Assembly: GCA_031261965.1 (NCBI GenBank)
Contig: JAISIP010000077.1
Location: 1 to 36,635, forward strand
Reading direction: 5' to 3'
Source of the DNA: Victivallales bacterium
GTDB lineage: Bacteria; Verrucomicrobiota; Lentisphaeria; Victivallales; Victivallaceae
DNA length: 36,635 nucleotides
Shown: positions 1 through 36,635 of the stretch, piece after piece
Numbering within the stretch: position 1 is the first letter of the stretch
How the letters are laid out: every line of letters starts with the position of its first letter
Notes under the pieces: generated by a model
Told to the model about the DNA's origin: nothing
Seen by the model: the letters and a program-made list of their open reading frames with translations, nothing else
The model's database searches: none
Made by a program: the position numbers and the translations under genes

Positions 1-79
1 TAACCAGATGTGCGCAAGCAGTGTGCATACGAATGCGAGATGCAATTTTTAGCCAAGTTTCCAGTTTTTAGCGATACCC
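1..79 (+). mobile_element. MITE copy A, right part (cut by window start)
   Basis: This is the right half of the dispersed repeat described under copies C and D. It begins inside the central hairpin (TAACCAGATG) and runs to the right terminal repeat CCAGTTTTTAGCGATACCC at 61-79, which has one mismatch to the consensus. The left half lies outside the window. The base after the element starts ATGA (80-83), so a 4-bp duplication of ATGA is expected on the missing left side. Confidence 0.85.
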
Positions 80-82
80 ATG

Positions 83-114
83 AAAAAACCGCCTCTTGGC
101 ACAAGAGGCGGTTT
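83..114 (-). terminator. Intrinsic terminator of the lipoprotein pair
   Basis: A perfect stem AACCGCCTCTTG (87-98) / CAAGAGGCGGTT (102-113) closes a 3-nt loop. On the minus strand it is followed by TTTTTT (83-88). It sits just past the stop codon of the 126-residue lipoprotein gene and directly beside MITE copy A. Confidence 0.88.
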
Positions 115-135
115 AAGCGACAAACCGGTCGAAGC

Positions 136-516
136 TTATTGCACGGCGTTCGCCGAAAGCTTAATCGTCCGGGTGAAGAAAATAAATCCGCTGACTGAAT
201 ACTGAGAAGCAAGGTCGAGAGTCTGGCTCGCCTTGAGCTCTTTGCTCTTGGCTGTGATCACCGGAATCATCGATTTGACGTTCACCGTGTCTTTCAGCAC
301 GGAAATGCTGCCGACCGAATCGGTAGAACCGGTAAAAAGCGGTAGCGAGAAGAGATAAATACCCCAGTTTTGGGCGTTCAGATGAGCGATCGGCGCTCCG
401 GTCAAAGAGATCCGTTCCCCGTTGAGATTTTCTTTGGGTGTAACCTCAATATTGACGCATCCGGCAAACAGCAACCCGATCGCGACGACCGAAAGGAAAA
501 GTGCAATCTTTTTCAT
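136..516 (-). CDS. Small lipoprotein, paralogue 1
   Basis: A 126-residue predicted lipoprotein. The N-terminus is a type II signal peptide with lipobox LFAGC, so Cys20 would be lipidated after cleavage and the rest would face the periplasm or sit on the outer membrane. The mature part is homologous to the next gene (546-947): both share an N-G-x-x-I segment, an alanine-histidine pair, an aromatic/Leu-Pro-Leu-Phe stretch followed by G-S, and an S/G-N-A-V C-terminus. AGGA lies 8 nt before the ATG. The gene is second in a two-gene minus-strand unit that ends at the hairpin at 83-114. I do not recognise a named family, and no enzymatic motif is visible. An envelope-associated role is inferred only from the lipobox. 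Confidence 0.8.
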   Translation of the reverse strand: MKKIALFLSVVAIGLLFAGCVNIEVTPKENLNGERISLTGAPIAHLNAQNWGIYLFSLPLFTGSTDSVGSISVLKDTVNVKSMIPVITAKSKELKASQTLDLASQYSVSGFIFFTRTIKLSANAVQ

Positions 517-545
517 ATGTTTATTCCTGAATATGTTAATTTCTC

Positions 546-947
546 TTACTTTACCGCGTTACCCGAGACCGTGACCGTCTTCCAGCTGAACAAAAACGGA
601 ATCGGCACCGGGAGCGTGACGCTGTTGGCAATCGAAACTAAATCAACCGTCGCCGACGCGTTCATCTCTTTCGCCTTGGCTGTAACCATTTTCGTAACGG
701 CGTTCACATTGCAGGAATCTTCGCCAAAAGCGATGGTGTCGGGGTTCTCGGCAGAGCCGACGAATAATGGAATCCAGAGGAAATAAAGCCCGCTGCTGTA
801 GCCGGAAATATGAGCGACTCCATCGCCCAAAACGGTGATTTTTTGCCCGTTGAACTTCGAGGAGTCCGCAGTCTGCACCGAGGAACACCCGGCAAACAGG
901 ACGGCAACCCCCATCAGGGCGAACATGAATGCGATTTTTCTCTTCAT
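546..947 (-). CDS. Small lipoprotein, paralogue 2
   Basis: A 133-residue predicted lipoprotein with lipobox LFAGC after a hydrophobic leader. It is a diverged tandem copy of the 126-residue neighbour downstream; the shared blocks are N-G-Q-K-I-T, the G-x-A-H-I segment, a Tyr-Phe-Leu-Trp-Ile-Pro-Leu-Phe-Val-Gly-Ser run, and a common spacing to the end. AAGGAT precedes the ATG at good spacing. Only 29 nt separate it from its paralogue, so the pair is probably co-transcribed. No catalytic motif is seen and the function is unknown. The duplication suggests dosage or divergence of an envelope component. Confidence 0.8.
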   Translation of the reverse strand: MKRKIAFMFALMGVAVLFAGCSSVQTADSSKFNGQKITVLGDGVAHISGYSSGLYFLWIPLFVGSAENPDTIAFGEDSCNVNAVTKMVTAKAKEMNASATVDLVSIANSVTLPVPIPFLFSWKTVTVSGNAVK

Positions 948-984
948 TTCATTGATCCTTTGACTAATATAAACCGATATTGTC

Positions 985-1011
985 CGCCATTACTCACCAT
1001 GGGCAATGGCG
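985..1011. promoter_or_regulatory. Inverted repeat upstream of lipoprotein pair
   Basis: CGCCATT (985-991) and AATGGCG (1005-1011) are perfect 7-bp inverted arms around 13 nt, about 40 nt upstream of the first lipoprotein ATG. It could be a 5' leader hairpin or a regulator site. No good -10/-35 pair was pinned down, so function is uncertain. The rest of 948-1064 is AT-rich without a gene. Confidence 0.3.
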
Positions 1012-1064
1012 ATGCAATCAATTACTGTAAATATACCATAATCGTAAAAAAATACAAATCTTCA

Positions 1065-1147
1065 GGGTATCTCTAAAAACTCACCTTGAGTTACAAAATT
1101 GGCAGATTCGCAATTTTTAGCCAAGTTTCCAGTTTTTAGAGATACCC
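1065..1147 (+). mobile_element. MITE copy B, internally deleted (83 bp)
   Basis: Both terminal repeats are intact (GGGTATCTCTAAAAACT at the left, AGTTTTTAGAGATACCC at the right), but the central hairpin is missing. The junction is the heptamer GCAATTT, which occurs twice in full copy E (once in each half), so a deletion between these short direct repeats explains this copy. It is flanked by perfect TTCA direct repeats (1061-1064 and 1148-1151), showing that it still has a clean insertion boundary. It lies between the lipoprotein pair and the 3' end of uvrA. Confidence 0.9.
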
Positions 1148-1185
1148 TTCATGCTTTCCCGGATTTCCGCAAAATAGTTTTGCAA

Positions 1186-4035
1186 TTAGCTCTTGAGATA
1201 TTTTTTCAGATAACGCCCGGTGTGGGATTTTTTTACTTGCACCACCTCTTCGGGAGTTCCGCACGCCACGACTTTTCCGCCGCAATCGCCCCCCTCCGGG
1301 CCGAGATCCACGATATAATCCGCCGTTTTAATCACATCGAGATTATGTTCAATGACAATTACCGTATTGCCCATGTCGCGCAAACGGTGAAGAACTTTCA
1401 GCAGCTGGTCGATGTCCGCAAGGTGCAACCCGGTGGTCGGCTCGTCGAGAATATAGACGGTATGACCCCGGGGAATCCGGGCGAGTTCCGCCGCAAGCTT
1501 AATCCGCTGTGCCTCTCCTCCCGAAAGCGTCGTCGCCGGCTGACCGAGCTTGATATAACCGATTCCCACCTCCTGAAGCGTTTTGAATTTACGCGCCAAA
1601 GTCGGGATCGCACTGAAGAAATCCACCGCCTGATTTACAGTCATATCAAGCACATCGGCGATATTTTTCTTTTTGTAGCGAATATTCAGTGTCTCTTGAT
1701 TGAATCGCCGTCCGCCGCAGGCGGAACACTCCACGTAAACATCGGAGAGGAACTGCATTTCGATCTTTTTTATCCCGTCGCCCTTACACTCCTCGCAACG
1801 ACCGCCTTTTACGTTAAAACTGAACCGCCCCGGACCGTACCCCCGCACCTTGGACTCCGGCAACTCCGAAAAAAGCTTACGAATCGCGCCGAATGCCTCG
1901 GTGTAAGTCGCCGGGTTGGAACGCGGCGTCCGCCCGATCGGACTTTGGTCGATCACAATCGCCTTGTCGATAAACTTCAGCCCTTCGATTGCTATATGCT
2001 TGCCGGGTGGAAGATCCTGAATTCCCTGATGCGCATTGAGGACTCTAACCAAAATGCCGTTAATTAGCGAACTCTTGCCGGAGCCGGATACCCCGGTTAC
2101 GCAAGTGAACGCCCCGAGCGGAATGTCGATGTCGATTTTTTTAAGGTTATTTAGCTCCGCCCCGTGAATTCGCAATAATTGTCCGTTGCCGGGGTTTCGG
2201 GTTTCGGGTACAGCGATTTTCCTGCGTCCGGCAAGGTAGTCGCCGGTCAGCGAACGCGGAAATGCGGGTATCTCAGACGGAGAACCGTAAGCTACAAGCT
2301 CGCCGCCCCGCACCCCCGCACCCGGGCCGAGATCCAAGACGTAATCCGCTCGCAAAATCGTGTCGAGATCGTGTTCCACCACCAAAACCGTGTTGCCTAT
2401 GTCGCGCAATTTCTCAAGCGTGTCGAGCAATCGGTCGTTGTCGCGCTGGTGTAACCCGATCGATGGCTCATCGAGAATATACAGTACCCCGACCAGACCG
2501 CAACCGAGTTGGGTCGCCAGTCGAATGCGTTGCGCTTCTCCGCCGGAAAGCGTACCGGAGACCCGGTTGAGCGTAAGATAATTCAACCCGACATCGGAGA
2601 GAAACGTCAGCCGACTGCGAATCTCCTTAAGAATATCCCCGGCTATCACCGACTGCTCTTTATTAAGCTTCAGCTCGGCGACAAACTTCCCCGCCGACTC
2701 CACCGAAAGCGCGTTAAATTTATCCAGCCCGAGATCGCCAACCGTCACCGCCAAACTGACCGGGTTGAGTCTCGCTCCGTGACAAACCGGACACTCTTGC
2801 GGACTGAGGTATTGGCTCAACCGCTCCCGCACGGAATCGGAATCAGTCTCTTCCATGCGCCGACGCATATTCGCAAGAATTCCCTCAAACGGCTTGCTCC
2901 AGCGATGCTTTTTGCCGTGCATCCAATAATCGAATTCCAACGGCTCTTTGCCGCTGCCGAAGAGGAGGATATTGCGCGTTTTCTCCGGCAAATCCTTAAA
3001 CGGGGTGGTCAACATCGCCGGTTCGTTCAACCATTCGGCGAGTTTACGCAACAAAAGGTTATAATACATAATCAGGTGGCGCGGTCCGCGCCGCCAGCCC
3101 GGAATCGCCCCGTTCTTGATCGAAAGTGCAGGATCAGGTACAACCTTCACGGGATCCATAATGTGTTGAACCCCAAGCCCGTTGCAGTGCGGACAAGCTC
3201 CGTAAGGCGAATTGAACGAAAAGTTGCGCGGCAACAGCACCCCATACGACACCCCGCAGTGGGTGCAGGCGAGATTTTCGCTGAACGACTCCTCTTTAAA
3301 CTCCGCCTCTTCCCCTTCGAGCAACACCGTAAGCGTGCCTTTGCCGTGCCGCAACGCCAGCTCCACCGAGTCGGTGAGCCGTGACGAATCAACTTTGCCG
3401 GTGATCAACCGATCGACCACCGCTTCAATCGTATGCCGTTCGGTCTTCTTCAGCTGCGGCAACTCTTCATCGTCCAGCGGAACGATTTTTCCGTCGATTC
3501 TGCCGCGGACAAATCCCTCGGTGCGAATCGTCTCAAGCACATCACGGTGTTCCCCTTTTTTGCCGCTGACAAACGGCGAAAGAATGATCATTTTGCTCCC
3601 CGGCTTCAGCGCGAGCAGCTGCTTGGCGATCGCTTCGGCAGATTGCGATGACAAAACCCTGCCGCAATTGGGGCAGTGAGGTACTCCGACATGGGCGTAG
3701 AGCAAACGCAAATAATCGTAAATCTCGGTCACGGTCGCGACAGTCGAACGCGGCGTGCCTCCGGCGGAGCGTTGCTCAATGGCGATCGCGGGCGAAAGCC
3801 CTTCGATATGTTCGGCTTTGGGCTTTTGCATCCGATCGAGAAACTGCCGGGCGTAAGCCGAGAGGCTTTCGACATAACGGCGTTGCCCCTCGGCGTAAAG
3901 CGTGTCAAACGCCAGCGAAGACTTGCCCGAGCCTGACAGCCCGGTAATAACAACTAATTTGTTGCGCGGAATCGTAACATCGATATTTTTTAAATTGTGC
4001 TGTGACGCGCCGCGTATCTGGATCTTTTCAAACAT
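1186..4035 (-). CDS. uvrA: UvrA, excinuclease ABC subunit A
   Basis: A 949-residue UvrA, the DNA-damage sensor of nucleotide excision repair that loads UvrB. Both ABC modules are complete. The first Walker A is GLSGSGKSS (Lys38) and the second is GVSGSGKSS, each with an LSGGEAQRI signature and an ILDEP Walker B. The zinc modules are visible: a CxHC/CPHC pair in the first half and CEEC with CSAC in the second. Length matches the family (940 in E. coli). I chose the ATG at 4035 because CGAGAG lies 5 nt upstream and the protein then starts MFEKIQIRGA, aligned with known UvrA N-termini; an upstream in-frame TTG at 4050 adds only five residues. It is monocistronic, with a promoter candidate at 4079-4106. 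No LexA-type box was recognised. Confidence 0.98.
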   Translation of the reverse strand: MFEKIQIRGASQHNLKNIDVTIPRNKLVVITGLSGSGKSSLAFDTLYAEGQRRYVESLSAYARQFLDRMQKPKAEHIEGLSPAIAIEQRSAGGTPRSTVATVTEIYDYLRLLYAHVGVPHCPNCGRVLSSQSAEAIAKQLLALKPGSKMIILSPFVSGKKGEHRDVLETIRTEGFVRGRIDGKIVPLDDEELPQLKKTERHTIEAVVDRLITGKVDSSRLTDSVELALRHGKGTLTVLLEGEEAEFKEESFSENLACTHCGVSYGVLLPRNFSFNSPYGACPHCNGLGVQHIMDPVKVVPDPALSIKNGAIPGWRRGPRHLIMYYNLLLRKLAEWLNEPAMLTTPFKDLPEKTRNILLFGSGKEPLEFDYWMHGKKHRWSKPFEGILANMRRRMEETDSDSVRERLSQYLSPQECPVCHGARLNPVSLAVTVGDLGLDKFNALSVESAGKFVAELKLNKEQSVIAGDILKEIRSRLTFLSDVGLNYLTLNRVSGTLSGGEAQRIRLATQLGCGLVGVLYILDEPSIGLHQRDNDRLLDTLEKLRDIGNTVLVVEHDLDTILRADYVLDLGPGAGVRGGELVAYGSPSEIPAFPRSLTGDYLAGRRKIAVPETRNPGNGQLLRIHGAELNNLKKIDIDIPLGAFTCVTGVSGSGKSSLINGILVRVLNAHQGIQDLPPGKHIAIEGLKFIDKAIVIDQSPIGRTPRSNPATYTEAFGAIRKLFSELPESKVRGYGPGRFSFNVKGGRCEECKGDGIKKIEMQFLSDVYVECSACGGRRFNQETLNIRYKKKNIADVLDMTVNQAVDFFSAIPTLARKFKTLQEVGIGYIKLGQPATTLSGGEAQRIKLAAELARIPRGHTVYILDEPTTGLHLADIDQLLKVLHRLRDMGNTVIVIEHNLDVIKTADYIVDLGPEGGDCGGKVVACGTPEEVVQVKKSHTGRYLKKYLKS

Positions 4036-4078
4036 GGCAACTCTCGACAACCATTTTCAGGCTTTTGTATAATCGACT

Positions 4079-4106
4079 AATATAGCAGAAGTCTTGCGGA
4101 ATGCAA
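4079..4106 (-). promoter_or_regulatory. Candidate sigma70-type promoter of uvrA
   Basis: On the minus strand TTGCAT (4101-4106) and TATATT (4079-4084) are separated by 16 nt and lie about 45 nt upstream of the uvrA ATG. Similarity to -35/-10 consensus is moderate. MITE copy C inserted only 16 bp upstream of the -35 box. Confidence 0.5.
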
Positions 4107-4121
4107 CGTTGAAAATCTCCG

Positions 4122-4289
4122 GGGTATCTCTAAAAACTCACGTTGCGTTGAAAATCAGCAGATTCATGATTTGGAGGTGCGATTTTGCAAGTATCTGGCT
4201 AACATAGAGTTAACCAGATACGCGCAAGCAGTGTGCATACGAATATGAGCTGCAATTTGCAGCCAAATTTCCAGTTTTTAGAGGTACCC
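4122..4289 (+). mobile_element. MITE copy C, full length (168 bp)
   Basis: A full copy with left terminus GGGTATCTCTAAAAACT and right terminus AGTTTTTAGAGGTACCC (one mismatch). The centre is a hairpin: GTATCTGGCTAAC (4191-4203), loop ATAGA, GTTAACCAGATAC (4209-4221), with a single C/A mismatch. TTGC and GCAA extend the stem beyond a small internal loop. It is flanked by TCCG on both sides (4118-4121 and 4290-4293), a non-palindromic 4-bp target duplication. It carries no ORF for a transposase. It separates the uvrA promoter from the stop codon of the LamG gene, which begins only 7 nt past the element. Confidence 0.93.
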
Positions 4290-4296
4290 TCCGGGC

Positions 4297-5106
4297 TTAC
4301 TCCTCAACGATCTCGTCAAGAATCGCGTTACCCTTGTCCTGCAACTCCTTTAGGGGTAACATCGATGCGCCGCTTTGACCGTTCAGGGTGTCCTCAAAAG
4401 AAAGTTGCAAACTGACCGTATCGCCGCATGGAAGCGTTTTGCCGCCGAGAACAGTATTGTAATTTTCGGCAATTGTCTTCGGCGAAAGCGGCTGGTTGTA
4501 GACGCGCAACTCGTCGATCAGCCCCACAAACCCCGGGTTAGCGGTGCTTGAGGTGTTACAACCGATACCGAAACTGGAGGCTTTGGGGTCGTTGCCGTCG
4601 CTCAAGGTCTGATCGAACTTCTCGATAACGACTTTGCCGTTGACGAACAGTTGCACCAGCGAGCCGGACGGCTCGATATTGCACCAGTTCAACGCCACAT
4701 GTGTCCACTCGTCAACCGGAAAGTTTTGCCCGATTGAAATCGAGGAATAATGTGCAAATTTTTGGTCGGGCAATTTGCTTCGGGAGAGGAAATTCGTCTT
4801 GGTCGCGTCAAATCCCCAAAAAAACCAGGTCGGGTTGTTTGTGCCGTTGCTGATCAAAAAATTCTGTTTATTCGCCGGAGTTTCGGCACTCGGACAAACC
4901 CACATCTCCACCGCGCCCCCGGCGGTGTTCAAATATTTGCTGTCAAAATAGAGGCGGCTTTTGTCGTTAAAACGCGCCGCTTTGCCGATTTTACCCTCCG
5001 CAAAGCTTATGCCTGTTTTGCTGACCGGCTTGACTTCAGTGACATCCGCCGCTGTGACCGTCAACGCCGCGCCGATAATCGCCGCAACCAAAAACAGATT
5101 TTTCAT
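4297..5106 (-). CDS. Secreted LamG/concanavalin A-like domain protein
   Basis: A 269-residue protein with a Sec signal peptide ending near TVTAADV. The body reads as one LamG-like jelly roll: FAEGKIGKAARF at the start, A-V-E-M-W-V-C-P strand, W-T-H-V-A-L-N-W, a V-Q-L-F-V-N-G-K strand, and the closing G-L-I-D-E-L-R-V-Y-N segment typical of LamG_3 domains, followed by about 50 residues of unknown fold. Such domains bind glycans. The ATG at 5106 is preferred over an upstream TTG because GGGAG sits 5 nt before it. The upstream DUF4838 gene stops at 5108, 1 nt before this start, so translation is probably coupled and the two products likely act on the same extracellular carbohydrate. Confidence 0.88.
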   Translation of the reverse strand: MKNLFLVAAIIGAALTVTAADVTEVKPVSKTGISFAEGKIGKAARFNDKSRLYFDSKYLNTAGGAVEMWVCPSAETPANKQNFLISNGTNNPTWFFWGFDATKTNFLSRSKLPDQKFAHYSSISIGQNFPVDEWTHVALNWCNIEPSGSLVQLFVNGKVVIEKFDQTLSDGNDPKASSFGIGCNTSSTANPGFVGLIDELRVYNQPLSPKTIAENYNTVLGGKTLPCGDTVSLQLSFEDTLNGQSGASMLPLKELQDKGNAILDEIVEE

Positions 5107-5107
5107 G

Positions 5108-7711
5108 CTACTCCCTTTCAATGGTAAAAGTCTGTACCACTTTGATTGATTCTCCCGGTTTCAGGCTCTTTTCCTTGCCCAAAAACTCCAGATTGAATAC
5201 ATTATCACTTACTTTGCATAAATACAATGCGCCACCGCTGTTAGATTCGACTTTATAAGTCACGGTACTCTTTCCGGCGCGGATTCTTCGCACCCCGTCG
5301 TGAACACTGACCGATTTGTCGTGTTCCATATTGACGGTGGATTTGACCATTTTTCCGTTGACAGCGGTTTCTATGACAAAATCGCTGCAATTTTCGCCGA
5401 AATTGAATTGAGGATGCGTACGCAACGCGCTGTTTAAACTCTCGTTGGTGATATTGGTCAAAGTGGATTCAATTTTCATTGTGGAGTTTTCCACACTTAC
5501 TTTTCGCTCCAGCTTATAGTTCTCGTTTTGATACACCATGGTAATATCGTTGGCAGATTTTTGCGCCGTAAACGCACTCTCCCAGCCGTCTCCGGCAAAG
5601 GCTTTGCCGATATATTCCTCATAACCGCCGTAGTTGAAATATTTTTCGCCAATCGAGGTTTGAGGGTCGCTGGTCGGCTCGTTGAAGATATTTTGTTTGG
5701 TTTTCCGGTCAATCAGGCGAATCGCCCTGCCGCCCAATTCCGGAATGACATCCACGGCGATTTCTTTATTCGCAAGCTCAATGATCGGGACTTGCCGTTT
5801 GCGCGCCCGGAACAAAATGCGCTTGAATTCATCGCTGTAGTCGCCGACGTCAAGAGCGTTCATCTTCAGCCTTTCGACCTCGGAATCGCTTAACGCTTTG
5901 CCGTCCGGGTTAATGACGTAGTTGTCTTTGGCGCGGATAATCCGCCAACTTGCCTCGGCATCGAGTCCCAACGCGGTCTGAGTGCCGATATTGCCTTTGA
6001 TATTATTGAACGTCTCAACAATCAGCGCAACGCGGCGTTTCTGAACCGGGTTAAGCTCCGCGGACTGAGCTTTTTGCAGCAAATCTTCGGCTTTGCCGAG
6101 CAACCCCGGAGTGAAGACTTTCGGCGACGGCACCGCCAAATCGCTGTAGATGACCGGATGCCACGCGGCCTTTGCGGTGGCATCTTCGACCGCGACGATA
6201 TACTCTTTTATCATCGGCGCGGCGTTGCCGTACATCTTAGTGCAAAAATCGTCGAGCAACCCGGCGAAATCTTGCTCCGCTTTCCAGGCATAGCGGGCAG
6301 TAAGATAGTAAGCGAGCATATTGTGCTTCCAGTATTTGGCGGTACACTGGGTCATGTAGTTATTCATGCCGAGCTTGTGAAAATACGGAAGGGTGTCTCT
6401 GACCCGGTAAATCACCGGGAGCATGCCATTATTCTCTTTATTCGGGGAATAATGGTCGCCCAAAAGGAAGTATTCCCAGCAGCCGAATCTCCCGGCGGCG
6501 GTTTTCGCCCATCCTTTGAGCAGCTCGACCTCTTTTAGGTTCGGTTCGCACTTGTCGATACCGTGAGCATAACAGCCGTGGACGCAAAGTTGTACCATAA
6601 TATTCTTCTCGAGCGGAATATCCACCGGCAAAATGTAATTGGCGTAAGCCGGCAGCAAGATGATTCTGTCGGGGTACTTTTGCGCCACGATTTTCGCCAC
6701 GGCGTTGGCGAAAGTGACCATTCGCTTGGTCATTGAGCCGCGTTTGCCGTTCATAAAGTTTCTGCCGCCGAGTTTACGGCACTCCGGACATTCGCACCAG
6801 ATAATCGCGCCATCGCCCGGCCAGAGCGGCACAACCATGCCCTCCGGGGTACGGTCGAAGTAGTCGATGATGAATTCGGCGCAGATTTTGATCACATCGG
6901 GGTTGGTCGTGCAGATATTGCCGCCGCCGTAACCCGGTCTGCCTGGAGTGCCGATCGCATGGCGTTTGCCCTTGTACAAGGCGTAATACTCCGGATGTTC
7001 GGCAAAATATTTTTCGGCTGGTAGCATTTGGTTTAAGTTATGCACGTGAAATTGCCACGCTTGCTGACCGCCGCGTTTTGTCCACACGTCCTGCTTGTCG
7101 TCCGGCAAAAATCTACGCACAAAAGGCTGACGCGACGCCGGGACGAAATTCAGGCGGTTTTTGACGCACCAGTCGATGGATTCCTCAAAGTCGATACTGT
7201 CGATTTGCCCGATGTCGATGGTCCGCTGGTTGAAGTCCGGGACAAATTCCCGTTTGCCGTTCTGCCAGGAGAGCGTATCCGCATCAGGTACAAATTCCCC
7301 AAGTTTGCCAGGGAAAAACCAGCGGCATCCCAACTCTTCGAGCAACTGGTACACTCCGTAAATCGTCCCCCGGTCGCTGTTGCCGGCAACGCTTATTTTT
7401 TCCGGCGAAATCTCAAGCACAAAAGCGTCATGCTCAATTGAGGCGACTGCCTTGGAGAATTTTTGGGTAAGCGTCTTGTCCGCCGCCGAACCGATATATA
7501 TCGGGATCTGCCCGGCGTTCATTCGCTCGGAAATCGCGACTTTGCTCCCGGTAATCAATTCGATATACCGCGACAACTCCTTAGCGGCGAATCTCTCGGT
7601 CGCGCTGGGCGAGGCGGGCAGCACGATGCCCAACGCATCGGGTTTAAACTCCGCCGCCCACACGACGGCGCATAACGCGGACAGCACAAAAGCGGCAAGA
7701 GCTTCTCTCAT
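5108..7711 (-). CDS. Secreted DUF4838 protein with GH67N-like N-terminus
   Basis: An 867-residue exported protein (signal peptide ending near VVWAAEF). Residues about 25-150 look like the alpha-glucuronidase/hexosaminidase N-terminal domain: P-S-A-T-E-R-F-A-A-K-E-L, then an R-G-T-I-Y-G-V-Y-x-L-L-E-E-L-G-C-R-W-F-F-P block. About 180-560 match DUF4838, with a WCECPECRKLGG segment. The last 220 residues resemble an aldose-epimerase-like beta sandwich (IAVDVIPELGGRAIRL). DUF4838 proteins are common in Lentisphaerae, Planctomycetes and Bacteroidetes polysaccharide loci, and glycoside hydrolase activity is likely but the substrate cannot be read. AAGGAT precedes the ATG. It is co-transcribed with the LamG gene, and the pseudopilin terminator lies upstream. 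Confidence 0.9.
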   Translation of the reverse strand: MREALAAFVLSALCAVVWAAEFKPDALGIVLPASPSATERFAAKELSRYIELITGSKVAISERMNAGQIPIYIGSAADKTLTQKFSKAVASIEHDAFVLEISPEKISVAGNSDRGTIYGVYQLLEELGCRWFFPGKLGEFVPDADTLSWQNGKREFVPDFNQRTIDIGQIDSIDFEESIDWCVKNRLNFVPASRQPFVRRFLPDDKQDVWTKRGGQQAWQFHVHNLNQMLPAEKYFAEHPEYYALYKGKRHAIGTPGRPGYGGGNICTTNPDVIKICAEFIIDYFDRTPEGMVVPLWPGDGAIIWCECPECRKLGGRNFMNGKRGSMTKRMVTFANAVAKIVAQKYPDRIILLPAYANYILPVDIPLEKNIMVQLCVHGCYAHGIDKCEPNLKEVELLKGWAKTAAGRFGCWEYFLLGDHYSPNKENNGMLPVIYRVRDTLPYFHKLGMNNYMTQCTAKYWKHNMLAYYLTARYAWKAEQDFAGLLDDFCTKMYGNAAPMIKEYIVAVEDATAKAAWHPVIYSDLAVPSPKVFTPGLLGKAEDLLQKAQSAELNPVQKRRVALIVETFNNIKGNIGTQTALGLDAEASWRIIRAKDNYVINPDGKALSDSEVERLKMNALDVGDYSDEFKRILFRARKRQVPIIELANKEIAVDVIPELGGRAIRLIDRKTKQNIFNEPTSDPQTSIGEKYFNYGGYEEYIGKAFAGDGWESAFTAQKSANDITMVYQNENYKLERKVSVENSTMKIESTLTNITNESLNSALRTHPQFNFGENCSDFVIETAVNGKMVKSTVNMEHDKSVSVHDGVRRIRAGKSTVTYKVESNSGGALYLCKVSDNVFNLEFLGKEKSLKPGESIKVVQTFTIERE

Positions 7712-7773
7712 AATAAAAATATCCTTAAGATTAGAGCAAAAATGTCGGTAAGTTTTTGTCGAACAATACGGGA

Positions 7774-7803
7774 AAAAATCCCGACGCTTCGGTCGGGATT
7801 TTT
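7774..7803 (-). terminator. Intrinsic terminator after the pseudopilin gene
   Basis: A perfect 12-bp stem AAAAATCCCGAC (7774-7785) / GTCGGGATTTTT (7792-7803) with loop GCTTCG. The T-rich arm gives the poly-U on the minus strand, 15 nt past the pseudopilin stop. The symmetric arms mean it could also work in the other direction. Confidence 0.85.
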
Positions 7804-7817
7804 ATGGCTTTTTAAGC

Positions 7818-8513
7818 TTACGGCTTGGTGACGTTGACGTAGGCGGAATCACCGAAATTCACCGAGTTCAATTGCGGGACGTTCCACGCCTCCACATGAC
7901 CGTCAACAAAGGTTTGGTTGACCTTTGCGCCATGCCGCATGTAGATCAATCCGTCGCTGCTCCCGGCGCGATGATTGATCCCCGGCACATACTTGTCTAA
8001 TGTCCCGAAATATGCAGCGACGTTGGCGCGAACACCCTTCATGGCACCATTGGCATCGCTTTCCGCCAGCCACACTTTTTGCGAGGGGCGGATGATTTTC
8101 TTTATGCTTGAGCCACCGGTTTCGCAAATGGCGCGGGACGGTCCGTAATGCGGATAGCCGAGCGGATCGGTTTCGGTCGGACAATGGAACGAGTTGTATT
8201 TCAGCGGGGTTTTAAACTCGGTCAGGTTCTTCATCTCCCCGGGCATACAACCGCTCGTCACCAGCAAATAATACCAAGTACCTAAGACATTGAATCCAGC
8301 CGCCCCGCCGTAGGTATAGGAGGGATAAGGCAACATGCCGTTTTGCGCATCAGCGTACATGGTGCTTGCCGTGCCGAGCTGCTTCATGTTGTTGACACAG
8401 TTGGCAGAACGGGCGCGGTCACGTGCCTGATTCAGAGCCGGTAGCAGCATACCCGCGAGAATTGCAATAATCGCGATTACAACCAAGAGTTCAATGAGGG
8501 TAAATTTTTTCAT
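7818..8513 (-). CDS. Type II pseudopilin-like protein (H-x9-DG type)
   Basis: A 231-residue protein with a short charged leader and the prepilin cleavage/N-methylation segment [18 protein letters not shown], including the key Glu5 of the mature protein. The following [10 protein letters not shown]-x-N-N-M-K-Q-L-G and the C-terminal [10 protein letters not shown] are the usual hallmarks of the large pseudopilin-like families of Planctomycetes and Lentisphaerae. It would be processed by PilD-type peptidase and anchored in the inner membrane; whether it joins a secretion pseudopilus or serves as an individual surface protein is not known. AAAGGAGAG lies 8 nt before the ATG. A strong promoter with a palindrome is found upstream, and a terminator ends the transcript, so it is monocistronic. 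Confidence 0.93.
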
Positions 8514-8533
8514 GTCATTTCTCTCCTTTTTTT

Positions 8534-8578
8534 ATTATATACATCGCGTTACACGAAATGTAACTCATTACATTGACT
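8534..8578 (-). promoter_or_regulatory. Pseudopilin promoter with overlapping operator-like palindrome
   Basis: On the minus strand a perfect TATAAT (8534-8539) is preceded, 18 nt away, by TTACAT (8558-8563). The palindrome GTTACACGAAATGTAAC (8548-8564; arms GTTACA and TGTAAC around 5 nt) covers the -35 box and the spacer. A third half-site TTACA at 8568-8572 makes TGTAA-ctca-TTACA. The position fits repression of the pseudopilin gene; the divergent LacI-family gene starts 190 nt away but its site is not established. Confidence 0.6.
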
Positions 8579-8739
8579 ATATTATGACGCATTTTTGGAC
8601 AAAAAGCAAGTGTTTTTGTCCTAAAATCATTAAATTTTGGAAAAAATTCCTGAATTTGCGAAGATTTTTCGACAAAAATCGAATTTTGCCCTGGGTTTTC
8701 TTGAAAATTATCAGATGACGATATAAGTTTGATAGCATT

Positions 8740-9789
8740 ATGGGCTTAAGAAAAATCGGCATAAATATCAAAGACATCGCCAGGATTGCGGAAGTATCGA
8801 CCGCAACCGTCTCTCGTGCCTTGTCCTCCAACCCCGAGGTGGTTTCCGAGGAGTTGCGCAACAGGATATATGCCGTCTGCGATAAATATCAATACTGGTC
8901 AAATATCAACGCCGCCCGGTTGCAGACCAAACGCTCCGGGCAGGTCGCATTGCTCGTGCCGGGATACTGCTTGCACCAACGCACTGAATTTGACTTTATC
9001 GACTACAACTTATCCGGCATTATCGGCGGGGTTGAGGGGTTTTTCTCAACTTGTTCAATTTATGTTTCGTTGATTTCCATGGGGGATAATTTTAATAAAA
9101 ACAAGGAATATATCCGGCTTTACCGCAGCAAAATGTTTGACGGATTCCTGCTCTGGGGAATGACCGAAGCCGACACTTTTGTCCACGAATTGGCGGAAGA
9201 AAAAGCCCCGGTGGTCAGCATCCAAGGGGTCAGTCGTGAGCCGCGCATGTCCACGATCAACGTCGATGATTTCAACGCGATGCGGAAATTGGCGAAAAGC
9301 GTGGTTGAGTACGGGCATACCTCTATCGGCTATATTCCGGCATGGGATAGTTCGGCGGCAGGTCGCGAGCGCAACCTTGGCTTCTTTCAGGCAATGAAAG
9401 AGCTCCATTTGAACCCCAAAATCGCCAAAAACAGCGGTTTTAACATCGATAACGGGTTGCAAGGTTGCATCGAACTTTTGGGAGAGGGCAACAGGGATCG
9501 CCTGACGTGCATTGTCTGTGCCAACGATTATGTGGCACGGGGGGTCATCACCGGGCTTGACACTCTGAAGTTGCGACTCCCCGATGATATTTCCGTCACC
9601 GGGGCGGACGGGATTGTCATTCCGGGTGGAATTCCGCTGACAACCTACATCTCCCCGTCATATGACCTCGGATTCACGGGCGCTCAAATGCTGTTGGATC
9701 GCATCGAAAACCCCTCCTTGCCCCCGGAACGCAAAATTTTACCGGCGAGGCTTTTCCATGGCTCAAGCCTGCGCAAGCTTAACAATTAA
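8740..9789 (+). CDS. LacI-family transcriptional regulator
   Basis: A 349-residue regulator. Residues about 8-35 form the LacI helix-turn-helix (IKDIARIAEVSTATVSRALS), followed by a variant of the hinge region (N-I-N-A-A-R-L-Q-T-K-R-S-G), then a periplasmic-binding-protein-like effector domain with the usual G-I-I-G-G and D-D-F-N-A segments; the ligand is presumably a sugar. There is an in-frame TGA just upstream, so the ATG at 8740 is the only plausible start, although no clear Shine-Dalgarno is visible. It is divergent from the pseudopilin gene, across an AT-rich 226-bp gap, and convergent with the glycosidase-like gene, whose 3' end it overlaps by 27 bp. It probably controls neighbouring carbohydrate genes. 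Confidence 0.93.
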   Translation: MGLRKIGINIKDIARIAEVSTATVSRALSSNPEVVSEELRNRIYAVCDKYQYWSNINAARLQTKRSGQVALLVPGYCLHQRTEFDFIDYNLSGIIGGVEGFFSTCSIYVSLISMGDNFNKNKEYIRLYRSKMFDGFLLWGMTEADTFVHELAEEKAPVVSIQGVSREPRMSTINVDDFNAMRKLAKSVVEYGHTSIGYIPAWDSSAAGRERNLGFFQAMKELHLNPKIAKNSGFNIDNGLQGCIELLGEGNRDRLTCIVCANDYVARGVITGLDTLKLRLPDDISVTGADGIVIPGGIPLTTYISPSYDLGFTGAQMLLDRIENPSLPPERKILPARLFHGSSLRKLNN

Positions 9790-11817
9790 GGGCTCATTGA
9801 AGCTGATTTTGCCAAGATATTCGATTTTTAACCGGACGTTGTCTTTGGTTGCTTTCAGCTCGCTACTCTTCACCCAATTGCCGGATTGGTCCAACAAAAG
9901 CACGTCGGGAATCGCCTTTGTCCAGCTCAAATCAAAGCTGACTTTGCCCCAATCGTCCAGATTCAAATTGAAGCACCCGATCACGGTGTTTTCGCCGGAC
10001 TCTTTGCGGAAAGCCAAACTGTACGCCCCGTCGCAAGTTAATTTCAGCGGGAAACTCCGGTCGGCGAGATAATCCACCACCCCATGCAACTGTTCGCGCC
10101 GGAACGGGTGGCAAAATGCCACGCCGAAACTGTATTGATAATCCATGGCGTGAACGATGACTCTCCCCCCCAATGAGTTGGAGTACGCGATCATGGCGGG
10201 CGATACGCGAATGGTGTCGGGATCGACAAAACTGCTGACGATCTGAGCGTCTTGGCTCGGCTCAAGCACGCAAAAACGCCCCATGGTACCCAAATCCGGC
10301 AATGTGCAAGTCATATATTTCCGCTTTTCCCCGCCGAATCCGGGATGATGAAACTCTTCCGCCGAAAGCACAAAGGGCAAATCCCGGCGGTGACACGGCA
10401 TTGCGATGTTCTTCACCCCGATATATTCGCCGAAGCCGCGTTCCAGTAAAATTCCGGCGGCAACCCCGTCCAAAAACATCCCCTTGCGCAAAAACTCCAT
10501 GATTTCAGCATCGCTACACGCCCGCAACACTTGCCCGGAAGCGGCGATTACATCGGAAGAAGTGTATACCGTCGGAATCCCGTGGGATTCCAGTGCTTGC
10601 ATCAGATTAAACCCGTCTTCGCCCAAATCGGGGTAGTCTGCCTTGATCGGCAGATTTTTAACCAAACTTGAATCCTGACGGTGCAGGAGCTGAACTCCGC
10701 AATATTCGCCCTTGCCTCGCACTGCGTCGCCCAAGGCGGCGAGAAACGGCTTTTTTGCCGATAACATTTGCCCGTAATGCTCCTCGTTTTTCATCGGAGT
10801 ACCGACATGGTCGAATAAATTCAACGTTACGCCTTGCGAACCATAGGCAAAAGTGATCGCGATCTCAAGAAAAGTAAACACCGTACTTTTGGAAAATCTC
10901 GTAAACGGCACGTTTTCACACTCCGACTGCTCGATGGTATTCGTCGGCAAAACCGCTCTGGTAAGTTTAATCGAATCTTGTGAATAGTAAAATCCCCGCA
11001 ACGAATCTTCGTTGTAATTGCACATGGGCGGGCGACTGTACAGCTGCTTGCCGTCAGCAAGCGCCTCCGCCAATTTTGTCCAGTCACGTCCTTCCAGGCA
11101 ATGTTGACGCGGACCGCTGGACATCAAACCCAAGCAGCTCTCCGGCGAAATTTTATGCACGGTCTTGGCGATAAACCCGGCGGTTTCAACCATTATTTCC
11201 CGCTGCATAAGCAAATATTCGGCACGCCACGGATGCGGTTTGCCGGGTTGCAAAATCGCCTTGACCAACTGCTCCCGGCTCACTTTTTGCCCGATTCGCT
11301 CGCTGAAACGCGCCATATGCCGATCGCAAAAACAGCCAAACGACACCGGCTCATGGTTAAAAGTGCGAATGTCGTCCTCCACCCACATGATATGAGGTGC
11401 GGTTTCGGCGTAAATCGTCCATAGCTCGACGAAGTGCTCCCGCCACGCCGGGGAAATAAAGCAGGCGCAATGCTTAGCGACGCTGCCGTCGTGACCGACC
11501 GCCGTTTCCAAGCCTTTGATATGATTCAGATCGTTACGACCGCGATCGCAATGCCCGACTGTGATCCACGGGTTTAACGAATAGACGATATTTAATTTTT
11601 GCAACGCTTCTTTGACCTGAAAAAGATTGCCCTGATAACGCTTGGCCCATTCCAGAGTCGGATGCCCGTGGGAAAATTCTTCCGTATCGATTTTTACAAT
11701 AACTTCGTCGATCTTGAATTCCGGGGCTAAACGGATCAGGTCGCTAAGCGTTTCTTCAAATTTCCACGGCGGTAAAGTGCGACGCAACGCATACCATGCT
11801 CCAGAATCTTTGTTCAT
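9763..11817 (-). CDS. Large glycosidase-like protein, family not recognised
   Basis: A 684-residue protein without signal peptide. The first half reads like a (beta/alpha)8 glycosidase: an N-terminal I-D-E-V-I-V-K-I-D strand, Y-S-L-N-P-W-I-T-V, an acid-rich I-M-W-V-E-D-D-I-R-T-F followed by a Cys/His cluster (F-G-C-F-C-D-R-H), a later T-I-E-Q-S-E-C-E stretch that could hold the second carboxylate, then a flavodoxin-like middle (about 390-500) and a small C-terminal beta domain. The arrangement resembles GH42-type architecture, but I cannot assign a GH family. The start at 11817 is chosen because AAGGAT lies 9 nt upstream; a longer frame to 11901 would be translated from MITE copy D and is rejected. 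Likely an intracellular oligosaccharide hydrolase. Confidence 0.75.
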   Translation of the reverse strand: MNKDSGAWYALRRTLPPWKFEETLSDLIRLAPEFKIDEVIVKIDTEEFSHGHPTLEWAKRYQGNLFQVKEALQKLNIVYSLNPWITVGHCDRGRNDLNHIKGLETAVGHDGSVAKHCACFISPAWREHFVELWTIYAETAPHIMWVEDDIRTFNHEPVSFGCFCDRHMARFSERIGQKVSREQLVKAILQPGKPHPWRAEYLLMQREIMVETAGFIAKTVHKISPESCLGLMSSGPRQHCLEGRDWTKLAEALADGKQLYSRPPMCNYNEDSLRGFYYSQDSIKLTRAVLPTNTIEQSECENVPFTRFSKSTVFTFLEIAITFAYGSQGVTLNLFDHVGTPMKNEEHYGQMLSAKKPFLAALGDAVRGKGEYCGVQLLHRQDSSLVKNLPIKADYPDLGEDGFNLMQALESHGIPTVYTSSDVIAASGQVLRACSDAEIMEFLRKGMFLDGVAAGILLERGFGEYIGVKNIAMPCHRRDLPFVLSAEEFHHPGFGGEKRKYMTCTLPDLGTMGRFCVLEPSQDAQIVSSFVDPDTIRVSPAMIAYSNSLGGRVIVHAMDYQYSFGVAFCHPFRREQLHGVVDYLADRSFPLKLTCDGAYSLAFRKESGENTVIGCFNLNLDDWGKVSFDLSWTKAIPDVLLLDQSGNWVKSSELKATKDNVRLKIEYLGKISFNEPLIVKLAQA

Positions 11818-11856
11818 TTTTCTTTTATCCTTTTTGCAATTACCAAGATCCATTAA

Positions 11857-12022
11857 GGGTATCTCTAAAAACTGGGTTGCGTTGAAAATCAGCAGATTCA
11901 TAATTTGGAGGTGCGATTTTGCAAGCGTCTGGCTAACATAGAGTTAACCAGACACGCGCAAGGTCGCGCATACGAATATGAGCTGCAATTTTCAGCCAAA
12001 TTTCCAGTTTTTAGAGATACCC
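11857..12022 (+). mobile_element. MITE copy D, full length (166 bp)
   Basis: This copy has perfect 19-bp terminal inverted repeats, GGGTATCTCTAAAAACTGG and its complement. The central hairpin reads GCGTCTGGCTAAC / GTTAACCAGACAC, with a G-C pair where copy C has A-T. The two halves are also related to each other across the palindrome (left GTTGAAAATCAGCAG against right GCTGAAAATTGCAG in reverse complement). TTAA flanks both ends (11853-11856, 12023-12026). It lies 40 bp upstream of the glycosidase-like ATG, so it is probably in that gene's leader or promoter region. Confidence 0.95.
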
Positions 12023-12049
12023 TTAACATATCATTCATCCGTGTGTGTT

Positions 12050-12085
12050 TTATGGACTTTTTAAAAAAAGTTATGGACTTGTCAA
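12050..12085 (-). promoter_or_regulatory. Direct repeats and -35-like box upstream of glycosidase-like gene
   Basis: TTATGGACTT occurs at 12050-12059 and again at 12071-12080, exactly 21 bp apart (two helical turns), a spacing seen in dimeric regulator sites. A perfect minus-strand TTGACA (12080-12085) abuts the second repeat; a matching -10 is poor (TAAAAA at 16 nt). Function is inferred. Confidence 0.35.
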
Positions 12086-12095
12086 CAAAATTTTG

Positions 12096-13580
12096 TTAGA
12101 GAATCGGGGTGAACAGCGCAAAAATATTTTCCCCCAATTGCCGGGCGAACGATTTCGATCGTTCGTGTTCAAGCGTCACCGGGATGGAGTCGGCAAGCTC
12201 GTCAAGAAACTGGCGGTGCAACTGCCCCGGAAATTCGCCCGCCTCAAAACAAAAGTCCAACTCAAAGTTAAGCCGAAAGCTCCGGCTGTCGCAATTGCTC
12301 GACCCCATAAACCCCCAGCTTTCATCTGCCAACAACGCCTTAATGTGCGAAAAAACCCCCTGTTTGTTGTAAATTTTTACCCCGTTTTCAAGCAAAGTCG
12401 AATAGTAATTTTGCGCCGCCCACGAAACAAAAAAATGGTTGTTGCTCGCCGGGACGATGATCCGCACATCCACACCCCGCGCCGCAGTCAAACAGAGCAG
12501 ATTGATGTATTCCGGGCCGGGTACAAAATACGGAGTCATAATCCAAAGCGATTTTTGCGCCGCCATCGCGGCGGCGAAGAAGAGTTTGCGCGTCCCCTCG
12601 TAATTTCCCCCCGGTCCGCTGGTCATAATCCGCACGACCTCGTTCCCGGTGCGTTCCGGCAACGGAAAATCGTAGCTACTGACCCCCTCTTCCCAGTTTC
12701 GCCGGGTAGTGTACGCCCAATCCCGCATAAAAGATTTTGCCAACTCCGCCACCGCCGGACCGGTCATGCGGCAATGCAGATCGTGAATATGCCGATGAGC
12801 CGGAACTTTGGTGGTGCATTCGTTGTCATCGGAAATATTGATTCCGCCTATATAGGCGATTTTGCCGTCGATGACCAAAAGCTTGCGGTGGTTTCGCAAT
12901 TGAAAACGCCACGGCGTGATCAAATGAAAAGGCGAAAATGAGCGGATTTTGAAGTTCTTCTCGCGCCGAAGCAACAAACGGCGAAAGTAGTGCGAAAAAT
13001 AGCTCTTTAAACTGCCCAGACAGTCAAAGATCACCTTTACATCCACCCCGGCGCGGGAACGCTCTTCAAGCGCATCCATAAATGCGTGACCGATTTCGTC
13101 GCTCATAAGAATGTATGACTGCATTCGCACGCAATGTTTTGCCCCGGCAATGTCTTGCAGCATACGCGGATAAGCGACTCCGCCGTCCCGCAACACCTCA
13201 AGCGTATTGCCGTCGAGCAAATTGGAGTCCGGGAACAGTCGGTCAAACATGGCGTTGCGCTGATTTTGTCCGATCTTTGGCGGAGGATGCAGTCGCGAAA
13301 GCGCCGCCTGAAGTGCCGCCACCGCCGGCCCAAAATACTTGCCGGGATTTTCTTTCATCTTGCGTTGCAGTTGCAAGACCTGCTCTTGGGCATATTCCAG
13401 CCGGACAATGCCGAAGAGCAAATAACAGACAAGACCAAACACCGGCAACAGCGCGACCAGCATCAGCCAAAACAGTGCTTCTCCGGGCTGATCGCGCTTC
13501 GTGATAAGTATGTTAATAAAGATTCCGATGTAGATCAATACACCAACGGCGTACCATAAATAGCTGTAGTGTGCTTCCAC
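12096..13580 (-). CDS. cls: Cardiolipin synthase (PLD superfamily)
   Basis: A 494-residue membrane enzyme that condenses two phosphatidylglycerols to cardiolipin. Two N-terminal transmembrane helices (YLWYAVGVLIYIGIFINILI and the following hydrophobic stretch, a PLDc_N domain) precede two HKD motifs: HRKLLVIDG (His231) and HIKALLADE (His412), each followed by the G-G/S-x-N segment. Length fits ClsA (486 in E. coli). The start is set at GTG 13580 because AGGAGG stands 7 nt before it; ATG 13598 and GTG 13610 upstream lack a ribosome binding site. It is a single gene, divergent from the tRNA. Confidence 0.95.
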   Translation of the reverse strand: MEAHYSYLWYAVGVLIYIGIFINILITKRDQPGEALFWLMLVALLPVFGLVCYLLFGIVRLEYAQEQVLQLQRKMKENPGKYFGPAVAALQAALSRLHPPPKIGQNQRNAMFDRLFPDSNLLDGNTLEVLRDGGVAYPRMLQDIAGAKHCVRMQSYILMSDEIGHAFMDALEERSRAGVDVKVIFDCLGSLKSYFSHYFRRLLLRREKNFKIRSFSPFHLITPWRFQLRNHRKLLVIDGKIAYIGGINISDDNECTTKVPAHRHIHDLHCRMTGPAVAELAKSFMRDWAYTTRRNWEEGVSSYDFPLPERTGNEVVRIMTSGPGGNYEGTRKLFFAAAMAAQKSLWIMTPYFVPGPEYINLLCLTAARGVDVRIIVPASNNHFFVSWAAQNYYSTLLENGVKIYNKQGVFSHIKALLADESWGFMGSSNCDSRSFRLNFELDFCFEAGEFPGQLHRQFLDELADSIPVTLEHERSKSFARQLGENIFALFTPIL

Positions 13581-13668
13581 GTCCGATCCTCCTGCCATAC
13601 CATACTTCACGAATCGCCCAAAATCCAGTAGAATAAATCAAAATCCGCAAAAATCCCGAATAATGCGC

Positions 13669-13697
13669 TTGCGCAAAAACCAATTTGGCACTATAGT
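13669..13697 (+). promoter_or_regulatory. Candidate promoter of tRNA and recCBD
   Basis: TTGCGC (13669-13674), a 17-nt spacer and TATAGT (13692-13697) lie just upstream of the tRNA, placing transcription start about 9 nt before the mature 5' end. No other promoter is evident before recC, so the tRNA and recCBD may share a transcript. Confidence 0.5.
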
Positions 13698-13712
13698 ATG
13701 ATGCCTCACTAA

Positions 13713-13788
13713 GGATCCGTAGCTCAGTGGTTAGAGCAGGTGACTCATAATCTCTTGGTCGTCGGTTCAAATCCGGCCGGATCCACCA
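13713..13788 (+). tRNA. tRNA with CAU anticodon (elongator Met or Ile2)
   Basis: A complete 76-nt cloverleaf with encoded CCA. The acceptor stem GGATCCG/CGGATCC and T-arm GTCGG-TTCAAAT-CCGGC pair fully (one G-U). The D-arm is GCTC/GAGC. The anticodon is CAT at 13746-13748 in loop CTCATAA. The anticodon stem GGTGA/TCTCT contains a U-U opposition at 29-41 and a G-U at 27-43. The G1-C72 pair and lack of three G-C pairs in the anticodon stem exclude initiator tRNA. The body resembles ileX-type tRNA-Ile2 (lysidine-modified CAU) as much as elongator Met, so identity is left open. Confidence 0.93.
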
Positions 13789-13804
13789 TTTTTCAAAGGA
13801 CACA

Positions 13805-16800
13805 ATGGGCTTTTGTCTTTACACCGGGAACAAACTTGAACGCTTGGCGGAAAGATTCATCGAAATTATTTCGGCGAAACCGCCCCAAGACCCCTTTACT
13901 CCCGAAATTGTCGTGGTACAAACTCAAGGCATGGCATCGTGGCTGAAACTCAAAGTCGGAGATCGCGGGCGAATCGCGGCGAATTTCGACACCCCGTTCC
14001 CGGTTAACTTTGTAAACCGAACTCTCGAAGCTGTTTTCCCCGATTTTCACTCGGAAGTTGAACGCTTTTCCGCCGAGCTTGCGCCGTGGAAAATCTACCG
14101 GATATTGGAAGAATCCCCCGAAAAATATCCCGAACTTGCCGCCTATCTTGCCGCCCCCTCGCTGGAGTTAAAACGTTGGCAACTTGCCGGACACCTTGCG
14201 GAGCTGTTTGATCAATATCAGATCTATCGCCCCGAAATGCTCGAAGCATGGCGTGCCGGGCAACAGGTCGAATGGCGCGACGCCGACTATCAAAAACGGC
14301 TATATCGCGAACTGTACGGCAGCGTTCGTAGCCGCAGCAGCTATCTTTCGGAATTCTTTCGCCTCAATGCTGTTGCTCCGGGCAAACTGCCCCAAAGAAT
14401 CACCATGTTCGGAGTCGGCGCAATGCCGCCGTTGTTTTTGAAATTTTTCCTGAAACTCTCGACCTTTACCGAGGTCTTTTTCTTTTATTTAAATCCGAGT
14501 CGGGAGTATTGGGCGGAGCAGTACTCCGATTCGGAAACGGCACGTCTTGTTGCCCGTGACGGCGGCGACCTTGACGCGTTTCGCGACGGCAACCCGCTGC
14601 TCGCCGGCTTCGGCGGTCAAGGGCGTGAATTTTTCCGCTGTCTTTCAGATATGACCGAGGAGAATCAGACCGTCGCCGAGGAACTTTTTGAGCCGTTTCT
14701 CGCAACCTCCGGTCCGGGCCCGGACGATTACATCAATCCGACCCGGCTTACCGCCTTACAACAAGATATTTATGCGATGTTTCGCCGCGCCGCTGTCGGT
14801 GACGGCGAAATTACCGGCACGGCACTACCGCTTTCGCCGGATGATCGCACCGTAAGCGTTCACAATTGTCACAGCACCCGGCGCGAAATAGAAGTCTTGC
14901 ACGACCGGTTGCTCGAACTCTTTGAAGACCCCGCAATTCAGCCTCGCGATGTTATTGTCATGGCTCCCGACATCAACACCTACGCCCCTTATATTCGTTC
15001 AATTTTCGATGCCGGAATTCTCCGCGACTCCTACGCGATTTCCGATCGGAGTTTACGACGCTCCAGCCGTATGGCGGAGTGTTTTTTTGAATTGCTCAAA
15101 TTGCGTTCCGGTCGGGTGGAGGCCCCCAAAATCCTCGAACTTTTGCGCTTTCCGGCGTTGAGAAACCAATTTAACATTGCGTCCGATGAGCTTGAAATTA
15201 TCGCGTTTTGGATCGAAAAAGCCGAAATCCGCTGGGGAGTTGACCGCAACGATCGGCTAAACAGTTGCAATGTCGCGTTTGACGAGTACTCCTGGGAACA
15301 GGGACTCGACCGCCTGTTGCTCGGTTTCGCCCGCGATTCGGTATTTGAAGACCTCCACTCCGACGCGCTTTTGCCGATCGACCTGGTCGAAGGCGACAAT
15401 GCGGAACTGTTGGGCAAATTCATCACCGCAGTCAAAACCATATTCCAACTGCGGCGCGATTGCGCTAAAAATCACACTCCCGAAGAGTGGAGCAACTTAT
15501 TACTGAAGGCTGTAGGCGATCTTTTTCTTCCGGCAAAGGATGAATTCGACGAGTTTGCCGCGTTGCGTCGCGCCGTACAACAACCTAAAAGAATGTCACT
15601 CAACGCCGGGTTCTCTTCGCTTTTGCCGATTGAAGTTATCGAAGAGGTCATCGATTCTTCGCTCGCCATACCCAAGCGCAACGATCCGTTTTTGCGCGGA
15701 AAAATCACCTTTTGCTCGCTGTTGCCGATGCGGAGCATTCCGATGCAAGTTGTGGCGATTCTCGGACTTTCCGACGGTGCTTTCCCGCGTCGCGACCTGA
15801 AGTTTGGATTTAATTTAATCAACCGGAAAATCGCGCCGTGCGACCGCTCGCAACAGGCGGAAGACCGCTATTTGTTTTTAGAGGCTATTCTGTCCGCCCG
15901 GCGTTGCCTCATGTTTTTTTATCAGGGTCAGACCGCCCGCGCCAACGACGAATTTCCCCCCGCAATTCCGTTAGGGGAGTTAATCGATTATCTCAAGCTT
16001 TGCGACCCCGACTTCAAAGTGACACGCCATCGGTTGCAACCTTTTGAATTCAGTTATTTTAATCGAAACAATCGCGACTTAAATACCCGTTCACGCTCGG
16101 TGGAAAATTTTCACGCCGCCGAATCGCTGCTTATCAGCCTGCGCGACGAATCGTCCGCTTTGCCCCCCCGGCCGGAAGTTCATCTGCCCGAACTTGCTCT
16201 AAATCCGGTAGTATCCCCGACGGAGCTTGAGCGTTTCTTCGTTAATCCGTGCCGTTACTTTTTGAACAACCGCCTCGGCATTTTTACCCCTGAAATTAAA
16301 GCCGCCTTGCCCGACTCCGAGCCGACCGGCCAGAATATAAACGCGCTTCAGGAATATTTGCTCAAAACCGAAATAGGGGCGTACACCCTCGACGAACTTG
16401 ATTACGACACCCAATATCAACTGCTGAAACGCAGCTGCCGTTTGCCGATCGGCAGCGGCGGGAAGGTACTTTTCAACGAACTTTACAACTCTATTTCGAT
16501 GATTCCAGCAAGCTGGAAAAACGCAATTCGCTCAAGCGAAACTTTTGCCATTGAATGCGACCTCGGTGGGTTTCGCGTCGCCGGAACGTTAAACGCATCG
16601 CCGGACGGAAAAATGCAACATTTGCTCTTTTACTCCGCTTTCAAATTAAAACATGCAGTAATCGCGCTGTTGCGCCATATGATTCTTTCGCTTGCCAACA
16701 CCGGGGAGGTTACCACGTCGGTGCTGAATTTAGAGCAAAACCAACCTGTTATACGCATTCTTGACCCGATCGATTGCGATACGGCGCGTCAGGCGCTTGA

Positions 16801-17068
16801 GACGTATTTGAGCTTCTTTAAGACCGGCTTGACACATCCCTTGCCGTTCTTTCCCCGCGCCTCGTGGGAATATTTTTTGAATCAAAATTTCGATAAAGCA
16901 AAAAACGCGTTTTGCGCCGCTTATAACTCAAACGCCGATCTTGACGACCCGGCAATTTCGCTTTGTTATAACAGTTCCGCATTTGACGACCCCGGTTTTA
17001 CGGAGGAATTCACCTGTTGTGCCGATAGTCTGCTTGGCGCATTTTCGTTTCGGGAGGAGTCGCAATGA
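13805..17068 (+). CDS. recC: RecC, exodeoxyribonuclease V gamma subunit
   Basis: A 1087-residue RecC, the subunit that recognises Chi and splits the duplex ahead of the RecB and RecD motors. The N-terminus contains the family hallmark V-V-V-Q-T-Q-G-M-A-S-W-L-K and a G-R-I-A-A-N-F-D-T-P-F-P stretch, as in E. coli RecC (1122 residues). A helicase-like but degenerate core follows, with F-x-x-L-L-P-M-R-S-I-P-M near the middle and a L-N-P-V-V-S-P-T-E-L-E-R-F-F-V-N-P-C segment in the C-terminal third. AAAGGA is 5 nt from the ATG, only 16 nt after the tRNA. Its stop overlaps the recB start (ATGA). Confidence 0.96.
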   Translation: MGFCLYTGNKLERLAERFIEIISAKPPQDPFTPEIVVVQTQGMASWLKLKVGDRGRIAANFDTPFPVNFVNRTLEAVFPDFHSEVERFSAELAPWKIYRILEESPEKYPELAAYLAAPSLELKRWQLAGHLAELFDQYQIYRPEMLEAWRAGQQVEWRDADYQKRLYRELYGSVRSRSSYLSEFFRLNAVAPGKLPQRITMFGVGAMPPLFLKFFLKLSTFTEVFFFYLNPSREYWAEQYSDSETARLVARDGGDLDAFRDGNPLLAGFGGQGREFFRCLSDMTEENQTVAEELFEPFLATSGPGPDDYINPTRLTALQQDIYAMFRRAAVGDGEITGTALPLSPDDRTVSVHNCHSTRREIEVLHDRLLELFEDPAIQPRDVIVMAPDINTYAPYIRSIFDAGILRDSYAISDRSLRRSSRMAECFFELLKLRSGRVEAPKILELLRFPALRNQFNIASDELEIIAFWIEKAEIRWGVDRNDRLNSCNVAFDEYSWEQGLDRLLLGFARDSVFEDLHSDALLPIDLVEGDNAELLGKFITAVKTIFQLRRDCAKNHTPEEWSNLLLKAVGDLFLPAKDEFDEFAALRRAVQQPKRMSLNAGFSSLLPIEVIEEVIDSSLAIPKRNDPFLRGKITFCSLLPMRSIPMQVVAILGLSDGAFPRRDLKFGFNLINRKIAPCDRSQQAEDRYLFLEAILSARRCLMFFYQGQTARANDEFPPAIPLGELIDYLKLCDPDFKVTRHRLQPFEFSYFNRNNRDLNTRSRSVENFHAAESLLISLRDESSALPPRPEVHLPELALNPVVSPTELERFFVNPCRYFLNNRLGIFTPEIKAALPDSEPTGQNINALQEYLLKTEIGAYTLDELDYDTQYQLLKRSCRLPIGSGGKVLFNELYNSISMIPASWKNAIRSSETFAIECDLGGFRVAGTLNASPDGKMQHLLFYSAFKLKHAVIALLRHMILSLANTGEVTTSVLNLEQNQPVIRILDPIDCDTARQALETYLSFFKTGLTHPLPFFPRASWEYFLNQNFDKAKNAFCAAYNSNADLDDPAISLCYNSSAFDDPGFTEEFTCCADSLLGAFSFREESQ

Positions 17069-20000
17069 GTCCTCGCCCCGAATATCTCGACTATCGGCTT
17101 GACGGATTGAATCTCATCGAGGCCGCTGCCGGAACCGGAAAAACCTACACGATTCAAAATTTGGTGGTGCGTTTTTTGCTCGAACGACGCTTGCCGATTG
17201 GATCATTGTTGGTGGTGACCTTTACCGAAGCCGCCGCCGCGGAACTCAAAGAGCGAATCCGCCTGGTACTTACTTCGATGTTAAAAGCCACCGAAGGCGA
17301 TCAAATCGACTCCGAACGCGAAAGCTGTCTGCTGGAAAACGCCGTACAAGCCGGAACTTCTCGCGACGAATGCGCCAAGTTGTTGCGCATGGCGTTGTTG
17401 ATGTTCGACGAAGCGCCGATTTCGACGATTCACGGTTTTTGCGCCAAAATTCTCGGCGAAAACGCCTTTGAAAGCGGAATTCTCTTTCGCAGCGAATTAG
17501 TGCAAGACCCCTCCGCCATTATCGCGGAGTTGGGCATGGATTTTTACCGAAAAACCTTTTATCGCCCCGACTCCGAGCTGATGCTCACGCTTGCCGAAGT
17601 GGCGGGAATCACCCCCGACTCCCTGTTGGATATTGCCCGGAAAAAACTCAATTGCCCCCGTTTGATCGTAAAAGCCCCCGAGGTGGCGCAAAACGCCGAT
17701 TCCGAAGAGCTTTGCCGTCAGGCTGCAACTTTAATCGCGCAGTTGCCGGAGTGCGATCTGCCCGATTTGCTCAGTGAAATAACCCCGTATTTGAACAAGC
17801 TTGGCGACATCGCCGCAACGGACGCGCCGGAGGTTGCCGCCAAATTGTTTGACGCGCCGCTTTCGGCGGCTAACCTTAAACAGCTTTTCAAGTTTGGACG
17901 CTCTTTTTTAACCGGCAAGATAAAAAAGCGGCTGAACGGGGAGGCTCAAGGTGTCGTGGAGCAAGTCTTAAGCGATCCGATTTTCGACCTTCCCGATCAG
18001 CTTGAAAATATCGTTTACGGTTTCGGTGTCGCGTTAAAGCTCGAAGCTTCCGGCTATATCCGGCGGGAGTTCGACAAGCGCAAGACAAGGGACAACTTTA
18101 TAACCTTCAACGACTTGCTTAATCTTTTGCATTGCGCTTTATACGCCCCGCAAAGTCGTCTGAGTACCGTGTTGCGCGAACGCTATAAAGTTGCCATTAT
18201 CGATGAATTTCAGGACACCGACCCGGTGCAATATGAGATTTTTACGCATCTGTTTCGCCGCCCGGACAGTACGCTTTATATGGTCGGCGATCCGCGTCAG
18301 GCGATCTACTCGTTTCGGGGCGGCGATATTGCAACCTACCGCCGTGCCGTAGAAGAACTGCAAGATGCGGGGGGACACCGCTATTGTCTTTCAACGAATT
18401 TTCGCTCTTCGGCTGCTATGATAAACGCTGTAAATACGATTTTTCACGAACATACCATGCCTTTTGCGGATCAAGAGATAGATTTTCCCCAAGTCTCCGC
18501 ATCGGAGAGCGCTCCCAAATTATTGCGCAACGAAGAGGAATCCACCCATCCTTTGCGCGTCATCCATGCTCCCGAGGCCAATCAGGAAGTTTGCCAAAAT
18601 TTGGTCGTTTGGAAAGTTCTTGAGTTGTTAAACGATCGCACCATCCGTCTTTCGGAACGTGACGAACCCGGAATACGCCCCGGCGATATCGCAATTCTCA
18701 CCCTCGCCGGGTACGAAGCGCAAAATATCGCCGAGAAACTTCGTTTTCTGCATATTCCGGCGGTATTCACCAATGTCGGCAATATTTTTGCGACCGAAGA
18801 TGCCAAAGAGCTTTTGACGGTTTTGCGCGTTGTCGCCTCCGGCAACATTCGCGACTTGCCCGGTTTGCTCGTTACTCCGCTCGGAGGCAGATCGCTTGAA
18901 GAAATCGCCCGACTCCAGGAAGATGCGGAGACGGCGCAACTTCACCTTGAGCAAAGTAATTTACGCCAATTGCAACAACTTTGGGAAAACGGCAGTTTTA
19001 TCGAATTTTTCAATGCGTTGCTTGCCGTATATCACATCCGTTCCCGTTACCCGGCGTTGCCACACGGGGAGCGTAAACTCACGAATTTGCTCCAACTCGG
19101 CGATTTGCTGGAGCAGGAATCCGCCCGAAGCGGGCTAACTCCCGCCGGAATCGTGGATTTTCTCGCCGAGCGAATCGCCGACCCGGGCAAGGTGACAAAT
19201 GAGGAATTTCAGCAGTTGCTCGAAACCGACCGCGAAGCGGTCAAACTTATGACCGTCCATGGCAGTAAAGGCTTGGAGTTCCCGATTGTGTTGTTGCCGG
19301 GTCTGCACGGCGACAATGCGGAGAAACACGCCGAAACCTTTCACAATCGCGCCGGGCAGTTGGAGTACGATCTGTCCCAAACCGAAAATTTAATCGCTCA
19401 ACACGAACGACTTCAGGAACTTTTGCGCCTCGCTTACGTCGCAATGACCCGCGCCAAATACGGCTGTTTTGTCTATTGGGGTAAAAGCAACAAAAAAACC
19501 ACGGCACTGGATTGGCTGTTTCGTATGCGCGACTTTAACCCGGACGGGGAATTCGGCATAAGTTTGCTTGCCGCAGCCGATCAAGACCCCGATATTCCGC
19601 CCGAACTTCGCGATCGGCCGCCCGCGACAATTCAGCGTGACATTTATCGCGCCGTGCCGGATGCCGAAATCCAACTTGAGTTGTTGCCCGGTTCACCGCA
19701 AATCGACCACCTCTGGCAATTTGTCAGCTACTCCAGTCTAAGTCCCCGAAGCGGAGTTGACACGCCCTTCGATTACGAGCAAAGCGAAATTGAAAACATT
19801 TCCCCGGACACTCCGACCGAGGGGGGAATTTTCTCGATCAGAGGTGGTGCGGCGACCGGCAACGCATGGCACCGCATCTTGGAATTGGCAGATTTTCAGA
19901 GCAAAAACGAAACGGAACTTCGGCGTCTTATACAGTGGCAATTATCGGATTTCGGAGTTGCAAACGCCGACGAAGAGGAGAAACAGTCGCTGACTCTTCA

Positions 20001-20574
20001 GATGGTAAGAGATGTATTGACTTCTCCGCTTGAGGGAGCGGATAAAATCCGTTTCCGCTTGCGGGATGTGCCGAAAAATGAGCGACTTGCCGAATTGGAG
20101 TTCGCCTACGGTTTTAACGCCGGCTTTACGACAAAACAGCTTCAATCGATACTCGCCGATTTTGCCCGAACTCGATTCGGGCTGGTCGAATGGCCGGCGT
20201 GGAGTCGAACAGTTTCGGGCGGGTGTCTAAACGGATTTATCGATCTTTTGTTCCGGCATCACGGTAAATATTTTATCCTCGACTGGAAATCGAATCGGCT
20301 CGGCGGGCGAAGCGCGAACTTTTTGCCGGATCGCCTAAAAGAAGAGATGACGAGAAATTTCTATTTCCTTCAATATTTGATCTACACGGTTGCAACCGTG
20401 AAATTTTTGCGTCTGCGATTGGGCAAATTCGGAGAGAAAGAGTATGATTCGCTGTTTGGCGGAGTTTTTTATCTTTTTATCCGCGGAATTTCGCCCGAAT
20501 ATCCGGGTCGCGGAGTTTTTTACGATAAAGCACCGTACCAATTGATTCGGCAACTTGAGGAGATAATCGGATGA
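17065..20574 (+). CDS. recB: RecB, exodeoxyribonuclease V beta subunit (helicase-nuclease)
   Basis: A 1169-residue RecB (1180 in E. coli), the 3'-5' SF1 helicase and sole nuclease of RecBCD. Helicase motifs in order: AAGTGKT (Lys26), TFTEAAAAELKERI, IIDEFQDTDPVQ, VGDPRQAIYSFRGGD, MTVHGSKGLEFP and AYVAMTRAKY. The nuclease domain has its metal ligands: His936 (GNAWHR), Asp1060 (GFIDLLF), and Asp1073 with Lys1075 (LDWKSNRLG). All catalytic residues are present, so an active enzyme is expected. It overlaps recC by 4 nt (ATGA) with GGAGGAG upstream, and overlaps recD the same way, indicating equimolar coupled translation. Confidence 0.98.
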   Translation: MSPRPEYLDYRLDGLNLIEAAAGTGKTYTIQNLVVRFLLERRLPIGSLLVVTFTEAAAAELKERIRLVLTSMLKATEGDQIDSERESCLLENAVQAGTSRDECAKLLRMALLMFDEAPISTIHGFCAKILGENAFESGILFRSELVQDPSAIIAELGMDFYRKTFYRPDSELMLTLAEVAGITPDSLLDIARKKLNCPRLIVKAPEVAQNADSEELCRQAATLIAQLPECDLPDLLSEITPYLNKLGDIAATDAPEVAAKLFDAPLSAANLKQLFKFGRSFLTGKIKKRLNGEAQGVVEQVLSDPIFDLPDQLENIVYGFGVALKLEASGYIRREFDKRKTRDNFITFNDLLNLLHCALYAPQSRLSTVLRERYKVAIIDEFQDTDPVQYEIFTHLFRRPDSTLYMVGDPRQAIYSFRGGDIATYRRAVEELQDAGGHRYCLSTNFRSSAAMINAVNTIFHEHTMPFADQEIDFPQVSASESAPKLLRNEEESTHPLRVIHAPEANQEVCQNLVVWKVLELLNDRTIRLSERDEPGIRPGDIAILTLAGYEAQNIAEKLRFLHIPAVFTNVGNIFATEDAKELLTVLRVVASGNIRDLPGLLVTPLGGRSLEEIARLQEDAETAQLHLEQSNLRQLQQLWENGSFIEFFNALLAVYHIRSRYPALPHGERKLTNLLQLGDLLEQESARSGLTPAGIVDFLAERIADPGKVTNEEFQQLLETDREAVKLMTVHGSKGLEFPIVLLPGLHGDNAEKHAETFHNRAGQLEYDLSQTENLIAQHERLQELLRLAYVAMTRAKYGCFVYWGKSNKKTTALDWLFRMRDFNPDGEFGISLLAAADQDPDIPPELRDRPPATIQRDIYRAVPDAEIQLELLPGSPQIDHLWQFVSYSSLSPRSGVDTPFDYEQSEIENISPDTPTEGGIFSIRGGAATGNAWHRILELADFQSKNETELRRLIQWQLSDFGVANADEEEKQSLTLQMVRDVLTSPLEGADKIRFRLRDVPKNERLAELEFAYGFNAGFTTKQLQSILADFARTRFGLVEWPAWSRTVSGGCLNGFIDLLFRHHGKYFILDWKSNRLGGRSANFLPDRLKEEMTRNFYFLQYLIYTVATVKFLRLRLGKFGEKEYDSLFGGVFYLFIRGISPEYPGRGVFYDKAPYQLIRQLEEIIG

Positions 20575-22403
20575 GTCAATTTCAATTATCCATCGGCTAC
20601 GGCTTTGAGATGATCGATGTCGTTTTCGCCGATTTTCTCGACCGGTATTACGGTAAAAAGCTGCCCGAGGAAGTCGGTTTAGCCGGAGCTCTTGCCTCGC
20701 GTGCGGTGCGTGAGGGTCACAACTGTTGCAACCTTGAACTTTGGGCAAATAAGGTCATCGAATCCGCCACGGATTGTTTTTTACTTCCTGACATTTCGAC
20801 GTGGCGGGATAAATTAAGCGATATAGAGTTTGCGCCGCTTTTTTCGCTGCCGACCGCGCCTCTGATGCTTGACCAATCCAATCGGCTCTATTTGCGCAAA
20901 TACTACACCTGTGAACAAACTGTCAGCGACGAAATTAAAAAACGGGTCAGAATTCCTTTGCCTCCGCCGAATCTTGATCCGGGTGAATTGTCGCAAATTC
21001 TGCCGTTTTTTGCCTCAAAGGCAAATAGATCCGAAGTCGATCATCAACAATTGGCGATCTTCACTGTTATGTGCAATTCGTTTTCGATTATAACCGGCGG
21101 ACCGGGAACCGGCAAAACCACCGTGGTTGCGGCGTTGCTCGCACTGGAACTCAAGCGAAATCCGAAGCTGTCCGTCGCGCTGGTCGCGCCGACCGGCAAG
21201 GCGCATTCGCGCCTTGCCGAGTCGCTGCTCGGGGTAAGTGAATTGCTCAATATCGACCCGGCAATTAAAAATCGCTTGCCGGAATTGCCGTGTTCGACCA
21301 TTCATCGGTTACTCGGCATGGATTCACGCGGAAAATGCCGATTCGATAAAAACAATCCGTTGCCATACGACCTTTTGATCGTGGATGAAAGCTCGATGAT
21401 TTCGCTGCTTCTAATGGCAAAGCTTTTGACCGCACTTCCTCCTTGCGGACGCATTGTTTTGTTGGGGGACAAAAATCAGCTTGCCTCGGTGGAGGCAGGC
21501 GCGGTCTTTTCGGATCTTTGCGACGCGGCAAAACTCAATGCGCTCCGGCCCGAAGCGGCGGAGGCGTTTCGGATTCAAACCGGGTGGCAGGTGGAATTAT
21601 CCGATAATCGCCCCCTATCCGGCACGGTTGCGGAACTCTCCGAAAATCACCGTTTTGCCAATGCCGTGCATATCGGGGAATTCAGTCGTGCAATCCGCGA
21701 ATTAACCGCACCGAGAGATGACGCGCTGGCATACCGTATTGCCGCGTGCAACTCGCCGGATTTTTCAACCCGCCCGGTATCGTTGCGCGAAATGGAACAT
21801 GAACTTGCGCTGCTTTTGCACCGTCCGGTTTACGACTCTTATTCCGTGGCGGACTTAAAAAAACTCGCCAGTGTCGGAGACGAAAAGTCTATCCAGATCG
21901 CTTTTGCCGTTTTGAACTCATTTAAGATTCTTTGCGCGATGCGAAACGGTAAACGCGGTGTCGAGGCGTTAAATGCACTCGCCGGTAAAATTCTGAAACA
22001 ACCCGATACAAATATGCCGGGCGTGCCTTTGTTAATCACCCGCAACGACGCATCAACCGGGCTGTTTAACGGCGATGTCGGTCTGGTGACTCAAATTCCG
22101 AACACTCAAGGCGTACAAGTGGTTTTTCCCAACCACGACCGAGCCTTTAATCTATCGGAGCTGCCCGAATATGAAACCGTATACGCCATGACGGTTCATA
22201 AATCGCAGGGTTCCGGGTTTCGCAACGTGCTTTTGATTCTGCCCGATGAAGCTAATCCGGTACTCACTCGTGAGCTGCTTTACACCGGAATTACCCGCGC
22301 CGAAGAACGTCTCGAACTTTGGAGTTCCGCAGAAATCATCACCGAATCGATCGCCGGCAAGACGGTTCGCCAATCCGGTCTCGGCGACCGACTGACCGAG
22401 TAG
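20571..22403 (+). CDS. recD: RecD, exodeoxyribonuclease V alpha subunit
   Basis: A 610-residue RecD (608 in E. coli), the 5'-3' SF1B helicase of RecBCD. Walker A is GGPGTGKTT (Lys182); then V-A-L-V-A-P-T-G-K-A, V-D-E-S-S-M-I motif II, L-L-G-D-K-N-Q-L-A-S-V-E-A-G motif III, and the C-terminal MTVHKSQGS motif with Y-T-G-I-T-R-A. The RecB-binding N-terminal domain is about 120 residues. The ATG overlaps the recB stop (ATGA). The TAG stop at 22401-22403 directly abuts the stop of the opposing connector-like gene, with no terminator between them. Confidence 0.97.
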   Translation: MSQFQLSIGYGFEMIDVVFADFLDRYYGKKLPEEVGLAGALASRAVREGHNCCNLELWANKVIESATDCFLLPDISTWRDKLSDIEFAPLFSLPTAPLMLDQSNRLYLRKYYTCEQTVSDEIKKRVRIPLPPPNLDPGELSQILPFFASKANRSEVDHQQLAIFTVMCNSFSIITGGPGTGKTTVVAALLALELKRNPKLSVALVAPTGKAHSRLAESLLGVSELLNIDPAIKNRLPELPCSTIHRLLGMDSRGKCRFDKNNPLPYDLLIVDESSMISLLLMAKLLTALPPCGRIVLLGDKNQLASVEAGAVFSDLCDAAKLNALRPEAAEAFRIQTGWQVELSDNRPLSGTVAELSENHRFANAVHIGEFSRAIRELTAPRDDALAYRIAACNSPDFSTRPVSLREMEHELALLLHRPVYDSYSVADLKKLASVGDEKSIQIAFAVLNSFKILCAMRNGKRGVEALNALAGKILKQPDTNMPGVPLLITRNDASTGLFNGDVGLVTQIPNTQGVQVVFPNHDRAFNLSELPEYETVYAMTVHKSQGSGFRNVLLILPDEANPVLTRELLYTGITRAEERLELWSSAEIITESIAGKTVRQSGLGDRLTE

Positions 22404-22793
22404 CTACCCGCGACCGATCCGAATATTGCCGTGGAGAAGTGAATCCATCATACGAATTGCGCGGGGCGAGTAATCGGGACTCTCCTTTTCCTCGGGATAC
22501 TCCCAGCTCCGTTGCCCGATGCCGGAAATTTCCTCCGAAATCAACCGCTTTTCCGCCGGGTGGCGGCGGTTTTTACGGGCAAGGTGGATCGCCTGTTCAA
22601 ACAGAGCATTCAGCGCGAGTTTCTCCTCGGAATCCACGTCAACCATGTTGAGGTACAGCGCGACATCCGCCTCAGATTCGACCAGCGAGCTTTGCTTGAT
22701 CTCTTCGGAAAGAACGCTCCACTCTTCCCTGGCGAGATGACGGTGAAAATATTTATCTGCGGCGGAACGCAATTCTGCTAATGTCAACTTCAT
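22404..22793 (-). CDS. Phage head-tail connector-like protein
   Basis: A 129-residue acidic, helical protein. Its place directly after the major capsid gene and its size match gp6-like head-tail connectors, which also have an N-terminal helical bundle around A-V-A-L-Y-L-N-M-V-D and A-L-x-x-L-x-x-x-A-I-H-L-A-R; the I-x-G-I-G-Q-R-S-W-E-Y and S-P-R-A-I-R-M-M-D-S-L-L segments at the end fit the same group. The match is by general features and context, not by a diagnostic motif. The ATG at 22793 follows AGGAG by 7 nt; the longer frame to 22856 has no ribosome binding site. It follows a terminator, so expression may be well below that of the capsid protein. Confidence 0.6.
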   Translation of the reverse strand: MKLTLAELRSAADKYFHRHLAREEWSVLSEEIKQSSLVESEADVALYLNMVDVDSEEKLALNALFEQAIHLARKNRRHPAEKRLISEEISGIGQRSWEYPEEKESPDYSPRAIRMMDSLLHGNIRIGRG

Positions 22794-22817
22794 AATCATT
22801 CTCCTGTGAAAAATCAA

Positions 22818-22849
22818 TAAAAAACGGGGCGGAAACAAAATTCCGCCCC
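22818..22849 (-). terminator. Intrinsic terminator directly after the capsid gene
   Basis: A stem GGGGCGGAA (22826-22834) / TTCCGCCCC (22841-22849) with a 6-nt loop, followed on the minus strand by GTTTTTTATTG. It begins 8 nt beyond the capsid stop and 25 nt before the connector-like ATG, so it partly insulates that gene, comparable in position to the terminator after the T7 capsid gene. Confidence 0.82.
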
Positions 22850-22856
22850 AAAACAT

Positions 22857-23999
22857 TTAGCCGCGCAATTCCGATAGGGCATTGACGCTGTTTTTCAGAT
22901 TCTTCACGCGACAAAGACGCGCATTGGCATTCTTAAAGAGGAATGTCACCTCGCCGAGTGCCATGCGTTTAATGCCGTCGAACCCCTTGGGGGTCGCGTC
23001 CGAATCGGTGATCGCCCGCCCTTTCAGGCTTGCCAGGCCGAACCCGGCGGGATCAACAATCCACGCGTCGGTGTCCGGCATATCCGGGTCGGCCATAACC
23101 GTCATACCGCGACCGTTGATTTCGTTGACAATCACCGCGACATACGCGCCTCGGCGATCGTCGGAACGGACGATTTGAAGCTGGCTTTTGTACTCGTTTG
23201 AAAGCACCCGTGCCTGGCTCGGCGAGCAGAGAATCAACGACGGGTCGCCGCCCGCACCGAGAACCGCCTGCGCCGCGTCGTTGACGGCGACACTGTCAAA
23301 GGTGTTGCCCGAGGCATCCACAACAAGAGCGTTGGAATTGCACCCAAAGAAATACAGTCCTCCGGCTTCGCCGCGAGTGGAGGCGGTCGCCTCAATCCGC
23401 CGCCCGAAAAGAGCCACGCGGTTCAAATCGCGGGCAAGTTCGCCCAGCGCAAAACCGGTCTGTTTATTGAGCTGATTGTCCACTGTGCCAAAGACATTGA
23501 TTGCCAAGGCACTGCCCGAAAGGATAATGTCTTTGCGGAAAATCTGCGTACAGTTAAACGCGGTTTGCCCGGTCAGCCCGGTTTCATCGCCGTCCCCGGC
23601 GGTACTGCCCTCCTGCACCGGGGTCGAAACTATCGAAAGCACATCTCCGGCGGTCGGCATCTCGGTTTCAGAGCCGTTTGCCCCAACCAACGTTAGAGTA
23701 AAGCCGTTGCTGTTCAGCGTCGTGACCCGAAAGAGTGCGGAGTCGTCTTTAATTACCAGCAGTGTTCCGATTTTCAGCTTGGCGAGATCGGAACTTGAGG
23801 TCAAAAGCGTGCCGTTGCTCACTTCGGATACAGTCACGCTGCGCCCGGAGAGCTGATCTTCAAGCCACTCATGTTTCTGCTGGGTGGCATCTTCGCTCGG
23901 CATAAAAAGGCTGATAAAGCGGGGTTCGTCTTTTATTACGGTCGAAAGCACGTCGGATAAATCGCGTTTTTTGTTTTGAAAACTGTAGGTGTACAACAT
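22857..23999 (-). CDS. Phage major capsid protein, SU10/DUF5309 type
   Basis: A 380-residue protein of the SU10-like (DUF5309) major capsid family, an HK97-fold shell protein. Diagnostic blocks are D-E-P-R-F-I-S-L-F near 26-34 and the K-H-E-W-L-E-D-Q-L block near 43-51; a beta-rich insertion with T-L-L-V-I-K and L-T-L-V-G-A-N-G at about 70-125; a central R-K-D-I-I-L-S-G-S helix; E-L-A-R-D-L-N-R-V-A-L-F-G with the G-G-L-Y-F-F loop; and a C-terminal K-R-M-A-L-G-E-V-T-F. The ORF is intact. AAGGAG lies 8 nt before the ATG. The scaffold-like gene is upstream and the connector-like one downstream; terminase, portal, protease and tail genes are absent nearby. It could be a prophage remnant, part of a split agent, or a domesticated shell. 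Confidence 0.85.
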   Translation of the reverse strand: MLYTYSFQNKKRDLSDVLSTVIKDEPRFISLFMPSEDATQQKHEWLEDQLSGRSVTVSEVSNGTLLTSSSDLAKLKIGTLLVIKDDSALFRVTTLNSNGFTLTLVGANGSETEMPTAGDVLSIVSTPVQEGSTAGDGDETGLTGQTAFNCTQIFRKDIILSGSALAINVFGTVDNQLNKQTGFALGELARDLNRVALFGRRIEATASTRGEAGGLYFFGCNSNALVVDASGNTFDSVAVNDAAQAVLGAGGDPSLILCSPSQARVLSNEYKSQLQIVRSDDRRGAYVAVIVNEINGRGMTVMADPDMPDTDAWIVDPAGFGLASLKGRAITDSDATPKGFDGIKRMALGEVTFLFKNANARLCRVKNLKNSVNALSELRG

Positions 24000-24026
24000 G
24001 TTTATAACTCCTTGATTTATAAATTT

Positions 24027-24587
24027 TTAATCGTTTATGGTCGGGGCATCGGCGAGCAACGAGGCAATATCATTGCCGACGCGCCGCTGGCTGACCGGGG
24101 TCGCCGCCGGCGGCAATTCGGGTGCGCCGGGAGCGAGATTGAGCTTAAAGAGCCGAGGCGAATTTTCGCGCAAACTCTTCATAAAAGGCTCGGTTGCGTC
24201 GGTCGATTCCGGGTCGATTTGATTTTGTGAGCAGAGGTATTCGAGGTAATCGGCATCGGCAAACCCCTGATCTTTCGCCAGGCGATCGACCCGGTTGCGA
24301 AACCCGATACGCTCAAGCTCCTTTTTGGCGGCGTCGCGTTCTGCGCCGGTGCTTTGCAAACACTCCTGCATTCGCGCCAACTCGGAATCGTATTTGCGCC
24401 GCAGCTGCTCGGGTTCGGTCAAGGCGCTTTTTTCCAACTCTTCAAGCCGCATTTCAAGTTCGCGATTGCGCTTTTCCAGCGCGGCGGAACTTTTCTCATC
24501 GGGGCGGAACTTGGCGAGCAAGGAACGCTCCTGCTCACTTAACACTTCTCCCGCCGCGGCTTTCCCGATGATGTCATTTAAATTCAT
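24027..24587 (-). CDS. Phage scaffold-like coiled-coil protein
   Basis: A 186-residue protein with a short N-terminal segment (L-N-D-I-I-G-K-A), a coiled coil at about 35-110 rich in E, K, R and A (E-K-R-N-R-E-L-E-M-R-L-E-E-L-E), and a C-terminal part with conserved-looking R-V-D-R-L-A-K-D-Q-G-F-A-D-A-D-Y-L-E-Y-L, then a Pro-rich tail. This is the typical architecture of capsid scaffold proteins such as the GP20 group, and it is placed right before the capsid gene. The ATG at 24587 is chosen because AAGGAGA precedes it; a longer frame to 24677 adds 30 basic residues without support. No enzymatic motif is present, so it would guide shell assembly. Confidence 0.68.
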   Translation of the reverse strand: MNLNDIIGKAAAGEVLSEQERSLLAKFRPDEKSSAALEKRNRELEMRLEELEKSALTEPEQLRRKYDSELARMQECLQSTGAERDAAKKELERIGFRNRVDRLAKDQGFADADYLEYLCSQNQIDPESTDATEPFMKSLRENSPRLFKLNLAPGAPELPPAATPVSQRRVGNDIASLLADAPTIND

Positions 24588-24678
24588 CGGCAATCTCCTT
24601 TTCTGATGGTTTTGGGGTCTTTTCCGACGTCTGCCGAACACGAAGTCCGACTTCATAAAACGCCAGCTTGCGGACAAG

Positions 24679-24695
24679 AAAAGTTGTCAACTTTT
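24679..24695. promoter_or_regulatory. Palindrome upstream of capsid cassette
   Basis: AAAAGTTG (24679-24686) and CAACTTTT (24688-24695) form a perfect palindrome around one base and contain a minus-strand TTGACA (24685-24690). No good -10 follows at the right spacing. It may be an operator or promoter part for the cassette 90 nt downstream. Confidence 0.35.
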
Positions 24696-24710
24696 TAGCT
24701 CAAAAAAGGC

Positions 24711-24747
24711 AAAAAAACGGCTTGTGCAAAAATGCACAAGCCGTTTT
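24711..24747 (-). terminator. Intrinsic terminator after small basic protein gene
   Basis: A 14-bp perfect stem AAAACGGCTTGTGC (24714-24727) / GCACAAGCCGTTTT (24734-24747) with a 6-nt loop. On the minus strand it ends in TTTTTTT. It isolates the small basic protein gene from the capsid cassette on the same strand. Confidence 0.88.
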
Positions 24748-24779
24748 ATTAGACTGCTCTTGTAAAAAACTCGGAGCTG

Positions 24780-24890
24780 TTATTTTTTCTTGGCGGCAAC
24801 GCCGATCGCGGCGCGAATTTTCGCCTTGCAACGTTCAAGATAAGCTTTGCGGCTGCGGCGTTTCTGAATTTTATTAAGTTGCTGTCCCAT
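24780..24890 (-). CDS. Small basic protein, probable PVC signature protein
   Basis: A 36-codon gene. The product begins MGQQLNKIQKRRSRKAYLER, continues C-K-A-K-I-R-A-A-I-G-V, and ends with A-A-K-K-K. It has 13 Lys/Arg and almost no acidic residues. AGGAG lies 6 nt before the ATG and a strong terminator follows 33 nt after the TAA, so this is a complete monocistron. Size, charge and the MGQ-x-x-N-K-x-x-K-R-R start resemble, as far as I remember it, the small basic nucleic-acid-binding protein used as a signature of the PVC superphylum; I cannot verify this here. If right, it would act on RNA or the ribosome in the cytosol. Confidence 0.78.
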   Translation of the reverse strand: MGQQLNKIQKRRSRKAYLERCKAKIRAAIGVAAKKK

Positions 24891-25043
24891 TTTAACTCCT
24901 ATGGTATAATCTGGTTATTTTGCTTTTGTCCGATAAATATACCCTATACCCGCGCAAATTTCAAATTTTTCTTGCTTTTTTGTTTCATTTTGGCGGAAAA
25001 AGGGTTATCTTATTAAGGTAAAATTTTTTATCGGGAGAAAAAT

Positions 25044-28000
25044 ATGAAAAACCTTTTACTCGCAGTACTGCTGTTTGTCGCGTTTGCACTCTTCGCGGCA
25101 GTCACCCCGGCAGAGTTAAAAACCCAGTCCGACCTCGCTACTTCGGAGAAATTTCCCAACGCCGACAGCGTTCTTTTGTTCGATTGGCAAAGCGCGACTT
25201 ATCAGACCGACGGTACCGGCGTTGAAGTCGATGATTTTTATCAAAAAATCCTGACCGAATCAGGGAGGCGCGACTTGCGCGAACTTTCGCTGCACTTCAA
25301 CGAGACCTATGAAAAACTCGAAGTCCCGTTGCTGGAAATCGTCAAGCCCGATGGCAAAATCGTCAAAATCGACACCAACGCGAATATGCGCATTGCCATT
25401 GATTCCGGGCAAACCGGAGCGAACATCTACGACCCAGCCAACAAGGTTATGTCGGTCGCCGTTCCCGGACTCGAAATCGGCGATGTCATTCACCTCGTCA
25501 CCCGGCAAACCATTCTCAAACCGCGCATTCCCAAGGTCTGGAGCAATATTTTTGTCTTGCAATCCAACACGCCGGTTCTCCACTATGAAGTTAAGATCAA
25601 CGCCCCGGAATCAATGCCGCTTGAGGCGATTCGGATCAAAGACGAAGTAAAAAACACTATCACTTTTTCCAAAAAGAAACAAGACGGACGCGTTATCTAT
25701 ACCTGGGTAGCCAAAGATGTACCGCAGATTATTCCCGAGCCGGATATGCCGCCGATGTATTTATGCGTGCAACGGTTGTTGGTCAGCACCGCAAAAGATT
25801 GGCCGGCGATTTCGCGCTGGTATTACAACTTGTGCCTCCCGCTCATTAACGCCATCACCCCGGAGATCCGGGAGAAAGTCACGGAGCTGATCAAAGATTG
25901 CAAAACCCCGGATGCCAAAATCATGGCGCTTTTTCAGTTCGTTTCGCAACAGATTCGCTATATGGGCATTACCGCCGAATCCGAAGCTCCCGGGTACGAA
26001 CCGCACGATGTATCTATGACTTTTAACCGCCGTTACGGTGTCTGCCGAGATAAGGCCGCACTACTGGTCTCAATGCTGCAACTTGCCGGGCTAAAGGCGT
26101 ATCCGGTTCTTTTTATGGCAGGATACCCCAAAGACGACGAAGTCCCCAACAATTATTTCAACCACGCAATCGTCGCGGTGGAAGACGCGCCAAATCATTA
26201 TATTCTAATGGATCCGACCTACGAAACCACCACCGAACTTCTGCCGTCAACTATGACCAACATGAGTTTCTTAGCGGCAAAACCCGATGGCGACGTGCTT
26301 CGCCGTTCCGCGCCGGTTGCCGCCGCCAAGAATCTGCTCAAAATCAAAACCGTAGCGAACGTCAATCCCGACGGGGTTCTTTCCGGACGCAGCACGCTGG
26401 ACTTCGGCGGGGTAAACGACCAGATTTACCGGGATGCTTTTTCGCGTTGGCCGAATGATTATCGTTTTCAATTTTTCGCGGCGCAACTCAAACGCGCCAT
26501 CGCCGGAGCGGAACTTGACTCATTAAAGATTTTCCCGGAAAACATTCGCGATATGAGTCTGCCCCTGTCTGCCGAGTTGAGTTTTCACGTCAACGATTTT
26601 TTACCCCAAAACAGTTCGGTTTTTCTGCTGAATTTGCCCTGTTTGGGTACGAAATTCGGCGCAGTAAATTTTGTCCTCGGCTCGGTCGGATTAAAGACGC
26701 GAAAGTTTCCGATGCAACTTTTTTCGACTTGCGCTGTTGCGGAAAATTTCAGCCTCTCTTTGCCGACCTCCTGCCAAGTACTTTCGCTGCCCGAAAATGC
26801 GATGATCAAAACCCCCGGAGTTATGGCGTTTAACCGTTCGCTTCGCCAAGAAAATTCGACCATTTACGGAGAAAACTATTTCTCGATCGATACGGTTGAC
26901 TTGTCCCCGGCGGGCTATGCTCAACTCAAACGCTCGCTGGCGAAAATTGACACCGAAGAGCGAAAAAAGCCGATTGCACAACCGAATTTTGACATCGCCG
27001 CCCAAAAAGATGCCCTTTTGGCGTTTCCCGGTGCGAACAGCATTGTCCTGCTCTCCTCGACTAAAGTGAAGTTAAACGACCAAAACAGCTGGACCCGCGT
27101 TGATCACACAGTGCGAAAAATATTGACCTACGCCGGAGTCAAAGAACATTCCGAGCTGAAAATCGCCTTTAACCCGGCATGGGAATCGGTCACAATCGAT
27201 GCCAAAATTATCGCCCCGGACGGTACGGTTAAAACGCTTTCCCCCGAAGAAGTCAACCTTATGGATGCGCCATGGGTCAGTTCCGCCCCTCGCTATCCGG
27301 CAGGGAAAATACTCGTGGCAAGCCTGCCGGGGATCGTCCCTGGGGCCACGGTTGAGATCAGTGTAAGCCGCACCTATCGCGAGCATCCGTTTTTTGGGAC
27401 AATGGCGATTTTTGCGGCGGATTATCCGATTGTCAGCAAAAGTTTCACCGTTGACGCGCCTAAAAATATGCTCATCAAACACTCCGTCGCGCCGGAAAAC
27501 GTAATTTACACCGAGCAACGCGACAACCCGGAAATTCATTACTCCTGGAGTGCGAAAAATCTTTCGCAGCAACCCGCCGAGCCGGGTCGTCCCGCGCTGT
27601 GGATATACGCGCCAACTGTGACGATTTCCGCCGGAGACTACGCCGATTTCGCCAAAAAACTTTCCGTCGCGCTAATGCGCAAAACCGAGGAGTCGCCCAA
27701 GGCAACTGCGCTGGCACGGGAACTTGCGCCGGAATCTTTATCGCTTGAAGATCGCGTCAACGCGATTCGCGCCTGGGTTGCACGTCATATTCGCGCTGCC
27801 GGCCCGGCTCTCAACGAGGCTCCGTGGAGCTGTTTTACCCCGGCAGATGTCACACTGCAATCGAACTACGGCAACTCCGCCGACCGCGCCATTTTGCTCG
27901 GCGCAATGCTAAAGGCAATCGGTATTGACTTTAAATTTGTCGCAGCGACCAATTTAGGGTCGGCAAATGCAACCATTCGTCCGCTTCAGCGAACGCCGCA

Positions 28001-28805
28001 AAATATTTTCACAAAAATACTAATTTATGTACCAACATGCGACAGCTTTTTGAACGACACCGAGGAATATGCGGCCCTGGGTGTCACCGCGGCTGAAGAG
28101 TCCATCGGCTTGACGCTCGACTCCGGGCGCCTGATGACGATTCGTCCGCCTCAGAAAAAGCAAAGTTTTCGGGAATTTCTCTATCGCGTTGCGCTTAAGT
28201 CCGATGGATCCGCCCGCATCGTGGCGACCTGCAACTATTATGGGCTTGAATATCAGACGATGCGTCGGCTGTTTGCGGAGATGACCCCGGCGGAACGCGA
28301 TCAGTATTTTGAAACACTCGCGTCCGGAATTTTTGAATCCGCCGAATTGTTCGGCAATCCGACCACCGATTTCGATAAATATCCGGGTTCGCTGCATTTT
28401 ACTCTTGATGTGCCGAATTTCGCGGCGGTTTCCGGCAAATTTCTCCAGTTTGAACTGCCGAACTTTTCGGTTCTTTCCGATTTGGTCAAAACCGCCGCGG
28501 CGAACCGCAAAACTCCGTTTTGGCGCAATCGTCCATCCGGCGTATCGGTCGAATATAGAATTGCCCTGCCGCCGAATTTCGTCGTCGCCGCCTCCGGACC
28601 GGCATTACTCAAAATCGGCGAGACCGGATCGGTCTTTTTTAGCCGGCGAATCGAAAAATATGTCGGTGTTCTTGCTATAGAATACAATCTTGCTCTCCCG
28701 GTGGAGCTAATTTCGCCGCTCGAATACGGCACGCTAATTGAGTTGCAAAAAGAACTTTCCAAACTATCCGAGTCGCGAATTATTCTTGAACAGGTGGGCA
28801 AATGA
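25044..28805 (+). CDS. Double DUF3857-transglutaminase-like protein
   Basis: A 1253-residue exported protein (signal peptide to about residue 19, LFAAVTP). It contains two tandem DUF3857 plus transglutaminase-like units. Unit 1 (about 20-430) has the intact papain-like triad: Cys334 (YGVCRDK), His374 (FNHAI) and Asp390 (LMDPTYE). Unit 2 (about 650-1000) has the same DUF3857 layout, but the cysteine position is Ser945 (YGNSADR) and the equivalents of His and Asp are not recognisable. A beta-rich C-terminal region follows. DUF3857 proteins are typical of Bacteroidetes and PVC envelopes, substrate unknown. GGGAG precedes the ATG. Its TGA overlaps the MBL gene start, making it the first gene of a five-gene operon. 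Confidence 0.9.
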   Translation: MKNLLLAVLLFVAFALFAAVTPAELKTQSDLATSEKFPNADSVLLFDWQSATYQTDGTGVEVDDFYQKILTESGRRDLRELSLHFNETYEKLEVPLLEIVKPDGKIVKIDTNANMRIAIDSGQTGANIYDPANKVMSVAVPGLEIGDVIHLVTRQTILKPRIPKVWSNIFVLQSNTPVLHYEVKINAPESMPLEAIRIKDEVKNTITFSKKKQDGRVIYTWVAKDVPQIIPEPDMPPMYLCVQRLLVSTAKDWPAISRWYYNLCLPLINAITPEIREKVTELIKDCKTPDAKIMALFQFVSQQIRYMGITAESEAPGYEPHDVSMTFNRRYGVCRDKAALLVSMLQLAGLKAYPVLFMAGYPKDDEVPNNYFNHAIVAVEDAPNHYILMDPTYETTTELLPSTMTNMSFLAAKPDGDVLRRSAPVAAAKNLLKIKTVANVNPDGVLSGRSTLDFGGVNDQIYRDAFSRWPNDYRFQFFAAQLKRAIAGAELDSLKIFPENIRDMSLPLSAELSFHVNDFLPQNSSVFLLNLPCLGTKFGAVNFVLGSVGLKTRKFPMQLFSTCAVAENFSLSLPTSCQVLSLPENAMIKTPGVMAFNRSLRQENSTIYGENYFSIDTVDLSPAGYAQLKRSLAKIDTEERKKPIAQPNFDIAAQKDALLAFPGANSIVLLSSTKVKLNDQNSWTRVDHTVRKILTYAGVKEHSELKIAFNPAWESVTIDAKIIAPDGTVKTLSPEEVNLMDAPWVSSAPRYPAGKILVASLPGIVPGATVEISVSRTYREHPFFGTMAIFAADYPIVSKSFTVDAPKNMLIKHSVAPENVIYTEQRDNPEIHYSWSAKNLSQQPAEPGRPALWIYAPTVTISAGDYADFAKKLSVALMRKTEESPKATALARELAPESLSLEDRVNAIRAWVARHIRAAGPALNEAPWSCFTPADVTLQSNYGNSADRAILLGAMLKAIGIDFKFVAATNLGSANATIRPLQRTPQNIFTKILIYVPTCDSFLNDTEEYAALGVTAAEESIGLTLDSGRLMTIRPPQKKQSFREFLYRVALKSDGSARIVATCNYYGLEYQTMRRLFAEMTPAERDQYFETLASGIFESAELFGNPTTDFDKYPGSLHFTLDVPNFAAVSGKFLQFELPNFSVLSDLVKTAAANRKTPFWRNRPSGVSVEYRIALPPNFVVAASGPALLKIGETGSVFFSRRIEKYVGVLAIEYNLALPVELISPLEYGTLIELQKELSKLSESRIILEQVGK

Positions 28806-29431
28806 GAATAGAAACCATTCCGGTTGGAGTAATACAAACCAATTGCTATTTGGTTTTGCCGAACCAAAGCACGGCTTTATATATCATCGATCCGGGCGAC
28901 GACGCCCAAGAAATCGCCAAGCTTGCCGCGCAATTTAACTACCAAAGTTGTGCGGTGCTGCTTACCCATGCTCACGTCGATCATATCGCCGCCCTTGGCG
29001 AGCTTCAGCGTCTATTGAACCCCCAATATGTCTTTTTACGCACCCCGGATCATGCGCTTTACGCGAGCAGGGACAACGCGCTGCTCCCGTGGCTGCCTCC
29101 GGCGAAAAATTTGCCCGCGATTACCGGCCGAGCAGATGAACGGGATTTTTCGGTCATTTCGTTGCCGGGGCATACCCCCGGCGGAAGCGGATTTCTGTTT
29201 CCCGGCAATCCTGCGGCGTTGTTCGTCGGCGACACCCTATTTGCCGGGTCTATCGGGCGTACCGATCTGCCCGGCGGCGATACAAAAGCTTTGCTTGACG
29301 CTATATGCTCACATTTGCTGACTTTGCCGGACGATTTGATCGTTTATCCCGGTCACGGTCCGGCGACAACCATAGGAAAAGAACGCAAAAACAACCCTTT
29401 TTTACAAGGCTTACATGATGAAAAACGGTGA
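28802..29431 (+). CDS. MBL-fold hydrolase, glyoxalase II-like
   Basis: A 209-residue metallo-beta-lactamase-fold hydrolase of the YcbL/glyoxalase II-like type. The metal motif is HAHVDH (His56, His58, Asp60, His61), followed by L-P-G-H-T-P-G-G, V-G-D-T-L-F-A-G-S-I-G-R-T-D and V-Y-P-G-H-G, which complete the binuclear site. There is no substrate-binding C-terminal helical domain of true GloB (about 250 residues), so the substrate is open. It starts inside the preceding stop (ATGA) and its end overlaps the pyrK start by 17 nt, so it is translated as part of the operon. Cytosolic. Confidence 0.92.
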   Translation: MRIETIPVGVIQTNCYLVLPNQSTALYIIDPGDDAQEIAKLAAQFNYQSCAVLLTHAHVDHIAALGELQRLLNPQYVFLRTPDHALYASRDNALLPWLPPAKNLPAITGRADERDFSVISLPGHTPGGSGFLFPGNPAALFVGDTLFAGSIGRTDLPGGDTKALLDAICSHLLTLPDDLIVYPGHGPATTIGKERKNNPFLQGLHDEKR

Positions 29432-30194
29432 AATTATCGAAAATCAACGGCTTAAAGGCGATTATTTTAAGGTTCGTTTTTATGCTCCGCAAATCTGTGA
29501 AACCGCACGGGCAGGGCAGTTTGTCCATGTTCGGATAACTCCGCGGGGCGACCGCATCTTGCGTCGCCCGTTTAGCATCTACAATTGTGAAAACGACGCA
29601 CTTGAGGTGGTCTACAAGGTTGTCGGGGGCGGCACCAAGGAACTTTCGGAACTTTCCCCCGGCAACGTCTGCAATCTGCTCGGACCGCTCGGGGTCTCGT
29701 TTTCCGACCCGCTTCCGGGCGTAATTCCGGTGCTGGTGGCGGGCGGTTACGGCGCGGCGGCGACCTATCTTTTGACCAAACAAGTCAGCCAACGCGGAAT
29801 TTTTCTGATCGGAGCGCGAAGCAAATCAGATGTCTTGCTCACCGATGAATACCAAAAAGAAAAATACGAAGTTCGCGTTGCCACCGATGACGGGTCGGAA
29901 GGACACTGCGGCTTCGTCACCGATTTAGTCGCCCAACTGCTAAAAGAAAAACCGGATGAAAAATTTTTCTTCTACGGTTGCGGGCCGCATCCCATGCTTA
30001 TGGCTCTGGCAAAACTACTCCGAGCCAACCGGCAAAAGGGCGAACTTTCCATCGATCACCTGATGTGTTGCGGCATCGGAGCGTGTTTCGCCTGCGTGGT
30101 CAAGGTCAAGGCGGACACCTTGCCGGGGTGGACCTTTGCCCGTGCCTGCGTCGATGGTCCGGTTTTCAATCTCGATTCAGTTTACGTGGAGTAA
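29415..30194 (+). CDS. pyrK: PyrK, dihydroorotate dehydrogenase electron transfer subunit
   Basis: A 259-residue iron-sulfur flavoprotein that passes electrons from class 1B dihydroorotate dehydrogenase to NAD. A ferredoxin-reductase-like FAD domain (R-R-P-F-S-I-Y near 52) and NAD domain (L-V-A-G-G-Y-G-A-A-A) precede the [2Fe-2S] motif Cys219-x4-Cys224-x2-Cys227 and Cys245, matching PyrK. Two ATGs occur in tandem at 29415 and 29418; either works. It lies just 4 nt ahead of pyrD, the usual order of the two subunits in Gram-positive and many other bacteria. Confidence 0.95.
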   Translation: MMKNGEIIENQRLKGDYFKVRFYAPQICETARAGQFVHVRITPRGDRILRRPFSIYNCENDALEVVYKVVGGGTKELSELSPGNVCNLLGPLGVSFSDPLPGVIPVLVAGGYGAAATYLLTKQVSQRGIFLIGARSKSDVLLTDEYQKEKYEVRVATDDGSEGHCGFVTDLVAQLLKEKPDEKFFFYGCGPHPMLMALAKLLRANRQKGELSIDHLMCCGIGACFACVVKVKADTLPGWTFARACVDGPVFNLDSVYVE

Positions 30195-30198
30195 CATT

Positions 30199-31119
30199 AT
30201 GGCGGATCTCACTTGCAATTTAGGAAAAATAACCTTAAAAAACCCGGTTATGACTGCCTCCGGCACTTTCGGGTACGGCTATGAGTATAACCAATACTAC
30301 GACATTTCGCAACTCGGCGCGGTGGTGGTCAAGGGCATTTGCCTGGCTCCGTCGCCGGGCAACCCGACTCCCCGCGTAGCGGAAGTTTCCGGCGGAATGC
30401 TCAACGCGATCGGGCTTCAGGGACCGGGCGTTGACGCGTTTCTTCACGGCGAACACTATCTGCCGTTTTTGCGCAGCGTTAACGCCACGGTTTTTGTGAA
30501 TATCTGGGGAAAAACCGTTGAGGAATACGGCGAGGTCGCCGCCCGCCTCGATGCCGAAAGCTCCGGCATTGCCGCGCTTGAAATCAATATATCCTGCCCC
30601 AACGTCAAAGCCGGCGGAGTTGCGTTTGGCACCAATTTAAAGTTGGCGCATGAGGTGGTTTCGCTGGTTCGTTCGCGGACGAATTTACCGATTATTACCA
30701 AACTCAGCCCCAACGTCACTTGTATTGCGGATTTCGCCCGCGCCGTGGTCGATGCCGGCAGCGATATGGTTTCGCTGATCAACACCATTCCGGGTTTGTC
30801 CATTGATATAGAAACGCGCAAATGCCGAATTGCCAACCGTACCGGCGGACTTTCCGGTCCGGCGTTAAAACCCATTGCCGTACGCATGGTCAACGAGGTT
30901 GCCCGCGCCGTGTCCATTCCGATTATCGGCATGGGCGGAATTATGACCGGCGAAGATGCAATTGAGTTCTTTTTGGCGGGGGCAAGCGCAATCGCGGTCG
31001 GAACGGCGAACTTTGTCGATCCTTATGCCGCGCCCAAAGTCATCGCCTCGATCGACGCTTATCTCGATCGCCACCGAATTCGCTCAATTGCCGAAATCGT
31101 CGGAAAATTGGAGCAATGA
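30199..31119 (+). CDS. pyrD: PyrD, dihydroorotate dehydrogenase class 1B catalytic subunit
   Basis: A 306-residue FMN enzyme that oxidises dihydroorotate to orotate, the fourth step of pyrimidine synthesis. The class 1B catalytic cysteine is Cys133 in N-I-S-C-P-N-V-K, with the N-T and G-G-I/G-A-S-A-I-A-V-G-T FMN-binding parts in the C-terminal half. The ATG at 30199 has GGAG 7 nt upstream and gives the normal length, so an upstream ATG at 30136 inside pyrK is rejected. The partner pyrK precedes it immediately. The stop overlaps the Nudix start (ATGA). Confidence 0.97.
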   Translation: MADLTCNLGKITLKNPVMTASGTFGYGYEYNQYYDISQLGAVVVKGICLAPSPGNPTPRVAEVSGGMLNAIGLQGPGVDAFLHGEHYLPFLRSVNATVFVNIWGKTVEEYGEVAARLDAESSGIAALEINISCPNVKAGGVAFGTNLKLAHEVVSLVRSRTNLPIITKLSPNVTCIADFARAVVDAGSDMVSLINTIPGLSIDIETRKCRIANRTGGLSGPALKPIAVRMVNEVARAVSIPIIGMGGIMTGEDAIEFFLAGASAIAVGTANFVDPYAAPKVIASIDAYLDRHRIRSIAEIVGKLEQ

Positions 31120-31550
31120 AAAAGGATTCCTCTAAAAAGGTTTTACACGTCGGTGCCGCCGTGATTCGTCGCGATTGCCGGGTCTTGCTTTCGACCCGGC
31201 CGGTCGAAAAGCCCCCTGCCGGGCTGGAGTTTCCGGGCGGAAAAATCGAGCCCGGCGAGAGCCTGAATTTGGCGATAAAGCGCGAATTGCGCGAGGAATT
31301 AGGTGTTGAGGTTTTGCCGTTGGACGAGATTTTTCGGATTTCGCACGAGACCGAAAACGCGATCATTCATTTGCGCTTTGTCCGGGTCGTGTTACCTCAA
31401 GACGCAATTGTAACTCCGCTTGAGGGGCAAAATTTCGGGTGGTTCGATTTGCATGAGCATATGCCTGAAGAACTGCTTAAGCCGGATCGCCCGGTGTGGG
31501 ACTTTCTGCACGAATCTCCGAACATTTGCGAAAATATTTTCCGCAATTAA
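31116..31550 (+). CDS. Nudix hydrolase, MutT-like
   Basis: A 144-residue Nudix protein. The complete box runs from Gly42 to Val64: Gly42, Glu48, Arg56-Glu57, Glu60-Glu61 and Gly63, as in 8-oxo-dGTP diphosphatases. The G-L-E-F-P-G-G-K start of the box and R-P-V-E-K-P-P-A-G-L before it are typical of MutT-type house-cleaning enzymes. It is the last gene of the operon, coupled by ATGA to pyrD. A weak 6-bp hairpin at 31565-31584 follows. Confidence 0.9.
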   Translation: MKKDSSKKVLHVGAAVIRRDCRVLLSTRPVEKPPAGLEFPGGKIEPGESLNLAIKRELREELGVEVLPLDEIFRISHETENAIIHLRFVRVVLPQDAIVTPLEGQNFGWFDLHEHMPEELLKPDRPVWDFLHESPNICENIFRN

Positions 31551-31564
31551 CACAAAAAACAATA

Positions 31565-31584
31565 AACGTAGTATCTTTTACGTT
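31565..31584. promoter_or_regulatory. Inverted repeat upstream of ECF sigma gene
   Basis: AACGTA (31565-31570) and TACGTT (31579-31584) are perfect 6-bp arms around 8 nt, between the Nudix stop and the ECF sigma start. It may be a weak terminator for the upstream operon or a regulator site. No classical ECF promoter was found. Confidence 0.25.
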
Positions 31585-31607
31585 ATAGGCTTGTGACAGG
31601 GATGTTT

Positions 31608-32180
31608 ATGGAAGAAACAAAAGTCGAATCCGGCGATGGCGAATTGATCGCCGCGTTCGTCAAAGGAGACGAAAAGGCATTTGAATTGCTCTATTGCCGT
31701 TACAAACGGCAATTGTACGGCTTTTTGAATCACCTGATCGGCAATAATCCCGACGAAGCGGATGAGGTTTTTGAAGAAACCTGGTTGCGGGTGTTGCAAA
31801 AATTGCCCAAATATCGGGACGAGGGTAAGTTTAGCGCGTGGCTGTTCAGGATCGGTCGCAATATATTTTTGGATCGGCTTCGCAAAAATCGAAATGAGTC
31901 CATTACAATTGCGCTTGATGCGGAAAACGCGCCGGTGCAACTCGGTCCGGAATCGCTGGAGCCGGATCGGGATTTTGAGCTCGGAGAGCTGGAAGAGGTT
32001 ATTGTCCGGGCGGTGGCGTGTTTGCCGCTTGAGCAGCGGGAGGTTTTTCTGTTGCGGCAACAAGATTTGGCGTTTAAAGAGATCGCCCAGATCCAGGAGT
32101 GTTCCATTAACACGGCACTGGGGCGAATGCAATATGCGATAAAGAATTTAAGGGTATCTCTAAAAACTGGTTTGAGGTAA
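31608..32180 (+). CDS. ECF-type RNA polymerase sigma factor, C-terminus rewritten by MITE
   Basis: A 190-residue extracytoplasmic-function sigma factor. Region 2 (about 8-90) contains D-E-K-A-F-E-L-L-Y, E-A-D-E-V-F-E-E-T-W and the K-F-S-A-W-L-F-R-I-G-R-N-I-F-L-D-R-L-R core-binding/-10 recognition helix. Region 4 (about 125-180) has L-P-L-E-Q-R-E-V-F-L-L-R, L-A-F-K-E-I-A and S-I-N-T-A-L-G-R-M-Q-Y-A-I-K-N-L, the -35 recognition helix. AGGG at 6 nt supports the ATG at 31608. The last residues (V-S-L-K-T-G-L-R) and the TAA are encoded by MITE copy E, so the native end has been replaced, though region 4 is complete and activity is likely kept. Confidence 0.93.
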   Translation: MEETKVESGDGELIAAFVKGDEKAFELLYCRYKRQLYGFLNHLIGNNPDEADEVFEETWLRVLQKLPKYRDEGKFSAWLFRIGRNIFLDRLRKNRNESITIALDAENAPVQLGPESLEPDRDFELGELEEVIVRAVACLPLEQREVFLLRQQDLAFKEIAQIQECSINTALGRMQYAIKNLRVSLKTGLR

Positions 32181-32317
32181 AATTTAGCAGATTCGCAATT
32201 TGAAGGGGCGATTTTGCAAGTGACGGGCTAACATAGAGTTAACCAGTCACGCGCAAGGTCACGCATACAATTGTGAGCTGCAATTTTTAGCCAAATTTCC
32301 GGTTTTTAGAGGTAGCC
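32152..32317 (+). mobile_element. MITE copy E, full length (166 bp), inserted in sigma gene 3' end
   Basis: Termini are GGGTATCTCTAAAAACTGG and CCGGTTTTTAGAGGTAGCC (three differences from the consensus). The central hairpin is GTGACGGGCTAAC / GTTAACCAGTCAC, where the GTGAC/GTCAC arms have changed together from the GTATC/GATAC of copy C. TTAA flanks both ends (32148-32151, 32318-32321). The insertion supplies the last eight sense codons and the TAA of the sigma gene, and adds 166 bp between it and the probable anti-sigma gene. Confidence 0.95.
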
Positions 32318-32361
32318 TTAAGAGCATCGATTTCAAAAATCGACTGCGGGGAAATTAAAAA

Positions 32362-32706
32362 ATGAACGATAAATTTATGCATGACGTGCCGGAAGCGATA
32401 AGTTGCAAAATCATTGCGGCGGCAAATCGCCAATCTAAGGCAATTCGTTTTCGCCGTTCGCTAAAGCATGTGGTTTTTACCTCGGCGACGGCGGCGGCGT
32501 TGCTGGTTGGTTCTGCACTGTTTTTTCTTCCCGAAATTGGTCATGATCAGTTGGCAAAGCCGACTAAGTCCATCAGCCGGGAGTTGACTATGTTAAACGA
32601 CTGGTCGGCGTTGGAACAGGAATCTTATTTTTTGAGCGTCGAGCTGTTTTCGGGCAGCCAGGTTATAAATGAATCCTCGCATTTGCCCGCGTTGGAGGAA
32701 TTATGA
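32362..32706 (+). CDS. Probable anti-sigma or sigma-associated membrane protein
   Basis: A 114-residue protein with an N-terminal cytosolic part of about 35 residues, one hydrophobic helix (about 36-56, V-F-T-S-A-T-A-A-A-L-L-V-G-S-A-L-F-F-L), and a short periplasmic tail. It follows the sigma gene and is coupled to a Spy-like gene, the layout of an anti-sigma factor, but no ZAS-type zinc motif (HxxxCxxC) is seen. GGGGA lies 10 nt before the ATG. The start is now 181 nt from the sigma stop because of MITE copy E; before the insertion they were probably close. Its stop overlaps the next start (ATGA). Confidence 0.6.
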   Translation: MNDKFMHDVPEAISCKIIAAANRQSKAIRFRRSLKHVVFTSATAAALLVGSALFFLPEIGHDQLAKPTKSISRELTMLNDWSALEQESYFLSVELFSGSQVINESSHLPALEEL

Positions 32707-33278
32707 AAAATAACAGATTTCTTTTGGTTTTGATACTTTTTGCCATTGGATTCACTGCTGTTGGTGCGGAAGTCAACTCCGTCCCCGATGCCGAAACGCA
32801 AAAGCGTAAAGAGCGTGGCTTTGATCCGTTTGTATGGCGTGCATTTTCCCGACTTACCGAGGAGCAGCGGCAAGAACTCTTGAAACTTCAAAACAGCGAC
32901 TCCGAGCAGTTCCGGCAAAAGATGCGTTCGTTGGGGGAAACTCTTCGCCGCGAAGAAGAAGCCAACTTTGCCGAGTTACGCAAATCCGTGGCGGCTTATC
33001 GCTCGTCAACGGATGATCAGGAGCGAGCAAAATTAAAGCAAAAAATAACCATGGCGGTAAAAGAGCGTTATATGCAACGGCTAAAAGACAACAAACGCCA
33101 ACTTGACGCGATGAAGCGGCGTGCCGAGTTTTTAGAAAAAGAGCTTGCTAAGCGCGAGAAAAACGCCGACCAAATTATCGATATGCGAGTTCAGTCTCTT
33201 TTAAGCGGCGAATTTCCGAAAAAGAACGGTCATTCGTTTAAAATGACGGATTCTTCCGATAAAGTAACGAAAAAATAA
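32703..33278 (+). CDS. Spy/CpxP-like periplasmic protein
   Basis: A 191-residue protein with a signal peptide ending near TAVGAEV. The mature part is long alpha-helical with R-L-T-E-E-Q-R-Q-E-L-L-K-L at the start (an LTxxQ-like motif) and a highly charged coiled-coil region from about 70 to 165, including K-Q-K-I-T-M-A-V-K-E-R-Y-M-Q-R-L. Such proteins act as periplasmic chaperones or sensors (Spy, CpxP, ZraP) that hold an envelope stress system inactive. It overlaps the upstream membrane protein gene by 4 nt. The stop TAA sits inside the stem of the terminator shared with the convergent radical SAM gene. Confidence 0.75.
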   Translation: MKNNRFLLVLILFAIGFTAVGAEVNSVPDAETQKRKERGFDPFVWRAFSRLTEEQRQELLKLQNSDSEQFRQKMRSLGETLRREEEANFAELRKSVAAYRSSTDDQERAKLKQKITMAVKERYMQRLKDNKRQLDAMKRRAEFLEKELAKREKNADQIIDMRVQSLLSGEFPKKNGHSFKMTDSSDKVTKK

Positions 33279-33299
33279 CGGATTTTTTTCCGTTATTTT
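33272..33299. terminator. Bidirectional terminator shared by two convergent genes
   Basis: A stem AAAATAACGG (33272-33281) / CCGTTATTTT (33290-33299) surrounds an 8-nt loop. The TAA of the Spy-like gene lies in the left arm and the TAA of the radical SAM gene in the right arm, so the terminator also encodes both gene ends. T/A-rich arms serve both directions. Confidence 0.75.
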
Positions 33300-34261
33300 G
33301 ACTGCTTGTAGTGAGGCGCGGCGTAAAAAACGCCGCGTTCTTCTTTTTGCATTTCCAGCAACCCGGCATTGAATAATTTTTTTAAAATATGCTCAAGCTC
33401 GTTTTCCGGCTTGCAAAGCGCGGTTTGCAGATCCAAAATCGTTGCAGGACGACGGCTAATCAGGTCGAGAATCCTTTTTTCCGTACCGCATAAAAGATTT
33501 GACTCCGTTGTTGTTTCCGGGGTGCGGTAACGAAAATGACCGATCGCCTCCACCCGGACAAACGGCTCAAAAGCGATGATAAAACGGCGGGTATTTTCTG
33601 CGGTCGAGGGGAGAATCCCGTCAACAGCACCGGGGCGATCAAGCGTGTTAAGCTGAACCAAATCAACTTGCATTTCTTTGATAATTTTAGCAAACCGCGC
33701 AATGGATTCGTCTGAATCATTAATCCCCGGAACAATAAAAAGCTCCAAGTTAACCACGCTTTTTGTCGTCCGACAAAAATCCGTCATATCACCGACAAAA
33801 CGATCAAAATCAATTCCCGATGCCGGGCGGTTTATCTGCTTAAATTCCTGAGCATTAGACGCATCCAAAGACGGTACTATCAAATCAATGTCGGCAATTT
33901 GACGGCGAACTTCCGGGTCTCCCAACCCAATTGCGTTTGTTAAAAGACAGATCTTATATTCCGGGTAAGAGTTCTTTAGAAAATCAACCACATTCCCGAT
34001 TTTGGAGTTTAAAGTAGGTTCACCAGCACCGGAAAAGGTAACAAAATCAATTTTGGGTTTTTCCCTCAACACTTCGTCAAGTTCGGCAATAACCTCTTTT
34101 ATCGGAACGTACTCTTTACGTTCTGTGGTTAAATTGGTGGTCTCTTTAGCTTCGCAGTAAATACAATTCAAAGAACAGGTCTTGGGACAAACTAAATCCA
34201 CCCCCAAAGAGAGTCCCAATCGACGGGATGGAACCGGACCGAAAACATATTTTTTTACCAT
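33293..34261 (-). CDS. Radical SAM protein, COG0731-like
   Basis: A 322-residue radical SAM protein. The 4Fe-4S motif is CxxxCxxC (Cys29, Cys33, Cys36) preceded by F-G-P-V-P-S-R-R-L-G, which is characteristic of the COG0731 family (annotated as related to wyosine base synthesis, although bacterial members have no assigned substrate). F-S-G-A-G-E-P-T-L is the SAM-binding GGE-type motif. The last 60 residues look like a winged helix (L-D-L-I-S-R-R-P-A-T-I-L-D-L), suggesting DNA or RNA contact. GAGGAA lies 5 nt before the ATG. It is 7 nt downstream of recF and likely in the dnaN-recF transcript. Confidence 0.88.
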   Translation of the reverse strand: MVKKYVFGPVPSRRLGLSLGVDLVCPKTCSLNCIYCEAKETTNLTTERKEYVPIKEVIAELDEVLREKPKIDFVTFSGAGEPTLNSKIGNVVDFLKNSYPEYKICLLTNAIGLGDPEVRRQIADIDLIVPSLDASNAQEFKQINRPASGIDFDRFVGDMTDFCRTTKSVVNLELFIVPGINDSDESIARFAKIIKEMQVDLVQLNTLDRPGAVDGILPSTAENTRRFIIAFEPFVRVEAIGHFRYRTPETTTESNLLCGTEKRILDLISRRPATILDLQTALCKPENELEHILKKLFNAGLLEMQKEERGVFYAAPHYKQSK

Positions 34262-34268
34262 TTTTTCC

Positions 34269-35312
34269 TCATACCGGAATTATTTGAGCATTAAAAAAAT
34301 ATTTTTCCGGAGGCGGTTCGGTAAAAGTAAAAAACTGTTGATCCGCCCCGGATATTGCATCAAAAAAATCGATCTTATTTTTTTCATCCAATTCGTTAGT
34401 TACATCATCGATTAAAACCGCCACTTTCTCATGGGCAAAGCGACGGATTAAATTAAATTCCGATAACTTTAAAAGCAACGAAATCATTCTTATTTGACCG
34501 TTAGAACCGTAATATCGCAACTCTTTTTTGTTCAAAAAGAACTCAAATTCATCTAATTGAGGACCCTTTAGAGTACATCCGCGAATAATCTCTTTTTCTC
34601 TGTTTTTTTCTAAAAGAAACATATAATCTTGAGAATTATCAGGATAATCAGAGCGGTAATTTATTGAAAAAATTCCCTCATTTCGCCGTGAAAGGAGCAG
34701 ATTTAACTCTTTTTCAATTATTTTACTGTATTTGTGCCGTTTTTCCGAAATAATCGGACCGTTTATCGCCAATTCCGGCTCAAATGCTGCGATTATTTTG
34801 CTGTTTATGCCTGTTTTTAACGCCTTGTTTCGTTGCGAAAGCGCCCGACTGTATGAAGATAATGAACTTAAATAATCGCCGTCCAAAGTAGAGATAAGCA
34901 TATCGAAAAAGCGACGGCGAAAAGACGAGCTGCCGTTTGCAATATGATGATCTTCAGGAACAAAAACTACGGTTCTAAATTCCCGTATAAATTCACTTGA
35001 ACGCCGAATTCGATTGGAGTCTATCCACGTTTCCCGCTTATTGCCCTGTTGGATGACTTTTAAATTTTCGGAGTAGCCATTGAGGGCAATCAGAGCGGAC
35101 AACTCAAAATTATTGGAACCTATCTTAAATAAATCCCTGATAGACGCACCACGAAATGAACGCAGAATACTTAAAAAATAGATTGCTTCTAAAATTGTGG
35201 TTTTCCCGACACCGTTAGCACCGGATAAAACCACCTTTTCCGCCGAAAAATCTATCTCTTTTTTAGCGTAATTTCTAAAATTATATAACTTAAGTTTTTT
35301 TAGGAGCGGCAC
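34269..35312 (-). CDS. recF: RecF, DNA replication and repair ATPase
   Basis: A 347-residue RecF, an SMC-like ATPase that helps RecO and RecR load RecA at gaps. The Walker A is SGANGVGKTT (Lys38), after the family start K-L-K-L-Y-N-F-R-N-Y. The signature region and Walker B (V-L-I-D-D-V-T-N-E-L-D-E) are near the end. The start is GTG at 35312, 10 nt after the dnaN stop; no better start exists and the ribosome binding site is weak, so translation may depend on dnaN. Codon use is AT-rich compared with uvrA and recBCD. Confidence 0.95.
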   Translation of the reverse strand: MPLLKKLKLYNFRNYAKKEIDFSAEKVVLSGANGVGKTTILEAIYFLSILRSFRGASIRDLFKIGSNNFELSALIALNGYSENLKVIQQGNKRETWIDSNRIRRSSEFIREFRTVVFVPEDHHIANGSSSFRRRFFDMLISTLDGDYLSSLSSYSRALSQRNKALKTGINSKIIAAFEPELAINGPIISEKRHKYSKIIEKELNLLLSRRNEGIFSINYRSDYPDNSQDYMFLLEKNREKEIIRGCTLKGPQLDEFEFFLNKKELRYYGSNGQIRMISLLLKLSEFNLIRRFAHEKVAVLIDDVTNELDEKNKIDFFDAISGADQQFFTFTEPPPEKYFFNAQIIPV

Positions 35313-35322
35313 GTTAGTTTAG

Positions 35323-36417
35323 TTATTTCTTGCGAATCGGCATAATTACGTAGAGAAAACCTTCATCACCCTCTATAGCAACCGGATTTAGCGGGTCATT
35401 AAACTTCATACGAATCGACTCCGACTCACAATTACGCAACGGATCGGCTAAAAAAACCGGATTAAATGACACTTCAAACAGTTCACCATTATAAGCAATA
35501 TCCACCATGTCGCTGCCTTCACCAACTTCGACACTTGAAGCCTGAAGCTTTAATTGATTATCTTCAAAGTGCAAAATTATATAACTGCTGGAGTCAGAGA
35601 GAATCAGAGAAACCGTCTCAATTTTATTTAAAAACAGCGATTTGGAAATGTCAACCGTACTGCTGAACGATGCCGGAACCACCTGCCGGTAATTGGGATA
35701 ATTTCCATCTATCAATTTAGTCGTCAACTCAAAGTTTTTGCCGATAAAGGTACACTGTTTGTCGCCAAGTTGGATTGTCAGATCGCCGTCACCGTCTAAA
35801 AGCCTCCTCACTTCCTTGGCGGCTTTTAACGGAATGATCACATCCTGATCACCGCCGGAAATAGATTCTATTGCTTTTTCCTGCATGGCAAGGCGTTTTC
35901 CGTCGGTGGCAACCAGCGTTAAGCAACCTTCTTTTACACTAAATAAAATCCCTGTCAAAGCTTTGCGGGAGTCATCCGCGCTAACTGCATACGCTATCGA
36001 GCCGACCATCTTTTTAAATTCAGACTCTTTAATCTTAATTTCGCCTTTTACCTCAAACTTCTCCTCTTTGGGAAAATCTTCGGCGGGAAGCCCGAGCAAC
36101 TTAAAATTACTGGTTCCGCAAATCAAATTTATATGATCTTTTTCGTTGATCTCAAAAATCACATTTTCGCCGACAAAACAGCCGACTAACGACGCTAATT
36201 TATTAGCCGGAGCGGTAGAAACACCCGGTGACTCCACGGTAGCTTCAAGAGTGGTTGACAATCTTATTTCGAGGTCGGTAGTTGATAAAATCAGACTATT
36301 TTCCTTAGCTTCAATTTTAACATTGCTAAGAACCGGAAACATCGAACGTGACCCGATAATGCTGCCTAACCGTTGCAACGCTTTTTGCAACTTTTCACGC
36401 TTAACAGTAAATTTCAT
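35323..36417 (-). CDS. dnaN: DnaN, DNA polymerase III beta sliding clamp
   Basis: A 364-residue beta clamp, which forms the ring dimer that tethers Pol III to DNA. The start MKFTVKREKLQKALQ, the T-D-L-E-I segment, the A-T-D-G-K-R-L-A middle block and the Y-V-I-M-P-I-R C-terminal end are the family landmarks, and the length is normal (366 in E. coli). GGGAG is 7 nt before the ATG. It is the first gene of the dnaN-recF-radical SAM group. No dnaA is present immediately upstream in the part visible; MITE copy F follows instead. Confidence 0.98.
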   Translation of the reverse strand: MKFTVKREKLQKALQRLGSIIGSRSMFPVLSNVKIEAKENSLILSTTDLEIRLSTTLEATVESPGVSTAPANKLASLVGCFVGENVIFEINEKDHINLICGTSNFKLLGLPAEDFPKEEKFEVKGEIKIKESEFKKMVGSIAYAVSADDSRKALTGILFSVKEGCLTLVATDGKRLAMQEKAIESISGGDQDVIIPLKAAKEVRRLLDGDGDLTIQLGDKQCTFIGKNFELTTKLIDGNYPNYRQVVPASFSSTVDISKSLFLNKIETVSLILSDSSSYIILHFEDNQLKLQASSVEVGEGSDMVDIAYNGELFEVSFNPVFLADPLRNCESESIRMKFNDPLNPVAIEGDEGFLYVIMPIRKK

Positions 36418-36461
36418 TTTTCTACTCCCGGAAAGGTCTAATATTTTAATAATTTTAAGTT

Positions 36462-36489
36462 AATGTACACCCCTATTTTAAAAAAGCAA
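36462..36489 (-). promoter_or_regulatory. Weak promoter candidate for dnaN
   Basis: TTGCTT (36484-36489) and TACATT (36462-36467) lie 16 nt apart on the minus strand, about 45 nt upstream of the dnaN ATG. The match is modest and the region is uniformly AT-rich, so chance is not excluded. Confidence 0.3.
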
Positions 36490-36521
36490 CTGTAAAATGA
36501 ATAATTTTGGAGATTGATTCA

Positions 36522-36635
36522 GGGTATCTCTAAAAACTGGCTTGAGTTAAAAAATCGATAGAGTCGTAATTTGGAGGTGAGATTTTGCAAGTATCTGGCT
36601 AACATAGAGTTAACCAGATACGAGCAAGGTCGCAC
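36522..36635 (+). mobile_element. MITE copy F, left part (cut by window end)
   Basis: It begins with perfect GGGTATCTCTAAAAACTGG and contains the full central hairpin, identical in its stem to that of copy C (GTATCTGGCTAAC / GTTAACCAGATAC). The right third lies beyond the window. The left flank ends TTCA (36518-36521), so TTCA should recur after the right end. Confidence 0.92.

Follow-up and report, generated by a model that had tools for sequence, protein, structure and literature searches.

A capsid cassette beside recD in Victivallaceae as the probable head unit of a dispersed, gene-transfer-agent-like viriform

Three genes of a tailed-phage head lie next to recD in a Victivallales bacterium (GCA_031261965.1, here genome G000), on a contig of 36,635 nucleotides that was analysed over its full length and is called the window (JAISIP010000077.1; contig C183 of an assembly of 209 contigs, 89% complete). 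Why should a capsid cassette stand among host genes, and where is the rest of the particle? The first-pass annotation of this DNA had offered three readings: a domesticated shell, a gene-transfer-agent (GTA)-like particle with dispersed genes, and the remnant of a recent deletion. A single portal gene and a single large terminase gene elsewhere in the genome, together with their co-occurrence and co-inheritance with the capsid, favour the second. We put at roughly three in four the probability that the cassette is the head unit of a GTA-like viriform, that is, a tailed-phage particle domesticated by Victivallaceae, with its genes scattered as units of one to a few genes.

The head unit and its partners in the same genome

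The three adjacent minus-strand genes, each preceded by a ribosome-binding site, were confirmed by profiles and fold comparison as scaffold, SU10-type capsid and adaptor. The first gene of the unit (24027..24587, minus strand) encodes a scaffolding protein of 186 aa, with a sub-threshold match to PF06810 (E 2.4e-5); its position upstream of the major capsid protein (MCP) is kept in relatives and phages. The MCP itself (22857..23999, minus strand; 380 aa) is a clear member of the SU10_MCP family PF17236 (E 1e-48; 166.8 bits against a cut-off of 24.1) and matches phrog_1328 (3.3e-35), and a PDB sequence search with it gave no match. The third protein, of 129 aa (22404..22793, minus strand), had no convincing family match in Pfam or PHROG. 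Structure prediction, which the first-pass annotation had proposed, gave a confident AlphaFold2 model (pLDDT 88.8) with the helical bundle and beta hairpin of HK97 gp6-type head-tail adaptors and a fold match above that of unrelated chains. All of the 12 best VIA-align rows were either yqbG or proteins of phage necks and adaptors, although Foldseek by itself found nothing at E<=1e-3. The adaptor family is also present beside the capsid in relatives.

Two terminator-like hairpins were recognised by pattern match on the minus strand, in a scan of the region that found 8 against 4.9 expected. One, of 10 pairs, lies between the capsid and adaptor genes (22825..22850) and could lower adaptor output relative to capsid. 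The other, of 15 pairs (24714..24747), lies between a 36-aa ORF and the promoter-like element described below, and would set the head unit apart from the neighbouring gene. The 36-aa ORF is basic (24780-24890, minus strand), has a good ribosome-binding site and is followed by this strong hairpin; a search of 77 loci turned up no relative, and no family profile matched convincingly.

No other structural phage family among those listed was found in the 24 window ORFs of at least 90 aa, in agreement with the first-pass annotation. The remaining genes are of host type (recC, recB, recD, uvrA, dnaN), with the cassette beside recD. The recF-like and dnaN genes occupy 34269-36417 (minus strand), and this contig end is possibly near the replication origin. 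The cassette had been called isolated, which holds within the window and fails for the genome, as portal, large terminase and tail-terminator-like genes lie on other contigs.

The search for a matching portal and terminase, also proposed earlier, found one copy of each, both without internal stops: the portal at G000:C21:13344-14726 and the large terminase (TerL) at C142:680-1915. The profiles used came from phages and from relatives whose portal and TerL genes lie beside the capsid gene. In PDB sequence searches TerL gave weak matches to a large terminase and the portal a chance match only. The capsid search of this genome returned a single match, so that no second capsid copy indicative of a parent prophage was found. 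A small connector-like ORF accompanies the portal on C21. The start of TerL is overlapped by a gene of about 500 aa, A7, which spans the contig ends C158/C142; it matched neither Pfam nor PHROG families, nor any phage protein with which it was compared. Outside genus g15 (44 genomes), A7 and capsid occurred together in 31 genomes, capsid only in 3, A7 only in 1 and neither in 9. By eye, two near-identical tandem tRNA-like sequences were seen directly in front of this unit, within the last 210 bases that precede A7 (L228).

Of the tail, a 432-aa ORF on C88 matches the profile of a fused tail tube and tail terminator (hhalign E 1.5e-9). Among the loci L118 (2269-3564, minus strand), L098, L099, L108, L110 and L113-L115, several carriers show these two domains fused into one protein, and the window's genus a terminator-like ORF of 430-530 aa that is apparently internally repeated. 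The tail-tube profile matched 25 of 100 genomes and none of the 9 of the window's genus. A tail-tube protein of strain zth2 (genome G017) was modelled with pLDDT 72; at E<=1e-3 the model gave 28 matches in the PDB, with tail-tube and related proteins at the top. A tape measure, searched with the protein of prophage L094, was matched in 24 of 100 genomes, the window's own not among them, with the longest matches in G012 and G029 (prophage contigs) and in G023. The helical ORF A6 was considered as a short tape measure and rejected, being present in 14 of 100 genomes rather than family-wide and having no profile similarity to a phage tape measure. A 267-aa ORF on C68 (L273), which single-linkage BLAST had joined as a second terminator, was dropped after direct comparisons gave no support.

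A common upstream element and the small terminase

A promoter-like element, AAAAGTTGACA, precedes the head unit (24685..24695, minus strand), and AAARGTTGACW stands upstream of all four units of G000, namely head, portal, A7-terminase and tail terminator. Among carriers outside g15, in the interval from -150 to +60 of the start, the core RGTTGAC was present at 76 of 124 unit starts and at 19 of 608 control ORFs of the same loci (p 1e-51; here, as in all counts and p values given, related genomes are counted singly, yet are not independent observations). By unit, the counts were 23/35 for portal, 8/29 for TerL, 14/18 for A7, 22/28 for scaffold and 9/14 for tube/terminator. Units with less than 150 nt upstream and three TerL genes directly behind A7 were left out, and the TerL misses still include genes behind A7 (for example in G000, G002, G003 and G005) or behind the small terminase.

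The exact 11-mer occurs 12 times in G000, 10 in G002, 9 in G003 and 12 in G005. G006, a sister genome that has no capsid, portal or TerL gene, contains it once. These whole-genome totals are not enriched, the reversed pattern giving 7, 14, 13, 16 and 5 in the same order. Six of the 12 sites in G000 lie outside ORFs of at least 120 aa and away from gene starts: those of the four units and one each on C68 and C92. Those at C14, C19, C36, C161 and C185 (two) overlap ORFs on the same or the opposite strand, or fall where an ORF starts, and were set aside as chance. The C68 site precedes an ORF without known family, and both the C68 and C92 sites have counterparts in three sister genomes. At L274:1554, L279, L287 and L295 (G000, G002, G003 and G005, respectively) the element comes with an identical TTGACATTATCAAT, followed downstream by a conserved CATAACG...ATTATGCGAC-like stretch in which the four genomes share no ORF. 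This is possibly a small RNA or regulator site; an Rfam scan of the conserved non-coding element at L274 and its counterparts gave no match.

A pattern scan found a good -35 and no clear canonical -10 with the element. RGTTGACA also lies 28-76 nt before four structural genes of the phage contig L076, and the element precedes the small terminase gene in 4 of 12 g15 loci; it therefore looks like an inherited phage late promoter.

Element sites in G002 and G003 led to a small terminase (TerS) of 100 aa, located in these two genomes and not in G000. Of the 319 profile positions of phrog_309, the G002 frame matches only 198-255, and five phage homologues of 151-177 aa carry an additional N-terminal region. 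In this protein family the N-terminal region is described as DNA-binding, and the small terminase of the gene transfer agent RcGTA appears to be without that domain, an absence put forward by its authors as the reason why packaging is random (PMC6854486). The C-terminal-only, GTA-type form is found in G002 and G003; G038 (94 aa) and several g15 rows (77-105 aa) likewise have a short protein. By sequence, loss of the N-terminal part is not universal among carriers, since it is retained in G009, G017, G027, G033, G092, G097 and other g15 rows. The element further stands before a collagen-like, fibre-like protein in G002 and G003 (592 and 561 aa) and before a protein of 207-217 aa in the same two genomes (403 aa in G005).

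Distribution, scattering and inheritance

We searched 198 relatives and found capsid in 74, portal in 73 and TerL in 90, some of these matches being remote, phage-like and from other families. For the 78 genomes of the family (G000-G077) the counts were 64, 65 and 66, so that absence from all relatives, which would have spoken against a maintained cassette, was not observed. Capsid and portal agreed in 77 of 78 genomes (64 with both, portal only in G004, 13 with neither; p 6e-14), capsid and TerL in 76 and portal and TerL in 77, with fragments scored as present; G068 is counted for TerL on 37 matching residues, and G008 for capsid on a fragment plus a prophage-like copy. Twelve family genomes are without all three genes; the five of these present on the RecA tree are scattered among carriers, which suggests joint loss. 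In a second family, G092 and G097 carry all three genes, as does G085 with a partial TerL.

Components were damaged in a few carriers, and mostly intact elsewhere. In G008 (Victivallis vadensis DSM 14823, NZ_QEKH01000031, which falls under the same genus code as the window) the capsid is cut down to residues 292-379, in addition to a prophage-like copy with 47% identity; its portal and TerL genes are intact. The last 88 capsid residues remain there (L132:9921-10184), with a large serine recombinase gene beside the break (10310-11866), near a contig end. G034 has a capsid with a gap and a frame change, G014 a portal with stops and a short TerL, and G004 a portal with the capsid missing. The frameshifted capsid variants that the first-pass annotation had named as adverse to its view thus exist, as exceptions. 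In the g4 genomes G011, G028 and G039, TerL appeared as 7, 4 and 6 matches, many at contig ends, as if multi-copy in that genus. Capsids of G112, G115 and G133 in another family, f4, are 51-52% identical to that of the window; they are probably prophages, with a tape-measure-like gene about 15 kb away in G112 and G115.

The arrangement of the genes divides the carriers. In g15, capsid, portal and TerL lie on one contig within about 5.5 kb in 29 of 30 carriers, the exception being G062 with its capsid at a contig end. A repressor-like gene adjoins this cluster in the eight loci fetched (S24 peptidase domain tested in two), and TerS lies upstream of it in many. The other 34 capsid carriers of the family have no such cluster except in prophage copies (G012:C10, G014:C90); outside g15, capsid and portal were within 20 kb of each other only in G012, G017 and G033, with TerL elsewhere. 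The single contig of G017 (zth2, CP071032) carries units at about 0.74, 1.28, 1.60, 1.77, 1.79 and 2.60 Mb, and one 3.9-Mb contig of G026 carries them at 0.52, 0.57, 1.86, 2.24 and 2.59 Mb, a span of 2.1 Mb. Because these long contigs show it too, the scattering does not come from fragmented assemblies.

In maximum-likelihood trees, built from 48 rows for capsid, 52 for portal and 48 for TerL, host genera stay together almost perfectly. Host-label changes numbered 14, 15 and 15, respectively, against minima of 14, 15 and 14, and none of 200 shuffles was as low; of the individual genera, g1 needs two changes for the capsid and g15 two for TerL. Host groups of at least two rows fell on one side of a branch in 9/10 (MCP), 9/9 (portal) and 8/9 (TerL) cases. 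Phage rows lie at several places among the host rows, and in the capsid and portal trees the longest branches are among those of phage. Distances correlate between the unlinked genes (r 0.75-0.82) and with RecA (0.62-0.84; 13-17 genomes, Mantel).

Finite dN/dS values, from up to 14 close pairs with synonymous sites near saturation in many, were 0.02-0.16 for capsid, 0.06-0.19 for portal, 0.05-0.14 for TerL, 0.05-0.34 for scaffold and 0.12-0.26 for adaptor. These low ratios, a check suggested at the outset, indicate purifying selection and, with the presence of the capsid throughout most of the family, give no support to the reading as what a recent deletion left behind. In TerL, all 48 rows (3 of them phage) keep the Walker B glutamate and the acidic nuclease residues, and 47 the Walker A lysine, where the remaining row has a gap.

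Function, alternatives and known systems

From these genes, the following sequence of events is proposed for the putative particle. A regulator acting through the element would switch the units on together in some cells. Scaffold and capsid would build a prohead on the portal, and a terminase whose small subunit, in two sister genomes, is short of the DNA-recognition part would load it with host DNA, without selection. Adaptor, connector, terminator and tube proteins would complete a short tail, and the particle would deliver host DNA to kin. Since no locus of G000 holds more than a few genes, the element could not package or transmit itself as a phage does.

The strongest competitor, which we regard as improbable, is again a domesticated tailed particle made from the same dispersed genes, but with a role other than gene transfer: it could kill in the manner of PBSX, or be released, filled with DNA, when strains compete. 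Structure and evolution agree with it just as well, and the collagen-like, fibre-like genes that carry the element in two sister genomes suit it; but the conserved terminase with intact catalytic residues and the C-terminal-only TerS of some carriers point to unselected packaging, and no sign of killing was seen. That the units are leftovers of an ancient, decaying prophage kept by chance is considerably harder to accept. The damaged components in G008, G014 and G034 and the complete prophage relatives in a few genomes (L041/L094, L116, L117) would agree with decay. Against it stand three unlinked genes that are mostly intact and in single copy in 64-66 of 78 genomes and are present or absent jointly, as well as dN/dS well below 1 and a shared element. 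Slightly less credible still is a mobile satellite (a capsid-forming island) or a still-moving phage with a split genome: true phages do have related capsid, portal and TerL genes (L041, L073-L076), with rows among the host rows of the trees, but the units have host genes around them and are on different contigs, and each of the three genes recovers host genera as monophyletic. Least plausible of all is a capsid-only shell, an encapsulin-like nanocompartment without DNA, as the window with only scaffold, capsid and adaptor might suggest, because portal and TerL, which an HK97-fold encapsulin shell does without, co-occur and co-evolve with this capsid, and an adaptor makes sense only with a portal vertex.

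The GTA-like reading can be compared with the definition of Kogay et al. 2022, which gives six features (PMC9662315). Three of them are found here: caudoviricete-derived proteins of a caudovirion-like particle, by profile or fold similarity (capsid, portal, TerL, adaptor, tail tube); full endogenisation, often at multiple loci (separate contigs in G000, six loci in G017 and five in G026); and mostly vertical inheritance with co-diversification, seen in the genus grouping of three unlinked genes and the Mantel correlations with RecA. The other three features are packaging of mostly random host DNA, on which the TerS without N-terminal part in G002, G003 and some of g15 bears only indirectly; a genome that does not fit whole into its particle, for which loci about 2 Mb apart in G017 and G026 would hardly be taken up jointly; and delivery of DNA to other cells. 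Judged from genes, the system thus appears GTA-like by anatomy and evolution.

RcGTA and its Rhodogtaviriformidae relatives in Alphaproteobacteria are described as similar in having caudoviricete-derived genes in several host loci and vertical inheritance (PMC9662315), and RcGTA further in its small terminase without the N-terminal DNA-binding domain (PMC6854486). Judged from such descriptions, the Victivallaceae system differs in its SU10-type capsid and its host phylum. RcGTA is reported to occupy five loci, about 20 kb in all (PMC9662315), whereas in Victivallaceae outside one genus the head, portal and terminase genes themselves are apart. BaGTA of Bartonella and VSH-1 of Brachyspira, compared by description only, are likewise presented as independently exapted GTAs. 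A saving in amino-acid cost has been reported for alphaproteobacterial GTAs. Such a bias is absent here, as the costs overlap those of the phage relatives. The genes of PBSX of Bacillus subtilis form one cluster, in contrast to the dispersed Victivallaceae units. PBSX is alike in being described as a GTA-like element that packages 13.4-kb host DNA (PMC12946183).

Among phages, the best-ranked capsids of 50,697 records were those of MRSA107 (Brevibacillus) and vB_BauS_KLEB27-1 (Bacillus), with SU10-type capsids of 28-29% identity over 98%; unlike the Victivallaceae units, these are ordinary phage genomes. Best-ranked identities in the same records were 29% for capsid, 26% for portal and 47% for TerL (of G017), so that by sequence comparison no annotated phage is close to the system. 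Prophage L041/L094 of G012 and the IMG/VR contigs L073, L074 and L076 have related portal, scaffold, capsid (63-66% identity) and adaptor genes. They differ in being contiguous, with minor head, neck, tape measure and tail tube genes between (seen in L094 and L076), and in L073 and L076 additional genes separate the capsid from the adaptor.

One carrier of dispersed units, G017, is the genome of strain zth2. Fed laminarin or starch, this strain is reported to release filamentous, hexagonal and icosahedral phage-like particles, with phage-associated genes up 4- to 200-fold and assembled phage genomes said to lie outside the chromosomes (PMC11361711). Its particles possibly come from the dispersed units, which we take as a lead, not as evidence.

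The best reading of these data is a viriform domesticated independently and expressed as a scattered regulon. We lean, by a narrower measure, towards a bolder form of it: a first GTA of the PVC superphylum that is "exploded", in the sense that phage genes each with a late promoter were broken into units with their co-expression kept, the particle having become a host regulon. If that is true, the hexagonal zth2 particles would be, at least in part, the exploded agent. Among the matches listed by literature searches on GTAs, capsids and prophages in Lentisphaerota, Victivallales and Verrucomicrobiota there was no such system. The dispersed viriform would therefore add an independent GTA origin in a phylum without one in the searched literature, and would show that a GTA can persist with scattered genes. 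It would also offer a way to find others, by looking for co-occurring single-copy head genes at unlinked loci with a shared promoter rather than for prophage clusters, and it makes the source of the hexagonal phage-like particles reported from zth2, of the Lentisphaerota (PMC11361711), testable.
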